Positions 1 through 64,000 of a stretch of DNA of 64,000 bases are shown here, piece after piece (the stretch's first letter is position 1; the number at the start of each line of letters is the position of its first letter). Source of the DNA: Pyrinomonadaceae bacterium (GTDB lineage: Bacteria > Acidobacteriota > Blastocatellia > Pyrinomonadales > Pyrinomonadaceae); contig JACMJZ010000013.1 of assembly GCA_014380365.1 (NCBI GenBank), positions 1 through 64,000 on the forward strand, read 5' to 3'. A program made the translations under genes and the position numbers. The notes below the pieces were generated by a model, which saw only the letters and a list, made by a program, of their open reading frames with translations, was not told where the DNA came from and did no database searches.

Positions 1-118
1 GGATTGTTGGCACACCTTCGGCGACCAGATTTTCATTGGGAACGATGGCGCCGGTCTGCGCCCCGGCTGTGGCGCAGGCAATGATCAGAACGGAGAGAAT
101 TCGGCCTAAGGCTTTCAT
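1..118 (-). CDS. Secreted S9-type peptidase, N-terminal part only
   Basis: Only the first 39 codons are inside the window; the gene continues leftwards beyond base 1. The translated start has a basic n-region (MKALGR), a hydrophobic core and an Ala-x-Ala-like cleavage site before QTGA, so the product is exported. The sequence after the signal, PNENLVAEGVP, resembles the N-terminus of secreted prolyl-oligopeptidase (S9) family proteins of acidobacteria, recalled from memory. An AGGAG Shine-Dalgarno lies seven bases upstream of the ATG at 118. The catalytic domain is not visible, so the family call is tentative; the secreted nature is well supported. Confidence 0.55.
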   Translation of the reverse strand, partial: MKALGRILSVLIIACATAGAQTGAIVPNENLVAEGVPTI

Positions 119-290
119 CACTAATCTCCTTATGATAGGGGCACGTCTCCTAATAAGAGGGACACGCGAAAGGATCTGCTTCTGGGGTGGGCGATACTAT
201 ATCAAAATGCTCCCAAATCCAGCCATCTGAGGAGCAATTGAGCCTCACTTGACAACAATCATCTAATAGCTAGAATCGTCTCTGCTCAAT

Positions 291-365
291 GCGGGAGTAG
301 CTCAGTGGTAGAGCATCGCCTTGCCAAGGCGAGGGTCGCGAGTTCAAGTCTCGTCTCCCGCTCCA
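291..365 (+). tRNA. tRNA-Gly (anticodon GCC)
   Basis: A full cloverleaf can be drawn. The acceptor GCGGGAG pairs with CTCCCGC, the anticodon loop TTGCCAA gives GCC, the T-loop is TTCAAGT, and the CCA end is encoded at 363-365. It is the first of three tRNA genes in a row on the plus strand. Confidence 0.96.
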
Positions 366-371
366 ATATCA

Positions 372-456
372 AAGGATGAAGGCGGAAGGATGAAGGATGA
401 AAGCCCGGCTTTCATCGCCAATTTAGGCTTCATACTTCCGCCTTCCTCCTTCATAC
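372..456 (+). repeat. Intergenic inverted repeat between tRNA-Gly and tRNA-Cys
   Basis: The left half is built from GGATGAAGGCGGAAGGATGA-like units. The right half carries the complementary CTTCCGCCTTCCTCCTTCAT. Together they can form a long imperfect hairpin around AAAGCCCGGCTTT. It is purine-rich on one arm, contains no coding signal, and belongs to the general class of dispersed palindromes found throughout this window. Confidence 0.6.
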
Positions 457-464
457 TTGCTTGT

Positions 465-539
<75 letters not shown>

Positions 540-567
540 GTCCTTTCAATATATTCAATAGTTTGCA

Positions 568-655
568 GGCGAGATGCGAGCTGCCGGTTCGCTAACGGGA
601 CTTAAGACCCGTTGAGCATAAGGTCGGGTGGGTTCGACGCCTACCGTCGCCACCA
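568..655 (+). tRNA. tRNA-Leu (TAA)-like, with an irregular anticodon arm
   Basis: This 88-nt class II tRNA-like gene has a good T-arm (GTGGG, loop TTCGACG, CCTAC), an encoded ACCA end at 652-655 and a D-arm (GCGA/TCGC). The anticodon stem AACGGG/CCCGTT is perfect but encloses an eight-base loop, ACTTAAGA (600-607), instead of seven. The anticodon that best fits is TAA (603-605). Only five acceptor pairs form (GGCGA/TCGCC), followed by two mismatches. It may be a functional but unusual tRNA-Leu, or one decaying after a single-base deletion in the anticodon arm. Confidence 0.6.
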
Positions 656-954
656 TTCCAACTCTCACCGCTTCAATCCATTTGCCGTTCGTTCGCGTTT
701 GATTGCGTCAAGCAAAGTCATCTGGCAAGGTGAAGTTGGCTCGTGTCCTAATTTCATTTCTCTGTGTAACCTCCGTGTTCTCTGTGTCTCTGTGGTGAGC
801 ATTTCGGCCACTAGGATTCACCACCGAGACACAGAGAACACGGAGGATGCACGGAGTTAGTTCAAACCAGGACACCACCTGAAGTTGCCATGCTTGAGAT
901 TCAATGGCTTTCGGACCTATTGTCTAAATATACACAGCACGGTATTGCCGAAAG
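656..954. other. Gene-free stretch with a palindromic repeat
   Basis: Apart from the inverted repeat at 771-845, no coding, RNA or strong promoter signal is seen between the tRNA cluster and the sigma-like gene. Short open frames here only read through the repeat. Confidence 0.6.
771..845 (+). repeat. Inverted repeat of the CCGTGTTCTCTGTG family
   Basis: The left arm at 771-798 begins CTCCGTGTTCTCTGTGTCTC and ends in TGTGGTGA. It is almost exactly complementary to the arm at 818-845, with a spacer of about 19 bases. The same repeat family occurs at 14171-14275. Confidence 0.85.
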
Positions 955-2064
955 ATGAATGAACCGCTCACAGTCGAGGGAAGCGATGCTCTGCTTTTGC
1001 CACTCATTCAAGCACGTGATCAGTCGACTGCCGAGAAGTTGCTCACCCAACTAATTCAGGAACACGCCGATCCAATCATTGCAAAAATACTTAAGAGTAA
1101 GCTCCGCGTCTCGTTAGATGGTGCTCAGGGTAATCAGGAAAATCAGGATGCCCTTGAAATTGCGAGCGAGTTGCGCACTGCGCTCATCGGTGATCTACGC
1201 GCGGTGCAGCAGCATCCCGATCAGAGATCGATCACAAGTTTCCGGGACTACGTAGCCGTTAAGACGTATTCAGCGTGCGCGGATTATTTTCGACAGAGGA
1301 ATCCGCGCCGCCGGAGCTTGAAGGATCTCTTGCGCTATCAGTTGAATCACAATCCGCAATTTGATTTGTGGAAAGCTACTAATAATCACTGGTATGCGGG
1401 CTTGAGTAGGTGGAGCGGAACCGACAGAGCCGCCAAGTTATCCGGACCATTGCCGTCTTCGGCTACGATTCTCGAAATGTTCTCGATGAAGCACGCTCAA
1501 GATTTGCAGCCTGCTGAACTCCTGACTGCGATATTTGAGCGAGGGGGACAGCCGGTTGAATTTGAGCGTGTAGTAGCCCTCGCCGCCGAGGTTTGGAACA
1601 TAACGGATGCACCAATGGAATCGGTGGACAATCCGGACTACGACGGGGACCGCGAGACGATTAACTCTCAGGGTAGCTCAACGCCGGGTGTTGATGTGCT
1701 GCTCGAGCAGCGGCTTTATCTGGAAAAGATTTGGACCGAAGTGTGTGAGCTTCCTGTCTTGCAACGCGCGGCCCTGCTGCTCAATCTGCGAGATGGGCAG
1801 GGCGGCAGCGTGATCTTCTTTATCCCTCATTTGGGTATCGCTTCTCTGCATCAGATCGCGGAAATCCTTGAACTTCCGAAAGAAGAGTTTTTGACGCTCT
1901 GGAGCGATCTTCCTCTTGATGATCTACGGATTGCTCAGATGTTTGGCATTACGCGGCAGCAAGTAATTAATCTCAGAAAGACTGCTCGCGAGCGACTCGT
2001 GCGGCGAATGAAGAAAATGGAAACGCGTGCCCAAGAGAAACGCGATAGTCAGAAACGGCACTAG
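955..2064 (+). CDS. Sigma-70-like RNA polymerase factor of a CHAT-associated module
   Basis: The 369-residue protein is probably a divergent sigma factor that directs transcription of the neighbouring module. Residues about 75-135 contain a region resembling sigma region 2 (SFRDYVAVKTYSACADYFRQ, then a basic RNPRRR patch). The C-terminus, residues about 318-352, reads as a helix-turn-helix of the region 4 type (DDLRIAQMFGITRQQVINLR). Between them lies a long acidic linker unlike compact ECF factors. The gene ends 125 bases before the likely start of the zinc-finger/TPR membrane protein, a typical sigma/anti-sigma order. The ATG at 955 has only a weak purine-rich upstream site. The assignment rests on motif appearance, so it could be another HTH regulator. 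Confidence 0.65.
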   Translation: MNEPLTVEGSDALLLPLIQARDQSTAEKLLTQLIQEHADPIIAKILKSKLRVSLDGAQGNQENQDALEIASELRTALIGDLRAVQQHPDQRSITSFRDYVAVKTYSACADYFRQRNPRRRSLKDLLRYQLNHNPQFDLWKATNNHWYAGLSRWSGTDRAAKLSGPLPSSATILEMFSMKHAQDLQPAELLTAIFERGGQPVEFERVVALAAEVWNITDAPMESVDNPDYDGDRETINSQGSSTPGVDVLLEQRLYLEKIWTEVCELPVLQRAALLLNLRDGQGGSVIFFIPHLGIASLHQIAEILELPKEEFLTLWSDLPLDDLRIAQMFGITRQQVINLRKTARERLVRRMKKMETRAQEKRDSQKRH

Positions 2065-2086
2065 TTCACGGCTTAAGGAAAGAGGT

Positions 2087-2149
2087 GTCGGGTATCGGGT
2101 GCCAGGTGTTAGGTGCCAGGTGTCAGGTGTCAGGTGTCAGGTGCCAGGT
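2087..2149 (+). repeat. Heptanucleotide tandem array (GTCAGGT type, about nine units)
   Basis: Nine consecutive seven-base units run from 2087 to 2149: GTCGGGT, ATCGGGT, GCCAGGT, GTTAGGT, GCCAGGT, three copies of GTCAGGT, then GCCAGGT. The array lies between the sigma-like gene and its partner. It is open in the partner's frame, so it creates a spurious possible N-terminal extension. Confidence 0.9.
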
Positions 2150-2189
2150 AATGCACCAGTTGAGGCAGAAGTCGATAGCAAGCAAAACA

Positions 2190-3446
2190 ATGATGGCTGA
2201 GCATTTGACCGAACAGGAAATTGAGCTTTACCGCCGGCGGGAGGCTAACCACGGGGATCGGCGAGTAATCGCCGCTCATCTTGCCGTGTGCGACGAGTGC
2301 CTTAAGCGCGTCCTGGATTCAGAGCATTCCGTTGTGGCATTCAACGCCCTATCGGAAGCGTTTCTGCCTGCAGTTGATGAAATGCCTTTCCACCTGTCAA
2401 ATGCAGAGTTGGTGAGATACAGCGCCAGCGCTGTCGCCAGTGCCGACCGAATCATTTGTGAAAGCCATCTCGAAATCTGTGAGCAATGTAGTGAAGAGCT
2501 GGGTCTACTAAGGGCGAGCCACGCTCCTGGCAAACTGATATCAAAGAGGCGTGCTGGATGGTTGCAAGCGTGGAGTCTAACACCGGCACGAGTGACCGTT
2601 GCAATTGCCCTGTTAGGCTTCATGGTTTTCGCGATCGTCCTCTGGCGGCAACGATCGTCGGTCACTCCGCGCGAGGAATCGGCGCGCACAAATTCGCAAG
2701 GCCAGGTGGCTTCATCGAGTCCACTACCTTCAAGCTCAAATCCAGCGACTCAAACTGACAACTCTCACCAATCAAACCTGGCCAGCCTCAAGGATAACGA
2801 TCGGGAGATTCGCCTCGACCAGGGCGGTAAGCTGACCGGACTGGAAGAGTTCGACGAGTCAGCACAGCAGATGGCCAGGGCAGCGTTAGCCGGTGAAGCT
2901 TTGGCGAAGCCAGACGTGCTCGACAATCTTTCGCCTCCTCCTATCAAACTATTGGGCCAGCCGGACGCGGACGGTTTCCAATTGATTAGCCCGCTCAGCA
3001 GAGTTGTTACCGAGCAACGTCCAAACCTTAGATGGCGGGAGTTCAAGGGCGCCACGAGCTACGTCGTTTCCCTTTTTGATAACAATTTCAATCGCGTCGC
3101 CAAGAGTCCGCCGCTATCGAAGCCCACCTGGAGGTTGGCCGTCCCTCTGCAACGCGGGCAAACCTACTCATGGGAGGTCACGGCTGTTAAAGACGGCGAA
3201 GAGATCACCGCACCGGTCGCGCCGGCTCCCAGAGCGCAATTCAGAGTGCTCGAAGCCGATAAGCTAAACGCTTTGACGAAACTCAAGGGACAAAGGCCGG
3301 CGTCACATTTGGCGTTAGGTTTAACTTATGCGCGCCTTGGTTTGATCCCCGAAGCGGAAAGTGAATTTCGGCAGTTGCTGAAAGAGAACCCGGATTCCGC
3401 TTTGGCGAAGAAGCTGCTGCGCACGGTTCAGTCGTGGCAGAAATAG
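2190..3446 (+). CDS. Anti-sigma-like membrane protein: zinc-finger motifs, TM helix, TPR
   Basis: The 418-residue protein has two H-x3-C-x2-C motifs near its N-terminus (HLAVCDECLKR and HLEICEQCSEE), as in zinc-finger anti-sigma factors. One transmembrane helix follows (AIALLGFMVFAIVLW, around residue 140). The outer part contains a fibronectin-like segment (RPNLRWREFKGATSYVVSLF) and a C-terminal TPR-like pair of helices (LALGLTYARLGLIPEAESEF). It most likely holds the upstream sigma-like factor at the membrane until a signal reaches the outer part. The ATG at 2190 or 2193 is preferred because the frame upstream, open from 2085, is only the heptamer array. No strong ribosome-binding site is seen for either start. 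Confidence 0.7.
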   Translation: MMAEHLTEQEIELYRRREANHGDRRVIAAHLAVCDECLKRVLDSEHSVVAFNALSEAFLPAVDEMPFHLSNAELVRYSASAVASADRIICESHLEICEQCSEELGLLRASHAPGKLISKRRAGWLQAWSLTPARVTVAIALLGFMVFAIVLWRQRSSVTPREESARTNSQGQVASSSPLPSSSNPATQTDNSHQSNLASLKDNDREIRLDQGGKLTGLEEFDESAQQMARAALAGEALAKPDVLDNLSPPPIKLLGQPDADGFQLISPLSRVVTEQRPNLRWREFKGATSYVVSLFDNNFNRVAKSPPLSKPTWRLAVPLQRGQTYSWEVTAVKDGEEITAPVAPAPRAQFRVLEADKLNALTKLKGQRPASHLALGLTYARLGLIPEAESEFRQLLKENPDSALAKKLLRTVQSWQK

Positions 3447-3448
3447 TT

Positions 3449-3570
3449 GAGCCACAGATAAACACGTATTCTCACAAATAAAACAAAGAGGAAGAATGGT
3501 CTTCGGTCAGCCCAGGGTTTTAGTTTAGTGTTTGATCGGATCCGTGATCATCTGTGTTCACCTGTGGCTT
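3449..3570 (+). repeat. Imperfect inverted repeat between convergent genes
   Basis: GAGCCACAGATAAACAC at 3449 is complementary, with a few mismatches, to GTGTTCACCTGTGGCTTC ending near 3570. It fills the gap between the anti-sigma-like gene and the convergent CHAT gene and could act as a two-way terminator. Confidence 0.6.
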
Positions 3571-3573
3571 CAC

Positions 3574-6500
3574 TTACATCCCGTTTCCCACAACCACGAA
3601 TCCGGACCAGAAGAACGGATGTCGGTATTTTGGATCCGACATTAGTCTTAGTGCGGCCTGGCGCAGGGCCGCGGCCTTGCTCACAGTCAACTGTTTGTCT
3701 GTCCCTCGAAGTGAGCGGTGAAAATCCACCATCAACCGTGCGGTGCTTGCCGAGTCAACTTTCCACTGGCTTACAACCGTCGTCGAAGCGCCCGCGATGA
3801 AGAAGGCCCACGACATCCCGATTAGACCTTCGCCCGGGCCAGTCTCTCCGCGCGCTGTTTGGCAAGCGGAGAGCACTACCAGACTGGCATGAAGATCGAG
3901 CTTCATGATTTCTCTCGCTTCAAGGAACCCATCATTGTTTCCATTGGAACTCGCGAGCAGCAGCCGAGAGTAAAGCGGATTTTTGTCATCCAACAATCCA
4001 TGCGTCGCAAAATGAAGAATCGGATAGCGCCCGGCCTCGGCTTTGACTGTTTCCTCCCGCGCCGCCGAGCCGGTTAGGATCTTGCTGTTCTGCGCGCCAT
4101 AAATCTCACCGAGGGTCTTGACCTCACGTTCGGCTTCGGGCAAGTCGCCCAAAGAAAGATTTTTGTCCCGGGATTTTGTTGCGGAGAGCGAACGCTCGCT
4201 TACTTTCGGGTTTCCCATTGCCAGCAGGGCCGGCAGCGATGGCGCTGGCGTTGTCGCAGTTAGGCCGGCCTTCACCATCGAAGCGTTCGCCGTCACCATC
4301 GAAGCGTTGGCTGAACTAACGACCAAATTACTCGCTGACTCATGATCGGCAACCCTCTTTCTCATTTCACGCAGCACGCTCAAAGACGGTGCATAGAACA
4401 AAGCGTGATCTTCAAGAAAGTATCTGTCCGTTTGCGCGAGCAAAGCTTGAAATGGCAGCTCCCAAAGCTGATTCGAAGGCACGATACAAACCGCTGTCTT
4501 GCCTTCAAGCTCTCTTTGCGCGGGGCCCAACAGGAGGTCATACAGTTGCCGGGAGTGATCCTTGAAATCGAGTGAGTTGTTAGCGAGATGTTGGCGAAAG
4601 CCCTGGACACGCGTCGTCAGCTCCGCGGCAGTAATCGTAATTGGGAAGACCTTAATCTCAACCCCATCGGCGTTGACACCCGCGCCGTTTTTCGTCAGCA
4701 CAAACAGATACGTCTTTTCTGGAGCGACGACATACTCCAGCAGGGCTGTTTTGGTATCGCCAATCAAGGGCGCGACTTCGGCAATCTTAATTGCTTCGGC
4801 AGCGCCGCGGTTAACCTTCAACTCAGGATGCGCGGCATAGATGCGCGTTTCGTATGCTTCGGATTCAAGGCGGGCCGTCTGTAGTTGCGCATCGATGAAG
4901 GCGAGACGTGACTTATCCGGCTGAGGGAGCGAACTCTCTTTGCGCAGTTGAGAGCCGAGCGCAGTTACTCGGGCATTCAACTGTTTCTCCTGATTGCGCT
5001 CTTCATTTGTCATCGTCGTCGTGATATCCGCCCTGCCGTTGCGCAGCACGTCAAGCAACATTCGTCCTTTTGCCAGTTCGGCGTACTGAAACGCCTCAGC
5101 TACCTTGTTCTGAGCAATCAATAGCTCAACCATCGCCACGTAAGGCACAGTCTTGTTCTCAAAAAAGAGTTGTTGCTCTCTTTCGTTTCCGACCAATTGA
5201 CCACGAAGTTTTTCCAGAACCGTGATCGCTTCGGTGAAGGCTAGCTGCGCCAGAGCTACTTTTTTGACGGCGAGGTAAGCCTGGCCCAGGGCTGTTAACG
5301 TCTGCCACAAAACCTCGGGGGTATTGGCCGCCCGGGCAAGCTCCGTAGCGCGGGTGAAAAGATCCACCGCTTCAGTGTAATTCCCTTGTTTGAAACGAAC
5401 ATTCCCGACCCCGGCCAAAGACATTGCAGTCAGTGCCCTGAAACCAAATTCTTCCTGCAACTTCAGGCTGCGCTGATAGAAATCAATTGCCTCGCTGTAG
5501 CGCTCCTGCGCAGCATGGACCGCTGCGATCCTGTTCAGCAGATAAGCCGTTCCAGCCTTGTCAAAAATCCGTTCGTATACCCTCAGACTCCTCTGGTAGT
5601 ACTCCAGAGCCTGCGTGTGGTTGCGCTGGGCAAAGTACGCATTCCCTATGCTCAGTAACGGATACGCGATCTCTTGCGTGCTGCCGAGTTCTTCAAAGAG
5701 CTTCGCGCTCCTCTGGTAATACTCCATGGCCTGCGGGAAGTTACCTTGATAGTAGTGGATGTTTCCCAACTTGACTGAGACGGCGGCGATGCCCTGCTTG
5801 ACTCCAAGGCTTTCCGCGAGTTTCATGACCTGCTGGTAATTATCCGCGGCCGGCACGTAGTCTCCCCGAGCCACGTAAACATCCCCCAGACCCATCAACG
5901 CGTTGGCAGTTCCCAGTAATGAGTTGACTCGCTTGCCCGTCGTCAGAACGATGTTAAAGACCATCTCAGCCTGCGCGTCGTTGCCTTTCCGTTCTAAAAG
6001 GCTTTGGGCCTGGTCCGCCAAACCTCTTAGCAACCCATCCGTAAATGGCTCGCTGCCTTTAAGCACTACCGCGCGCTCGTCATCGGTCTTCGCCGCCAAC
6101 AGCTCAATGGTGAGTTCTTCGGCAGTGTTCATGAGCTGCCATATCTTCCAGCCCCCGTTTTCGTTAACAAAGCGAAGGGTGTGGGCCATCCGGCCAAAGC
6201 CTTCTGCATCCTTGCCGGTGTCCTTATTAACCGCGTGAATCTCGACGTCTAAGTACGCCGTTGCCTTCTCACCCTGAATTTGCAAATTGCGGGCGAGGTT
6301 GACCCTTATCCCATTAATCTTGACCTTTTGGTTTGCGGCAAAGTCTTCCTGGATAAACAGCTTGAATTCGCGGTAATAGGGGGATTGCTGGCTGAACATT
6401 GAGAGCAGCGCCGGTGCATCTTTCTTCGCGTAAGCCTCGTAGGCTTTTAGAACTACCTTCTGGATAGCAGTGTCATCAGGACTTAGCAACGGTGACAGCT

Positions 6501-6624
6501 TTGCGGCGGCCTCATCGGCTGTTTGCGCGTGGGTTGGGAGGGATATGCCGCATGCGAAGAAGAGTAAGAGTAAGATGCACGCGTTCACAACGAATGAATA
6601 ATGACGAAAGCAATTCGGTAACAT
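3574..6624 (-). CDS. Secreted TPR-CHAT (caspase-like) protein
   Basis: This 1016-residue exported protein has an N-terminal signal (hydrophobic VNACILLLLFFACGI, then THAQ). A nuclear-transport-factor-like segment follows at roughly 45-175, then a run of tetratricopeptide repeats at about 205-480. A coiled-coil linker leads into a C-terminal CHAT domain at about 660-1016. The CHAT caspase-type dyad is intact: His875 in HFATHG and Cys921 in LSACQTARG. CHAT proteins are clan CD proteases of separase/caspase type, and TPRs usually recognise a partner. The gene converges with the sigma/anti-sigma pair, and both share TPR-type modules, so a linked signalling role is likely. The substrate is unknown. 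Confidence 0.88.
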   Translation of the reverse strand: MLPNCFRHYSFVVNACILLLLFFACGISLPTHAQTADEAAAKLSPLLSPDDTAIQKVVLKAYEAYAKKDAPALLSMFSQQSPYYREFKLFIQEDFAANQKVKINGIRVNLARNLQIQGEKATAYLDVEIHAVNKDTGKDAEGFGRMAHTLRFVNENGGWKIWQLMNTAEELTIELLAAKTDDERAVVLKGSEPFTDGLLRGLADQAQSLLERKGNDAQAEMVFNIVLTTGKRVNSLLGTANALMGLGDVYVARGDYVPAADNYQQVMKLAESLGVKQGIAAVSVKLGNIHYYQGNFPQAMEYYQRSAKLFEELGSTQEIAYPLLSIGNAYFAQRNHTQALEYYQRSLRVYERIFDKAGTAYLLNRIAAVHAAQERYSEAIDFYQRSLKLQEEFGFRALTAMSLAGVGNVRFKQGNYTEAVDLFTRATELARAANTPEVLWQTLTALGQAYLAVKKVALAQLAFTEAITVLEKLRGQLVGNEREQQLFFENKTVPYVAMVELLIAQNKVAEAFQYAELAKGRMLLDVLRNGRADITTTMTNEERNQEKQLNARVTALGSQLRKESSLPQPDKSRLAFIDAQLQTARLESEAYETRIYAAHPELKVNRGAAEAIKIAEVAPLIGDTKTALLEYVVAPEKTYLFVLTKNGAGVNADGVEIKVFPITITAAELTTRVQGFRQHLANNSLDFKDHSRQLYDLLLGPAQRELEGKTAVCIVPSNQLWELPFQALLAQTDRYFLEDHALFYAPSLSVLREMRKRVADHESASNLVVSSANASMVTANASMVKAGLTATTPAPSLPALLAMGNPKVSERSLSATKSRDKNLSLGDLPEAEREVKTLGEIYGAQNSKILTGSAAREETVKAEAGRYPILHFATHGLLDDKNPLYSRLLLASSNGNNDGFLEAREIMKLDLHASLVVLSACQTARGETGPGEGLIGMSWAFFIAGASTTVVSQWKVDSASTARLMVDFHRSLRGTDKQLTVSKAAALRQAALRLMSDPKYRHPFFWSGFVVVGNGM

Positions 6625-6924
6625 CCGCTGGAGCCTCTCTTAGGTGAGCCCGGGTTTGCAAAGCGCAAGTGAATGAAAAGTGTTTGATGCCAACCGGGAT
6701 GATTCAGTCTAACCCAAAAATAATTTTTCCCGACTACTAATAACACCGAACACCTCACGGCTAACACTACCAGCAAGTCGATCTCGATCCGTTTGTCTGA
6801 AGGTCGTCGTGTCTGAACGTCTGCTCCGAAGGACAATCGTTGGCGCATGCCAACTCCTGCCAACTCCCCGTTACCACCGACATCGCTTGCTGCTGCTTGC
6901 GGCGTTGTGAAAAGGAGACAATTA
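6625..6924. other. Intergenic region between divergent CHAT and barrel genes
   Basis: This 300-base divergent promoter region contains no credible gene. A perfect 16-base palindrome, GTTGGCGCATGCCAAC at 6838-6853, lies about 70 bases upstream of the barrel gene start and could be an operator; no regulator is known for it. No convincing -35/-10 pair was recognised. Confidence 0.4.
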
Positions 6925-7602
6925 ATGAAACTAGCCATTAAGAACTTGATTAGCCGCCTGCCGTTCTGCGCCGTACTGCTGATGTGCTCCACCGCATTCG
7001 CGTTGGCGCAAAGTGCGAACCAGGACGATTATCCCAAGGTCGAAGTCTTCGTCGGCTACTCGGGTCTCTTCGAAGCCAACAGTCGTGGTATTGCCTTTGG
7101 CCCCGGTCGCAGCGTCGGAGGAAATTACCACGGGGATGGATTTGAAACTTCGGTTATCGGGAACTTCAACAGGAATTTTGGCATCAAGGGCGACTTCTCG
7201 GCCCATTTAAAGACCGACAATGAGCGGGGTGAGTTAATTAACTGCACACCGACTTGTACGACCGCCACCCAGGACTTTCAGTTGAAGACGCGCCTTTACA
7301 ATTTTCTGGTTGGTCCGGAGTTCAAGGCGCGCAACAGCACGCGCGTCACGCCGTTCGTCTATGCGCTCGGGGGTGTGGCGCACACGAGCGCAACTTTCAC
7401 GACGCCAGGTCCAACCTTCAATCTTCTCTTGAAGAAAAGCGACACCAGCTTCGCGATGGCGTTGGGCGGCGGTCTCGATATCCGCGCGACGAAGAGACTG
7501 AGCTTCCGCGGCTCGATGGATTACAACCCTGTGTTTGTTAAAGACTCAACGAGTGGCACGCGCGACTTAGTGCGCATTTCGTTTGGCGTGTTGATTCATT
7601 GA
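6925..7602 (+). CDS. Outer-membrane beta-barrel protein
   Basis: The 225-residue precursor starts at the ATG at 6925, preceded by AAAGGAG six bases upstream. A signal peptide (SRLPFCAVLLMCSTAFALAQ) is followed by alternating hydrophobic strands typical of small OmpA/OmpW-like barrels: KVEVFVGYSGLF, GIKGDFSAHL, LYNFLVGPEFKA, RVTPFVYALGGVAH. It ends in a C-terminal strand VRISFGVLIH that closes the barrel. No periplasmic peptidoglycan-binding domain is present. It faces divergently from the CHAT gene. A structural or transport role in the outer membrane is inferred; no specific ligand can be named. Confidence 0.8.
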   Translation: MKLAIKNLISRLPFCAVLLMCSTAFALAQSANQDDYPKVEVFVGYSGLFEANSRGIAFGPGRSVGGNYHGDGFETSVIGNFNRNFGIKGDFSAHLKTDNERGELINCTPTCTTATQDFQLKTRLYNFLVGPEFKARNSTRVTPFVYALGGVAHTSATFTTPGPTFNLLLKKSDTSFAMALGGGLDIRATKRLSFRGSMDYNPVFVKDSTSGTRDLVRISFGVLIH

Positions 7603-7624
7603 GAATTGATAGTGAGTCAACAAG

Positions 7625-7693
7625 TGCGCCCGACTTATAACGCACAATTCTGCGGCCCTGAGCAGCGTAGTTCGATTCCGATCGCCGGCTCCA
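7625..7693 (+). pseudogene. tRNA remnant / duplicated tRNA-Cys 3' end
   Basis: Bases 7670-7693 match the last 24 bases of tRNA-Cys (516-539), including the T-loop TTCGATT and the CCA end, at 23 of 24 positions. Upstream, 7625-7669 has weak tRNA-like character (GCGCCCGACTTATAACGC) but no matching 5' acceptor strand, so this is not a working tRNA. It is either a decayed tRNA or an attachment-site duplication left by integration at the tRNA-Cys gene. Confidence 0.65.
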
Positions 7694-7754
7694 ACAAGAC
7701 GCAGCAATACCGACTACAGCAGTCTGCTAAATCGGACGCGACTAGATTTTTAGT

Positions 7755-10235
7755 TTAGCGAAGGGATTCGCGAAGCGCGCGGGGGGCGACGGTCATGCTT
7801 TCCAGCAGGAGCACTGGCGGCGAATAGGTCTCACAGATGAACGCTTCCGCTGCCTGATGATCCAGAGGCTTCGAGAAATAGTAACCCTGACCATACTGGC
7901 AGCCCAGCGACCTCAGTAGATCGAGTTGCTCGCGCGTCTCCACTCCTTCAGCAACCACATCCATCCCCAGGTTCTGAGCCAGACCGCTAATCGTGCGCAC
8001 GATCTCCGCGTTCTCGTTGTTCTCAGCCATCCGGGTGATGAACGAACGATCTATCTTGAGGGTGTTGATCGGAAATCGGTGCAGGTTCGACAGCGAAGAG
8101 TAGCCCGTGCCGAAGTCGTCCATTGCGAGTTGGACCCCGAGCGTCTGCAACTGCTCGAGCAACTTCGTGGCGGTCTCAACGTTTTCCATCACGGCGCTTT
8201 CAGTAATCTCCAGTTTCAAACTTGTCGCTGCCAACCCAGTCTCCTTAAGGATGGCCGCAACTTTCTCTATTAGATCAGGTTGAGAAAACTGTTTCACCGA
8301 GAGGTTGACGCACATGAAGGTCTTCGGTTCAGACGGAAAAGTGTCGCACCATACGCGCATCTGCCGGCATGCCTCTCGCAGGACCCACTCGCCAATCTGC
8401 ACGATCATCCCAGTCTCTTCCGCGATGGGAATGAAATCGGCCGGGGCGATCAGTCCGCGTTCAGGATGGCGCCAACGAACCAGCGCCTCAAAGCCGCGCA
8501 GTAGTCCAGTGTCCAGCGACATGATCGGCTGGTAAACGACAATGAACTCGTCTCGCTCGATCGCGCGCCGCAAATCCGTTTCCAGTTGGAGCAGTTTGAT
8601 GGCTTCAGAATGCATTCCCGTATCAAAGATCTCGTATCGCGCCTTACCCAAACTCTTCGCGCGGTACATGGCTGTGTCGGCGTCACGCAGGACGTCCTGA
8701 GGAAGCTCATACTCTTCGGTACTCAGGGCAATGCCGATGCTGACGGTGGTGAAGACTTCGCGACCGCTGAGGCTGAAAGGCGCTGACAGTTCCTTCTGGA
8801 TGCGATCCGCGACAATGGGGACGTCTGATCCGTCACCAATGTCTTCCAGCAACACAGTGAACTCATCGCCCCCCATTCGCGCAATCGTGTCACCCGGACG
8901 CAGACAATATTCCAGGCGGCGAGCTATGCCGACGAGGAGTTGGTCGCCTCCTAAATGACCCAGCGAATCGTTGACGACTTTAAAGCGGTCAAGATCTATA
9001 TAGAGCACCGCAAAGGTGTGATCCTTGCGCCGCTGCAGGCGTGCGATTGCGAGCTTCACGTGATCCGCAAAAAGAGCGCGGTTGGGGAGTCCGGTTAGGG
9101 CGTCGTGAAAAGCATCGTGATGAAGCCTCTCTTCGGCCTCCTTGCGATCGGTGATGTCCTGAATCTGGAAAATGAGGTTGGGAGTTCGACCATGAGCATC
9201 CTGAGCGAGGGACGCGCTCCAAAGCGCCCAGACTTCCTGCCCTGCCTTATTGATGTACCGCTTCTCCATTTGGCAGGAGGGGATCTGGCCGCGCATCAGG
9301 TGCTTGAAGTTTGCGAGAGCGGGACGCAGGTCGTTAGGGTGAAGCACGCGCAAGTAGTCAAGTGCCATCAGTTCCCGCTCGGAGTATCCGAGCAGTTTAC
9401 ATAAAGACTGATTGACCTGGAGCCAGCGACCTTCGGGCGTGACCAACGCCATGCCAATCGCAGCATTATCAAATGCGCTGCGGAACCGTTCGGAGGTGTC
9501 CTTACCGCCCGAGCCAATTTCATCCTGTACTGCTTGCGTCGTCGGCAGATTCTTGCGGTAGTTCCAGTAGGTGACCAAAGCGATGGCCGAGATTGAGGCC
9601 ATTACAAAAGATGCGGTGTTACCGATGGCGTGCACCAGGGATGAAGTAACACCGGCAACGACTGCGCCCGTGAAATGGATCAGCGAGGTCCACAAGCCGA
9701 CCGCGCCCCACTTGCGCCAGCGTGGTTCTTTAATCACATAAGCGTCATTGAGAATGATCTGCGTAGCGCTCACGAGCGACTGGACGAGTCCGGCGATGCC
9801 CAGGACCGCCAGGAATTTCAGTAGTCCAATTGAGTGACCCGGTTCCGCGGCCATGCCGAAGTTAAGTCGAATCGCCCAAACGATCACAAAGGTGGTGAGC
9901 GCTCCGAGACATGCATTGGCGATGGCTACCATCCTGGGCCGGTTCTGGCTTAACGATAGGCACAGGGTTGAACTCGCGGCGAAGAGAACGGCGGCGTCGC
10001 CTCCAACGAGCAGCATGGCGAGGAGTACGAAAGCGTGACGAATGGAGACTCGACCGCGCCCACGTGGCAAAGGTATGGAGTGTTGCGAACTCGCCAGCAG
10101 CCCAACCAAAAGCAAAATGAGGAATGGCGCGCCGAGTTGCGACACTGAACATCGGTAGACCGAAAACACAACGGCGCCAGCACCCAGGACGGTTATCATG
10201 TCTCCGCAAGTATTACGAGTACTGTGTTGTTTCAT
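7755..10235 (-). CDS. Membrane PAS-GGDEF-EAL cyclic-di-GMP signalling protein
   Basis: The 826-residue protein carries about seven hydrophobic segments in residues 12-225, a membrane sensor region. A PAS domain follows at about 248-365, then a GGDEF domain with intact signature GGDEF at 455-459. An RxxD inhibitory site (RPGD, 446-449) precedes it. The EAL domain starts with EALVRW at 583 and keeps the DFGTGYSSL motif. Both cyclase and phosphodiesterase motifs are complete, so it may make or degrade c-di-GMP, or switch between the two. The first ATG at 10235 lacks a Shine-Dalgarno site. An internal ATG at 10199, with GGAG just upstream, is an alternative start. It stands alone with no c-di-GMP effector beside it. 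Confidence 0.93.
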   Translation of the reverse strand: MKQHSTRNTCGDMITVLGAGAVVFSVYRCSVSQLGAPFLILLLVGLLASSQHSIPLPRGRGRVSIRHAFVLLAMLLVGGDAAVLFAASSTLCLSLSQNRPRMVAIANACLGALTTFVIVWAIRLNFGMAAEPGHSIGLLKFLAVLGIAGLVQSLVSATQIILNDAYVIKEPRWRKWGAVGLWTSLIHFTGAVVAGVTSSLVHAIGNTASFVMASISAIALVTYWNYRKNLPTTQAVQDEIGSGGKDTSERFRSAFDNAAIGMALVTPEGRWLQVNQSLCKLLGYSERELMALDYLRVLHPNDLRPALANFKHLMRGQIPSCQMEKRYINKAGQEVWALWSASLAQDAHGRTPNLIFQIQDITDRKEAEERLHHDAFHDALTGLPNRALFADHVKLAIARLQRRKDHTFAVLYIDLDRFKVVNDSLGHLGGDQLLVGIARRLEYCLRPGDTIARMGGDEFTVLLEDIGDGSDVPIVADRIQKELSAPFSLSGREVFTTVSIGIALSTEEYELPQDVLRDADTAMYRAKSLGKARYEIFDTGMHSEAIKLLQLETDLRRAIERDEFIVVYQPIMSLDTGLLRGFEALVRWRHPERGLIAPADFIPIAEETGMIVQIGEWVLREACRQMRVWCDTFPSEPKTFMCVNLSVKQFSQPDLIEKVAAILKETGLAATSLKLEITESAVMENVETATKLLEQLQTLGVQLAMDDFGTGYSSLSNLHRFPINTLKIDRSFITRMAENNENAEIVRTISGLAQNLGMDVVAEGVETREQLDLLRSLGCQYGQGYYFSKPLDHQAAEAFICETYSPPVLLLESMTVAPRALRESLR

Positions 10236-10735
10236 TCGCGTCGGGAAGGTTTTCAGAAAAATTAGAAGCAGAGGGGCGCAGATCGGACCGCGCGAATCTG
10301 CCTTGCAGTTTGAGGGCCACTCGACGCCGCGCCAAGACCCTTGAAATCACGGTCAATTCAAGTGCTTCAGATTGAGATTGCTCGAAAGAGATTCGGCAAC
10401 TTAACCGAGTCGGGCAAAATGAAGTATTTTGATCGGGCGTTTTGATTGAATTGCTGACCGCTGGGAGCGCAGCTCGCAGCGCCTGGAAAAACTGCCTTCC
10501 GGCTGCTATGATGCGCCACGGTATCCCCAAACGCGCGCCGCGTCTCATGGTTCCCCTGGCCTCAGGCGGGGACAAACTAACCGGACAAAGCTGAAACTGA
10601 AACCAAATCAAAGCGTGCTGCGTAACAGCACTCGCAGCGCTCGGTCAGATTCTCTTTTCGTCCGCTTTTGGGAACTTTTGTGCTTACCAGCGCGAATTGA
10701 ATACAACGCCAATAAAATAAACGAGGATTAGCAGA
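10236..10735. other. Gene-free intergenic region upstream of the M16 pair
   Basis: About 500 bases separate the divergent GGDEF/EAL and M16 genes. No convincing gene is present; the open frames have no ribosome-binding site and no recognisable protein character. The promoters of both neighbours must lie here, but no clear -35/-10 or -24/-12 match was found. Confidence 0.5.
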
Positions 10736-12475
10736 ATGAAAAAAATCTCTCTTTGCCTTCTGGCCCTACTCCTGTGCGTGCAGTTTGCGGCCGCGCAGAA
10801 AGTGCCGGTGCAGGAAATCGTCCTTGACAACGGGATGCGGGTGCTCCTGGTGCCGCGGAAGGGTGACCCAAACGTTGCTGCCGGCTGGGTGGCTCGCGTC
10901 GGCTCAGTCAATGAACGTCCGGGCATCACCGGCCTCTCTCACCTCTTCGAGCACATGATGTTTAAGGGCACTCACGCCATCGGCACAAAAGACATTGCCG
11001 CCAACTTGCTGCTTATTAAAGAAATGGACGCCGTACGCGCGGAACTCCGCCAGGAACAGCAGGCGCTTATTTTGAAAGCGCGGCTCGGCGAGATCTCCGA
11101 TACCAAAGACCCGAAGTATCGTTCGGAGCGCCACAAGGAACTGCTGGCCAAGTTTGACACGCTGACGAAACGCGAAAAGGAGTTGATGGTTAAGGACGAG
11201 TTTGACCGCGTCTACACTACGGCGGGCGGCTCCGGCATGAACGCCGGCACCAGCAACGACTTCACGGTCTATTTTATTAACGTCCCGGCCAACAAGCTCG
11301 AGCTCTGGTTCTGGATGGAATCAGACCGTTTGCGCAATCCCGTCTTCCGTGAATTTTATTCGGAACGTGACGTCGTCCACGAAGAACGACGACTGCGCAC
11401 TGACAGCACACCAACGGGCAAGTTTGACGAACAATTCGAATCGATGTTCTGGCAGTCGTCGCCATACGGTTGGCCTGTTGTCGGCTGGCCCAGCGACCTG
11501 GAAGGAATAACGCGAGAAGAGGCGCTCGAGTATTTCGCAGTTAACTATGCGCCCAACAATCTGACCGCAGCCCTCGTCGGCGACATCGATCCGGCCCGGG
11601 CCAAAGAACTCGCACAGCAATACTTCGGACGTCTCCCGCGCGGACCACGCCCGCCCGAGCCGGTGCGTACCAGCGAGATGCCGCAACTGGCCGAGAAGCG
11701 CATGGTTGCCTGGGCTGAAACTGTGCCCCAGGTGCGTGTTCGCTACCACACCGTTGCGGAAGGACATGCGGATGATTTCACCCTGGACATCCTCGGCAGC
11801 CTGCTTAGCGGCCGCACCGGCCGGCTATACAAGTCGCTCGTGCTGCAACAGGGCGTGGCTAACAGCGCCGGCGCCGGCCAGGATGGTCGCAAGTATGAAG
11901 GTCTCTTCGAGTTGAGCGGAGTGGCGAAACCCGGCAAGACGCCGGAAGAAGTGGAGCAGGCGCTTTACAAAGAAATCGAACGGATGCAGAAGGAGTTGGT
12001 TGACGCAAACGAGTTGCAGAAGGTGAAGAACCAGTATGCCGCTAACAACTTTCGCGGCATTCAGTCAAACTTCGGATTAATGGTTCAACTCCTGCTTCGC
12101 GATAACAATCGCGGTTGGGAAACGATTAATACCGACCCGGCGCGTCATCAGGCAGTGACACCAGAGGACGTTCGTCGCGTCGCAAACACGTACTTCAGAC
12201 TCGAGAATCGCACCATCGCAATCTACAACACGAAGAAGAAGGATCCGGGCGCAGTCGAAGATCCCGCACTCGCCGGCTTGACTGACCAGGAGAAGGCCCA
12301 AATCGGACAGATGAAGGGCATGCTTTCGCAGGCGAAGGCCGAACAGATCAAAATGATGCTGCCCCGGATCGAACAACAGATGGGCGCGGCTCCCGCCGAC
12401 AAACAGAATTTTTTCAAGGTGGTCAAGAAGATGCTGGAAGATCGCCTCAAGCAACTTGAAGGAGGTAATCAGTAA
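10736..12475 (+). CDS. Secreted M16 zinc peptidase, catalytic subunit
   Basis: This 579-residue exported peptidase of the pitrilysin/processing-peptidase family has a signal peptide (LCLLALLLCVQFAAAQ). The inverted zinc motif HLFEH is intact (His69, Glu72, His73), and the distal glutamate region reads RDVVHEERRLR. Usual M16 N-terminal and C-terminal lobes follow. A charged coiled insertion is visible at about 100-145, between the zinc motif and the GGSGMNAGTSNDFT region. It starts at an ATG with GAGG nine bases upstream and is followed two bases later by a second M16 gene. Such pairs form heterodimers in which only one subunit holds zinc. It probably degrades peptides in the periplasm. Confidence 0.93.
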   Translation: MKKISLCLLALLLCVQFAAAQKVPVQEIVLDNGMRVLLVPRKGDPNVAAGWVARVGSVNERPGITGLSHLFEHMMFKGTHAIGTKDIAANLLLIKEMDAVRAELRQEQQALILKARLGEISDTKDPKYRSERHKELLAKFDTLTKREKELMVKDEFDRVYTTAGGSGMNAGTSNDFTVYFINVPANKLELWFWMESDRLRNPVFREFYSERDVVHEERRLRTDSTPTGKFDEQFESMFWQSSPYGWPVVGWPSDLEGITREEALEYFAVNYAPNNLTAALVGDIDPARAKELAQQYFGRLPRGPRPPEPVRTSEMPQLAEKRMVAWAETVPQVRVRYHTVAEGHADDFTLDILGSLLSGRTGRLYKSLVLQQGVANSAGAGQDGRKYEGLFELSGVAKPGKTPEEVEQALYKEIERMQKELVDANELQKVKNQYAANNFRGIQSNFGLMVQLLLRDNNRGWETINTDPARHQAVTPEDVRRVANTYFRLENRTIAIYNTKKKDPGAVEDPALAGLTDQEKAQIGQMKGMLSQAKAEQIKMMLPRIEQQMGAAPADKQNFFKVVKKMLEDRLKQLEGGNQ

Positions 12476-12477
12476 TT

Positions 12478-14034
12478 ATGAGAAACCGCATGAGGAATCT
12501 ACAGCGGAACTCCCGCAGAAGCCCCCAAAGAAACCTGGGTCCCCTGTCCGCATTTCTGGCCATGATCCTGCTGTCGCTTTCGCCCGCCGCCGTGCTGGCG
12601 CAAACGCAGCAAATACCCGCGCACCCGCGCGACCTTAAATACACAACGCTGACTTTCACGCCGCCGAAACGTGAACCATACCGGCACGTGCTCTCAAACG
12701 GCGTGGTTGCTTACCTCGTCGAAGATCACGATTTGCCACTGGTTAACGTTGCTACTCTGGTCCGCACCGGAACCTATCTTGATCCTGCGGGCAAAGAGGG
12801 GCTCGCGGCGCTTACAGGCAGTCAAATTCGAATAGGCGGAACGACTTCCAAAAACGCAGAACAGTTTGACGAAGCGATTGCTTTCCTGGCGGCGAATATC
12901 AATAGCACCATCGGGCAGCTCCAGGGCAACGCGAGTCTCAACCTGCTGACCAAAGACATCGATCAGGGATTAGGACTTTACTTCGACATGCTCAAAAACC
13001 CAGGGTTCCAGGAAGACCGCATCAAGCTGGCCAAGAGCCAATTGCTGCAAAACATGGAGCGACGCAACGACAACACTGACGCGATCGAGAATCGTGAGTG
13101 GGCGCGTCTGATTTATGGCGCTAATCATTTTTCCGCCAGGCTGGCGACCAAAGCTGCAATCGAAAGCATTACCCGCGAAGATATGATTGCGTTTCACCAG
13201 AAGTATTATCAGCCAGGTGGATTTATCTTCGCCGTCTCCGGCGACTTTAATACGAAAGAGATGATCGCGAAACTCGAAGCCGCGATGAAGGGTTGGCCGG
13301 TCAGCAAACAGCCTCCCCCGGTGGTGCCGAAGACGCCTTACGAAACGGTCGCCGGTGTTTACGCGGTACACAAAGCCGATGTGAACCAGGGACGCGTGAG
13401 CCTTGGCCACGTCGGCGCGATGCGCGATAATCCGGACTTCTACGCGCTGTCAGTCATGAACGACATTCTCGGTGGGGGCGGATTCACTTCGCGCATCACC
13501 TCGCGCGTTCGTTCAGATGAGGGTTTGGCTTACAGCGCCGGTTCCAGCTATAGCTTCGGCGTTTACAATCCAGGGATATTTCGCGCGTCATTTCAGTCGA
13601 AGAACCCTACGACCACTCAAGCCATTGATATCATCATGGAAGAGATCAACCGCCTGCGCACTGGGAAAGTCACCGCGGAAGAACTTGAGACTTCGAAGAA
13701 CTCCTTTATCGAGGTCTTCCCACGCACCTTCTCCACGGCTGAACAGGTAGCCGGGGTTTTCGCGCAGGACGAGTTTACCAAGCGCGCGCCCGATTACTGG
13801 ACCACCTACCGAGATCGCATGCGTGCAGTCACGGCTGACGACGTGCAGCGCGTCGCTCAGAAATACCTCCAGCCGGATAAGCTGGTTGTGCTCGTGGTTG
13901 GCAACATCGACGAGATCAGCAAGGGCAATCCGGACAAGCCGCAGTATTCGCTTTTGAAGATTGCCAAGGACGGACAAATTCGGCGCATCCCCTTGCCCGA
14001 TCCCTTAACGATGGTCTACCCGAGCAACCCGTAG
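12478..14034 (+). CDS. Secreted M16-family subunit lacking the zinc motif
   Basis: The 518-residue M16-fold protein is exported; a signal-type hydrophobic stretch (LSAFLAMILLSLSPAAVLAQ) follows an Arg-rich start of about 20 residues. At the place of HxxEH it reads GLAALTGSQIRIGG, so the two His ligands and the catalytic Glu are missing. The C-terminal lobe is well kept (GGGGFTSRITSRVRSDEGLA). It is very likely the non-catalytic partner of the preceding gene, acting in substrate capture. AAGGAGGTAATC, inside the end of the first gene, is a strong ribosome-binding site, so the two are translated together. Confidence 0.9.
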   Translation: MRNRMRNLQRNSRRSPQRNLGPLSAFLAMILLSLSPAAVLAQTQQIPAHPRDLKYTTLTFTPPKREPYRHVLSNGVVAYLVEDHDLPLVNVATLVRTGTYLDPAGKEGLAALTGSQIRIGGTTSKNAEQFDEAIAFLAANINSTIGQLQGNASLNLLTKDIDQGLGLYFDMLKNPGFQEDRIKLAKSQLLQNMERRNDNTDAIENREWARLIYGANHFSARLATKAAIESITREDMIAFHQKYYQPGGFIFAVSGDFNTKEMIAKLEAAMKGWPVSKQPPPVVPKTPYETVAGVYAVHKADVNQGRVSLGHVGAMRDNPDFYALSVMNDILGGGGFTSRITSRVRSDEGLAYSAGSSYSFGVYNPGIFRASFQSKNPTTTQAIDIIMEEINRLRTGKVTAEELETSKNSFIEVFPRTFSTAEQVAGVFAQDEFTKRAPDYWTTYRDRMRAVTADDVQRVAQKYLQPDKLVVLVVGNIDEISKGNPDKPQYSLLKIAKDGQIRRIPLPDPLTMVYPSNP

Positions 14035-14063
14035 GCTTGCTTAGGTACGAACGGAACCGATTA

Positions 14064-14097
14064 GGCGGCGGATCAAATTGATCGCGCCGCCTTTTCT
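14064..14097 (+). terminator. Rho-independent terminator after the M16 operon
   Basis: GGCGGCGGATCAA pairs with TTGATCGCGCCGCC (one bulge) and is followed by TTTTC. It lies about 30 bases after the stop of the second M16 gene. Confidence 0.8.
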
Positions 14098-14170
14098 TCG
14101 AAATGACCTTGGTTGAGGCTGCGTCTGAAAACCGATCCGCGATGTCGGTATAGTCCTGGTGTAAACTAAT

Positions 14171-14275
14171 CTCTGTGTGTCCTCTGTGTCCTCTGTGTCC
14201 TCTGTGTCCTCAGTGCCTCTGTGGTGAATCTTTATTACCCGATTAGTCACCACAGAGACACAGAGAACACGGAGG
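14171..14275 (+). repeat. Inverted repeat of the CCGTGTTCTCTGTG family, expanded arm
   Basis: The right arm (14249-14275, CACCACAGAGACACAGAGAA then CACGGAGG) is the same repeat as at 771-845. The left arm is expanded into four tandem copies of CCTCTGTGT before CCTCTGTGGTGA. The copy number of this nine-base unit looks prone to slippage. Confidence 0.85.
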
Positions 14276-14309
14276 GTACACTGAGGCCGATGTCCGAAGC
14301 GAGGCGGTC

Positions 14310-14657
14310 ATGATCCTATTGCCGGAGTCCGACGAAGATCTGTTGCGCGAGTGTGAGGTGGAAACGTTCCGTTCGAGCGGACCGGGTGGCCAGCACGTCA
14401 ACAAGACAGAGAGCGCTGTGCGTCTCCGCCATCTGCCTTCGGGCGTCGTCGTAACCTCCCAACAGGAGCGCAGCCAACACCGTAACAAATCGCTTTGCCT
14501 GCGGAAGCTGCGCGAGAAGATTGAGAAGCTAAACTACCGTGCGCCCAAGCGCGTCCCAACAAGAGTGCCGCTCAGCGTTAAGAACCAAACCCTGGAAGAA
14601 AAATCACGTCGCTCCCAAATAAAGCGATTACGATCAAAGCTCTCAAGCGATGAATGA
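14310..14657 (+). CDS. Class I release-factor-like GGQ protein (ArfB/PrfH type)
   Basis: The 115-residue protein has a GGQ motif ([15 protein letters not shown], Gly26-Gly27-Gln28) that drives peptidyl-tRNA hydrolysis on the ribosome. A basic C-terminal tail ([16 protein letters not shown]) resembles the mRNA-channel tail of ArfB-type rescue factors. The codon-reading domains of RF1 and RF2 are absent, so it cannot recognise stop codons as they do. Rescue of stalled ribosomes, or release from damaged ribosomes, is inferred. The start at 14310 has GAGG nearby; the ATG at 14290 runs into a stop after seven codons. Confidence 0.85.
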
Positions 14658-14711
14658 CTTGGATAAGTCTCAGAGTCAAGGGGGGGTTGAACAGTTAAGG
14701 AGGGTGGTTCT

Positions 14712-16082
14712 TTAAGGCTGTGTTGTTAAAAACACGTCAAAAGCCCACCGTCCCAACTGGGCATCGTGGTTATCTTTCACCTTCGCTCGGTAACGGAACT
14801 CATTCCCATGCTGGTCTACGCGCCTCGAATCCTTGTAATCGAGATTCACAGTCTTCAGCCCCAATTTCTTTAAGGTGTGTAGCTCAGATGGTTCTGAAAT
14901 ACCGTTATGGTTCGAGTCCTGCCACAGCCGCAAAGAAACGAAAACAGCATCCCTGATATCAATCCGCCCGTCGCCGTTCCCCCGGTTTTCCGGTTTGTCG
15001 AATTCAGCGAGGGCCAAGAAGCCATTTTCACTTCGAGACGGAGGTTGAGGAGTGAAATTGCCAAACAACTCTTCCCCGTTATCAATCGTACCGTTGCCGT
15101 TTCTATCTAACGCTAGCCAAGCATCGTCAGAAGTCCCTGACGTCCAAGCCAGCCAACCAGCATATCCGTCGTTGTTTAAGTCGAACACTACACCATGGGA
15201 AAGATTGGTTAAATCAAAACCATCACCGTTGACATCAATGACAATAGGCGTGCAATCCGGGTTTGAACCGCCGGCACATTCGCCAGTGCGCGGGTCGCAC
15301 TTACAATCTGCTTCCAGCCATACATTCGGCCAATGACACTCCGAAGCAGCCACCGGGTCACCACAGCCAGGGTGCATGGCCCACTGCCACCGGCAAGAAG
15401 TGCTGCTCCAATAATAACCTCCTCCTGGCTCAGGACCCTGAGGACTAGTGCATGGATAAGCTGGGTCGAAATTAATTGCCTCATTATCACAAGGTGTAAT
15501 TTGTGTTTCACCGACATGATTCCCGATGGGGTTCATAATTGTGCTACTGCTTGGACAAGCCGGTGCGTTGTCTAGTCCTATACCATGGGCGATTTCATGC
15601 CTCCCAAGCACTCTTGCATGGTGGGGTGGGTATACTCCAGTGCCGTCTTCGTTTTGAAACCTCATGTTGCGGTTAAATACCATACTACCAAACACCACGT
15701 TCGGGTTTGAGCTACGGTTCATAGTTAGAGCAGCCACAGCCGAGGTACTGTGATTGTCATTATAGTAGGCCACGACGGTGTTGTTCCCCCCAACTGGAGG
15801 AGGAGTGGGTGTGATTATTACGTCATATGTCACGCCTGTACTATTCAGCTCACCGTTCCAATCTTCTATCCCTTCTTTTATCATTTGCTGTTCTGTTTCC
15901 GTAAATCCCGAGCTTGAATCGATATAAACAGTCACGTCTGACCCTTGAGGGAATCTTGGGTCGGTATGGTGTTTGCGCGGGGGTATGCAGCAACCACCTT
16001 GAGATTGAGCATCCGACTTTATAAGAAAATAACCTGCAGCGACGCAGAGTAGGCCAATGGCTATCAGTAAGATTTTTTTCAT
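14712..16082 (-). CDS. Secreted metzincin-like protease with calcium-binding repeats
   Basis: The 456-residue protein has a signal peptide ([18 protein letters not shown]). The metalloprotease segment carries [11 protein letters not shown] (His162, Glu163, His166) of the HExxHxxG metzincin type. The usual third ligand position after GLD is Asn rather than His. The C-terminal half holds several Ca-binding loops ([45 protein letters not shown]), a module common on secreted bacterial proteins. Base composition is more AT-rich than its neighbours. It lies ten bases after a second secreted protein gene, so the two probably form one operon. The substrate is unknown. Confidence 0.8.
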
Positions 16083-16092
16083 GGCACTCCGC

Positions 16093-16797
16093 TTATTGCG
16101 AGACGTTTGTGAGAGCGCTTATGAGGTCGTTTCTGAATGATGTTTCAGCAACGCCCTTATACGCGAGAATAGGATGGCCCGAACCCGGTTTGTCTAGAGG
16201 AAAAACTAAGCCATTACGCAATTCATATCCGGTCAAGATGGTGTAATCACCATCCCCTGAGTACTCGTGAATAAGGAAGAGAATGTAACGCTTTCCAACC
16301 TGTGGTAAATCCTGATGAGCTACTGAGGATACAGCTACCTTTCCAGAAGGAAATTTCACGCGGCCCCCAAGCCGTTCCACTAAAATTGAGTCTCCAAATG
16401 GTTTGTCATGGTTTTTGAGGACTTCATCTACTCGAAAATTAAACTCGGAATAGATTCGACTTTCATCCTCTGAAAAATACGCCTGAGCATTTGTCACTTC
16501 ACCGATTACTACTGCCACACTTTTTGCGATTGGAAGCGCTGGTAGCCCAAGCTCCCAATTAGAGGTCATCAGGATTTGGTCAGTATTTTCATTGATAGCC
16601 GGCGAGCGACTATTATGTTTCTTACGCCTTTTTTGTTGTTTCGCAGATAGGTTGGCAGGCTTTCGGTTCTGGTATTCAATTGTGGGAAACCTACTTACCT
16701 CAGGTTGGTCCTTCTCGGCTTGTTTCTGGCCCTTAATAACTATTAAGGTGCTTAGAATCGTAGCAATTAATAAATACGTGATTGATTTCCAGTTCAT
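16093..16797 (-). CDS. Secreted or membrane-anchored protein of unknown function
   Basis: The 234-residue product is not recognised. Its N-terminus has one hydrophobic helix ([18 protein letters not shown]) followed by a strongly basic low-complexity stretch ([12 protein letters not shown]). The rest alternates short strands ([28 protein letters not shown]), suggesting an OB-like or small beta domain. GGAAGGGAACACC before the ATG is a good ribosome-binding site. It is the first gene of a two-gene unit with the calcium-binding metalloprotease and could be its chaperone, inhibitor or co-secreted partner. That is inferred from position only. Confidence 0.7.
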
Positions 16798-17067
16798 GGT
16801 GTTCCCTTCCGAGGTGCAGGAGAGTTAGTTACTCGTTACGGGGATGCAAGGATGGATTGAACTTAATCCTCGCAAATAAGGTTTGTCAAGAATGATCCTA
16901 CAAGCAAGAACACGAAAGCCCGAATCTTTTACTTGCTCTATATCTGGCTCTAGCTCATGGGCTACGATGTCACAGGAACTTGTACCTAAGACTCTTCAGG
17001 TTTCTGGCGTCATTGTGTCGTCTGACATTGTTGATTCATAGGTACGAGAAAAGGAGGAAACGTCCTA

Positions 17068-17424
17068 ATGATAACCGTCGCTAATCGCATTTATGTAAAG
17101 CCGGAATACGCCGAGGCGTTCGAGGAGAGATTTCGGCAACGCGCCGGTCTCGTCGACGGCATGCCGGGTTTTATTTCCAACCAGGTGCTCCGACCAGTCA
17201 ACGAGGGCGACCCCTATGTCGTTTTCACCGTCTGGAACAGCCGGCAAAACTTCCTTGACTGGGTGCGGTCCGACGAGTTTGTTAAGGGTCACGCTCAATC
17301 CGGTTCGCTTCCGAAGGACGCGTTCTCGGCGGCCAATGTGCTTGAGCTACATGAGGTGGTTCAGGATTCCAGCCGTCCCGAACTGGCGCCTGAACCAAAG
17401 GGCGGCCCCTTTAGAATGCACTAA
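17068..17424 (+). CDS. ABM-family monooxygenase (HmoA/IsdG-like)
   Basis: The 118-residue antibiotic-biosynthesis-monooxygenase-fold protein reads ITVANRIYVKPEYAEAFEER, then the PGFISNQVLRP and VFTVWNSRQNFLDWVRSDEF segments that characterise heme-degrading and related monooxygenases. The conserved Trp/Phe core of the ferredoxin-like fold is present. AAAAGGAGGAAACG gives a strong ribosome-binding site. Whether the substrate is heme cannot be told from sequence; many acidobacterial ABM proteins are uncharacterised. It is monocistronic and convergent with the next gene. Confidence 0.8.
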   Translation: MITVANRIYVKPEYAEAFEERFRQRAGLVDGMPGFISNQVLRPVNEGDPYVVFTVWNSRQNFLDWVRSDEFVKGHAQSGSLPKDAFSAANVLELHEVVQDSSRPELAPEPKGGPFRMH

Positions 17425-17453
17425 CTTTGGAGTGCGGGCTAGGCGCGTTTTGA

Positions 17454-18020
17454 TCACTTTCCCGCCGTCTTCTTCTTTGCGACCTTCCTGGTCGCGCGCT
17501 TCCTTGGCAAACCCTTGGTCGTCTTTCGCTTTGGACTGGCGGTTTTCGCTTTTCCCATATCGTTCAGCACGTCGGCAAAATCAAATCCAAACAGCTCTTT
17601 GATCTTGTAATTCAAAGTAGGCATGACAAATGTCTTGCCGACAGTGGAGAGTTCACCGGCCAGGCTGTCCGCGAATGCCGCTATTTGTGAATGCTTTGCC
17701 TTCGAAGTTTTTGAGTTCTTGTGTGCATAGCCCAACGTGTAACCGAGCGCGAAGCCGGCGGATAGCGCCCCGAGGCTCCAGACCAACGGCTCCTTTTGAA
17801 ACTGCTCGCGATAGTCGATCACCCCAGTGACCGTCTCTCGCACTGCTTCGTATTGTCCTGTTACCGTCTCTCTGATCTCATGCACTGTCTGAGACAAGGA
17901 TTCGCGAGTCTCTGCCAACTGCCGCTCGAGTTCGGCTTTTCCCATTTCGCTTGATTCATCTGCCTCGTCGCGTGCTGCCTCAGCCACCTTGCCCCGCGCG
18001 CTACCTTTCCTTGTAGTCAT
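17454..18020 (-). CDS. Membrane-associated coiled-coil protein with a basic tail
   Basis: The 188-residue protein is unrecognised by name. Residues about 30-80 are an amphipathic coiled coil with repeated RETVTG units (VHEIRETVTGQYEAVRETVTG). A short glycine-containing hydrophobic segment (LSAGFALGYTLGYA) follows. The C-terminus is a Lys/Arg/Thr-rich tail of about 25 residues. The pattern resembles DUF3618-like envelope-stress or apolipoprotein-like proteins. Its N-terminus is acidic (EAARDEADESSEM), so charge segregates along the chain. Confidence 0.7.
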   Translation of the reverse strand: MTTRKGSARGKVAEAARDEADESSEMGKAELERQLAETRESLSQTVHEIRETVTGQYEAVRETVTGVIDYREQFQKEPLVWSLGALSAGFALGYTLGYAHKNSKTSKAKHSQIAAFADSLAGELSTVGKTFVMPTLNYKIKELFGFDFADVLNDMGKAKTASPKRKTTKGLPRKRATRKVAKKKTAGK

Positions 18021-18246
18021 CTTTCATCTCTCCTTGATGCCCCGTCGGATACTTCGGTCGTTTCGTCAGTTGAGTATTATCGACAGTCAACCGGGTAATA
18101 CAAGATGGGAAGTTCGCCACCACGTAGTAATTCGTCTTTTCGACGAGGCTCGTTTTGAGAGGAGGGCATTCGAGGATATATTCAGGAACTCTCAGAAATC
18201 CCGGCTGACGTTTTGCGACCGCTTCGATTCGGAAGGAATAAACTGA

Positions 18247-18819
18247 ATGGCGATGATTGGGGCCAATGAATTAAAACGAAAACTGCTGATCGAGGTCGGC
18301 GGGCAGCCTTACGTGGTGCTCGAAGTATTCTTTGCCTCGCCCACCGCACGAGGCGCGGCGACAATGGTGCGCACGAGACTGCGCCATCTGCTAACCGGCG
18401 CGGCAATGGAAAAAAGCTTTAAAGCGACAGAGAAGTTTGAAGAACCGGACGTAGAGTTTGCGCCCGCGTCATTTCTTTACAGCGACGCAGAGGGTTGTCA
18501 TTTCATGGACGAGAAGAGCTATGAACAGTTTGTTTTCTCAATCGAAGAGGTGGGCAGTGATCGCAGCTATCTCAAAGAGGGCTGCTCGCTTCAGGTTTTG
18601 AAATACAACGGCGCTGCGGTTTCCCTCCAACTGCCGCAGTATGTCGAGCTCGCCGTCGTCTCTACGGAAATAGGGGCGCGTGGCGATACAGCCGCGGGCG
18701 GAGCGAGCAAGCAGGCTACGGTCGAGACCGGGTTGGTGGTGCGCGTCCCGCTATTCATTAAGGAGGGTGAAGTCATTCGAGTTAACACGCAGACTGGTGA
18801 AGTGGCCGGCAGAGCTTGA
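18247..18819 (+). CDS. efpL: EfpL/YeiP-type elongation factor P paralogue
   Basis: The 190-residue, three-domain EF-P-fold protein has a tip loop reading SPTARGAATM (residues 31-40) with Arg35 where canonical EF-P has a modified lysine in PGKG. SPTARGAAT is, from memory, the signature of E. coli EfpL (YeiP), which helps ribosomes through XP(P)X motifs. The length matches the family and all domains are present through VIRVNTQTGEVAGR. GGAAGGA lies about nine bases before the ATG at 18247; an in-frame ATG at 18253 is possible. No epmA, epmB, earP or canonical efp is visible in the window. Confidence 0.85.
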   Translation: MAMIGANELKRKLLIEVGGQPYVVLEVFFASPTARGAATMVRTRLRHLLTGAAMEKSFKATEKFEEPDVEFAPASFLYSDAEGCHFMDEKSYEQFVFSIEEVGSDRSYLKEGCSLQVLKYNGAAVSLQLPQYVELAVVSTEIGARGDTAAGGASKQATVETGLVVRVPLFIKEGEVIRVNTQTGEVAGRA

Positions 18820-18820
18820 A

Positions 18821-18914
18821 GTAGGACAGACTTTCCAGTCTGTCCTGGATCCAACTCGCCCGACTCGAATGCTCGCGCAACGCGCTACGGGACAGACAGG
18901 AATGTCTGTCCTAC
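18821..18914 (+). repeat. GTAGGACAG-family inverted repeat, copy 1
   Basis: GTAGGACAGACTTTCCAGTC at 18821 and GGACAGACAGGAATGTCTGT near 18890 are complementary arms around a spacer of about 45 bases. A second member lies at 19337-19400, so the thioredoxin gene is bracketed by two copies. Confidence 0.85.
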
Positions 18915-18919
18915 ATAAA

Positions 18920-18946
18920 AAGGGGACCATCGAATGGTCCCCTCTT
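18920..18946 (+). terminator. Bidirectional terminator between efpL and trxA
   Basis: AGGGGACCAT and ATGGTCCCCT form a perfect stem with a four-base loop. It is preceded by an A-run and followed by CTTCT, so it can stop transcription from both sides. Confidence 0.85.
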
Positions 18947-18967
18947 CTATCTGCTTAAACGACTAAT

Positions 18968-19309
18968 CTAAGCGCTCGCGACGGCGGCATGCTTTTCGAT
19001 CATCCGCGCAATCGATTCTTTGCTCGTCGCGCCGACTACTCGTTCCACTTCCTTGCCGTCCCGGAAAAGAATCAGAGTCGGAATTCCCTTGATGCCGTAA
19101 CGCTGCGCGGTCGCAGTATTATCGTCAACATTCACTTTCACCACACCGGCAGTTTCGCCAAACTGTTCGGCAATTGCGTCAATGGTAGGCGCCAGCATCC
19201 GGCAGGGTGCGCACCACTCAGCCCAAAAATCCACCAGGACGGGCTTGCTCGATTGCAGCACATCCTTCTCAAAAGAACTGTCACTTACCTGGGTAACTTT
19301 CTCACTCAT
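18968..19309 (-). CDS. trxA: Thioredoxin
   Basis: The 113-residue thioredoxin has the typical fold sequence (VLVDFWAEWCAPCRMLAPTI) and the cis-Pro motif IKGIPTLILF. The redox site is Cys33-Ala-Pro-Cys36 rather than the commoner CGPC. That variant is known in many bacterial thioredoxins and may shift the redox potential slightly. It acts as a cytoplasmic disulfide reductant fed by thioredoxin reductase, which is not in the window. It lies downstream of rpoD on the same strand, separated by a hairpin repeat. Confidence 0.95.
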   Translation of the reverse strand: MSEKVTQVSDSSFEKDVLQSSKPVLVDFWAEWCAPCRMLAPTIDAIAEQFGETAGVVKVNVDDNTATAQRYGIKGIPTLILFRDGKEVERVVGATSKESIARMIEKHAAVASA

Positions 19310-19336
19310 TTAGATTCTCCTCGTCCTTGATTCTTT

Positions 19337-19400
19337 GTAGGACAGGCACTCCTGCCTGTCCATTGCTCTAAAGAGGGACAGACTGGAAAGTCTGTCCTAC
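19337..19400 (+). repeat. GTAGGACAG-family inverted repeat, copy 2
   Basis: GTAGGACAGGCACTCCTGCC and GACAGACTGGAAAGTCTGTC then CTAC are complementary arms separating rpoD from trxA. The core matches the repeat at 18821-18914, with a different short spacer. Confidence 0.85.
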
Positions 19401-19411
19401 TGCATTCCTAC

Positions 19412-21124
19412 TTATTGCCGTTGACCTTCGATAAAGCTCTTGAGTACGCGAGCTCGCGAAGGGTGTCGAAGCTTTCTCAGCGCCTTGGCCTCAATTTGGC
19501 GAATGCGCTCGCGGGTAACGTTGAAGTCCTGGCCCACTTCTTCCAGGGTCCGCTCGTGCCCTTCCCTGTCCAGCCCAAACCGCATGCGGATCACCCGTTC
19601 CTCGCGCGGGCTCAAAGTCTGCAGCACGTCGCCGGTAATCTCGCGAAGGTTTGAAGTGATAACTCTCTCGGCCGGGCTTGTGCTCGATTTGTCTTCAATC
19701 AAGTCACCTAGCTGCGAGTCGCCACTTTCGCCGATCGGCGTTTCGAGCGAGACAGGCTGCTGCACGAGTTTTCGTGCTTTGCTTACCTTCTCGACGGACA
19801 TGCCCATTTTCTTGGCAATCTCTTCCGTCGTTGGCTCGCGTCCCAATTCCCTCACCAGTTCGCGCGACGTGTTTCTTAGCTTATTGATGACTTCGATCAT
19901 GTGAACCGGAATTCGGATCGTGCGTGCCTGATCGGCAATCGCGCGCGTGATCGCCTGCCGAATCCACCAGGTGGCATAGGTTGAGAACTTATATCCGCGC
20001 CGCCACTCAAACTTGTCCACGCCCTTCATCAGCCCGAGGTTACCCTCCTGAATGAGGTCGAGAAACTGGAGTCCGCGATTCTGATACTTCTTTGCAATTG
20101 AAACGACCAGACGCAGGTTAGCCTCCGTCAGTTCATGTTTCGCCTGCGCTGCCTGGGCTTCGCCGGTCACAATCATCTGGTGCGAACGTTTGATTTCGAG
20201 CGCCGAGACGTGATGTTCAGCTTCGATCTCCTTGAGTCGCTTCTTCGCCACGGAAATCTGACGCTTAAAGTCCTTCACGTCGTCCGCCTTCAAGCGCTTC
20301 TTCTGCAACTTCAGATTATTCGCTTCGATTTCACGCTCCAGTGTGCGCGTTTCCCGGTGGAGTTTGGCGATTGCGCCAATCAGACGTTGGCGGACAGCCT
20401 CCTTAAGATGGAGTCCGCCGATCTCGTGGGCGATATCAAGCCGCGTTCGCGCCACCTTGCGTCGCAACCGAATCAGCTTCCTCGATCCCTTCGCTCGCTT
20501 TACCTTCATCTCCGCGCTCATTTGCTCCAGCTCTTTGAGCCCTCGCTTGTAGAGCTTGCGGATGTTCTGAATGCCTTCAATGGTCCACTGCAGGTATTCT
20601 TCCGTCTTATCCTCGTGCTCTTCTGTTTCCATCTGATCGGAAAAATTAACCACGTCGCGGATACCTATGGTTCCGGCTTCCAGTTCAGTTCCAATCTGCA
20701 ATAGTTCAGCAACCGCCATTGGAGACCGCGTGATCCCTTTTTGCGCACGCTTCTGCCCCCATTCGATCCGCTTGGCGATCGAGACTTCCTGCTCGCGTTT
20801 TAGCAGGGGCACCACACCCATTTCGCGCATGTAGACGCGCACGGGATCCGACGTCTTATCGAGCTCACCAGCCGAAAGGTCCAATTCCATTTCTTCCGGT
20901 GCGTTGTCGTCGTCTTCAGGATGTGCTGCTGACGAAGAGGTTTCACCGATTGCCGGTTCATCCGTGTCGACGCTGACTCCGGCGGTGGCAAGTTTTTCGA
21001 GGACCTCATCGATATCTTCGATCGAGACCGCGTCTTCGAGTAGTTCCTCATGAGCGCCTGAAAAATTGGGCTTAACCGAATCCATCGGCTCAACCCCATC
21101 TTGATCTTTCTGAAGCCTAGTCAA
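19412..21124 (-). CDS. rpoD: Primary sigma factor RpoD
   Basis: The 570-residue sigma-70 has a short region 1.1-like start ([19 protein letters not shown]) and region 1.2 ([20 protein letters not shown]). A long charged non-conserved insert of about 150-310 follows. Regions 2.1-2.4 are complete ([34 protein letters not shown]), as are region 3 ([14 protein letters not shown]) and region 4 with its HTH ([20 protein letters not shown]). Housekeeping promoter recognition is certain. dnaG, the usual neighbour, is not next to it; an Rrf2 regulator lies upstream instead. Confidence 0.97.
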
Positions 21125-21243
21125 TTGTTGATTTTCCTTTGATGCGAGATCTCATTCAGCTGTAGAGAGCGTCTCGCAACGGCAACTCTCTACTTGGATT
21201 TTCATACCGACTCATCCACCACTAATACGAACGCGAGTACTGT

Positions 21244-21774
21244 CTAGTTTCTTGCAGCCAACGTGTGTTCTTTCCCGTTTTTTCGCTTCGCCCCTACCCC
21301 GGCGCTCAAATTCTTGACGCCCGCTACTCCAGCGCTCTTGGCCGCCACAGTTCGAACACAAGGCTTCAACCGGCCTACTGCTTCTCTTAGAGTAATATTT
21401 GCGAGTACGGATTCCACCGCCGAGTCCACCTCGTCTAACACATCGTTGAGGACCGTGCCGATATTCACTCCTACCGGGCAATCGGGGTTTGGCGGGTGTC
21501 GGTGCAGCGAAAAAACCCCGCGCGACTCCACCGCCTGGTAGATATCCAACAGCGTGATTTCTTCAGGCTGGCGCGCCAATCGCGATCCTCCCATAGAACC
21601 CGTCTGCGAAACCACGAGCTTTGACTCCGCCAATTCACAGAGCATCCGCCGGATCACCACAGGATTTGTGTTAACGCTCTCGGCGACGTGCTCCGACTTA
21701 AGCGGTTCTTCATCCGCCCAAGCCATAAGCGTTAGAACATGCACCGCCACTGCGAAACGACTGCTGGTTGACAT
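21244..21774 (-). CDS. Rrf2-family transcriptional regulator (YwnA-like)
   Basis: The 176-residue winged-helix regulator begins MSTSSRFAVAVHVLTLMAWA and carries the recognition segment NTNPVVIRRMLCELAESKLV. The wing reads QTGSMGGSRLARQPEEITL. The effector region has a single Cys (NPDCPVGVNI), not the three-Cys cluster of IscR or NsrR, so it probably does not bind Fe-S and is nearer to YwnA. A Lys/Ala-rich tail of about 25 residues follows. The frame extends further upstream to 21918, but a sigma-70 promoter at 21818-21846 lies inside that extension, so the ATG at 21774 is chosen. Confidence 0.9.
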   Translation of the reverse strand: MSTSSRFAVAVHVLTLMAWADEEPLKSEHVAESVNTNPVVIRRMLCELAESKLVVSQTGSMGGSRLARQPEEITLLDIYQAVESRGVFSLHRHPPNPDCPVGVNIGTVLNDVLDEVDSAVESVLANITLREAVGRLKPCVRTVAAKSAGVAGVKNLSAGVGAKRKNGKEHTLAARN

Positions 21775-21809
21775 AGATGAAGGAGCAGACCTCTCGAACC
21801 TGTAATCTT

Positions 21810-21830
21810 CTGTAACCAATATAGTTACAG
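21810..21830 (-). promoter_or_regulatory. Palindromic operator, likely Rrf2 autoregulation
   Basis: CTGTAAC-CAATATA-GTTACAG is a perfect 7-7-7 inverted repeat. It covers the -10 box of the Rrf2 promoter, 36 bases upstream of the Rrf2 start codon. The position is ideal for self-repression; the binding protein is inferred. Confidence 0.8.
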
Positions 21831-21846
21831 TTGGAGTTTTTGTCAA
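21818..21846 (-). promoter_or_regulatory. Sigma-70 promoter of the Rrf2 gene
   Basis: Read on the minus strand, TTGACA (21846-21841) and TATATT (21823-21818) are separated by exactly 17 bases. Only one base (TATATT versus TATAAT) departs from consensus. Confidence 0.85.
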
Positions 21847-22092
21847 TACCGCGTTCTGATGAACGCAGGCCGATGCCGCCCCGCGATCTGAGACGTGATA
21901 CGACTTACGCAAGGTCATGAATCCGAACTGAATTCACACAACCCCTCAACCGACTAAAATAAAGAACCGACCGATTCTAATGCAGTCGGGAATGGGCTCT
22001 CCTTGCCAACTCCCTACGAACAAGCCTTCGGAAATCAGCGAAACGTGCGGAACTAACGGCCTTTTTCTGAGGGATTCGCCGTTTCGTAAAAA

Positions 22093-22108
22093 TGGCATGG
22101 GCATTGCT
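22093..22108 (+). promoter_or_regulatory. Sigma-54 (-24/-12) promoter
   Basis: TGGCATGGGCATTGCT matches TGGCAYR-N4-TTGCW with exact GG-N10-GC spacing. It lies 57 bases before the start of the small membrane protein gene at 22165. Confidence 0.75.
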
Positions 22109-22164
22109 CGGCAGCCAATTGTTCCAAAGCTCTAAGGATTCGGGTTAGAAAAAGGAGAGAAACT

Positions 22165-22311
22165 ATGTTGTGGACGATTCTTGTAATCTTGCTCATTCTT
22201 TGGTTGATCGGTGCGATTGGTGGATTCGCAGGAAACCTTATTCACCTGTTACTGGTCGTTGCGTTGGTTGTGTTCATCATCAACCTCGTCTCCGGTCGCC
22301 GAGCCGTCTAG
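22165..22311 (+). CDS. Small membrane protein, Lmo0937/DUF5670 family
   Basis: The 48-residue protein consists of two hydrophobic helices joined by GAIGGFAGN (TILVILLILWLIGAIGG, LLLVVALVVFIINLVSG) and ends GRRAV. This pattern matches the Lmo0937-like stress-associated membrane proteins. AAAGGAGAG lies nine bases upstream of the ATG, and a sigma-54 promoter lies at 22093. No homologous operon partner is needed; the role is likely envelope stress, which is not proven for the family. Confidence 0.88.
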   Translation: MLWTILVILLILWLIGAIGGFAGNLIHLLLVVALVVFIINLVSGRRAV

Positions 22312-22451
22312 TCACTCGACTCAGCTGAAAACGAAGCAACGTCATGCCGTCGAGGCTCAAGACGCAGACTTGGAATGCCTGGTGGATTGAGCAAACAAAC
22401 CGTGGCTTTGCGGTGAGGAGCCGGGGTCAACGCCGGTGCACGTCCACAGCA

Positions 22452-22488
22452 AGCAGCGCTTTCTTAATTGGATTGAGGGAGCGCTGCT
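22452..22488 (+). repeat. Hairpin upstream of the histone-like gene
   Basis: AGCAGCGCT and AGCGCTGCT are perfect nine-base arms around 19 bases. There is no T-tract, so it looks like a 5'-leader or processing hairpin rather than a standard terminator. Confidence 0.6.
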
Positions 22489-22523
22489 TCATAGGGCTTC
22501 AACTTTAGACTCGAGGAGTAATC

Positions 22524-22832
22524 GTGGTAGCAAAAAAGAAAGCTAAGAAGGCAGCCGGGAAAGGTCCAGCTAAGAAAGCTGGCGCTAAGAAGTCTGCGGC
22601 CTCCGCAAAAAGCTCTGGACGGAAGTCTTCAAAGAAATCCGCCAGGAAGGCATCGTCGGCCAGCCTGTTGGAGAAAGCGAAGAAGGCTCTCAAGGCGGTC
22701 ATCGCCGGCGCAGCGTCAGGAGCGGCCACTGGCGCCGTGGTAGGAGCGGTTGAGGCTGGTAGCAAAGCAACTGGCATCGGTAAGGCTGAGGTCGAAAAGG
22801 CCCGCTCGAAAGCAAGGAACCTCAAGAAGTAG
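22524..22832 (+). CDS. Histone H1-like Lys/Ala-rich DNA-binding protein
   Basis: The 102-residue protein starts at GTG, with GAGGAG upstream. Residues 1-45 are Lys/Ala/Ser repeats (KKKAKKAAGKGPAKKAGAKK) like the H1 C-terminal domain. Residues 50-90 form a glycine/alanine-rich segment (AVIAGAASGAATGAVVGAVE) that could insert in a membrane or pack as a helical pair, and a basic tail closes the chain. Nucleic-acid compaction is inferred from composition. The glycine-zipper segment is unusual for a plain H1-like protein. It lies in a cluster of stress-type small genes. Confidence 0.75.
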   Translation: MVAKKKAKKAAGKGPAKKAGAKKSAASAKSSGRKSSKKSARKASSASLLEKAKKALKAVIAGAASGAATGAVVGAVEAGSKATGIGKAEVEKARSKARNLKK

Positions 22833-22961
22833 GGGAGAACCGTCGTTAGCCGTATTCCGGCTGTGTCCAGACAGCGGTCAAGAATACGGGTCGTAGATCG
22901 AGGCGACGAAGCTCGGGCTGTAGTTGCCCTTGGTTGGAGGCAGAGTTAACGACGGTTCCCC
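22832..22961 (+). other. Possible multi-stem structured RNA or mobile hairpin element
   Basis: Nested stems can be drawn by eye. An outer stem pairs GGGGAGAACCGTCGTTAGC (22832-22850) with GTTAACGACGGTTCCCC (22945-22961). Inside it, CGTATTC (22851) pairs with GAATACG (22882), enclosing GCTGT/ACAGC, and a further CGAG/CTCG stem lies near 22900-22915. It begins at the stop codon of the histone-like gene and encodes no plausible protein. Confidence 0.5.
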
Positions 22962-23079
22962 TGAAGCACGACCCGACGACCCCGTAGACGAACCTCAAAG
23001 CCAATAATTCCGCTACCACTCCGCACTCCGCACTGTTAGAATCCCGAATCAAAATTTAGACCGCTAAGGAAAAGCATAT

Positions 23080-23313
23080 ATGCCAGAACTAAGGGGTGTA
23101 CAAGCAACTGACGACGTTAAGGCCGAGTGGACGCGCGCTTATGAGATTTACTTAAGCGCTCCCGGCGATCGCTATGATAAGAAAAACGACCGCACCGCGC
23201 GTATTGACTCCGTAGCCAAGGAACTTCAGCTCACGCGTAAACAAGCGAAGCGACGCGTGCGAAACTATGAAGCGTGGCAACGCAATATCTCCAAGAAACT
23301 GGTCAGTCCCTAG
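23080..23313 (+). CDS. Small basic helical protein, unknown
   Basis: The 77-residue protein begins MPELRGVQATDDVKAEWTRA and ends in a basic helix (QLTRKQAKRRVRNYEAWQRN). That pattern, a helix followed by a predicted HTH-like segment (SVAKELQLTRKQAKRRVRNY), suggests a small nucleic-acid-binding protein. No family is recognised. GGAAAAGC precedes the start. It follows the structured element after the histone-like gene. Confidence 0.65.
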   Translation: MPELRGVQATDDVKAEWTRAYEIYLSAPGDRYDKKNDRTARIDSVAKELQLTRKQAKRRVRNYEAWQRNISKKLVSP

Positions 23314-23412
23314 GCTTCTTCCCCTATGCACTCGATCATTTCACCGCCCTCAGCCGTCGCTTGTAATTGATTCAGTTCCGGGAATGCACTCGCGGAGTGT
23401 TTGGCAGCAAGT

Positions 23413-24546
23413 ATGAAAACTCTTGTCGCAAAGCATGTCCCGGAGCTTGACGGCCTACGCGGAATCGCAATCGTCTCGGTAATAATTCATCACCAGTTGA
23501 CTCCCTTTTCGTTAAACGGAGGCTTTCTTGGCGTTGATCTCTTCTTCGTCCTGAGTGGGTTTCTGATCACAAGCCTGCTGTGGGAGGAGTTTCGAAAGAC
23601 CGCCTCGATCTCGCTGAGAAACTTCTACATGCGCCGGCTGTTGCGGCTTGGGCCAGCGCTCGCAATCTACCTTGCAGCGAGTCTGCTTGTTACCTATCGG
23701 ACCCAGGCAATCGAGCTGACTCGCCAACTCAAACTGATCGCGCTGGCCGTCTTCTACTCAACCAATTGGCGAATGGCCTTTGGATGGGACTCGACTCTTG
23801 ATCCCACCGCAATCATCTGGTCACTGTCGATCGAGGAACAGTTCTATCTTGTTTGGCCGCTCGTCCTGCTTGGATGTCTGGCGGTGAAACTAAGAAGGCG
23901 TTTCATAGCGGGCGGCCTGGTTTTGATTGTTCTCGTGATTGCGATCCACCGCTATTCGTTGTTGGAATCCGGCGCCGAACTAACCCGGCTGTACTACGGC
24001 ACTGATACGCGCGCGGATGCGCTGCTCGTCGGCTGTGTGTTTGGCTTACTTCACTCGAAGAGCAGCCAATGGCGAACCAAAACCTGGCTCAAGGTGGCTA
24101 GCTTGCTTTCCGCTGGAGGGCTGGGCTTTCTGATTTTGACTGCTGGCTTTTCCGATGAGCTTCTTTACCAAGGCGGCTTTACGGCGGTTGCGCTCCTTTC
24201 CGGCGTTGTGATCTTCGTCGCCGCAAACGCGCCACCACGGCTCCTCTCAACAGCTCTTCGATTTATGCCGCTCGTATGGTTAGGCCGGATCTCTTACGGA
24301 CTATATCTCTGGCATTGGCTGGTCGTGAGAAACACGAGTTTTTACTCACTGGGCCAATGGGAACCCTTAGCTAAACTCACTATCGCAGTGGGAATTGCCG
24401 CTGCTTCCTTCTATCTCATCGAGAAACCTTTTAACCAGTTGAAGACCAGATTTGCTGCGCGATCACCCAACCCGCAATCCACTTCAACGAAGATTCCCTC
24501 AGAAAATGTGACCTCTGGCCGCACCCCTCTGGTGGTTGAATCCTAA
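23413..24546 (+). CDS. OafA/YrhL-type membrane acyltransferase
   Basis: The 377-residue acyltransferase 3 family protein starts in the usual way (VPELDGLRGIAIVSVIIHHQ). The FFVLSGFLIT segment, RNFYMRRLLRLGPA and WSLSIEEQFYLVWPLVL are all family motifs. About ten transmembrane helices are visible. The family transfers acyl groups (often acetyl) to surface sugars or lipids, using the conserved His in IIHH. The ATG at 23413 matches where homologues begin; a TTG at 23401, with GGAG close by, would add four residues. No polysaccharide genes accompany it. Confidence 0.92.
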   Translation: MKTLVAKHVPELDGLRGIAIVSVIIHHQLTPFSLNGGFLGVDLFFVLSGFLITSLLWEEFRKTASISLRNFYMRRLLRLGPALAIYLAASLLVTYRTQAIELTRQLKLIALAVFYSTNWRMAFGWDSTLDPTAIIWSLSIEEQFYLVWPLVLLGCLAVKLRRRFIAGGLVLIVLVIAIHRYSLLESGAELTRLYYGTDTRADALLVGCVFGLLHSKSSQWRTKTWLKVASLLSAGGLGFLILTAGFSDELLYQGGFTAVALLSGVVIFVAANAPPRLLSTALRFMPLVWLGRISYGLYLWHWLVVRNTSFYSLGQWEPLAKLTIAVGIAAASFYLIEKPFNQLKTRFAARSPNPQSTSTKIPSENVTSGRTPLVVES

Positions 24547-24588
24547 GTAGCGGCGACTGAAAACGAACCCCGCTGTCTGTTGCGCGAG

Positions 24589-26424
24589 TTATGGGATGGG
24601 AACCACTACCTTCTGTCCCGTTCGGATTTTTGCCCAATTCGTGATCTGAGGGTTGAGTTCTCGGAGCTGAGCAGGAGTAGCGTTGTAGCGTTGCGCAAAT
24701 CGGTTAATTGAATCCCCCGGTCCAACTACGACTTCGATTGTCGCGGCTGAACTGCCGGGCGTTAATTGAGCAGTCGGCTGAATAGCGGCTGGCGAAGGCG
24801 TTGGACTTGCCGCAGTCGCAGCGGGAGTGGCAGTCGGCACGTTGATTCGCTGACCGCTTTGGATCGTAGTCCACCTGGTTATTGTTGGATTGAGTTCCCT
24901 AATCTTCGCCTCCGCCACTTGATAGCGCTCGGCAAACTTCTTGAGCGAGTCACCCGGTTTTACGACGATTTCAGTAACTGCTTCCGCGGATTGGTTCTCG
25001 CCGGGTTGATTCGTCAGGTTCGCCAGCGCCGGTGAAGAGGCCGGCGCCGGATTGGTCAACTTATCGATGTACAGCGTGACGTCAGCGAATGACGAGAACG
25101 TCTGCTCGCCAGTTAACTTCAAAGGCTCAGCCACGTTCAAGCTGACTGTACGTTGGTTTTCCTCGCCATCGCCGTCCAGCCGTCGAATCACGATCTGATT
25201 TGCGCTAGTCCTCACCGCCCATACTTCCGGGCCTTTCTTGAAAGCTCGCGACTGCAGCCAGGCGCCGATAAAAGCAGCGCCCAGCGCGGTAATCAATATC
25301 AGCAGCAGCGCCCAACCAGGCGTCGACCTTTTCCGACGCCCGCGGGATTCGTGCGTCTCACTGATTTCAGCTGCTGAAGGGAATGCATCGGCGTTCCTGT
25401 CCGGTTTAAAAAGCTCCTGCCTTAGGATGGAGACATCTGCGGAGTCAGCCTTTCTTCCGAGGACGTTACTTATGCTCTTTAACTTTTCCTCGAGCTCAAG
25501 AATATCAGTCGCGGCAGCCTTCCCGCTCACGTCACCCCTTAGCGCTTCGAGTTGTTGCGTCACTCTCTGCTCTCTTTTGGCGCTGTCGCTAACCTCTCGT
25601 TCCGAAACGCGCGCGGCTGCTTCTCCAACGCCCTTGCTCTCCGAAAGTGCGTTCACCCTGGCTTCCAGTAGGGCAATCGCTTTGCTTAGATCAGATAACT
25701 CCGGATCGACATCGTTTTCGTAGGGGCCGGTTATGACCACTACCGTACGATCATCGCGGCTGGAAGCGCTGGCCTTCATCAGCGCCTCGCAGATCGACTT
25801 TGGCTCCGGCGAGCCCACACCTACGAGTTCCCGGGGTAGTTGCCGCCGATCAAATCCTGCTTCGAGGCCGGGAGTCATGATCAGAACCACGTCGTCGTCA
25901 AGAAGAGTAAATGTCTGGACTCGGTCAGTGAGGGGTGCTTCCAACTTATCAACCCCAAGTTGGTCCAATTTCTTGTTGTCAACATCTCCGGGTATTTGCA
26001 CATCGTCGCCGGGTGCGTCGAGGGCCTGAGGCTCGCCGCTCAGGGACAGCAGGCGACCGCCCGTGATGTCTATTCTCACGTTGCCGCAAATTAGATAGGA
26101 CAGCCGATTACCACCAACCAGGCAGAGTGCGGCACTGCAAAGAATCTCCGGCCCACTGGACTGCTCTCCCAGGTGATGAAGAAAATTGTTTATCTCCTTC
26201 GCCAAAAATCCAAGAAACAAATCGGCGGAAAATTTCGACAGCGACGAGAAAGACCCGACGACCGTTTCCAACTTGCCTTTCAGAGTTGCATTGAGGTTGG
26301 CGTAGTCATGCGGCGCAAAATCGAGGACCGCGAAGAAGTGTCCCTGTGGTGTTTCAACGTCAAAACAGAAGTCCTCATTCTGAGGCTTCGATCGTAGTTT
26401 GAGTGAATCGTGGGCGAAGTTCAT
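24589..26424 (-). CDS. PP2C-like domain, coiled coil, TM helix and two LysM domains
   Basis: The 611-residue protein begins with a PP2C-type phosphatase-like domain (KPQNEDFCFDV, FFAVLDFAPHD). The usual metal-binding aspartates are only partly recognisable, so activity is uncertain. It continues with a heptad-rich coiled coil (AIALLEARVNALSE, LELEEKLKSISNVLG), one transmembrane helix (GWALLLILITALGAAFIGAW) and two LysM repeats (VKPGDSLKKFAERYQV and VGPGDSINRFAQRYNA). The LysM end should bind periplasmic peptidoglycan while the phosphatase-like end is cytoplasmic. The ATG at 26424 is chosen because AAGGAAGG lies nine bases upstream; a start at 26463 is also possible. It is divergent from the M2 peptidase. 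Confidence 0.78.
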   Translation of the reverse strand: MNFAHDSLKLRSKPQNEDFCFDVETPQGHFFAVLDFAPHDYANLNATLKGKLETVVGSFSSLSKFSADLFLGFLAKEINNFLHHLGEQSSGPEILCSAALCLVGGNRLSYLICGNVRIDITGGRLLSLSGEPQALDAPGDDVQIPGDVDNKKLDQLGVDKLEAPLTDRVQTFTLLDDDVVLIMTPGLEAGFDRRQLPRELVGVGSPEPKSICEALMKASASSRDDRTVVVITGPYENDVDPELSDLSKAIALLEARVNALSESKGVGEAAARVSEREVSDSAKREQRVTQQLEALRGDVSGKAAATDILELEEKLKSISNVLGRKADSADVSILRQELFKPDRNADAFPSAAEISETHESRGRRKRSTPGWALLLILITALGAAFIGAWLQSRAFKKGPEVWAVRTSANQIVIRRLDGDGEENQRTVSLNVAEPLKLTGEQTFSSFADVTLYIDKLTNPAPASSPALANLTNQPGENQSAEAVTEIVVKPGDSLKKFAERYQVAEAKIRELNPTITRWTTIQSGQRINVPTATPAATAASPTPSPAAIQPTAQLTPGSSAATIEVVVGPGDSINRFAQRYNATPAQLRELNPQITNWAKIRTGQKVVVPIP

Positions 26425-26581
26425 TAGGGCGAGCCTTCCTTTTACAAGGTCGCAAGTTATCATGAAGTTAGGAATTGCGGAATCTTCTTTTGCTGCATCC
26501 AGCTTTTCAACTCTCTCACCACTGGTTACAATCCTTCGCACCCCCTTCCCAACTTCGTAGCCAGTGTCAGTGGAGGAAATT

Positions 26582-28435
26582 ATGAATTCTATCCGTCGTA
26601 GTGGGCACGTCTGGACCGGCGCCTTGCTCATTCTCTCCGTCGTGCTCGCGTTAACTTCGTCGTGCAATAAACCGCCAGACTCCGTTTCACGCACCGACAC
26701 GAAAGGCACAGCCGCGGAAGCGGAAAAGTTTATCGTCGAGGCCGAAAAGAGACTGTTCGATCTAAACGTAAAGTACAGCCGCGCGGATTGGGTGAAGAGC
26801 ACCTACATCACTGACGACACAGAAGCGCTTTCAGCCGATGCCAATAAGGCGGTGATAACGGCCACGACGGAACTCGCCGACGAATCGCGGAGATTTGATG
26901 GCCTCGACTTGCCCTACGATGTCGCGCGCAAGATGAAACTTCTGAAACTGGCGCTCACCTTGCCCGCGCCAAAGAATCCAACTGAGCGCGACGAAATCAC
27001 CAAGTTGGCTGCGTCGCTCGAAGGCGACTACGGCAAAGGTAAGTATTGCCCCGAAGGCGACAAGAGCAAGTGTCTCGGCATAGACGAGTTGGGCGCCATC
27101 ATGGGCAATAGCCGTGACCCGGAAGAGTTGAAGCGAGTCTGGCTCGGCTGGCACCAGATCTCAACGCCCTATCGCAAGAACTACGAACGGTTTGTCGAGC
27201 TTAGTAACAAGGGCGCCAGCGAGATGGGATTCAAAGACACCGGCGCGATGTGGCGAGCGAAGTATGACATGGAGCCGGATAGGTTCGCGGCCGAGATGGA
27301 AAGGCTCTGGCTCCAGGTGAAGCCGCTCTACGATTCGCTCTACACCTACACGCGGCACAAGCTCTCTGAAAAATATGGCAAAGACGTGGTGCCGGAAGAC
27401 AAGCCGATTCCTGCGCACCTGCTCGGAAATATGTGGGCCCAGCAATGGGGAAATCTTTACCCGCTCCTCGCCCCTGCGACCGGCGACCGCGGCTTTGATT
27501 TAACTGCGATCCTCAAGGCACGCAACACGGATCCGAAACAAATGGTTCGGTACGGCGAAGGATTCTTTACCTCAATAGGTTTCGAATCGTTGCCGCCAAC
27601 CTTCTGGGAGCGGTCGATGTTCAGCAAGCCCGTGGACCGCGAGGTTGTTTGTCACGCCAGCGCCTGGGACGTTGACTACGAAAAAGACGTGCGACTCAAG
27701 ATGTGCATTCAGATCACTGAAGAAGACTTTTCCGTCGTGCACCATGAGCTGGGTCACAACTACTATCAGATGGCCTACGCGGGACAACCGTTCCTGTATC
27801 GCGACAGCGCGAACGACGGCTTCCACGAAGCCATCGGCGACACGATGGCGTTATCTGTGACGCCGCCTTATCTCAAGGAGCTCGGCTTGATTAGCACTGT
27901 GCCCGATCCGAACGCCGACACAGGTTTCCTGCTACAACGCGCTCTCGACAAGGTCGCGTTCCTGCCGTTTGGTTATCTTGTCGATCAATGGCGCTGGAAG
28001 GTTTTCTCCGGCGAGGTCAAACCCGGCGAGTACAACAAAGCCTGGTGGGAACTGCGCGAGAAGTATCAGGGCATCGCGCCGCCCGCTCCGCGCACGGAAC
28101 AGGATTTCGATGCGGGGGCAAAGTATCACGTGCCCGCCAATGTTCCGTATTCGCGTTATTTCCTGGCCCACATTCTGCAGTTTCAATTCCACCGGGCTTT
28201 GTGCCGCGAAGCCGGCTTCAACGGGCCGCTGTACCAATGCTCGATTTATGGAAACAAAAAGGCAGGCGAAAAACTCAAGCAGATGCTGGCGATGGGCTTG
28301 AGCAAACCCTGGCCCGACGCGTTGAAAGCGATGACGGGCGAAGACAAGATGGACGCAACCGCGATCATCGACTACTTCGCGCCGCTAAAAACATGGCTCG
28401 ACGCTGAGAACCAAAAAGCGGCGGCTACTAAATAG
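26582..28435 (+). CDS. M2-family (ACE-like) peptidyl-dipeptidase lipoprotein
   Basis: The 617-residue zinc peptidase is homologous to angiotensin-converting enzyme. The signal ends in a lipobox (LTSSC), so it is probably a lipoprotein. The zinc motif HELGH is at 388-392 and the third ligand Glu416 lies in GFHEAIGD, with the M2-typical 24-residue spacing between them. GGAGGAAATT precedes the ATG at 26582. It removes C-terminal dipeptides from peptides in the periplasm or outside; the physiological substrate is unknown. Confidence 0.93.
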   Translation: MNSIRRSGHVWTGALLILSVVLALTSSCNKPPDSVSRTDTKGTAAEAEKFIVEAEKRLFDLNVKYSRADWVKSTYITDDTEALSADANKAVITATTELADESRRFDGLDLPYDVARKMKLLKLALTLPAPKNPTERDEITKLAASLEGDYGKGKYCPEGDKSKCLGIDELGAIMGNSRDPEELKRVWLGWHQISTPYRKNYERFVELSNKGASEMGFKDTGAMWRAKYDMEPDRFAAEMERLWLQVKPLYDSLYTYTRHKLSEKYGKDVVPEDKPIPAHLLGNMWAQQWGNLYPLLAPATGDRGFDLTAILKARNTDPKQMVRYGEGFFTSIGFESLPPTFWERSMFSKPVDREVVCHASAWDVDYEKDVRLKMCIQITEEDFSVVHHELGHNYYQMAYAGQPFLYRDSANDGFHEAIGDTMALSVTPPYLKELGLISTVPDPNADTGFLLQRALDKVAFLPFGYLVDQWRWKVFSGEVKPGEYNKAWWELREKYQGIAPPAPRTEQDFDAGAKYHVPANVPYSRYFLAHILQFQFHRALCREAGFNGPLYQCSIYGNKKAGEKLKQMLAMGLSKPWPDALKAMTGEDKMDATAIIDYFAPLKTWLDAENQKAAATK

Positions 28436-28461
28436 GCCCGACGCTTTGCAGTAGAGTCAAA

Positions 28462-28526
28462 GTTTGGAGTGCCGCCTTCAGGCGGGTATTTTCCGAAAAA
28501 AGCCTGCCTGAAGGCGTTACTCCAAC
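28462..28526 (+). repeat. Inverted repeat after the M2 peptidase
   Basis: GTTTGGAGTGCCGCCTTCAG and CTGAAGGCGTTACTCCAAC are imperfect complementary arms. They lie between convergent genes. A short CTTCTGT heptamer run (28534-28553) follows directly. Confidence 0.75.
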
Positions 28527-28554
28527 CTACTGACTTCTGTCTTCTGTCTTCTGC

Positions 28555-28707
28555 TTACTTCGCCGGCGCGGTGATATTTACGTCAACGCTCTTGTTTCCG
28601 CCGAAGAGTCGGCCGCCGAACATAAACAACGCAACCACCACGATGATCACGAAGATCACCAACACCGCCACTACACCTGCGCTACCTCCACCACCGTTGT
28701 CTCCCAT
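28555..28707 (-). CDS. Small single-pass membrane protein
   Basis: The 50-residue product reads [20 protein letters not shown], then a continuous hydrophobic helix to about residue 32 and a short polar tail ([13 protein letters not shown]). CAGGAGGAACGTT before the ATG is an excellent ribosome-binding site. The start is 30 bases after the SDR stop, so it is probably the last gene of that operon. The family is not recognised; a stress-related membrane role is inferred from its neighbours. Confidence 0.8.
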
Positions 28708-28736
28708 AACGTTCCTCCTGTTTGAATAATTAAAAA

Positions 28737-29687
28737 TTAGCCCGCGGTGGTGTCGCCACCGAGAAGCGTCAAGACTTCTCCAGTCACATAACTCGAATCA
28801 ATTTCTGAAGCGAAGAAGACAAATGCCGGCGCGATTTCTTCAGGTTGGGCCGGACGCTTCATGGGCGTATCAGCGCCAAACTTCGCTACATCTTTCGCCG
28901 CCTTGTCCGAGGGATTCAGCGGCGTCCATACGGGTCCAGGCGCCACGCAGTTAACGCGAATCCCTTTCTCAACGAGGTTCTGGGCCAGCGATTTTGTAAA
29001 TGCATGAATCGCGCCTTTGGTTGCCGAATAGTCGAGCAAGTGCTTGCTGCCTTCGAGTCCGGTAATCGAACCCGTGTTGATGATCGCGCTGCCCTTCTTC
29101 AAATGACGCAACGCCGCCTTGGCCATCAAGAAGTAGGCGTAGATATTTGTCTTGAACGTGCGGTCCCACTGCTCTTCAGAAATGTCTTCGATGGTTTTCT
29201 GATGCTGTTGGTAGGCTGCGTTATTGACAAGTATGTCCAGCTTGCCGAGCGCGGCAACAGTCTGCTTGACGGCGTCTGACGCAAACTTCTGATCCCGGAG
29301 GTCGCCGGCAATCGACAAGCCTGAGCGACCTTCCAGCTCGATCGCTCTCAAGGTTTCCCGTGCGTCTTTGGATTCCGCCGGAAGATAAGTGAACGCCACA
29401 TCCGCGCCCTCTCTGGCAAAAAGCACAGCCACCGCGCGGCCAATTCCGGAATCACCTCCCGTGATCAGCGCCACCTTGTTTTTTAGTTTGCCTGCCCCCT
29501 GATAGTGTGGCGCCTTGTAACGCGGTCGCGGAGAAAGCTTTGACTCAAAACCAGGCTTCCGCTGATGCTGCGCGGGCATCGGCGACTTTGGCTCCTTGAG
29601 TTGGGTCATCTCTCCAGTTGATTTTGTGCTAGCGCTCTTGCTCCCGCGGGAAACACGCTTACCCTTTTTCGCCCGTTTAGTTGCCAT
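28737..29687 (-). CDS. SDR oxidoreductase (YghA/GSP39-like)
   Basis: The 316-residue classical short-chain dehydrogenase has a Lys-rich 60-residue N-terminal extension ending in [20 protein letters not shown]. The NAD(P)-binding motif [10 protein letters not shown], the NNAAYQ segment and the catalytic YSATKGA (Tyr and Lys) are all present. Closest resemblance is to general stress protein 39/YghA-type dehydrogenases. It sits between a stress-type small basic protein upstream and a small membrane protein downstream. The substrate is unknown. Confidence 0.92.
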
Positions 29688-29744
29688 TACGTTTTGTTGG
29701 TATCTGGACTCTCTTGTAGGGACGGCTCCCAGAATAGTCTGCCC

Positions 29745-30047
29745 TTACTTCTTTGCAGCTTTTCGTCCGCTCTTCCTGGCGGCCTTCTTTGTAGATTTCT
29801 TCGCGGTGGATTTTTTCACGGCTTTCTTGCCACCCTTCTTGCCGCCTTTTTTGGAGGCGCTGCGATTCTCTTTCTTTCCGCGGCCTGAACCGCTCTTCTT
29901 GCCTCCACCCGATTCCCTGTTTACTGTGGCCCAGGCCCGAGCTTCGGCTTCCTTCTTCGACACACCCCGCTCTTCGTAACTGTCTTCGATGTGCTCCGCT
30001 TTACGTTTTTGCTTGTCCGTGTATGCGTCTTTGTCGCCTCTCGGCAT
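29745..30047 (-). CDS. Small stress protein with Lys-rich tail ('plasmid stabilization' type)
   Basis: The 100-residue protein is chosen from the ATG at 30047, which has GAGGGGGTCG upstream; the frame extends further but without conserved character. The conserved core DKQKRKAEHIEDSYEERGVS, then KKEAEARAWATVNRESGGGK, is widespread in soil bacteria and is usually mislabelled plasmid stabilization protein. The C-terminus is a histone-like tail of KKSTAK/KKAARK repeats. It is first of the group that includes the SDR and the 50-residue membrane protein. A weak sigma-54-like site lies at 30091-30106. Confidence 0.85.
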   Translation of the reverse strand: MPRGDKDAYTDKQKRKAEHIEDSYEERGVSKKEAEARAWATVNRESGGGKKSGSGRGKKENRSASKKGGKKGGKKAVKKSTAKKSTKKAARKSGRKAAKK

Positions 30048-30090
30048 TTCTACGACCCCCTCTCTGTTTTTTTTCCTGAGTGAAAGTCTC

Positions 30091-30106
30091 TGCAAATCCT
30101 GAGCCC
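30091..30106 (-). promoter_or_regulatory. Possible sigma-54 promoter (weak)
   Basis: On the minus strand, GGGCTCAGGATTTGCA has the GG-N10-GC spacing and a good -12 TTTGCA, but the -24 half is only GGC. It lies 44 bases upstream of the ATG at 30047. Confidence 0.4.
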
Positions 30107-30187
30107 GTTTCTGCCGGTAATGACCAAGGGCAATGTCTCGATTGGCCGTTGATAAACGCATCAGAAGATTTTGCTAGAGAAAACTGC

Positions 30188-30202
30188 TGGCATCGCAGTT
30201 GC
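30188..30202 (+). promoter_or_regulatory. Sigma-54 (-24/-12) promoter
   Basis: TGGCATCGCAGTTGC has the consensus -24 TGGCAT and -12 TTGC with exact GG-N10-GC spacing. It lies about 113 bases before the ATG at 30315. Confidence 0.7.
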
Positions 30203-30314
30203 CGCTGTGAGCATGCGGGTATTCGAGACTGCGAAAGGTGGTCTGTTAGTAAACAAGCACGTCAAGCATCTGTACAGGAAGCCTACACAGGACAGTTACA
30301 TCAAGGGGGGATCA

Positions 30315-30515
30315 ATGCCAAACAAAAAAGGTGACGGCAAACGCGAACTGGTTGACACGGGAACCGACAAGCGCTACGTGCGCCGGGACGCAAAGGGTCA
30401 GTTTAAAGAGTCTGACGATCAGGGTCGCTCGCTGGCTCAGGATGTTCAGCAAAAGGCAAAAACGAAAGTGAAGTCGGGTCAGGGAGATCGCGGCGACCAA
30501 AAGCGAACTTCGTAG
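30315..30515 (+). CDS. Small conserved charged protein, unknown function
   Basis: The 66-residue protein starts at an ATG with AAGGGGGGATC just upstream. It contains the segments RELVDTGTDKRYVRRDAKGQ and then SLAQDVQQKAKTKVKSGQGD. This pattern is common in soil bacteria as an unnamed family. It is highly charged, glycine-poor in the middle and probably partly disordered. A sigma-54 promoter lies at 30188-30202. Confidence 0.8.
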   Translation: MPNKKGDGKRELVDTGTDKRYVRRDAKGQFKESDDQGRSLAQDVQQKAKTKVKSGQGDRGDQKRTS

Positions 30516-30601
30516 ATCTTGCGGGCTGCGTAGGCCTGGCAGTTTAGAAAACGGCGGACTGAGTTCGCCCGGAAAACCGGCTTCGTCTTCACATTTCTTC
30601 A

Positions 30602-31621
30602 ATGACAAGAATCCAACAACTTCAGAAGACGGGCATCGCCCGCCTCGGGACATCCGCGCGAGGGTTCAAATACAAGAGTGCTGACGGGAGAAAGGTGAGT
30701 TCGGCGGATCTCAAAAGAATCGACGACCTAAGAATTCCGCCCGCGTGGACCGAAGTGTGGATAAACGCAGTACCGGGCGGAGCGGTACAAGTCATGGGCA
30801 AGGACGCTGCTGGTCGGGTGCAGTATCTATATCACCAGAATCACGTCCGCCGGCAGGAAGCCCGGAAGTTCAAGCGCCTGATCAAGTTCGCGGAAGCACT
30901 TCCAAAAATGCGCGCGACCGTCGCCGCACATCTCAGGCAACCGGGATTGGAACGCGAGCGAGTGATGGCCTGCATACTCAGAATTCTTTCGACATGCTTC
31001 ATGCGGCCGGGTAGTCAGGTCTACGCCAGTGAGAACGGAAGCTTCGGCATTGCCACGCTGCGCCCCAAGCACGTGAAGGTCAAGGGCGACGTGGTGGAGT
31101 TTGATTTTCCAGGCAAGTCGGGCGTGCGACAGTATCGCGAGTTAAAAGATCGGCAGGTCGCTCACGTGGTCAGGAGCCTACTCAAGCACCCTTCGCGTGA
31201 GGTGTTCGAGTACAAGAATGGAAACGGTGAATTCGTTAACGTCACTCGCCCACACATCAACGCTTACATTCGGGAGGTGATGGGCGAAAGCTTCAGCGCC
31301 AAAGATTTTCGTACGTGGGCCGGAACCCTCGTCTGTGCCTGCGCGCTCGCACGAGTTGGCGCCGAAACTAACGAGAAGCCAACGGCGCGAAAGCGAAAGG
31401 TCGTGGAAGCCATTAAGGAAACCGCGGAAGTTCTCGGTAACACACCGGCGGTCTGCCGCAGTTCATACATCTGCCCGGAAATAATCAATAACTTTGAGAG
31501 CGGAAAGCTCATTGATCGCTATTTCAATTCGCTTAACCAGCTACTCAGATACCGCGGCCACAAACTTCATGCCGCTGAACGGTCTTTGCTCAGGTTCATG
31601 AAACGGACAGCAGTGCAGTAG
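30602..31621 (+). CDS. DNA topoisomerase IB (poxvirus type)
   Basis: The 339-residue enzyme shows the type IB pattern: RPGSQVYASENGSFGIATLR in the catalytic domain, KDFRTWAGT with a catalytic Arg, and the nucleophile Tyr289 in CRSSYICPE. The length fits the bacterial homologues of vaccinia topoisomerase. It relaxes supercoils by a 3'-phosphotyrosyl intermediate and needs no ATP. It is part of a stress-type cluster. Confidence 0.93.
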   Translation: MTRIQQLQKTGIARLGTSARGFKYKSADGRKVSSADLKRIDDLRIPPAWTEVWINAVPGGAVQVMGKDAAGRVQYLYHQNHVRRQEARKFKRLIKFAEALPKMRATVAAHLRQPGLERERVMACILRILSTCFMRPGSQVYASENGSFGIATLRPKHVKVKGDVVEFDFPGKSGVRQYRELKDRQVAHVVRSLLKHPSREVFEYKNGNGEFVNVTRPHINAYIREVMGESFSAKDFRTWAGTLVCACALARVGAETNEKPTARKRKVVEAIKETAEVLGNTPAVCRSSYICPEIINNFESGKLIDRYFNSLNQLLRYRGHKLHAAERSLLRFMKRTAVQ

Positions 31622-31723
31622 TGCGACCGTAGGTGATGCGGGTCGCGGGTCAGGTTCGATTAGCCTTCAGTTTGTGACAGCGCACAGCAAGTTAAAAGCC
31701 TGGGACACCAAAGCATTTGAATG

Positions 31724-31739
31724 TGGCATTCCTTTTGCT
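31724..31739 (+). promoter_or_regulatory. Sigma-54 (-24/-12) promoter
   Basis: TGGCATTCCTTTTGCT is a near-consensus -24/-12 element with GG-N10-GC spacing. It lies about 140 bases before the start of the Gly-rich protein gene at 31880. Confidence 0.75.
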
Positions 31740-31879
31740 CCTATCAATCAGGAACGAAACAACTGTCCGGTTACCATGCGAACGCCACAATTTTGTTTCG
31801 CGTGCAAGAGAACTCAGGCTTGAAAAAATACAGACACCGGATAACTCAAAAATACTTTCGAACATAGGGAGGAAAAGAA

Positions 31880-32119
31880 ATGGCACAGGATAATCAGGGT
31901 CAAGGCGGCGGCGGCCAGCAAGGCGGCGGCAACGAGCAAGGCGGCGGCAACGAGCAAGGTGGCGGTAGCCAGCAAGGCGGCGGTCAGAACAGCAGCGAAG
32001 GCGGCAGTGAACACAAAGGTGGGGGCGGCCAGCAGGGCGGCGGTAGCCAACAGAGTGGCGATCGCGGAGGCGCCGGCGGCGGCGGCACTGGTGGCGGCGA
32101 ACATGGCGGTGCTCGGTAG
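31880..32119 (+). CDS. Gly/Gln-rich low-complexity protein
   Basis: This 79-residue protein is almost entirely GGGNEQ/GGGSQQ-type repeats (GGGQQGGGNEQGGGNEQGGG). Six Gln/Gly/Asn units occur in a row, and charged residues (E, H, R) appear toward the end. AGGGAGGAAAAG precedes the ATG, so translation is likely. It should be disordered and hydrophilic, as are desiccation or cold-stress protectants. It is under a sigma-54-type promoter and followed by the hemerythrin gene. Confidence 0.7.
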   Translation: MAQDNQGQGGGGQQGGGNEQGGGNEQGGGSQQGGGQNSSEGGSEHKGGGGQQGGGSQQSGDRGGAGGGGTGGGEHGGAR

Positions 32120-32158
32120 TCTTTCGGGAAACAATCCGTTCGCAACGAGTAAAAGCAA

Positions 32159-32180
32159 AGGTGAGTTTTCGAACTCACCT
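32159..32180 (+). terminator. Hairpin between the Gly-rich and hemerythrin genes
   Basis: AGGTGAG and CTCACCT, extended by TTT/GAA pairing, form a tight stem. The following sequence CTCCTT has no long T-tract, so it may attenuate rather than fully terminate. Confidence 0.5.
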
Positions 32181-32226
32181 CTCCTTATGAAGCCCAAGGT
32201 CCACAGTTAACAAAGGGAGGCACATC

Positions 32227-32682
32227 ATGAACGCATTTACATTACTGAAAGCCGATCATAAGAAAGTCGCCGGCATTCTCGAGAAGATTGATGCAACGAC
32301 CGAGCGAGGCGTTAAAACGCGCGAGGATCTTTTCACGCAGCTCAAGTCGGAGCTCGATCTGCACGCGCACATTGAAGAGACTGTCCTCTATCCAACCCTG
32401 GAGAAGGCCGACGAAACGCGCGAGATCACGCTTGAAGCCTATGAGGAGCATCGTCTGGTGAAGCAACTCCTTGGTGAGTTGGAGTCGATGGATAAGAGCG
32501 AGGAACAGTGGACTGCTCGGTTCACCGTGCTGAAAGAAAACATCGAGCATCACGTCGAGGAAGAGGAAGGCGAGATGTTTAAGAAGGCGCGCAAAGTCCT
32601 GAGCGAGGAAGAAGCCGAGGACCTGGGCGCACGTTTGGAAGCAGCCAAGGGCGAGACAACGAAATCAGCGGCGGCTCGCTGA
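32227..32682 (+). CDS. Hemerythrin HHE-domain protein
   Basis: The 151-residue protein carries the hemerythrin-type ligands: LLKADHKKV (His11), LDLHAHIEETVLYP (HxHxxE), YEEHRLVKQLL, and IEHHVEEEEGEMF. It is a four-helix di-iron domain that binds oxygen, NO or iron. AGGGAGGCACATC is a strong ribosome-binding site. It lies in a stress cluster with topoisomerase IB and may be co-transcribed from the upstream sigma-54 promoter. Confidence 0.92.
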   Translation: MNAFTLLKADHKKVAGILEKIDATTERGVKTREDLFTQLKSELDLHAHIEETVLYPTLEKADETREITLEAYEEHRLVKQLLGELESMDKSEEQWTARFTVLKENIEHHVEEEEGEMFKKARKVLSEEEAEDLGARLEAAKGETTKSAAAR

Positions 32683-32698
32683 AGAATCGGAGACAAAC

Positions 32699-32821
32699 AT
32701 GGAAGGACCTCTGCGTGGACTTCTCGCGGGAGCAGCCGCCTGGAAATTTGGCGGCGGTTGCATCTCGACTGTGCTGGTTTTTATTATTGTCTTCTGGCTG
32801 CTGGGCTACGTCAGCTGCTAG
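32699..32821 (+). CDS. Small membrane protein, 40 residues
   Basis: The reading frame MEGPLRGLLAGAAAWKFGGG, then CISTVLVFIIVFWLLGYVSC, has a single strong hydrophobic helix. CGGAGACAAAC precedes its ATG, and it starts 16 bases after the hemerythrin stop. Its last four bases overlap the stop codon of the convergent 6-phosphogluconolactonase gene. Similar proteins are common downstream of stress genes in soil bacteria. Confidence 0.7.
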   Translation: MEGPLRGLLAGAAAWKFGGGCISTVLVFIIVFWLLGYVSC

Positions 32822-33561
32822 AGAAACGAAGCCGCGTCCCGGTCGACGAACCATTCCAGCGTTCCGTCTACCGGTCGAATTAGCGAGGCGGGCAATCGAT
32901 CACGCTTCGATTGTCCGCCCAACACCTCTGCCAGCGCAGCGGCTTTCGCTTTACCAGTGACGAGGAAGATGACGTGCGCCGCATGACTGAGGGCCGGGAC
33001 GGTTAGCGTGATGCGGCGCTGACCTGAATGCGCGCGTTCCGTAGCCACAACCCAGCGGGACGTTTCTTCCAGGGTGCGGGATTCGGGAAATAGCGACGCT
33101 GTATGACCGTCCGCACCCATTCCCAGCAAGACTAAATCAAATCGCGGCCAGTCACGCTGGGCGAAAAACTCCCTTAACCTGTTTTCGTAGAGCCTGGCAT
33201 TCTCCTCCGGATCGCCTTCACCGGTCATTCGGTGCACGTTCTTCGCCGGAATCTCAACCTTTGAAATCAGTGCCTTATCGACCATGGCAAAGTTGCTGTC
33301 GGGATGAGTAGGCAGGACGCAACGTTCGTCGCCGAAGAATAGGTGTACTCGGGACCATTCGACCAGGGTGTTGAACTGCGCAGTCGCGAGCAATTCGTAG
33401 ACTCGTCTCGGCGTCCTGCCCCCGGCCAGCGCAACGCTGAATCGGCCCTGCGCCTTCTGAAACTCATCAGCGTTGTGGACAAATCTTTCCGCCGCCGCTA
33501 CGGCAAGCTGCTCGGGAGTGACAAAGACGGAAACATTGCTTGCGGCAGTATCCAATTCCAT
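32818..33561 (-). CDS. pgl: 6-phosphogluconolactonase
   Basis: The 247-residue DevB-type lactonase keeps the family motifs: VALAGGRTPRRVYELLA, VHLFFGDERCVLPTHPDSN, the glycine motif DLVLLGMGADGHTASLFPES, and AHVIFLVTGKAKAAAL. It hydrolyses 6-phosphogluconolactone in the oxidative pentose phosphate pathway. It is the last gene of a minus-strand group, pgi-gnd-pgl, with about 77 bases to gnd. Glucose-6-phosphate dehydrogenase (zwf), the enzyme before it, is not in the window. Confidence 0.95.
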   Translation of the reverse strand: MELDTAASNVSVFVTPEQLAVAAAERFVHNADEFQKAQGRFSVALAGGRTPRRVYELLATAQFNTLVEWSRVHLFFGDERCVLPTHPDSNFAMVDKALISKVEIPAKNVHRMTGEGDPEENARLYENRLREFFAQRDWPRFDLVLLGMGADGHTASLFPESRTLEETSRWVVATERAHSGQRRITLTVPALSHAAHVIFLVTGKAKAAALAEVLGGQSKRDRLPASLIRPVDGTLEWFVDRDAASFL

Positions 33562-33638
33562 GTTGATTGGTCACTTCCCACTGAAAAGAGAGCGGGTGCA
33601 AGCCCGCGCCTTTCCGAGGTAACTTGGAGACCTGCTAA

Positions 33639-35084
<1,446 letters not shown>

Positions 35085-35126
35085 ATCATTCCAAATTTCA
35101 GATCGCCGAATGCCATTCAAGAAGTT

Positions 35127-35180
35127 TAGAGTTCAACCTTCAGGTTGTGCTTCCCCCTGCAAGCTAAAGCTTGAACTCTG
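35127..35180 (+). repeat. Imperfect inverted repeat between gnd and pgi
   Basis: AGAGTTCAACCTTCAGGTTG and a right arm containing AGCTAAAGCTTGAACTCT can pair with interruptions. It separates two genes of one operon and could cause partial termination or mRNA processing. Confidence 0.55.
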
Positions 35181-35185
35181 AACTG

Positions 35186-36931
35186 CTAGCCACTCACGGA
35201 CGAAATCAGTTCCTTCAACTTTCGCAAACCGCTGAGCACATCATCTCCCAGGTCAACGCGAATCGCGCGGCGGCCGTGCGACAGCAATGACTCAAAATCA
35301 CCTTGCGCTTGCGCCTCTTTGAGAACGCTGAATGAATAAGACTCGCCAGGTACACGAAGGTCAGTCCTGTCTGGGGCAGTCAGTTGAATGAAAACACCTG
35401 AGTCCGGCCCACCTTTGTGTAGCTGCCCGGTCGAATGTAAAAACCGCGGTCCGTAACCCGTAGTGGTGGCGCACCGGGTTGCCTCACGCAAGCTGTGGCG
35501 AATCGCCTGAATCGCCGCATCGATTTCCGGCGTCTCTTCAAGGTAAGCCAGCACGGCAACGTAATCACCCGGCTTCGTCCGTGCCAAATGCTGACGCACG
35601 ATGGCCGGAACAGACCCACTCGCGCTCGCGGAAACTCCTGCGCCAATTTGATCGTCGGCATATACTGTCAGCGTGCCGTCGCTCGCGATCGCGGACTGCT
35701 CAGGCAACTTCCCTTCCCGGTTGAACACGTCCAGCAGCGCTTTGGTTGCGTCTTTCGACTCCTGCACATTCGGTTGGTCAAAAGGATTAATTCCCATGCG
35801 CCAGGCGGCAAACGCGGTAGCAAACTCCCAGAGGAAAAACTCAGCGCAGAGTTCGTAAAGATCCCTTAGAGTGCGGTAGACGACGGGGTGTCCGGCATCT
35901 TCCAGGGCTTTAAGCTGCGACTTCGTGCGATCATCGAGCGTCCCGACTGCAAGAGAAACAAACAATCGATCGTCGCCGTATTCGGAGACCGGTCCCAACG
36001 GCTCGCCCACGATCGGCACGATTCCGTTACCTTCCTTGCCGGTGCTTTCCGCGATTAGTTGCTCCACCCACAAGCCAACGGCGGAGAGTTTGTCGTCAGC
36101 GACGATAGCCAACTTGTCGCGACCCGCGCGCGCGCACTCGGCCATAATCACGCCGAGCCGGGCACCAGGATTCTCATGCATAGGCATCGTCTCACCACAC
36201 GCATTCGCCATACTGGCCGCGGATTTGAGCAGCCTTTTCACATCCAGTCCCATTAGTGCGGCCGGCGTCATGCCGAAATATGAAAGCGCGGAGTAGCGCC
36301 CGCCAATATCAGATTGATTTAGGAAGATCTGCCTAAAGCCTTCGGCGCGAGCAGTGTCGGCCATCTGTGAACCCGGGTCGGTGATGGCGATAAACGACTG
36401 CCCGGGCGTCGCGGATCTCTGAGCGACTTCGTGATACCAGTATCGATGAAAGGCGAGCGGCTCGGTTGTCGTACCCGACTTCGATGCTATAACAAACAGG
36501 CACCTTTCCAGATCAATTTCCGCGGCGAGGTTACTGATAGCATCCGGGTCCGTCGAATCGAGGACGAGCAACTCTGGAAAGCCATCCTGCCGGCTGAAAG
36601 TTTGCCGCAGCACTTCCGGGCAAAGCGAAGATCCACCCATCCCGCAAACCATCACGTGCTCAAACTGCGCGGCATCGCGAACGGCCTCGGCAAACTTCCG
36701 CAACTCATCCGCCACCTCGAGCATTTCGGCGGGCACCGTTAACCAGCCCATCGAGTTAGTGATGATCTTCTGATGGACAGCCTCGGTCTTCCAGAGTGAA
36801 GCGTCCTTCTTCCAGATCCGACGAACGACGTCCGCCTGTTCCGCCTCTAACAGAGTCTTGTTAACTGCGTCGTCGTAGTTTCCGAGCGACTCGGCGGATG
36901 ACTCGTTTGTGATGTCGGGGTGAACCTTCAT
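35186..36931 (-). CDS. pgi: Glucose-6-phosphate isomerase, Tal/Pgi-fusion type
   Basis: The 581-residue isomerase reads VMVCGMGGSSLCPEVLRQTF, ASKSGTTTEPLAF and ITDPGSQM, all phosphosugar-isomerase SIS-domain motifs. The overall sequence is closest to the PGI half of the bifunctional transaldolase/phosphoglucose isomerase proteins, but the transaldolase half is missing and no tal gene is adjacent upstream. It interconverts glucose-6-phosphate and fructose-6-phosphate and starts the pgi-gnd-pgl group. It could alternatively be a stand-alone member of that PGI lineage. Confidence 0.88.
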   Translation of the reverse strand: MKVHPDITNESSAESLGNYDDAVNKTLLEAEQADVVRRIWKKDASLWKTEAVHQKIITNSMGWLTVPAEMLEVADELRKFAEAVRDAAQFEHVMVCGMGGSSLCPEVLRQTFSRQDGFPELLVLDSTDPDAISNLAAEIDLERCLFVIASKSGTTTEPLAFHRYWYHEVAQRSATPGQSFIAITDPGSQMADTARAEGFRQIFLNQSDIGGRYSALSYFGMTPAALMGLDVKRLLKSAASMANACGETMPMHENPGARLGVIMAECARAGRDKLAIVADDKLSAVGLWVEQLIAESTGKEGNGIVPIVGEPLGPVSEYGDDRLFVSLAVGTLDDRTKSQLKALEDAGHPVVYRTLRDLYELCAEFFLWEFATAFAAWRMGINPFDQPNVQESKDATKALLDVFNREGKLPEQSAIASDGTLTVYADDQIGAGVSASASGSVPAIVRQHLARTKPGDYVAVLAYLEETPEIDAAIQAIRHSLREATRCATTTGYGPRFLHSTGQLHKGGPDSGVFIQLTAPDRTDLRVPGESYSFSVLKEAQAQGDFESLLSHGRRAIRVDLGDDVLSGLRKLKELISSVSG

Positions 36932-37075
36932 TTTCTTGTCTCGCCTTGGCGTCTGCCTGTTCGCAATCCAACCTCACTCGGTCGAAGCGTGCAACACAGG
37001 TCACAGGGCTGCTTTTGGGTTACAGAAATAGTCTAGCACGACTGCCAGGGCGTCGGTTTAGTGGACAGGTGGAGG

Positions 37076-39034
37076 TTAATCTTTGGGTTCCTTTAGGGGG
37101 CCAGAATCTACGTCTTTGGGTATCACTCGTTCCCCGTCGTCCTTAGCACTGTCGCCACCGGAAGACCCAGAGCCGAGGCCAAGCACAGTCTTAGGGAATC
37201 CCAGCAGCGCGCGGAACACTGTGAGGGCGATCGTTGTCACCGGAGGACCGAGAGCTGTGACGACAATACCGCTGCCGAAAAAGATAACCAAAGCAAAACC
37301 CAAGAATGGGATGGCCTTGGTTTGCGGAAATCTCTCGGCTAAGGCGCTGAAGACCCAACTGGCGCCGACTATCGCTGCTGAGAAGAAGAGAAAGAAGACC
37401 AGGAGAGCAATCGGAAGAAAGGTTGCCTCAGCTTTTGCAGGGGGAAGCTTCGTATGCAAATAACGCGAGAGCACGGGCAAGACCTGAACAGAATCGTCAT
37501 CGTCCTTCCGCTGATAGTGCAACTCGGCTTCCACCATCCCCGCCGTGTGGTGCCACAATACCCGCTTCGGTTTTGCGTGCTCGCACTTGATCTCGGCGGG
37601 AACGGCGCCCGGGCTCGGGAACCTGATCGCCTGGCCCCCCTGCCGCACTCGCCTTCCGCTGGCCGGGCAACGGACGTAGAAGGTCAGGTCGAAGGCCGCA
37701 GGGTCCTCCGCCGCCAGAGCTTCAGCGACATCGCGCGCCTCCTGCGGCGGTGTCCACGTCTTTTCCGCCATCTTCGTGATCGTGACTCTCCTCTTTTTAG
37801 AATCGTGGAACAGCAGGTCGTACTTGGCGAGCGTAGGGCGCCACCTCTCATGCTTTTTGGCGAGTTGCCGAATTGGTTTAATCTGGAGCTTCCGCTGCTT
37901 CTGACCTGCGACCTTCTGAATTATCAGCGTGACGGCGTCTCCGTCGTCCCTTCTTTTTGGGATTCCTAGCGCGTTGCTCCTACCGTCCAGCTTCGCCCGC
38001 ACCACGGGACCGCCTTGCCGTACCGTCCAATTTCCCGTCAGCCGGACACCGGTGTAGCTCGAGAATGCCAGGAAAACCTTATTGACGAAGCCCGGGTTGA
38101 TCCCACCCTTGAGCGGTTCACCAACAAAATCTACCCCCCAATCTGTCACCGTCAGCTCAGGCGATGACAGTCGCGCTCGGCGAGAGAGCAGGAGCCGGCG
38201 GATGACGGGCTCGACCAGCACGCCGATGAACGGGAAATCACCAAGGAGGACTCGCAATTCCGCAATGTACAGATCCAACTCCTGACGCAGCGATAGCCTG
38301 GGGCGAGGGTGAAGGTTTCGCAACCGGATTTCCGCGCTGCCGTTGTCGAGGTTTAGCCGAAAATAATTGGCCGACCGCTCGGGACGCTTCTCGTACCTGA
38401 AGCCTCCGTCCATGGCAACCTGGGATTCCCAGTATCGGGTCTCGATGAACTTCAGGAGTAGGTGTTGGAAAGGCGCCGAACGGATGTGGACGCCGGCGAG
38501 TTCCAAGCTTCGGGGTCGATAGAGATAGCGGTCCACGACTCGGACCTCCGGAGATTCCCCGTTCTCCAGCGCCTTAATCCGCCGCGTCTCATTCTGGTTC
38601 GCCAATGCCTGCCGCTCCTCGGGGGACTCCAGATATTCAGTGAGGGTCTGAGAGTCGTGAAGGCGTTCAAACTGCGCTTCTCCCTCCTGCTCAACTGGCG
38701 GACGGACCTTAGCGTATTCCATCAGGTACGAGTCAAGGTGGGCTCTGTCTCCTAGCTGGTCGAGAAGCTCCGCTGCGTCATTGGCAGGCCGATAGAGGAA
38801 TATTTGCTGCTGGCCACTTTCCTCCCGGCGGTCGATGTAGTCCCAGGTATCTCGAAGCGAGATCGCACCGCTCACGATGCTCTCGCGTATCCGCTGTCGC
38901 TGCTCCTGGATTAGACCACCAATTTGCAGCTCCTGCTCGCGGAAGAGGCCCTCGAGTTCAGGCTGCGAGTAGCTGCTGAAATGCTCCAGTGCTTCGATGA
39001 GTGCTTCGTCATTGGGGTCGACCGGTACCGGCAT
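37076..39034 (-). CDS. Orphan 652-residue protein with two C-terminal TM helices
   Basis: This protein is not recognised. The N-terminus, to about residue 120, is acidic and probably coiled coil (SYSQPELEGLFREQELQIGG). The middle, about 200-500, is a beta-rich segment (RYEKRPERSANYFRLNLDNG) with a basic patch (QKVAGQKQRKLQIKPIRQLA). Two transmembrane helices follow at about 539-565 and 575-607. A glycine/serine linker and acidic tail end the chain. The AGGGGGCC before the ATG at 39034 supports the start. It lies beside a serine/threonine kinase gene on the same strand, but about 470 bases apart. No catalytic motif was found, so a structural or membrane-remodelling role cannot be excluded. Confidence 0.6.
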   Translation of the reverse strand: MPVPVDPNDEALIEALEHFSSYSQPELEGLFREQELQIGGLIQEQRQRIRESIVSGAISLRDTWDYIDRREESGQQQIFLYRPANDAAELLDQLGDRAHLDSYLMEYAKVRPPVEQEGEAQFERLHDSQTLTEYLESPEERQALANQNETRRIKALENGESPEVRVVDRYLYRPRSLELAGVHIRSAPFQHLLLKFIETRYWESQVAMDGGFRYEKRPERSANYFRLNLDNGSAEIRLRNLHPRPRLSLRQELDLYIAELRVLLGDFPFIGVLVEPVIRRLLLSRRARLSSPELTVTDWGVDFVGEPLKGGINPGFVNKVFLAFSSYTGVRLTGNWTVRQGGPVVRAKLDGRSNALGIPKRRDDGDAVTLIIQKVAGQKQRKLQIKPIRQLAKKHERWRPTLAKYDLLFHDSKKRRVTITKMAEKTWTPPQEARDVAEALAAEDPAAFDLTFYVRCPASGRRVRQGGQAIRFPSPGAVPAEIKCEHAKPKRVLWHHTAGMVEAELHYQRKDDDDSVQVLPVLSRYLHTKLPPAKAEATFLPIALLVFFLFFSAAIVGASWVFSALAERFPQTKAIPFLGFALVIFFGSGIVVTALGPPVTTIALTVFRALLGFPKTVLGLGSGSSGGDSAKDDGERVIPKDVDSGPLKEPKD

Positions 39035-39504
39035 TTCGCAGGCCCCCTATTTAGCAAGTCCCCCGCTTGACCCTTTGGTGCGTCGATCTCGCGGGTGCTA
39101 GTGGGACATTGGAAGCGAGGTCTTAGGCTTTGATAACCAGAGTTCCAGGAGTTAACAAGAACAATCAGTGTGGCTGGCCGGGCTAGTTGCGATCCTGCAG
39201 CTGCGTGAGCGGTCAGCCGTTAAAGTCTAATTTCAAACGCTTCGCCAAGTTTGGGCCAGAAGATATGACAGTCGGCGATCAAAAGTCAACGATTTGAGAC
39301 AGTATGAATATGGCGGCGGGCGTAGCGGACAACGCGGCCGGTGCTCAGGCAGGTAGTTGATCGGAAAAGCCCGCCCCGGGGCAGTACTCCTAAACGGGGT
39401 TTGATAGCAGCGTTATCTGCAGAGGCCAGCGCTGGAGCACCGCGCAGCAACAAGCTGACGCTTGACGAAGATGAAACCGAACCTTTGGTGAAATCAATGG
39501 AGGG
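39035..39504. other. Gene-free intergenic region (470 bases)
   Basis: Between the kinase and the orphan protein no gene or clear promoter was identified. Short GC-rich palindromes such as GCCCCGGGGC are present. The promoter of the orphan gene should lie at its right-hand side of this stretch. Confidence 0.5.
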
Positions 39505-41133
39505 TCAGCGGTAGGAACCGCCTGATCGAACGGAGTTCGCGACCGGCCGAACGAATTGAGTTGAGCCATCTGAAAACTTCACGATCTGAGTTCCATCTGC
39601 TGAACGATAGAATCTTGGACCCACGATTGGAGATACACTCGACGACATCCGGTAGGTGCGCGACTCAGTTGAGCGCGCAGGAGTGTTCTCTCGAAACTCA
39701 GGATTTGGTAGCCGTATGCTGGGGGGATTCACCCTGCGCCGACTGCTTGCTGGCTTCAGTTCAAGAGTAGGCTGTGAACGCCGAATCGAGGCTTGAGAGT
39801 TTGTAGCAGTAACGTCTCTTTTCGCCACGTTCTGTTCCGTTCTGCCAACGTCTTTCTCGACCTTTGTTCTGCTGGGAACCACACTGTCGCTTTTGCCGGC
39901 ACGAGCTCTTTCGGCAGCGGCAGCTCGCTCCGGTCTGCGCGCGGTCGTTGTCGGGCGTTGCTCTACAACCGCCGTTGTGCTGTTCGCCGCTGCCAGTTGA
40001 GTAGTGGACTGAAACCATTCCGTGGATCCATACAAGACCCCGCCCGTTAAGACTACCAGTGCGAGCAGCACTGCCGTCATCGCTCCGGGACCAAATCGGC
40101 GCGCAGACTCCACCATTGCCAGTTGAACCACAGCGCTTTTTACGACTGTTCGCGTGTCATCGATGTCGAAGGGTTCGTCAACGGCATGAATAGTCCGAGG
40201 GATAACTCCCGCGTCAATGTCGCTCTCGATAACGCTCGCCAATTCATTCGCGCGACCCATGCGTCTAAACGCTTCGCGAAATTCGGAGGCGTTGGAATAA
40301 CGATCTTCGGGCCTTTGCGCCATCGCCTTTTGCAGGATGGCGGCGATCTGCGGACCAACTGCCGCATGAATTTTATCGGCGGGCTTCAACGGGTCAGGCT
40401 GCGCACTGTAGAGGGCGGAGGCCCTAACGAGCGCATCGGGAGGTTTAATTCCGGTGAGTAAGTGATAAAGAGTTGCACCCAGCGCGTAGATATCGCTGCG
40501 AGGGTCGGTGCGCTGATCCTGTATTTGTTCCAGCGGAGCGTAGTGGCGCGTGTAGCCGAAGAACGCTTGAGAGGAGGTCACCGAAGCATCCGACGGTTGC
40601 GCTTTTGCCAAGCCAAAGTCCAGCAAAGCGATCTGTCCTGTCGAGGTGAGCTTCAAATTGTGCGGTTTGATGTCGCGATGAATAACTTCGCGGTCGCGCG
40701 AGTGGAGATAAACGAGGGCGTCCAGCAATTGGTCGGCCCAGGCAATCACCTGTTCGCGCGGGAATGGACCCGGCTGTTGCGAGATAATTCTGGCAAGGTC
40801 AACGCCGCCGATGAACTGCATGACCAGAAAAGCGCGATTGCCTTCGACGAAGTGATCACTCACCCGCGGCAACGCCGGATGGTGCATTCCGGCAAGCAGT
40901 CGCGCCTCGTGCTCAAATTGCCTGCGCATGGAAGGCTCCGAAGAGAGCGTCTCTTTGAGCGCCACGGTGATCCCGAGTCGCTGGTCTACAGCTTCATAAA
41001 CCGCACCCATGCCGCCGCGGCCGAGTTGGCGGACAATGCGGTAACGATCCTGCAACACGGTGTCGGCGGCGAGGGGAGTATTGGGAACGTCGTGATTGAA
41101 ATCGTTAGATTCCGTCAATTTGTTTAGCTCCAT
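39505..41133 (-). CDS. Membrane serine/threonine protein kinase (Hanks type)
   Basis: The 542-residue protein has a full kinase domain: GRGGMGAVYE, catalytic Lys60 in VALKE, HRDIKPHN (HRD 152-154), and DFGLA at 172-176. A juxtamembrane acidic segment follows, then one transmembrane helix (TAVLLALVVLTGGVLYG, near residue 360). The extracytoplasmic part is long, basic and low in complexity (RPTTTARRPERAAAAERAR), with no PASTA repeats. This is a receptor-like kinase whose outer region probably binds polyanions, though that is speculative. It is monocistronic. Confidence 0.93.
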   Translation of the reverse strand: MELNKLTESNDFNHDVPNTPLAADTVLQDRYRIVRQLGRGGMGAVYEAVDQRLGITVALKETLSSEPSMRRQFEHEARLLAGMHHPALPRVSDHFVEGNRAFLVMQFIGGVDLARIISQQPGPFPREQVIAWADQLLDALVYLHSRDREVIHRDIKPHNLKLTSTGQIALLDFGLAKAQPSDASVTSSQAFFGYTRHYAPLEQIQDQRTDPRSDIYALGATLYHLLTGIKPPDALVRASALYSAQPDPLKPADKIHAAVGPQIAAILQKAMAQRPEDRYSNASEFREAFRRMGRANELASVIESDIDAGVIPRTIHAVDEPFDIDDTRTVVKSAVVQLAMVESARRFGPGAMTAVLLALVVLTGGVLYGSTEWFQSTTQLAAANSTTAVVEQRPTTTARRPERAAAAERARAGKSDSVVPSRTKVEKDVGRTEQNVAKRDVTATNSQASIRRSQPTLELKPASSRRRVNPPSIRLPNPEFRENTPARSTESRTYRMSSSVSPIVGPRFYRSADGTQIVKFSDGSTQFVRPVANSVRSGGSYR

Positions 41134-41684
41134 TCGTAGAGGACAGGCGTTTCCGCTTGTCTGCTGGGTGCGTGCAGGAAGACGCTGGGAACCGAGATCG
41201 ACTTATTGGGGCTGCAAGGCAACTAAAATTGAAGATTGACCGAGAGGACTTACTGGGGCAGCGGCTTCTGTACCGCCGAGGTCGATTGGAGTCGGTCGTG
41301 TTGATGACCAACGTTCGCACTGAGAAGTATATGACACCGAGCGACACATACACAAGAATCTAGACTTTTCTGCCCAGTGGGCGCGTACCCCGATGTGCGG
41401 CAGAAAGGGACAGTGCCAGGACTTCCGCCGACGCAGGCCGCCTCAAACATGGCCGACCTGGCATAATTCAGGCCACCAGCAGTCACGTAGCACTTTGAAT
41501 GCCGAAGTGTAGGATTAAAGGGAACGAGAATGGTCTGGCGCATCAGCGCGCAACGTCGGGGCAGTAGCCCGACCGTGAGGGAGGGCGCAGTGCTTCCTCG
41601 GCACAGTTCCTCGTTGAGCAATTACGCCCTCCCTGACGGTCGGGCTACTGTCCCAATCTGTTCATGCGCCTGGGGCTTTGTTCG
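41134..41684. other. Intergenic region holding a large palindrome
   Basis: About 550 bases separate the RND pump genes from the kinase. The only strong structure is the inverted repeat at 41558-41654. No credible coding frame is present. Confidence 0.5.
41558..41654 (+). repeat. Near-perfect 30-base inverted repeat
   Basis: The left arm GGGGCAGTAGCCCGACCGTG (41558) plus AGGGAGGGCG is almost exactly complementary to the right arm (41625-41654, CGCCCTCCCTGACGGTCGGG then CTACTGTCCC). The spacer is about 37 bases. No transposase is nearby. Confidence 0.9.
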
Positions 41685-44600
41685 CTAGTCAGGAAGGACT
41701 GCACGCGCATGCTCGCGCTCAGTGTCGTGAACGCCACGCGTCTCTGCCGTAGCTTCGACCGGCACATCAGGATCTTGCCGGCGTGTTTTTCTAAATCTAT
41801 CGCGAAGGCCAGAGGTGACGCTTGCCAGCTTGCGCCAGCGCGCGGTGTGGCTCAGGTCGTCAAGCACGGAGTACACCACCGGGGTGGCGATCAACGTCAG
41901 CAGCAGCGAAAGCATTTGACCGCCGATGACTACCACGGCGATTGAGCGGCGTTCCTCAGCGCCGGGGCCACTGCCCAAAGCCAATGGAAGCATGCCGGCG
42001 ATCAGCGCCAGGGTAGTCATCAGGATTGGCCGCAGCCGGTCGCGATTTCCCTGCATGATTGCTTCGTAACGCTCCATGCCGCGCTCGCGCAGGCTGTTCA
42101 TATGATCGATCTGCAGGATCGAGTTTTTCTTGACTACGCCAAAGAGCACGAGTATGCCGAGCGCTGAATAAAGATTTAGCGTGTCGCCGGTGGCCCAAAG
42201 TGATAGCAGGGCAAAAGGAATTGATAGCGGCAAACTCAGCAGAATAGTGATCGGATGGATCGTGCTCTCAAACTGTGAGGCCAGAATCATGTACATGAAC
42301 AGGACTGACAAGATGAACGCCCAGATGAATTCCGTGAACGTTCGCTCCAGTTCGCGCGCGCGACCGGAGACTGTAGTGGTGTAGGCTGCGGGAAGGTTCA
42401 TCTCCGTGACCTCGCCGCGCAGCGCCTCAATACGATCCGCAAGCGCAAAGCCGGGCGCCACTGAGGCGCGCATCGAAACCAGCCGTTCACGATTGAGGCG
42501 ATCGATGCGTGAAGGATTGCTGTCGCGTTTGATCGTCACCAGGTTATCCAGACGTACCAACCCGCCGCGCGACGAAGGAACATAGAGCCTTTCGATCGTC
42601 GCGACATCGCTGCGATCCTGTTCGGCTAGTCGCAGTTGGACGTCGTAGTCTTCGTTGATCGACTCATCGCGGAAGCGAGAGGCACGGTCTTCACCGCCCA
42701 CCATCAATCTGAGCGCGGTCGCGATGTCCGTGCTGTCAACGCCAAGGTCGGCGGCGCGCGCGCGATCAATCTCGACTTTCAGCCCTGGCTTGTTGAGCTT
42801 GAGCGAGGTATCGGCGTCGACGATTCCGCCGAGCGTTTGCGAACGCTTCACCAACTCGTCGCCGTAAGCCGCGAGCGCTGCGATATCTGGGCCGCGTAAG
42901 TTGAAATCGATATCGAAGCGGCCGCCGGAGCCGAAGTTGAACGACGGTGCATTGCGTACGGACCCGCGCATGGGCGCGTACTTCTGCAAACGCCGACGCA
43001 CTTCTTGCATCACGTCCTGCTGCGAGTAGTTTCCCCTAAACGCTTTGAGCGGGTTCCCCTTCTTGGTTTCGGTCCAGAGTCGTCCGAGTGAAAACATGCG
43101 TTCTTCATGCGGCGCGATGCGAATATAAGCGCCCGCCTGATTCACTCCGCCCAGAAAACCGCCGCCGGCGTTGGACAAAACCAGCCGCACGCCGGGCGTG
43201 GAAAGAATGTCCTTTTCAATCAACTGAATCGCTTCGTTCATGACGGCGAGGTTCGTGCCTTCCGGCCCATTGACGTTGACTTCAAACTCCGCCTCGTCAA
43301 CATTCGTGGGAATAAACTCCTGCTTCACCGCGCGGTAGAGCGGGACGCTGGAAAGCACGACGGCCAGCGCCACGAGCGAGACCGCCAGCCGGTGACGCAT
43401 GGCAAAGGCCAACATCCATGAATAGGACTTGTCTATCCTTTTGTAGAATCCGCCACGCGAACCCTTAGCTTTATGGCCGCCCCCGCCAGCCTCGACATCG
43501 CGGACCCGAATCAGTCGCGAGCTCATCATGGGCGTCAACGTAAACGAGACGAGCAAACTGACCATGATCGCCACGGCAGCCGTGATCCCAAACTGATAAA
43601 GAAAACGTCCAGAGATGGACGACATAAACGAGACTGGCAGAAAAATGACAACCAACGAAAGCGTGGTGGCGAGTACCGCCAGGCCAATGTCCTTCGTAGC
43701 TTCCTTGGCGGCTTCCCGGGGCTCCATTCGTTTCTCTTCGATGAAGCGGAAGATGTTCTCCAAAACCACGATCGCGTCGTCAATCACGACGCCGACCATC
43801 AACACCAACGCCAGCATCGTCACGCTGTTGAGAGTGAAATCCAGGGCCCGCATCATGGCGAAGGTGGAAATCAGCGAACATGGAATCGCTACCGCCGCGA
43901 TCAGGGTCGAGCGCCATGAACGCATGAACAGAAGAACTACGAGGCTGGCGAGGATGCTGCCCAACACCAGGTGCGTTTCGATCTCGCCTAGGGCCGCTTC
44001 GATATACCGCGATTGATCACGAATGATTTCCGTCTTGACGTCGCCGGGGAGTTGGCTGGAGACGCGCGGTAACTCCGCCTTTACTCCGTTGATGACTTCG
44101 ATCGTGTTCGCGCCGGATTGACGACGAACCTCGAGCGTGACGGTCGGGACGCCGTTGAGTCGCGCAACCGATCGTTGTTCTTTTGTTCCGTCTTCAACCC
44201 GGGCGACATCTCGCAAACGGATAGGCGAGCCGTTTACGTTAGCAATTACCAGGTCTTCGAAAGCGCGCGGATCGGTGTAGCGACCGAGCGTCCGCAGCAC
44301 GAGTTCCTGGCGACCGGTGTTCACATTTCCGCCTGGAACGTCGGCATTCTGCCTCGTTAAGGCTTCTCGAATAGCAGTTACCGGTATTTGATATGCCGCC
44401 AATCGTTCGGCGTCGATCCAGACGTTGATTGCGCGATCGAGTCCGCCAACCACGCGCACTTCGCCGACGCCGCTGACGCGTTCGAGTTGAACCCGAACCG
44501 TCTTGTCGGCGAATTCGGTGAGTTCCCGAATCGAACGATCGGCCGAGAGCGAGATGGTTATGACCGGAGTGCTGTCGTTATCAAACTTCTGAATGACCGG

Positions 44601-44978
44601 CGGCGTGGCGTCTTCAGGTAGATTGCGCCCCAAACTGTTGACGCGATCGCGAATATCCTGAGCCGCAGATTCGAGATCGCGGTCGAGCTTGAAGGTGGCG
44701 ATAACAAATGAACTTCCCTGCCCCGAGATCGAACGCAACTCATCGATGCCGTCAACGGTGTTAACGACTTCTTCGATCTGCTGCGTGACGAGAGATTCGA
44801 CCTCCTGAGGCGAGCCGCCCGGCAAGCCGGTGCGAATACTGACGGTGGGAAGATCAACCGAAGGAAAACGATCGACGCCTAGCCGGAAAAAGCTGGCCGC
44901 GCCCACAACGACTAACGACAACACGATCATTGTCGCGAAAACCGGACGGCGAATACAGATTTCAGCAAGCTTTTGCAT
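41685..44978 (-). CDS. RND efflux transporter, inner-membrane permease (AcrB/HAE1 type)
   Basis: The 1097-residue RND permease begins MQKLAEICIRRPVFATMIVL and contains the proton-relay segment VGVVIDDAIVVLENIFRFIE. Twelve transmembrane helices and two large periplasmic loops are visible. The C-terminal part has LFGVVKKNSILQIDHMN and MTTLALIAGMLPLALGSGPG. It should form the pump with the membrane fusion protein upstream. A short charged tail follows the last helix. No outer-membrane TolC-like gene is next to it. Its substrate, drugs or other hydrophobic compounds, is unknown. Confidence 0.95.
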   Translation of the reverse strand: MQKLAEICIRRPVFATMIVLSLVVVGAASFFRLGVDRFPSVDLPTVSIRTGLPGGSPQEVESLVTQQIEEVVNTVDGIDELRSISGQGSSFVIATFKLDRDLESAAQDIRDRVNSLGRNLPEDATPPVIQKFDNDSTPVITISLSADRSIRELTEFADKTVRVQLERVSGVGEVRVVGGLDRAINVWIDAERLAAYQIPVTAIREALTRQNADVPGGNVNTGRQELVLRTLGRYTDPRAFEDLVIANVNGSPIRLRDVARVEDGTKEQRSVARLNGVPTVTLEVRRQSGANTIEVINGVKAELPRVSSQLPGDVKTEIIRDQSRYIEAALGEIETHLVLGSILASLVVLLFMRSWRSTLIAAVAIPCSLISTFAMMRALDFTLNSVTMLALVLMVGVVIDDAIVVLENIFRFIEEKRMEPREAAKEATKDIGLAVLATTLSLVVIFLPVSFMSSISGRFLYQFGITAAVAIMVSLLVSFTLTPMMSSRLIRVRDVEAGGGGHKAKGSRGGFYKRIDKSYSWMLAFAMRHRLAVSLVALAVVLSSVPLYRAVKQEFIPTNVDEAEFEVNVNGPEGTNLAVMNEAIQLIEKDILSTPGVRLVLSNAGGGFLGGVNQAGAYIRIAPHEERMFSLGRLWTETKKGNPLKAFRGNYSQQDVMQEVRRRLQKYAPMRGSVRNAPSFNFGSGGRFDIDFNLRGPDIAALAAYGDELVKRSQTLGGIVDADTSLKLNKPGLKVEIDRARAADLGVDSTDIATALRLMVGGEDRASRFRDESINEDYDVQLRLAEQDRSDVATIERLYVPSSRGGLVRLDNLVTIKRDSNPSRIDRLNRERLVSMRASVAPGFALADRIEALRGEVTEMNLPAAYTTTVSGRARELERTFTEFIWAFILSVLFMYMILASQFESTIHPITILLSLPLSIPFALLSLWATGDTLNLYSALGILVLFGVVKKNSILQIDHMNSLRERGMERYEAIMQGNRDRLRPILMTTLALIAGMLPLALGSGPGAEERRSIAVVVIGGQMLSLLLTLIATPVVYSVLDDLSHTARWRKLASVTSGLRDRFRKTRRQDPDVPVEATAETRGVHDTEREHARAVLPD

Positions 44979-44990
44979 GACTCAACTGAA

Positions 44991-45084
44991 GCTGGGAGCG
45001 CAGGCATCTTGCCTGCCAAGCGTGCGGCACGCTCTATTCGCGCCTAACGGCGCTCACTGCAGGCAGGATGCCTGCGCTCCCAGC
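44991..45084 (+). repeat. Inverted repeat inside the RND operon
   Basis: GCTGGGAGCGCAGGCATCTT then GCCTGC at 44991-45016 is complementary to GCAGGCAGGATGCCTGCGCT then CCCAGC at 45059-45084. The 42-base spacer itself contains GTGCGGCAC and GGCGCTCAC. It lies exactly between the adaptor and permease genes. Confidence 0.9.
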
Positions 45085-45085
45085 T

Positions 45086-46327
45086 TTACTGAACGACTTC
45101 GACGGCCATTCCCGATTGCAGGTTGCCGGGATCGACGATCACCTGATCCCCCACGTTGACGCCGGCCAGGATTTCGGTCCAGTCTCCACTCTTTCGTCCG
45201 GTAGTGATCGGCTTCTCCAGCGCCTTGCCGTTTTCCACCACAATGACTTTTTCAATACCGGCGAAGGTAACGATGGCGTTGTTCGGAACTGTCACCGCCA
45301 TTTTCGCGTCGTTGGTTACGATTTCAGCCTTGGCAAATGAGCCGGGACGTAGGTTGCCGTCGTTTTGCACGTCTGCCTCAACCATCAGCATGCGGTTCTG
45401 CTGAGTTATCACCGGACTGAGCCGGCGTATCTGACCGACGTAAATCTTGCCGTCGCCTTCAACGCTGACCCTTACATTCTGTCCAAAGCGCACCATGCCT
45501 GAGTCGCGTTCGGGAACTTCGGCGCGCAGCCGGAGCGGGTTCATTCGTACGATGTCGACGACCGGAGCGCCGGCCGCGAGATACTCGCCAAGACTCGCAC
45601 GCTTCTCCTGAACGATGCCGTCAATTGGCGCATAGACCGCCGTGTCGGCAAGCTGCTGGCGCGCAAGCGCGAGTTCGCTGCGGCGTTGGGCCACCAGCGC
45701 CTGGCGATTGCGAATCTCCTCGATTGCGTCCTGATAGCGGCTCAGCGCAACTTTGTAGGCAGCGTCGACCGTATCAAACTCTGAACGCGCCACAATCCCC
45801 TGCGTGACCAGCGCGGCAGACCGGTCGCGACTAACCTTCGCTTCGTCCAGCACAGCACGGGCCTGCCTGACGGTCCCAGTCTCCACGGGGTTGACTGAGT
45901 CGTCTTTCCCGTCGGGTGACAAACCCACGCGCGCGCGCGCCTGAGCAAGCGCCGCTTCCGCTTGTTGGACGCGCAGCCTGTAGTCGGTCTGCTCAACTTG
46001 CGCGACCATTTGTCCGCGCCGGACGACGCTGCCAAGGTCAACTGAAATAGAACTCAGTCGTCCGGCTACCTTCGCCGCGGCTGTTGATTGGTCGAAAGCC
46101 GCCAGGGTGCCGTTTGCAGTTACGGTCTCGCCGAATGGAGTTTCTTCCACGCGAGCAGTTTTAACTTGCCGGGCAGTCTTGTTATCGCCCGCCCGGTTCT
46201 GACGTGCTGAGCCCTGGTAGTCGCTCTTGCACGCCGCTGAAATGAATGGCAGGACACAAAACAACAATCCGGCCAGAAACCGGACTGAGAGGGACGAGTA
46301 AACCTTGCTGGAAGTCTTATCTGACAT
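45086..46327 (-). CDS. RND efflux membrane fusion (adaptor) protein
   Basis: The 413-residue adaptor has a lipoprotein-like N-terminus (LLFCVLPFISAACK) with a possible lipobox Cys. The barrel-sandwich hairpin segments are present (KVAGRLSSISVDLGSVVRRG and DTAVYAPIDGIVQEKRASLG), and a long coiled hairpin lies between them. It bridges the permease to an outer-membrane channel. It is the first gene of the two-gene unit, separated from the permease by a 94-base hairpin repeat that may set different expression levels. Confidence 0.93.
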   Translation of the reverse strand: MSDKTSSKVYSSLSVRFLAGLLFCVLPFISAACKSDYQGSARQNRAGDNKTARQVKTARVEETPFGETVTANGTLAAFDQSTAAAKVAGRLSSISVDLGSVVRRGQMVAQVEQTDYRLRVQQAEAALAQARARVGLSPDGKDDSVNPVETGTVRQARAVLDEAKVSRDRSAALVTQGIVARSEFDTVDAAYKVALSRYQDAIEEIRNRQALVAQRRSELALARQQLADTAVYAPIDGIVQEKRASLGEYLAAGAPVVDIVRMNPLRLRAEVPERDSGMVRFGQNVRVSVEGDGKIYVGQIRRLSPVITQQNRMLMVEADVQNDGNLRPGSFAKAEIVTNDAKMAVTVPNNAIVTFAGIEKVIVVENGKALEKPITTGRKSGDWTEILAGVNVGDQVIVDPGNLQSGMAVEVVQ

Positions 46328-46555
46328 ATTTAAGATGGGGAGACGACAATCTTAACCCAAGGATAACATCTGGGCTAATGCGCCAATTCTGCGGGGGCAA
46401 GCCCCCTTCCTAACTTTAGAGATGCTCTGAGTCCGCGGTTAATCTACGATGAATGCCTTTCACTGAGAATTAATACGCAACTTCGATTAGCTCGGGGTTG
46501 GGAAGGCGGGCCCCGCACGCCGCGCTGCCTTTGCCCCCGCTAACTGGCTAGGACC

Positions 46556-47038
46556 TCACCCTCCGAAGCTCTTGCGAAACAGGTAGGACATTTTGATGAA
46601 GAAGGTGCGGCCGTTGCGCCTGAAGCCCGGTTCCAACTGGCCGGAGAAGGGACTGAATCCGTTGCGGCTCAAGTCGTCGTTGTAACCCAGGTAGAAAGCC
46701 GTTCCCGGGTTAGGTGTCCAGCCCAACAGAAACTGGCCGCGGATATTTGCATCGAGCGTGTCGTAGTCAACGCGGGCGCGGGCGAAAACGAACCTGCTGA
46801 ATTGATAGGTGGATTTGAAAGCGAAGATATTGTCGTCGAAGGCCGTCCGGCGGGTGTCGTTTCGAACCAGGCGGTTTTTTGTGTACTCAAGCGAGAAATG
46901 CAGTTCATCGCTCGGTTGAAAGTCGCCTCCCAGTTCGAGACTCCACCAAAGTGCCAGGGGAGTCCGGGGGAAAGAGATCAGTCGCATTTCAGGTGTATAG
47001 AGTACAAGCTCTGGCTTGCGTGTTTGGTCGGCTGCAAC
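46556..47038 (-). pseudogene. Broken tandem copy of the C-terminus of the DUF5916 protein
   Basis: The open part encodes 143 residues from an internal ATG. It aligns with the last 135 residues of the adjacent intact 882-residue protein: TYQFSRFVFARARVDYDTLD against TYQFTRATFARAIIDYNTLS, and GFRRNGRTFFIKMSYLFRKS against GFRRNSRTYFIKMSYLFRKS. The frame stays open upstream to a TAG at 47039-47041, 47 bases beyond the stop of the intact copy. It lacks a signal peptide, so it should not reach the outer membrane. It is a tandem remnant. Confidence 0.8.
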
Positions 47039-47087
47039 CTAAAGGTTTTACTCTCAACGTCAGCGCAGCACGCAAGAACCGACCTCA

Positions 47088-49736
47088 TCAGCTGCCAAAG
47101 CTTTTGCGGAAAAGGTATGACATCTTGATGAAATAGGTTCGGCTGTTGCGGCGAAATCCGGGAACAAGCTGAGCAGTAAATGGATTGGGTTCGCTGTAGT
47201 TCATGTCATCATTATAGCCGACGTAAAACGAAGTGCCTGGGCTGGGGGTCCAACCAGCGAGCAACTGCGCACGCGCCCTGCGGCTCAGCGTATTGTAATC
47301 GATGATCGCGCGGGCGAAAGTCGCACGTGTGAACTGGTAGGTTCCACGAAAGGTCAGAATGTTGATGTCAAAAGCAGTGAGGCCGGTATCTTTTCGCACC
47401 AGTTGCTGCTTGACGAGATTCAGCGACATCCGCAGCTCGTTGGTCGGCTGGTAAGTCACTCCGCCGGTAAGCTCAAACAGATTGCCCGCGCCGGGATCCA
47501 ACGGGGGGAAACACCCTGGGTGAAAAACCTTCTTCTCGTTTGGACACTCTCCCGCCGCTTTCAGCTCGCGAGCCACGATTCCCGGTGGGCTGACGCGCGG
47601 ATAACGATGGTTCGCGCCAAAATCTAAATCGAGATGATTTCTGCGCCAAACCGCCCGCGCATTGAACTGAATCTTTTTGCTCCATTGAGAACTGCCCGCT
47701 ATGAAGAAATGATGCTTCTGGACTGAGCGTTCATTGTCCGCCCCGAAGAAAGCTCCTTGGCGCGTGGCGGTGCGCTTCGGGCCAAACTCCTCTTCAAGTA
47801 TGCGCTCAAATGCGGGTTCATAAGCCAAACTAAAATAAGAATTCCGCGGCAGCCGCCACTCCACATAAAACTCGCTTTCCCAATTTTGGATGCGGCCCTG
47901 GAAGTCGTAGCCGATCCAGCTGAAGTTATGAATGTGGCGGTTGATGATTTTCTTTTTTGGATCTCGATCAGTGTCGTAGCGAGTAAAGACACTGTTGAAG
48001 TTGGTGTTAGTGCGACCGAAGAAGCCGACGTCGGCTCTGTAGTCTTGGGTGAACCCTTCACCGTAAAGTTCCAAGCCGAAGTTGCGGCCGTCCACGTTGT
48101 AAACCGCCAGGTAGGCCAGACCCTTGCCAGTGCGATAATTGTTCTTGTCTTCTTCGGGGTCGTAGAAAAAATTTCGCGACGTGGTCCCGAGAAGTTGGAA
48201 GTCGAAGGTAGTTTTCTTGTTGAGCTTAAACCGCCCATCGAATCCGGCCAGCTGGTTACGTTTCTCGATGAAGTTGTAAGAAGTGGCGAGTATGCCGATC
48301 GTATTTTCGCTCTTGCCGAGATCATGCTTTAGCCGGAGCACGCCCACGTAGGCGTTTTTGTCCAGGATGTTTTCGTTTGGGCAAAATTCAGTGGGGTCGA
48401 TCTGCCGACGCCGCTGGCAGTTGATAAGGCTTCCGCGATCGTCGGCATTTAAGTTTCCCGGTCCGTTGTCGGTAGCCAGCATTAATCCAAATGTATCGGG
48501 GCCACGCTTGCCGGACAGTTTGACGGCGACGTCCGGGTCCACAATGGCGCGTGTATGCACAGCCGAAATGGGAGTCCGGAAGATGTCGATCCCCTCAAGA
48601 AAGAAGGGACGTTTCTCCGGAAAGAAGATCGGAAAACGCTGATTAGTGGTAACGACTAGCTGGTCCGCCTCGACTTGGGCGAAGTCCGGATTGATTGCCA
48701 GGTCGAGTGTCAAAGCTGAACTCGGCGTAAATTTCGCCGTCAATCCGGGATCTAACTTAACCGGTTCGTTAACCATTCGCCCGGGATCAGGAACACCCAC
48801 GACCGGAGCAAAGGAGCGCACGAACCTTCCGCTTTCGGAAACCGTCAAGCTGGGGATTAACTCGAGAGTGCGTTCAGCAGAGATGCCCTCGAGCCCCGCA
48901 AGATGGCCGGCCTGATTCATATTTCCCGAGATGCTCCGGGAAAAAGGCATCCATGAATCCAGTTCCCGGTTGAAACGTTGAATGCGACGGAAGAAATGCG
49001 CGCCCCAAAGTTTACCTTTGCCGGCTTCGTACCGCAGCGACTTGAACGGAATGGCGATCTCAACAGTGTATCCGTCAGGACCAATAATCCCTTTCGACTC
49101 GAGTATCAGGTCTACGCTGAAGTCTTCCCCTCGTCCTTCAGTGAGCACACCGTCACCCTGTATGCCGAGCGGATTGAAAAATATCTCAAAAGCCCTCCGC
49201 TGATCGTTGAAGGTGTCGAGGTAGAAACCTACATAGTCGTCACTGAAAATGTTATCGCGCTTGGCGACTGTGGACCTCACCTTGTCAGGTTCGTCAAAAG
49301 CGCGAAACGCAATGTAGAGAAACTTTGGATCGTAACCGAGCAACACCTCAGTCGGCTTCGAGGGCGCTGTGTTGTCGCCCGGGTCGATTTGATAGAAGTC
49401 TTTGAGCACCGCGGCACTCTGCCATATGGGATCGTTAAGATTGCCATCAATAACGGGCGGCTTATCAAACTTCGGCACCTTTACGGCGTTCGCTTTTTCG
49501 GGGGGCAACACAACCGCGCCCTTCCCAGCTGGAGGCCGCGTAGTCGCACTTGCGTTCGGCGGAGCGCCTGAGGTTCCAGCAGGTTGGGGCGATGAAGACG
49601 CTGGCGATGCAACCGGGGCCGGCGTTGCAGCAGAGACGGCCGGCGCAGTGCCGCCGGGCGCTACGCCGGTTGACTGGGAAAAGGCAGTGAGCGAAAAAGG
49701 AGAAAGTGCGAAAAGAATCAGTGCAAGAGTCTTCAT
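47088..49736 (-). CDS. Outer-membrane DUF5916 protein with CBM9-like domain
   Basis: The 882-residue exported protein has a signal (LALILFALSPFSLTAFSQ) and an Ala/Pro-rich linker. An N-terminal carbohydrate-binding family 9-like domain follows (FDKPPVIDGNLNDPIWQSAA). The large C-terminal DUF5916 barrel is predicted to be outer-membrane (SLRYEAGKGKLWGAHFFRRI, then long beta segments ending GFRRNSRTYFIKMSYLFRKS). Its role in binding or taking up polysaccharide is inferred from the CBM9 domain. A broken duplicate of its C-terminus follows. Confidence 0.88.
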   Translation of the reverse strand: MKTLALILFALSPFSLTAFSQSTGVAPGGTAPAVSAATPAPVASPASSSPQPAGTSGAPPNASATTRPPAGKGAVVLPPEKANAVKVPKFDKPPVIDGNLNDPIWQSAAVLKDFYQIDPGDNTAPSKPTEVLLGYDPKFLYIAFRAFDEPDKVRSTVAKRDNIFSDDYVGFYLDTFNDQRRAFEIFFNPLGIQGDGVLTEGRGEDFSVDLILESKGIIGPDGYTVEIAIPFKSLRYEAGKGKLWGAHFFRRIQRFNRELDSWMPFSRSISGNMNQAGHLAGLEGISAERTLELIPSLTVSESGRFVRSFAPVVGVPDPGRMVNEPVKLDPGLTAKFTPSSALTLDLAINPDFAQVEADQLVVTTNQRFPIFFPEKRPFFLEGIDIFRTPISAVHTRAIVDPDVAVKLSGKRGPDTFGLMLATDNGPGNLNADDRGSLINCQRRRQIDPTEFCPNENILDKNAYVGVLRLKHDLGKSENTIGILATSYNFIEKRNQLAGFDGRFKLNKKTTFDFQLLGTTSRNFFYDPEEDKNNYRTGKGLAYLAVYNVDGRNFGLELYGEGFTQDYRADVGFFGRTNTNFNSVFTRYDTDRDPKKKIINRHIHNFSWIGYDFQGRIQNWESEFYVEWRLPRNSYFSLAYEPAFERILEEEFGPKRTATRQGAFFGADNERSVQKHHFFIAGSSQWSKKIQFNARAVWRRNHLDLDFGANHRYPRVSPPGIVARELKAAGECPNEKKVFHPGCFPPLDPGAGNLFELTGGVTYQPTNELRMSLNLVKQQLVRKDTGLTAFDINILTFRGTYQFTRATFARAIIDYNTLSRRARAQLLAGWTPSPGTSFYVGYNDDMNYSEPNPFTAQLVPGFRRNSRTYFIKMSYLFRKSFGS

Positions 49737-50358
49737 TGGATATTGTCTCTGTAGTCTGAATTGAAATAATTCCTCGGGTGGCCGAAAGAAACAGCTACTG
49801 CCTGGTTAAGCGAGAAATTGGAGGGCCAATGTTCACCTCCATGAGCAAGAAAGAGTTGGGGACAGAGACGGTAAAGACCAGTTGTTGCATGCTGCTGAAG
49901 AATCTTTCCGAGGAACCGAAATTCATGGCTACGACTTACATTAATAGGACGCTACTTGCAGTGCTGGTGTTAACCGTCCGCAGGAAGAAACCGTACTTCC
50001 TCGGGCTCCAAGGCACTTCGGCTCAGGGGCTGCAATGGCTTCGGAAGAAGCCGGTTTGGACTCGTGGGGTTCGCCAAAGGTTGCACAACCGCGTCCCCAA
50101 ACACTATTGGTCATAACAATCTCGAGCTTCACCGCTGACTTCAATCTGAAGGCAGTGCGGTCGCTATCGACTATCGGCGCTTTGTTGTAGTCTGAATCGT
50201 GAACGCGCTTGCAATGAAAGACCGTGCGGCTCTTTTTAGATCCGCAGCAAGTTAGATCCACAGCAAGCACAGCTTTTTAACGCCCACATAAGAGGAAAGT
50301 TGCAGAAATCTTCGTCCGCAACGTCGGTGGAATTTCCGTAATTTTGGAGGTCGATTGA
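49737..50358. other. Gene-free region upstream of hemE
   Basis: About 620 bases hold no gene with protein-like features; open frames of about 110 codons on each strand lack ribosome-binding sites and family resemblance. The promoters of hemE (plus) and the DUF5916 gene (minus) should be here. None was clearly recognised. Confidence 0.5.
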
Positions 50359-51423
50359 TTGACGGCAGAGATTACAAAAATCGCTGACGCGCTCCACAAC
50401 AGTCCATTCATGCGCGCGTGCCGGCGAGAGGACGTTCCCTTTACACCTGTCTGGTTGATGCGTCAGGCCGGGCGTTACATGCCGGAGTATCGCGCTGTGC
50501 GCGCAAGCATGGATTTCCTGGAGTTGTGCAAAACGCCTTCGATGGCGGCGGAAGTGACGGTCACCGCGGCGGAACGGCTCGGCGTAGACGCGGCGATTAT
50601 CTTTGCTGACATCCTTTTGATCATCGAGCCGATGGGCCTTGCCCTGGAATTCAGTAAAGGCGAAGGGCCGGTGATTCACAATCCCGTACGAACCGCAGCG
50701 GACGTCGAGCGACTTCGGGAAGTTGAGGAAATAGCCGCGTTGCAATTTGTGTTCGATGCGATTAGGGAAACTCGCCGCGCGTTGCGGCCCAACCTGCCGC
50801 TAATAGGATTTGCGGGCGCGCCTTTTACGCTCGCTTCCTACATCGTTGAAGGTGGCGCCTCTAAGAACTACGTCCACACAAAGTCACTGATGTACAACGA
50901 CAGCGGGGCCTGGCACGCGATGATGTCTTTGATCTCGCGCGCGTTAATCAAGTATCTAAACGCGCAGATTGATGAGGGCGCACAGGCCGTGCAATTGTTT
51001 GACTCGTGGGTCGGCAGTCTGAGCCCGGACGACTATCGGCAATATGTCTTGCCGCATACCCGCAGTGTGATCGCAGGGACTAAGCCCGGGGTTCCCGTTC
51101 TGCATTTCGGCACCGGCACAGCATCGCTGCTGGAGTTGATGCGCGAAGCGGGCGGCGATGTGATTGGAGTTGATTGGCGCGTGCGGCTTGATGAAGCTTG
51201 GAAACGAGTAGGCCATGATGTGGCGGTGATGGGAAACCTTGATCCGGTAGCCCTGTTTGCAAATCAAGATCACCTGCGCGCACAAGCTCGATCGATTCTG
51301 CAGCAAGCGGACGGGAGGCCCGGACATATTTTCAATTTGGGCCACGGGATATTGCCGGAGACTCCAGTTGAGAATGTGATTGCGCTGGTAGACATGGTTC
51401 ATGAAATGAGTCAGGAGTCTTGA
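50359..51423 (+). CDS. hemE: Uroporphyrinogen decarboxylase
   Basis: The 354-residue enzyme carries the signature [20 protein letters not shown] and the segment [20 protein letters not shown]. It converts uroporphyrinogen III to coproporphyrinogen III. Start is at TTG (50359), with TTGGAGG eight bases upstream; no in-frame ATG at a sensible place exists before residue 17. It is the first gene of a hemE-hemH-hemY run, in the order known from Bacillus. Confidence 0.95.
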
Positions 51424-51502
51424 GTCAACAGTCGGAATAATGTGTTTTCATCTCGAAATCTATGAATCCATCACAGACTCCGGACTCAAGACTCCAGACT
51501 TC
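51409..51502 (+). repeat. Inverted heptamer arrays at the hemE/hemH junction
   Basis: GAGTCAG, GAGTCTT, GAGTCAA, CAGTCGG (51409-51436) and AGACTCC, GGACTCA, AGACTCC, AGACTTC (51475-51502) are two runs of seven-base units that are reverse complements of each other. They encode the last residues of HemE and about the first ten after the start of HemH. Confidence 0.8.
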
Positions 51503-52505
51503 AAGCATCGGCTACGATGCCTTGGTCGTGGTCTCCTTCGGCGGCCCTGAGGGAATGGACGACGTGATGCCCTTCCTCGAGAATGTCTTGCGCGGCCGCA
51601 ACGTGCCGCGTGAACGAATGCTTGCCGTGGCGAAGCACTACGAACTCTTCGGCGGTGTCAGTCCCATCAACCAACAGAATAGGAACCTGATTGAAGCGCT
51701 CAACAAAGAGTTTGAAGTTAACGGGCCGCGCCTGCCCGTCTACCTCGGCAACCGGAACTGGCATCCCATGCTCGCGGACACGCTCCGGCAAATGCGCAAC
51801 GACGGAATTAAGAATGCGCTGGCGTTCGTGACTTCAGCATACAGTTCGTATTCGAGTTGTCGTCAATACCTGGAAGACATCGAGCGAGCCCGCTCGTCGG
51901 TTGGTCCGGATGCACCGCGCGTTGAAAAGCTACGCGCTTTTTATAATCATCCGGGCTTTGTTGAGGCGAACGCAGCAAATGTCCGCGCCGCTTTGGAACA
52001 AATACCTGAAGCGAAACGGGGTCAGGCTCAGATCGTTTTCACAGCGCATAGCATCCCGGAGACGATGGCCCGGAACTGTGATTACGAGGCGCAGCTTCAG
52101 GAAACGGGCCGATTGGTCGCGGAAGCAATTGGCTTTAAAAACTGGCAGCTGGTGTTTCAGAGTCGTAGCGGCTCGCCCTCGCAGCCATGGCTGGGGTCGG
52201 ATGTTTGTGATTACCTGCGGGAGCTTAGCGCAGGAAGGATCGAAGATGTGGTCGTCGCGCCCATCGGGTTCGTTTCGGATCACATGGAGATCATTTACGA
52301 TCTGGACACCGAAGCTATGGCACTCTCCCGCGAGCTTGGCTTTAACATGATTCGCGCCGCCACTGCCGGGACGCATCCGGCGTTCGTCAAGATGATTCGC
52401 GAACTGGTTCTTGAACGGATTGAGCCATCAAGGCCTCGCCGATCCCTCGGTAGTGACGGGCCACGCGGAGACGTATGTCGACCGGGCTGCTGTGCGCCAG
52501 GGTGA
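51462..52505 (+). CDS. hemH: Ferrochelatase with a C-terminal Cys motif
   Basis: The 347-residue ferrochelatase contains LVVVSFGGPEGMDDVMPFLE, the catalytic His segment IVFTAHSIPE and VAPIGFVSDHMEIIYDLDTE. Cys133 (SSYSSCRQYLEDI) together with three Cys in the C-terminal DVCRPGCCAPG resembles the four-Cys [2Fe-2S] site of actinobacterial ferrochelatases. The first about 16 residues (MNPSQTPDSRLQTSS) are encoded in the heptamer repeat, so the true start may be internal or the extension may be tolerated. Whether it inserts iron into coproporphyrin or protoporphyrin cannot be told here. Confidence 0.92.
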   Translation: MNPSQTPDSRLQTSSIGYDALVVVSFGGPEGMDDVMPFLENVLRGRNVPRERMLAVAKHYELFGGVSPINQQNRNLIEALNKEFEVNGPRLPVYLGNRNWHPMLADTLRQMRNDGIKNALAFVTSAYSSYSSCRQYLEDIERARSSVGPDAPRVEKLRAFYNHPGFVEANAANVRAALEQIPEAKRGQAQIVFTAHSIPETMARNCDYEAQLQETGRLVAEAIGFKNWQLVFQSRSGSPSQPWLGSDVCDYLRELSAGRIEDVVVAPIGFVSDHMEIIYDLDTEAMALSRELGFNMIRAATAGTHPAFVKMIRELVLERIEPSRPRRSLGSDGPRGDVCRPGCCAPG

Positions 52506-52545
52506 ACTCGCGGCTTTGCCGCCGCACAGGTGAACCAACAAAAAG

Positions 52546-54057
52546 ATGAAACGCGTTGTGATCATTGGCGGCGGCATCACTGGACTAGCGGCGGCGCACC
52601 GCGTTCTTGAGCGCTGCCACGAATCTGGCAGGCAGGTTGATCTAACTCTGCTCGAGGCGAGCGGACGCGTTGGCGGAATAGTTCAGACTCACGAGCGGGA
52701 CGGTTTTCTTCTGGAAAGTGGTCCGGATTCCTTTATCTCAGAGAAACCTGCTGCGCTGGAACTCGCCCGTCGCCTCGGACTCGAGACTAACCTGATAGAG
52801 ACGAGTGACAACCACCGTCGCAGCTTTGTTGTGCGGCGGGGTCGACTGCGCCCGGTGCCACGTGGGTTTCACTTGCTCGCCCCGGGAGAACTTTGGCCAT
52901 TCGTAAAGAGTGATATTTTCAGTTGGCGTGGCAAAGCGAGAATGGCAATGGACCTCGTGCTGCCACGCCGAAACACTAATGGAGCTGCCGAGGAGAGCCT
53001 GGCGGATTTTGTGCGACGCCGACTGGGAAGCGAAGCGCTGGAGCGCATGGCCCAACCAATGATTGGCGGAATTTATACTGCCGACCCGGAGAAGTTAAGC
53101 TTGCGAGCCACCATGCCCCGCTTTCTGGAAATGGAGCACGAGCATCGCAGCCTCATTCGCGCGCTCCGGAAACAAAGCAGAAGCCCGATCGTAAGGGAGG
53201 GCGTCGCTGCCGGCACGAGCGGCGCGCGTTACAGTCTCTTCCTTTCCTTCGATCGCGGCATGCAGTTGTTTACCGACAAACTCGCGGAACGAATTTCAGG
53301 TCTCAAATTTAAGCTCATGGCTGATGGCGCTCAATCCGCCGGCTCGATCCGGGTAAACACTGCTGTTGAGGCCCTGGCGCTGGAGAATCCAGATGGGCGA
53401 ATGCAGCCCACGTGGACGATTAGAACTCGCCGCGGTGAAACCCTTGCGGCCGATGCTCTCTGTCTCGCACTCCCCGCTTACGCGTGCGCTGAGCTACTGG
53501 GCACAGTCGATGAACAATTAGCTACGGAGCTCGACGGAATCTCTTGCGCATCAAGCGCGACCCTGAACCTTGCCTACAAGCGTGACGATATCCCCCATCC
53601 GCTGGATGGCTTTGGTTTCGTTGTGCCTTTCATTGAAAACAGATCGATCATTGCCTGCACGTTTAGTAGTGTGAAGTTTACGGGTCGGGCACCGGGAGGT
53701 CGTGTCTTGCTGCGCTCGTTTATTGGCGGGGCCTTGCAGCCGAAGATGCTCGACCTAACGGAAGCGGCACTGCTCGCGCGTGTTCGTAACGATCTACGCG
53801 ATCTCCTTGGCATAGAAGCCGCGCCGCTCTTCACCGAGCTGCAAAAATGGGATCGCTCAATGCCGCAGTATCACGTCGGCCATTTGGACCGAGTGCGGCG
53901 AATGCAGGAACGCGTTAACTCCCTCCCGGGTTTAGCTCTTGCCGGCAACGCCTTCTCAGGGCCCGGCCTCCCCGATTGCATTCGCAGCGGTGAAGCGGCC
54001 GCTGACGAAATAGTCGCGTCGCTAACTCCCTCAATATCGAGCAAGCCCAGCCGATAA
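52546..54057 (+). CDS. hemY: Protoporphyrinogen/coproporphyrinogen oxidase (HemY/CgoX type)
   Basis: The 503-residue FAD enzyme begins KRVVIIGGGITGLAAAHRVL with the dinucleotide-binding motif. It also contains GRVGGIVQTHERDGFLLESG and ALAGNAFSGPGLPDCIRSGE at the C-terminal FAD site. It oxidises the tetrapyrrole ring after HemH or before it, depending on the pathway. The hemE-hemH-hemY order is the same as in the coproporphyrin-dependent route of Gram-positives. No hemQ (chdC) is visible in the window. Confidence 0.93.
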   Translation: MKRVVIIGGGITGLAAAHRVLERCHESGRQVDLTLLEASGRVGGIVQTHERDGFLLESGPDSFISEKPAALELARRLGLETNLIETSDNHRRSFVVRRGRLRPVPRGFHLLAPGELWPFVKSDIFSWRGKARMAMDLVLPRRNTNGAAEESLADFVRRRLGSEALERMAQPMIGGIYTADPEKLSLRATMPRFLEMEHEHRSLIRALRKQSRSPIVREGVAAGTSGARYSLFLSFDRGMQLFTDKLAERISGLKFKLMADGAQSAGSIRVNTAVEALALENPDGRMQPTWTIRTRRGETLAADALCLALPAYACAELLGTVDEQLATELDGISCASSATLNLAYKRDDIPHPLDGFGFVVPFIENRSIIACTFSSVKFTGRAPGGRVLLRSFIGGALQPKMLDLTEAALLARVRNDLRDLLGIEAAPLFTELQKWDRSMPQYHVGHLDRVRRMQERVNSLPGLALAGNAFSGPGLPDCIRSGEAAADEIVASLTPSISSKPSR

Positions 54058-54291
54058 CCCGCCAGTTTCTCTTATGGAAAATACTCTGGGAGTTGAAGGT
54101 TATGACAGTGGGAGTATAATGCGTCTCGCACGCGTTACTCAGGCCAGCCAAATTGTATTTAATGCCTGTAGTTTGTTCACTGTCTCTCAGCCTTGGTCCC
54201 GAATTCGGCGGTGTGCTCCTACCACCGGAGTTTAATTCAGGAGTCATGCAGGGTAAGTGTGAATTGTGTGAATCATCCCTAGGAGATTGCA

Positions 54292-55362
54292 ATGAAATGC
54301 TTTGTAATAATGCCATTTGGCAATCCTAAAGAAGACTCAGACCACGCTAGAAAACTTGAGTTCCTTTACTCGGAATGGCTCAAGCCGACAGTTGAGGCTA
54401 TTAAATGTTCAGATACTGAAACTATTAAATGTCATAGAGCAGATCAGGACTTGAGGCCTGAAGAAATCATTACTCATATCATCGAGAATTTGGTTACTTC
54501 CGATATTGTGATCGCCGATCTCTCAGGTAGAAATCCAAACGTCTTCTATGAGCTAGGCGTCCGCCACGCGGTTAATAATAGTACTATCTTGATCGCAGAA
54601 GATTTGGATGACATTCCGTTCGATCTCCGAGGGTTGCGTACTATTGTGTATAGCTACGATATTGAACGTATGGTCAAGCTGAAAAAATCACTTGAACAGG
54701 CCATCGGCGAGATCCTTAACGAGCCGGATAAAATTGACAACCCGGTGCGGCGATTTTTATATGAGCAGGAGGTCGACAAACTAATCAAACAACCGACTCC
54801 TCCAGGATACGATGTGTTCAAAAGCATCATTTCCGAAGTGGCGTCTTTGAGGACGGAGGTGACGAGTCATGTGAATGAAGTCAGACACATAATGAAACTT
54901 ATCACATCCTCCGAACGAGCAAGCGCTGGGATTGATGTTTCCAAGAGTCGGGACTTAGAGTTCTTTGAAGGCATTTGGGAGGTTGAAACATCCGGGAGTA
55001 CCTATTGCGCCCGTGTTGTTGATGGAGAGTTGTTCATGCCTTATTGCTATCATGGTGACAAGGAATTAACGGGTCATTATTATAATCTTAAACTCATTGG
55101 AGAGACTCTGTTCGGACGTTTTAGGTGGTTCAAGACTGAACACATTTTCGGTTACACATTTCTAAAAGCCGAGTCCGAAGACAAACTTGTTGGGGGATGG
55201 TGGTCGGGTTCAGATTTGCCGCGGGAAATCTTCAATGACATCTCAATGATGAACTCTTCCATTCCAGATATGGTTGAAACCATTCTTGAAAGGGACTCTA
55301 AGCGTAAGCGCTTTCCTTCCTGGGCAGAGGAGTATTTCCGAAAAGGCTTGTACAAGGGCTGA
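54292..55362 (+). CDS. Nucleotide-processing (TIR/deoxyribosyltransferase-like) N-terminus with beta-rich C-terminus
   Basis: The 356-residue singleton is AT-rich against its surroundings. Residues 1-140 read KCFVIMPFGNPKEDSDHARK, then IVIADLSGRNPNVFYELGVR and ILIAEDLDDIPFDLRGLRTI. This pattern is shared by nucleoside 2-deoxyribosyltransferase-like and TIR-like sensor/effector domains in defence proteins. A helical middle part follows, and residues about 225-325 form a compact lipocalin-like beta domain (FFEGIWEVETSGSTYCARVV). No partner gene is next to it. An NAD- or nucleotide-cleaving effector with its own sensor is a reasonable inference but no catalytic residue can be fixed. Confidence 0.65.
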   Translation: MKCFVIMPFGNPKEDSDHARKLEFLYSEWLKPTVEAIKCSDTETIKCHRADQDLRPEEIITHIIENLVTSDIVIADLSGRNPNVFYELGVRHAVNNSTILIAEDLDDIPFDLRGLRTIVYSYDIERMVKLKKSLEQAIGEILNEPDKIDNPVRRFLYEQEVDKLIKQPTPPGYDVFKSIISEVASLRTEVTSHVNEVRHIMKLITSSERASAGIDVSKSRDLEFFEGIWEVETSGSTYCARVVDGELFMPYCYHGDKELTGHYYNLKLIGETLFGRFRWFKTEHIFGYTFLKAESEDKLVGGWWSGSDLPREIFNDISMMNSSIPDMVETILERDSKRKRFPSWAEEYFRKGLYKG

Positions 55363-55450
55363 GAGCGCATAAAGGGAATGTAACGAAGGAAGATAAGGCT
55401 AAATAAGATTCATAATCTGCAGCTTGAGTGTTCTCAATCTTACCGAGCGG

Positions 55451-57949
55451 TCACTTCTTTCCCAAACCTTCGATCCACGCCGCATTGCTTTGCATCAACG
55501 GGCGAAACGCCTCGCGCGGGACAGTAGTTTCGATGTGCATGTTGTCATCCGTGTTGATGACCGCGCCGGCGACAGCAGGCCCCAAGCGCAACTCATCGCA
55601 GACGTACCACGATCTGACATCCGCTTCGCTCTTGATGTTTACCCGAGCCAGTTCCGTCGACACGCGTAGTTCGCCCATGCGCTCACGCGCCCGTTCCATC
55701 GATTGATCCAACGGCAAGGGATTACGGCTGCCAATTAGCAGTAGGTCCTTTCCTTTCGTTACTCCCCCCACGCGATACACCGACACATGCGGAAAGACCC
55801 GGTGAAAAGTCGCCAGCACGGAACGTAAGCTATCGGTCGAGAGTTGATAAATCTGAAGCCACTGCACGAAGACGCCTTCATCTGCAAGCCGGTCATGCCC
55901 CAGCTTGAAGAATTCTTCGGTGAAGAGATTGGCTACACCAGGCACCCAGGGATGGCTGGGTTCGCTAACGATGATGTCGAACCGTGTCGGTGTAACCCTT
56001 AGGTAAGTCCGGGCGTCGTCAATGATCAGACGCATTCGTGGATCGTTTAGCGGTTTGTTATTTACGTGTTCGAAAAAACGCGACCCTCGAATTGTCGCCG
56101 GCTCAAGTTCCACACATTCCAGACTCTCAATCGACGACTGCAACATCGAACCGGCCGTCACTCCAGTTGCGTAGCCAACCACCAACGCATTCTTCGTATT
56201 CGGCGCCAGGAGTAACGGCAACTGGCCCAGCATTACCTGCGTAGGCATGTCTTCGCGGTCAGAGGCATTGGTACGGCCGTTGATAGCCATCGAGATGATG
56301 TCCCAGTCCTGGCGCACTGAAACTGTTGAGGTGGGACCTTCCTCGTACATCAAAAGGGAGTGCACCGCGGGGCCAGGACGACGGCTGGCGCCTTCAGTTA
56401 CTTCCCCTCTCGATTTCGCAATCACGCGCATCAGGCCGTCAAACGCGCCGATCGACAAATCCGCCAGGTTCATCCTGGGTGCGAAGATGAACATCATGAT
56501 GATCAGCGCGGTGGCCCCACCTGCGGCTAGCCCACGCCGCATGTCTCTATCCGCGATTTCCCTCGCGGGCTTATACGCCACGGCGGCAACTACAACGCAA
56601 AGCGCCGCCGCGACGATAATGGTGAAACGAGTGCTGACCTTTGGAATCAAAAGGAATCCCGCGGCAAACGCGCCGGCAATTGCGCCTACCGTGTTCACGG
56701 CGTAACTCCGCCCAACGAGCTTCACTGATTCGCTCGCGGAATGCCTTCCAGTCCAGACGAGCACAAGCGGCATGACCGTACCCATTAGGAAAGCAGGTAG
56801 CAGAACTAGCAACGCGACTGACAATATTTGCAGAGTCAACAAGCCGGCCCAACTGTTGATGTTCAAGCGCAGACCAGTTGTGATCAGGATGTCCGGAATC
56901 CTGTTGACTGCCACCAGACTTAGAATGAGACTGCCCGCCGTAATCAGCTCTACCTTGACAATGGTTTGACGAAGGCTTTTTCCCGCGGTTCGGCGCGCAA
57001 TCAGGAAAGCTCCGGCAGACAAGCCGAGAAGAAACAGCCCGACGACGATGCTGAAAGCGTAGGTGCTGGAGCCGATAATCATCGACAGGATTCGAGTCCA
57101 GGCAACCTGGGTGCTGATAGTCACGAATCCGGAAACGAACGCGCAGAACAGCCAAAACTTGTGCTCACCAAAATCGTCATCAGCCGAGGCATCTTTAGTT
57201 TTAACTGAAATCTCTGGGGGTTCCGCCGGCGAATGTTCTGTCGTGTCTACTGCTTTGACTGATGAACCTGAGCGGTCGACAAATATGGCGATGATGCCAA
57301 TGATGATGTTGATTAACGACGCCGCGTAGATCGTTGAGCGAACACCCAGGATGGGTAACAAGAGAAAACCGGCTGCGATGCTGCCGCAGATGGCGCCCAC
57401 CAGATTGCGAGTGTAAAGCCTGGTAACCGATGTTACCGATGAAGACGAATCAGGCGAATCAGACGAGCGGTTCAACGCAGCCGTGAGTAACGGAAGTGTA
57501 GCGCCCATCAGCGTGGTGGGAACCAACAACATCACGCACGAGAGTAGAAAGCGCAACGAACTAAACACAAAGAAGCTGGGATGAAAGTGTTGCCAGATAA
57601 CTGCGTAGAGATTGTCGACGACACTGAACAGCAGCGGCACCGCAAGGGCGTAAACAGCGATCCCAATCTCGAGCAAGCCATAGGCGCGCACCGGCCGCCG
57701 GACTCTTCCGGCCATACGTCCAGCGAGCGCGCTGCCCAGCGCGAGCCCGCCCATGAAGGCGGCCAGGACCGTACTCACCGCTAACGTGGTGGCGCCAAAG
57801 ACGAGGCCCAGCATGCGGGCCCAGAGCACTTCGTAAATCAACCCGGTGGCGCCTGAAAGAATGAAGCAAGCTGCGATGATGCGCAGCGTTGCGGGCGAAT
57901 AGCCAGGTGCCTCGATTGCGTGCGTGGCCGGAGCAGCCTTTGTCGTCAA
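55451..57949 (-). CDS. Fused MFS-like membrane domain and spermidine-synthase-like domain
   Basis: The 832-residue protein has about 12 or more membrane helices (SGATGLIYEVLWARMLGLVF, GATTLAVSTVLAAFMGGLAL) interrupted by a charged cytoplasmic loop. A C-terminal Rossmann domain of the spermidine synthase type follows (VECVE-like segment LECVELEPATIRGSRFFEHV, then LIIDDARTYLRVTPTRFDII and SEPSHPWVPGVANLFTEEFF). This fused family is common in acidobacteria; whether it makes polyamines is unclear. It starts with TTG at 57949 in the most likely reading. Confidence 0.9.
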   Translation of the reverse strand: MTTKAAPATHAIEAPGYSPATLRIIAACFILSGATGLIYEVLWARMLGLVFGATTLAVSTVLAAFMGGLALGSALAGRMAGRVRRPVRAYGLLEIGIAVYALAVPLLFSVVDNLYAVIWQHFHPSFFVFSSLRFLLSCVMLLVPTTLMGATLPLLTAALNRSSDSPDSSSSVTSVTRLYTRNLVGAICGSIAAGFLLLPILGVRSTIYAASLINIIIGIIAIFVDRSGSSVKAVDTTEHSPAEPPEISVKTKDASADDDFGEHKFWLFCAFVSGFVTISTQVAWTRILSMIIGSSTYAFSIVVGLFLLGLSAGAFLIARRTAGKSLRQTIVKVELITAGSLILSLVAVNRIPDILITTGLRLNINSWAGLLTLQILSVALLVLLPAFLMGTVMPLVLVWTGRHSASESVKLVGRSYAVNTVGAIAGAFAAGFLLIPKVSTRFTIIVAAALCVVVAAVAYKPAREIADRDMRRGLAAGGATALIIMMFIFAPRMNLADLSIGAFDGLMRVIAKSRGEVTEGASRRPGPAVHSLLMYEEGPTSTVSVRQDWDIISMAINGRTNASDREDMPTQVMLGQLPLLLAPNTKNALVVGYATGVTAGSMLQSSIESLECVELEPATIRGSRFFEHVNNKPLNDPRMRLIIDDARTYLRVTPTRFDIIVSEPSHPWVPGVANLFTEEFFKLGHDRLADEGVFVQWLQIYQLSTDSLRSVLATFHRVFPHVSVYRVGGVTKGKDLLLIGSRNPLPLDQSMERARERMGELRVSTELARVNIKSEADVRSWYVCDELRLGPAVAGAVINTDDNMHIETTVPREAFRPLMQSNAAWIEGLGKK

Positions 57950-58125
57950 GTGGTTTTCCCCGTAGACAGATTCGTAATTGCAAATCGCGAGGTAACAGGC
58001 AAGGTCTTCAGTGTAGCACTAACGGCACCATCGCGGTTCACGTTCTTACTCGCGGAAAGGACCTTCAGGGCTCGAACGCATCGCGGCGCGACAAGTGTGA
58101 GGACGGCTCCCGATTCCGCTGCCAT

Positions 58126-58812
58126 TCATGAAAGGATGGCCTTTAGGCCAATCACGATCCAGCTAACGAAAGCCATGGCCGCCAACCACACCAATATCAC
58201 CATGGAAAGTATTTCAAATCGACGCTCATCTGTTTCCTTGTCTTCGCGGATCATTGTTCCCCATATGCCCCATATTGGCATCGTGAGAACAGCCAGGAAG
58301 AGAGCCAAAAGAAAGACTGCCATCAACACCAGCAGGACGCCATGAAGTGCCGAGTGAATATTAACCAATAATTTTCGGCCCAGGTCGTTTCCGACGAGGA
58401 TGGATGCAACGATAAAGGTCGCGAGAAGTATTCCCCATGATCCCGCAATCGCCTTCACCCTCCGATAACCGAAGTGTGTAGCAAATGCTTTTATCGACCA
58501 GAAGGATAAAGAGACCCCAATCAGGAACAGCCATGTTAATGGCAGAGGCGAAGGGGGATTCGCTGAGAAAATCATCAGAAGCACCATAGCGACTGCTGAA
58601 GCGAAGCCATACGCTGTTCCAACCTTGAATTCGGCTGCTCCTGACAGTGAATAGAGCAGAGCTATTAGAAGAACCACTCCCAACAGAATCACTCCAACTA
58701 CCGGTGGAATATTAAGGTCGGCGGGATGCGCGCCGGGAGGCATTGGCAGGAATGCCACGGCCGCGCACATTTTGCCGTTACGGACCAGGGCCAACACCGG
58801 TACGATGAGCAA
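58126..58812 (-). CDS. Multi-pass membrane protein, unknown
   Basis: The 228-residue protein has about six hydrophobic helices (VVGVILLGVVLLIALLYSLS, VLLVLMAVFLLALFLAVLTM). No charged catalytic motif is seen. The start is taken as TTG at 58812, because GGAGG lies five bases upstream; the frame also opens at a TTG at 58824. It lies about 100 bases after the DUF58 gene and may belong to the MoxR-DUF58 operon. No family is recognised. Confidence 0.75.
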   Translation of the reverse strand: MLIVPVLALVRNGKMCAAVAFLPMPPGAHPADLNIPPVVGVILLGVVLLIALLYSLSGAAEFKVGTAYGFASAVAMVLLMIFSANPPSPLPLTWLFLIGVSLSFWSIKAFATHFGYRRVKAIAGSWGILLATFIVASILVGNDLGRKLLVNIHSALHGVLLVLMAVFLLALFLAVLTMPIWGIWGTMIREDKETDERRFEILSMVILVWLAAMAFVSWIVIGLKAILS

Positions 58813-58915
58813 TGTATCCTCCAAATCCAGAAATGAGCGCGACGAAGGGCGAAGCCGCGCTAACCGGCGGTGAGGCTGCCCTGCAGTTTAAGGACCTTGG
58901 ACTACGGAGATGCGG

Positions 58916-60322
58916 TCAGACATAGATGACATGCGACGCGCGCCAAATCTTCGCGGGAATCGTACCCGGGGGCGCGGTGGTGAGCACGATGGCGTAGTCT
59001 TCATCAACCAGACTCTCGTCCTTCCCGTTGACTGGGTCGACTGCCGACGCGAGCTCTTCCAAATCATGTTTCTGCTGTGGCCCCACGAGCGCCAACCGCC
59101 GCAGGCCATCAAACAGGTGGCCAAGTCCGCTGCCGTAGTTTCCAATATCCGAGCCGAGCGCCAGCCGCACTTCTGCGCGCTCGTCGATGAAATGCTTCAA
59201 CAATGAAGCTGTCTGCACCACGCCCGCCTCGAATCGTTTTTGAAAAGTCTCCAGATCCGGATCAGGCAACTCTCTGGTGTCGAGAACTATTGTGATGCGA
59301 CGCTCATCGTCGGCGGTAAATTCACGCACCATTAGGTTACGCGCTCGGGCGGTTGCTTTCCAATCAATGTGGCGCAGGTCGTCGCGCGCCTGGTAGTTGC
59401 GCAACGAAAACAGATCCTGGCCCACACCGCGTCGCGCGGACGCAATGTGGCCGGCAGACATGGGGAGCAGATGAAGTTCGTCTCCGACTGATTCCGGCTT
59501 GGGGTACACCACGATGTCCACGTTTCGCGCGCTCAAGCGCCGGCGAAAACGGAAGAATCCAAATGGGAACCGCGTAGAGAGTTCGAACCCATTGATAGGC
59601 ACGTGCCCGCGCGTGGCAAATACCTGCTCCACGCGCTGCTCCGCAGCTGCACGATGTGGGACGTAAGTGAAATACGCTAACGGTCGTTTGAGAAATCTCT
59701 GGCGCCGACGTTTTACCTTAACGGAACCTGCCGGTTCGTCAGGCCCGCGTGCTTCGACAAGAATGGAGAAGGAAGGAAACACCCGCTTGGCGTTTCGAAG
59801 TGTGACGATAACCGGCGCGGCTTCCCCAGCAAAGATGTGATCGGGGAAACGCGCGGAGACGATCAGGTCGCGCAGCGAAGCTCTGGCGGCAACGCCGCCA
59901 ACGAAGAGCGTGGAACACAACAATGAGAACACAAGAAACAGAAGATTGTTTCCGGTGTTCCAGGCCGCGAATCCAGCGACGGTCATGATTAGAAGGAAAA
60001 TGCCGCCGCCGCCCGTGACGCCGACCGGCAGATCGAGCCCCTTCGCTTCAAGGCGAGCAGAACGTGCGAGCGGGGGCACAATGAAGATCAGCATCAGCGC
60101 CGCACTGATGAGCGATAGCGTTGCGGCCACCGCGGCCAGAACATAGTTGTCAGAGTAACGAGCAAGAACCGTGATGAAGGCCGCGGCCAGCCCGGCGAGA
60201 ACCAGCAGTGTAGCGAGGATTGCGTTGCGCCACCTTGAAAATGCGGACCGGGAGACAGCGGGACGCGGCGACACGGAGATTTCTTTGGTGGCTTTCTCCG
60301 CGTCTCCGTATCTCCCTGTCAC
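58916..60322 (-). CDS. DUF58 protein of a MoxR operon
   Basis: The 468-residue protein has two membrane helices at its N-terminus (AILATLLVLAGLAAAFITVL and VLAAVAATLSLISAALMLIF), another pair nearby, and the DUF58 core (RHIDWKATARARNLMVREFT, then ITIVLDTRELPDPDLETFQK). The DUF58 part is a von Willebrand-like fold used with MoxR ATPases. It starts at GTG 60322 with AAAGGAG upstream, directly after the MoxR stop. Its first about 24 residues are encoded inside an inverted repeat (60251-60331). Confidence 0.88.
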   Translation of the reverse strand: MTGRYGDAEKATKEISVSPRPAVSRSAFSRWRNAILATLLVLAGLAAAFITVLARYSDNYVLAAVAATLSLISAALMLIFIVPPLARSARLEAKGLDLPVGVTGGGGIFLLIMTVAGFAAWNTGNNLLFLVFSLLCSTLFVGGVAARASLRDLIVSARFPDHIFAGEAAPVIVTLRNAKRVFPSFSILVEARGPDEPAGSVKVKRRRQRFLKRPLAYFTYVPHRAAAEQRVEQVFATRGHVPINGFELSTRFPFGFFRFRRRLSARNVDIVVYPKPESVGDELHLLPMSAGHIASARRGVGQDLFSLRNYQARDDLRHIDWKATARARNLMVREFTADDERRITIVLDTRELPDPDLETFQKRFEAGVVQTASLLKHFIDERAEVRLALGSDIGNYGSGLGHLFDGLRRLALVGPQQKHDLEELASAVDPVNGKDESLVDEDYAIVLTTAPPGTIPAKIWRASHVIYV

Positions 60323-60331
60323 CCCGTCTCC
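60251..60331 (+). repeat. Inverted repeat spanning the DUF58 start
   Basis: GGAGACAGCGGGACGCGGCG then ACACGGAGA on the left is largely complementary to a right arm reading CTCCGCGTCTCCGTATCTCC then CTGTCACCCCGTCTCC. It covers the ribosome-binding site and the first codons of the DUF58 gene. Confidence 0.75.
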
Positions 60332-60332
60332 T

Positions 60333-61322
60333 TTAGAGCGGCACACTGACTGTCTTCATGATTTCTTTCAAGACCGCCTCCGCTTCCTGGCTGCGACGCA
60401 TCGACGATGAGAAGCGCGTGCTGACAAGTATGCGGTGGGCAAAGACAGGAATAACGAGACGCTTGATGTCGTCTGGGATGCAATAGGAGCGTTCCTCGGT
60501 CAGAGCCAACGCCTGCGCGGCACGGAAGAGCGACAGGGTCCCGCGAGGGCTCACTCCGAGATCCAGCATTTCCGAGTCGCGCGTGGCTGCGACGATGCGC
60601 ATCAGGTAGTCAACCAAAGCATCGTCAACTGCAACCTCGGCGACGCTTCCCTGTAGCTCAACTATCTCGGCGGCAGTCATCACCGGTCGCAAGTCTGCGA
60701 GTGGATCGCCGTATTCGCGATCGCGAAGAATCTGCTTTTCGTCCTCAGTGGACGGATAACCTATTCGCAGCCGCAACATGAAACGGTCGAGTTGAGATTC
60801 AGGCAATGGATACGTTCCGTGATGTTCGATGGGATTTTGAGTGGCTACCACGATAAACGGCGCCGGCAGCGGATGCGTGACGCCTTCAGCCGTGACGTTG
60901 CGTTCCGCCATCGCTTCAAGCAGGGCCGACTGCGTCTTCGGAGTCGTGCGATTGATTTCATCCGCCAGGACCACATTGGCGAAGATGGGCCCCGGCTTCC
61001 ATTCGAACACGCTCGTATGCTGGTTGTAGATCGAAAGTCCGATAACGTCTGAAGGCAGGAGATCGGAAGTGAACTGTATTCGTTGAAAAGTGCAATGGAG
61101 TGCGCGGGCCAGAGCCTGGGCCAGCGTCGTCTTCCCAACTCCCGGAACATCTTCGACCAGTAGATGTCCGCCCGCAATCAACGCCACTATTCCCAGGCGG
61201 ACAGCTTCCGGCTTGCCCCTGATGACGGTCTCGATTGCCAGTTGTAGACCCTCGATCTTCTCGATTGCATCAGAAGTGACCAGCGTCGCTTGCCCTTTTA
61301 ACGTATCGAGACTTCTCATCAA
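60333..61322 (-). CDS. MoxR-family AAA+ ATPase
   Basis: The 329-residue ATPase has Walker A GVGKTTLAQA, Walker B VVLADEINRTTPKTQSALLE, and the segment PFIVVATQNPIEHHGTYPLP. Sensor residues and the C-terminal lid (RRSQEAEAVLKEIMK) are present. MoxR proteins assemble or activate partner complexes with a MIDAS-type or DUF58 protein, here the gene directly downstream. It is the first gene of the operon. Confidence 0.95.
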   Translation of the reverse strand: MMRSLDTLKGQATLVTSDAIEKIEGLQLAIETVIRGKPEAVRLGIVALIAGGHLLVEDVPGVGKTTLAQALARALHCTFQRIQFTSDLLPSDVIGLSIYNQHTSVFEWKPGPIFANVVLADEINRTTPKTQSALLEAMAERNVTAEGVTHPLPAPFIVVATQNPIEHHGTYPLPESQLDRFMLRLRIGYPSTEDEKQILRDREYGDPLADLRPVMTAAEIVELQGSVAEVAVDDALVDYLMRIVAATRDSEMLDLGVSPRGTLSLFRAAQALALTEERSYCIPDDIKRLVIPVFAHRILVSTRFSSSMRRSQEAEAVLKEIMKTVSVPL

Positions 61323-61437
61323 TCAGTTCCCCAATCAGGTTCCCCGGCCAAATTTGCTTCATTCTACATGCTCCAACCGCCTCTGGCACGTCAAACCTTA
61401 TCCCGATACTGGTGCAGCTTGGACTGGGATTACAATC

Positions 61438-61536
61438 TCTTTGCGTAACTTTGCGTCTTTCTTCGCGGACTTTGCGGTCCTTCTTAAATGTTTTAACGCA
61501 AAGGTCGCAGAGTAAGACGCAAAGAGCCGCAAAGCA
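61438..61536 (+). repeat. Inverted repeat of the TTTGCGT family
   Basis: CTTTGCGTAACTTTGCGTCT is mirrored by AGACGCAAAGAGCCGCAAAG, with CGCGGACTTTGCGGTCC and GGTCGCAGAGT in the interior. The two arms are imperfect complements. It lies between the MoxR operon and the pilin gene. Confidence 0.75.
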
Positions 61537-61681
61537 AACTGCACGGCTTTTCGCGCCGACATGACGTTCCCAATCTGCTGTAGTAGACTCTATTCGTTTG
61601 TTATTACACAGGACTCCCCAACTTAGACCCATCGCGGGAACCTTTCGATAATTTGTGCGTGTAACCAGCGCGAGGAAATTT

Positions 61682-62167
61682 ATGAGCTTGAAGCGTAATC
61701 ATCGTCGTTCCGAAGGTGGCTTTTCCCTTATCGAGTTGATGATCGTCATCGCGATCATTGGAATCTTGATCGCTGTCGGTGTGACTGGCTGGAAAGCCGC
61801 AGTTAAATCGGCCAACGAGGCGGCGGCAGTTAAGACGCTCAGAACCGTAGCTGAGCAACAGATGCTTTATTACAACGCTCATCAGCGCAGCAGTTTTGGC
61901 ACTTTCGAAGAGATGTTGAAGGAAGGATTGCTCGACGCGCGTTTCAGCGGAGGCACGCCGGTCGTCGAAGGCTATGTTTTTAATATGCGGGTGATTCCCA
62001 AATCAACCACCACGCAGCCGGGATTCGCCGTTAACGCCGACCCACAGGTTACAGAAGGCGTAGGAGCAACTGGCAAGAACCACTTCTATCTCGACTCAGA
62101 CAGCAACACCATTCACGTCAACGCTACGCAGGCAGCAACCGTCGCCGATCCGCCAATCGGACAATAA
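61682..62167 (+). CDS. Type IV pilin-like prepilin
   Basis: The 161-residue pilin has the prepilin cleavage site GG|FSLIELMIVIAIIGIL with Glu5. The hydrophobic N-terminal helix continues to about residue 45 and the globular part carries DARFSGGTPVVEGYVFNM. No Cys pair forms a D-region loop. The GAGGAAATT before the ATG at 61682 supports the start. No other pilus gene is nearby, so it is a stand-alone major or minor pilin or pseudopilin. Confidence 0.92.
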   Translation: MSLKRNHRRSEGGFSLIELMIVIAIIGILIAVGVTGWKAAVKSANEAAAVKTLRTVAEQQMLYYNAHQRSSFGTFEEMLKEGLLDARFSGGTPVVEGYVFNMRVIPKSTTTQPGFAVNADPQVTEGVGATGKNHFYLDSDSNTIHVNATQAATVADPPIGQ

Positions 62168-62212
62168 ATCGTCCAGGTCTTTAGGCCCCCAAAGGAAACG
62201 ACTAACGCAAGT

Positions 62213-62569
62213 CTAACCACCTATGCGTTGTTCCAAATCCTTCGACACTTCCTTCCCTTCACGATGTAAGTTGACGCCGTTTCGTCCATCTTGAGCAAAG
62301 AAGCCAACAACAATGTCGATGGTTGGTTTCATCAATAAGCAGAACACGTCGCCTTGTCGATACACCTGTGGCAACATCCGGCCGTCGAGAAAGTCGAACA
62401 CTCCCTTTGCTTCGTCAATTCCGCCAAACAGCACATTTACCAGAGAGCCATTTAGGCCTTCACAGTCACCTCCGCGCCAGATGCTCCCTCCTGCTGATGC
62501 AACCACGTAACAAAGGAACTCGTGTGCTGACGCAATTTCGTGTACTGCCTCTATGATTCTGTCTTCCAT
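62213..62569 (-). CDS. Unrecognised small protein of the immunity-type cluster
   Basis: The 118-residue protein is not recognised. It contains SLVNVLFGGIDEAKGVFDFL, a Cys-rich middle and a segment GDVFCLLMKPTIDIVVGFFA of mixed alpha/beta character. It is AT-richer than its left neighbours. It lies 35 bases after a DUF6966-like gene on the same strand, so the two may be co-transcribed. Confidence 0.65.
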   Translation of the reverse strand: MEDRIIEAVHEIASAHEFLCYVVASAGGSIWRGGDCEGLNGSLVNVLFGGIDEAKGVFDFLDGRMLPQVYRQGDVFCLLMKPTIDIVVGFFAQDGRNGVNLHREGKEVSKDLEQRIGG

Positions 62570-62604
62570 TTCCTTCTATTTTGAAGCGTTTCTGAAGAAA
62601 CGCG

Positions 62605-62910
62605 TCAGCGTTGGAGCAGCTCGGCAATCACTTCATCTAATTCCTCCGCAAGGTCCCACTGAAGTCTTCCTGCGTCATCTTTAGTGACCCCGCTAGACGG
62701 GAGCGGGATTAGTGACAAATCTGAAAATGAACCCATTCCTGCGATAACATTCCTGATCTCCAAGAGCGTTTGCTGAAATTCAGGAGATTCAGTCTGGGTT
62801 CGAGCAAGAATGTCCTTTCTGTCCTCAAACCATTCGGCATTTTTATCCACCCCGCAGGTGCGGAGTAAGCTAATTATCTTGCGAAGTACTTCATCCAACT
62901 TCGTTATCAT
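62605..62910 (-). CDS. DUF6966-like immunity-type protein
   Basis: The 101-residue helical protein ends with the motif AGMGSFSDLSLIP, which resembles the DUF6966 pattern (GGMGSFNDL) found with polymorphic toxin immunity genes. The N-terminal part is amphipathic helix (ITKLDEVLRKIISLLRTCGV). No toxin gene is present in the window. The family name is from memory. Confidence 0.65.
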   Translation of the reverse strand: MITKLDEVLRKIISLLRTCGVDKNAEWFEDRKDILARTQTESPEFQQTLLEIRNVIAGMGSFSDLSLIPLPSSGVTKDDAGRLQWDLAEELDEVIAELLQR

Positions 62911-63008
62911 TTGAGTTTCACGGAATCTACGTTACCTCTTCGGGCAGCGCATGAATTGGATCGAGATATCGGTTACGAAGAGTTATGGCAACGGTGGGGT
63001 TGTGTGGA

Positions 63009-63145
63009 TCACCATTCGCTCATATAGAGGGTACCGTACCATTCCGTGAGTGACGGAAACCTTTGCGCAAGCAGACGCAAGTACTGATCTAAACGGCCCG
63101 CGCAGGCCTCCGATGATTCGCGTCGGGCTTTCCAATAGACCGGCT
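63009..63145 (-). pseudogene. Remnant of an Imm52-like immunity gene
   Basis: Read on the minus strand between stop codons, 45 residues YWKARRESSEACAGRLDQYL then RLLAQRFPSLTEWYGTLYMS resemble the N-terminal motif of Imm52-type proteins (YW.RxES.E.CA.R, then P.LxxWY). A stop (TGA) at 63009-63011 and a stop in front truncate it. A further stop-bounded segment, ANGDPHNPTVAITLRNRYLD, lies just downstream at about 62927-63019 in another frame. No start codon or ribosome-binding site is seen. Confidence 0.5.
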
Positions 63146-63222
63146 ACGGTATCAACCTTCAAACAGTCTTTTCCTTACGGTTTCACTGGCGGCGTGTGGA
63201 GCACTCTGAGGCCACCCGTAGC

Positions 63223-63753
63223 CTAAAAATTCAGGAAGGACTTCTCTTTGACAATTCCATCAGGTTCGCTTGCGGGATGTATGTTATCTACCTGCAGCCT
63301 ATTTATGAAATCGCCGAAGTCGTTGGCGATTTCGAATACAGATTCCTCGTCGGCAACAGCTTCATGATGCCAAAAAATAACACGTCCTGTTGACTTATCA
63401 AGACAGACTTGATTTCCACCCGGGGATTCTCCGAGCACAATCAGTCCCGAAGGAACCTGATCTTGATATGTAGCATTCTTGTTTTCTAATCCATTACTGT
63501 CCTGCGCAGTGCCATAGAGTATTTCAAGCGCATGGTAACCATCCGAATCTTCAAGGAACGTTCTCTCATTCGGCTTAAACTTCACATCCTTTTGGAAAAT
63601 AACAGCAGCGCCGAAGTGAACTAAAATCTGCCGAAGCTCTTCAGGAAGTGTATACGAAATCCTTCTTTCGAAAGACACGACGTCTAATTCGGCATCGATA
63701 GAGACTTTCCCATGAGCCGATGCGCCAAACTTTAACTCAAATTCATCCATCAC
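63223..63753 (-). CDS. SMI1/KNR4 (SUKH)-type immunity protein
   Basis: The 176-residue protein has the SUKH pattern: FERRISYTLPEELRQILVHF, then SGLIVLGESPGGNQVCLDKS and TGRVIFWHHEAVADEE. This superfamily contains many immunity proteins of polymorphic toxins. The start at 63753 is uncertain because the same frame stays open upstream for more than 60 codons with protein-like sequence. It is the right-hand member of an immunity-type cluster. Confidence 0.8.
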   Translation of the reverse strand: MMDEFELKFGASAHGKVSIDAELDVVSFERRISYTLPEELRQILVHFGAAVIFQKDVKFKPNERTFLEDSDGYHALEILYGTAQDSNGLENKNATYQDQVPSGLIVLGESPGGNQVCLDKSTGRVIFWHHEAVADEESVFEIANDFGDFINRLQVDNIHPASEPDGIVKEKSFLNF

Positions 63754-64000
63754 CTTAGAATTGTCCTCGCAAGTCGGAAGCCGAACTTCAAACTCGGTTG
63801 GGAAGCTTGCTGCCGCGCATTGTTCGATTATGCCTTGTACCGAATAGATGTCTAAGGCGGGCTCTAACCCCTGCTCCGCTGCAAAGGATGGCTTTTCACC
63901 ATCGGGCTCTTCCCAGTCAAGGACCGCACTGCGAGTTGTTCATTCCAGTCCTCGTCCACCGGAAGAAAAAGATGTGATTTGGGAGAATACTCTCCTATAT
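63754..64000 (-). other. Upstream open sequence, possibly the N-terminus of a larger or frameshifted gene
   Basis: The SUKH frame continues upstream, in order, as AVLDWEEPDGEKPSFAAEQG then LEPALDIYSVQGIIEQCAAA, until a TGA near 63948. A different frame from the window edge reads EYSPKSHLFLPVDEDWNEQL, then AV. The two join smoothly around 63921-63935 if one base is shifted, which suggests a frameshift or sequencing error in a longer gene that ends in the SUKH domain. Confidence 0.45.

Follow-up and report, generated by a model that had tools for sequence, protein, structure and literature searches.

The genes at 955-6624 of the window, the 64,000-nucleotide stretch of a Pyrinomonadaceae contig that was analysed here, encode a divergent ECF-like sigma factor, a membrane anti-sigma factor and an exported TPR-CHAT protease-like protein, and the three very probably form a functional module. 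The likeliest mechanism, to which we give about an even chance, is that the periplasmic CHAT protein targets the anti-sigma factor on its periplasmic side and thereby frees the sigma factor, through a presumed cleavage with a presumed site and trigger. An open reading frame check found all three genes at the coordinates assigned to them in an earlier note on this DNA, and the tRNA cluster that the note placed beside them consists of two tRNAs, for Gly (291-365) and Cys (465-539). A search for RNA families returned nothing further beyond these two ordinary tRNAs, and PADLOC returned generic TPR matches only.

The first gene (955..2064, plus strand) encodes a protein of 369 residues, with sigma2 at approximately residues 24-120 and sigma4 at approximately residues 256-351. 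Taken alone, the window protein has no match in a Pfam search, and against TIGR02937 it reaches E=0.011 and 15.4 bits, which is under the curated cut-off of 42.9. Among its homologues, 48/50 match TIGR02937 (best 4e-15) and 31/50 match Sigma70_r2 (best 7e-10). As judged from these sequences, membership of the sigma-70/ECF-like group is clear for the family as a whole, in agreement with the earlier description of the product as sigma-like. Because approximately 140 residues separate sigma2 from sigma4, where a canonical ECF factor has only a short linker, the protein is referred to here as ECF-like. These residues include an insert (residues ~188-232; 1516..1650, plus strand) resembling the N-terminal domain of the RNA polymerase delta subunit; below E=0.01, the profiles match delta chains only, at 1.5e-4 for the insert profile and 0.0015 for the whole profile. 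AlphaFold prediction, confined to the window and one related sequence, gave a mean pLDDT of 46 for the sigma factor and a pLDDT of 38 for the anti-sigma factor; owing to this low confidence, no domain claim is based on predicted structures. A Foldseek search with the low-confidence sigma model returned mostly sigma factors, all non-significant (best E=0.058).

The second gene (2190..3446, plus strand, with its ATG at 2190) encodes the membrane anti-sigma factor of 418 residues. Nearly all of its homologues (42/43) match zf-HC2, and its profile matches the structures of RslA, ChrR, DdvA and RsiW. The two HxxxCxxC motifs previously noticed in this protein are both parts of complete Hx24Hx3Cx2C zinc anti-sigma motifs (2202..2300 and 2391..2489, plus strand) that are conserved across 43 homologues: counting residues from base 2187, His6, His31, Cys35 and Cys38 of the first and His94, Cys98 and Cys101 of the second are invariant, and His69 is nearly so. 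With such an N-terminal Hx3Cx2C domain, the protein would qualify as a class I (zinc) anti-sigma factor, and from gene order only we infer that it binds and inhibits the adjoining sigma factor. A single transmembrane helix, ARVTVAIALLGFMVFAIVL (2586..2642, plus strand), is predicted by hydropathy. Beyond it lies a conserved block (2970..3416, plus strand) composed of an extracytoplasmic Ig/Fn3-like region and then one TPR-like unit, with Big_10, Ig and TPR_14 matches among relatives. The earlier claim that both membrane and CHAT proteins carry TPR-like modules holds for the CHAT protein (TPR_12, E=2e-48), but the anti-sigma factor has just one C-terminal repeat, which is under the Pfam cut-off in the window protein and is detected in 33/43 relatives. 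In the periplasmic region, no candidate for a conserved cleavage site was identified.

The third gene (3574..6624, minus strand) is convergent with the sigma/anti-sigma pair and encodes the TPR-CHAT protein of 1016 residues (PF12770, E=4.4e-73; TPR_12, E=1.7e-48). It begins with a signal peptide (residues 1-34, ending in ...THAQT; 6523..6624, minus strand), and a hydrophobic N-terminal core is present in 28/28 linked CHATs, most of which end it with an A-x-A-Q-like site. A SnoaL_3 (NTF2-like) domain follows at residues 55-163 (6136..6462, minus strand; E=1.2e-4), and a comparable stretch aligns in only some of the CHAT relatives. The CHAT domain itself spans residues 690-1014 (3583..4557, minus strand), scores 246.7 bits against a curated PF12770 cut-off of 24, and aligns with Csx29 (8d9h) across both catalytic residues. 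The caspase-type dyad that the earlier note had described as intact is indeed present, with His875 (4000..4002, minus strand) and Cys921 (3862..3864, minus strand) both invariant in the family. A domain above its cut-off together with this His/Cys dyad is what would be expected of a CHAT peptidase.

The persistence of the three genes as neighbours in related genomes had been set as a test of the original reading, and the neighbourhood proved to be conserved. Of 47 loci where enough sequence was available, 44 have an anti-sigma gene no more than 400 bp after the sigma gene, and 27 of 38 loci (24 of 31 genomes) have a CHAT gene at a distance of 3 kb or less. These genomes encode many CHAT proteins, often 5-14 or more, which lends some initial plausibility to the view that the three genes are neighbours with no function in common. 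However, the observed linkage of 71% compares with 3-6% per locus expected by chance, and the binomial tail, reckoned against 14-40 CHATs per genome, is approximately 1e-25 or lower. Moreover, the linkage survives altered position and strand, with the CHAT gene upstream and co-directional in L053, L068, L087 and L094, and it extends across classes, complete trios being found outside the class but within the same phylum at L106 and L109. The linked CHATs fall into a single clade (support 100/99) that is specific to the window-type sigma family, and all of them keep the dyad and the signal peptide. A chance neighbourhood is thus highly improbable, and is already contradicted by the linkage, the rearrangements, the cross-class trios and the CHAT clade. 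The 11/38 loci with no CHAT within 3 kb show that the sigma/anti-sigma pair can persist without a CHAT protein or with an unlinked one.

The predicted topology would allow the two proteins to meet. In all 28 complete trios, hydropathy predicts one transmembrane helix in the anti-sigma factor and an extracytoplasmic C-terminus, and the CHAT protein is exported; in topology, this is the arrangement of an extracytoplasmic protease and a transmembrane anti-sigma factor that characterizes DegS-type site-1 proteolysis. Furthermore, two more sigma/anti-sigma/CHAT arrangements occur in these bacteria. In one, a CHAT gene is in an operon with an ordinary ECF factor. In the other, a sister system, a short sigma gene adjoins a single protein in which an anti-sigma domain, a transmembrane helix, TPRs and a CHAT domain are fused (8/21 loci). 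The N-terminus of the fusion matches the type-1, window-type anti-sigma factor (hhalign E=3e-10), and 10/22 match NCBIfam anti-sigma models. These fusions may cut themselves, releasing the sigma factor, and together with the CHAT clade they strengthen the link between the CHAT protein and the sigma/anti-sigma pair.

The two proteins also co-diverge: across the 28 trios, with sigma divergence removed, the partial r with the CHAT domain is 0.52 for the periplasmic part of the anti-sigma factor and 0.24 for its cytoplasmic part, these segments being of unequal length. The corresponding value for the CHAT TPR stretch and the anti-sigma factor is little, 0.16, and as the latter has a single TPR-like unit, a partner bound by the TPRs of both proteins is not favoured. 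Both the sister-system fusions and the co-divergence of the periplasmic domains need contact alone, and would equally suit a complex without cutting, in which the CHAT protein would serve as a co-sensor or a tether, or would itself be restrained by the membrane protein. Yet wherever a linked CHAT has letters at the two dyad columns, these are the His and the Cys, so catalysis is probably kept under selection, and a complex without cutting is considered unlikely.

A different role for the CHAT protein, as output rather than as regulator, must also be weighed: the sigma factor, freed by another envelope protease, would turn on the CHAT gene, and the protease would hit the envelope or other cells. 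ECF sigma factors often control neighbouring genes, and in most loci the CHAT gene is separate and convergent, with a promoter region of its own. In the two closest genomes, the window's and that of L037, this region contains a distinctive promoter-like block, AATTATTTTTGNGNTAGACTGA (6704..6725, minus strand). However, the block is the sole site with three or fewer mismatches in each of the two genomes and, owing to this single occurrence, it predicts no regulon. Nor did a search for two-part motifs in the upstream regions of 53 sigma genes and 29 CHAT genes yield a convincing promoter motif common to the two sets. In addition, the anti-sigma/CHAT fusion of the sister system points to a direct physical role rather than that of a mere target gene. 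The CHAT protein as output is therefore possible but rather doubtful.

Under the preferred mechanism, in which the CHAT protein acts on the anti-sigma factor, the two cytoplasmic zinc domains would hold the sigma factor, as their presumed binding partner, at the inner membrane, and the Ig-like and TPR region would be presented to the periplasm. The exported CHAT protein would sense a putative periplasmic signal, most likely via its run of TPRs and the variable domain at its N-terminus, dock on the periplasmic portion of the anti-sigma protein, and cut either that protein or something guarding it, in a similar manner to DegS on RseA. Housekeeping intramembrane and cytoplasmic proteases would next free the sigma factor, which would redirect RNA polymerase to a presumed regulon.

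As in DegS/RseA/sigmaE and RsiW/SigW, the anti-sigma factor of such a system would be anchored in the membrane and extend into the periplasm, and the first protease would, by this proposal, be exported. Unlike DegS, which is a PDZ-serine protease, the putative protease of the window is caspase-type (clan CD) and encoded beside the sigma/anti-sigma pair. A closer parallel is Craspase of type III-E CRISPR, in which the TPR-CHAT protein Csx29 cleaves the sigma inhibitor Csx30 and CASP-sigma is encoded in the locus (PMC10028731). In both loci an ECF-like sigma factor is accompanied by a sigma inhibitor and a TPR-CHAT protease, the cleavage in the window being putative; however, the window CHAT has a signal peptide, and the inhibitor here is a zinc anti-sigma factor anchored in the membrane. 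At 30.8 bits against an NF041237 cut-off of 300, the window CHAT is not a member of the Csx29 family.

Taken more broadly, and with somewhat less than even confidence, the module would be a case of transmembrane sigma/anti-sigma signalling whose first, periplasmic protease belongs to the caspase family (clan CD). Acidobacteriota would have built several versions of it (a secreted CHAT encoded on its own, a CHAT gene in an operon with an ordinary ECF factor, and anti-sigma-TM-CHAT fusions), and in the version of the window the sigma factor would have an RNA polymerase delta-like domain as well. If this is correct, the logic of Craspase, in which a caspase-like protease cuts a sigma inhibitor, extends beyond CRISPR and the cytoplasm to ordinary envelope signalling, and a route from extracellular signal to transcription is provided for a phylum in which few regulators are known. 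CHAT proteins abound in bacteria, a single genome of one class here carrying as many as 14 or more, and most have no known function; the module, which is kept together across distant relatives in many soil bacteria of one phylum, gives one CHAT clade a concrete, testable job and a named candidate substrate.

CHAT proteins in a conserved context have been described for ECF54, where proteolytic control was proposed and an anti-sigma factor is said to be lacking (PMC8999054). Window-type loci resemble ECF54 in this context, but are set apart from that description by the anti-sigma gene that adjoins the sigma gene in 44/47 loci. Finally, the zinc anti-sigma profile also finds a match (E=0.0039) at residues 7-61 of the CHAT domain-containing protein of PDB entries 8rot and 8rw5, such that this protein looks like an anti-sigma-CHAT fusion, whereas in the window the anti-sigma factor and the CHAT protein are separate.

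The window covers the opening 64 kb of contig G000:C21 (214 kb) from an Acidobacteriota genome; among relatives with a name, the closest one found is a Pyrinomonadaceae MAG, represented by locus L037. The three open reading frames of an earlier note were recovered at exactly the same coordinates: a sigma-like gene (955-2064) and a membrane protein gene (ATG at 2190, end at 3446), both on the forward strand, and a TPR-CHAT gene on the reverse strand (3574-6624). The tRNA genes described beside this trio do lie ahead of the three frames, and number two. Upstream of the sigma gene, 755-860 contains a long inverted repeat (CTCCGTGTTCTCTGTGTCTCTGTGGT ... ACCACCGAGACACAGAGAACACGGAG), and the spacer separating the sigma gene from the anti-sigma gene holds a short tandem repeat of the type GGTGTCAGGTGCCA (2085-2150). 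An outer-membrane beta-barrel gene (6847-7602) is divergent from the CHAT gene, and a homologue with 30% identity occupies the same place in L037.

By itself, the window sigma protein is weakly recognisable in profile searches. Its proposed sigma-like nature was confirmed at the level of the family, in which TIGR02937 matches 48 of 50 homologues and Sigma70_r2 matches 31, with some matches to region 4 as well; on sequence grounds, this set settles the family's identity. The consensus comprises a stretch like region 2 (DAED...YLRxKxPxR) and, at the C-terminus, a helix-turn-helix, with a sigma2-sigma4 spacing of approximately 140 residues in the family alignment. For part of this insert (1516-1650), only RNA polymerase delta subunits match below E=0.01 (1.5e-4, five chains), and the stretch resembles the N-terminal domain of delta, a subunit known from Firmicutes. 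An AlphaFold model from two-sequence input was poor (pLDDT 46; best part, residues ~11-100), and sigma factors made up most of its Foldseek matches, none of which was significant.

The membrane protein carries two Hx24Hx3Cx2C motifs that are kept across 43 homologues, 42 of which match zf-HC2, and its profile matches the solved anti-sigma factors RslA (structure 3hug), ChrR, DdvA and RsiW. One transmembrane helix and a variable linker come after the motifs; beyond these lie a conserved Ig/Fn3-like region and a single TPR-like unit. In the third protein, both the TPRs and the CHAT domain are unambiguous. Its His875/Cys921 dyad is intact, as the earlier note had it: both residues are invariant among 30 aligned linked CHATs, and in a broader set of 69 CHATs of every kind, each sequence that has letters at the two columns keeps them. 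As judged from hydropathy and motif only, all 28 CHATs of complete trios have a hydrophobic N-terminal signal sequence and all 28 anti-sigma partners a single transmembrane helix; CHAT and the anti-sigma C-terminus are therefore predicted to share the extracytoplasmic side. Ahead of the TPRs, CHAT residues 55-163 form a SnoaL_3 (NTF2-like) domain, possibly a variable sensor, and only a subset of relatives has a comparable stretch.

Conservation of the neighbourhood, named in the earlier note as a check, is evident in related genomes. Homologues of the sigma are present in 66 of the 162 genomes of the class and, at E<=1e-20, in 21 of 396 genomes taken as a sample of the phylum; searches were made within the phylum from similarity to one sigma, and may miss divergent members. 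Among loci whose sequence extends far enough, 44 of 47 have the anti-sigma gene no more than 400 bp after the sigma gene, and 27 of 38 (24 of 31 genomes) have a CHAT gene no more than 3 kb away, convergent in most; the assemblies are mostly fragmented, and contig ends cut many loci. Chance would account for CHAT linkage in 3-6%, even at 14-40 CHATs per genome, and mere proximity of the genes is almost excluded as an explanation. In loci L053, L068, L087 and L094, CHAT lies upstream and reads in the same direction; in other classes, L106 and L109 hold the complete trio in convergent layout. Loci L105 and L112 contain just the sigma and anti-sigma genes. In L066 (11505-14207), a window-like locus, the convergent gene encodes a secreted Met-zincin (DUF4953) in place of CHAT, a single case that could be chance. 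The linked CHATs form one clade (support 100/99) with a single unlinked member, L182, and three genomes each carry two complete, diverged trios. Evolutionary distances correlate among trio members; with sigma divergence removed, the CHAT domain tracks the anti-sigma periplasmic part (0.52) more than the anti-sigma N-terminus (0.24), a co-divergence that is suggestive only, because it comes from 28 trios and segments of unequal length.

Linkage, predicted topology, the intact active site, the zinc motifs and a gene fusion together make it the best-supported reading that the exported CHAT would act on the transmembrane anti-sigma factor, and that this action would release sigma. A rival reading of the linkage is that CHAT is the output of sigma rather than its releaser. 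The fusion belongs to a sister system with a short sigma; the copy of that sigma at L096, in the window's genome, has homologues in 43 of 78 class genomes. A CHAT gene adjoins the sigma in 17 of 21 such loci, and in eight (L147, L150, L151 [cut by a contig end], L152, L153, L154, L156 and L163) an anti-sigma-like domain, transmembrane helix, TPRs and CHAT form one frame of ~1000-1230 residues beside the sigma gene. The fused anti-sigma-like domain aligns with the window-type anti-sigma (hhalign E=3e-10), and NCBIfam anti-sigma models match 10 of 22 members. No other sequence evidence speaks as strongly as this fusion for physical cooperation between anti-sigma and CHAT. In a second rival reading, CHAT is a partner that does no cutting.

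In Craspase, the TPR-CHAT protein Csx29 cleaves Csx30, an inhibitor of CASP-sigma, and its authors draw a parallel with DegS/RseA (PMC10028731). Both Craspase and the window module have a TPR-CHAT gene and an ECF-like sigma gene in one locus, and the alignment of CHAT with Csx29 covers both catalytic residues. According to a review (PMC8999054), CHAT proteins also belong to the gene context of ECF54 sigma factors, which are described as lacking an anti-sigma factor; the window module joins a putative transmembrane zinc anti-sigma with a predicted exported CHAT. No description of this combination was found in the literature examined, though the main ECF classification may already mention it at the level of gene context.

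The window's genome has a cluster of the sister type at L096:3739-11084 (G000:C22), which holds a clostripain (Peptidase_C11) gene and a TPR-CHAT gene, the latter followed by a short sigma with Sigma70_r4_2 and a transmembrane anti-sigma-like protein. In a third arrangement (L172:7369-11458 and L181:7287-11469), an ordinary ECF sigma, a transmembrane anti-sigma-like protein and CHAT share a common direction. Eight of 20 high-scoring CHATs, in a hand-spread sample, adjoin one of these sigma/anti-sigma types. Clostripain-family (C11) genes also stand beside sister-type clusters in L145, L149 and L162, thus placing two clan CD proteases next to each other. A further TPR-CHAT of the window's genome (L097:8730-14654, G000:C5) has as neighbours a DUF4384 protein and a Ser/Thr kinase that itself bears DUF4384, perhaps another CHAT signalling arrangement.
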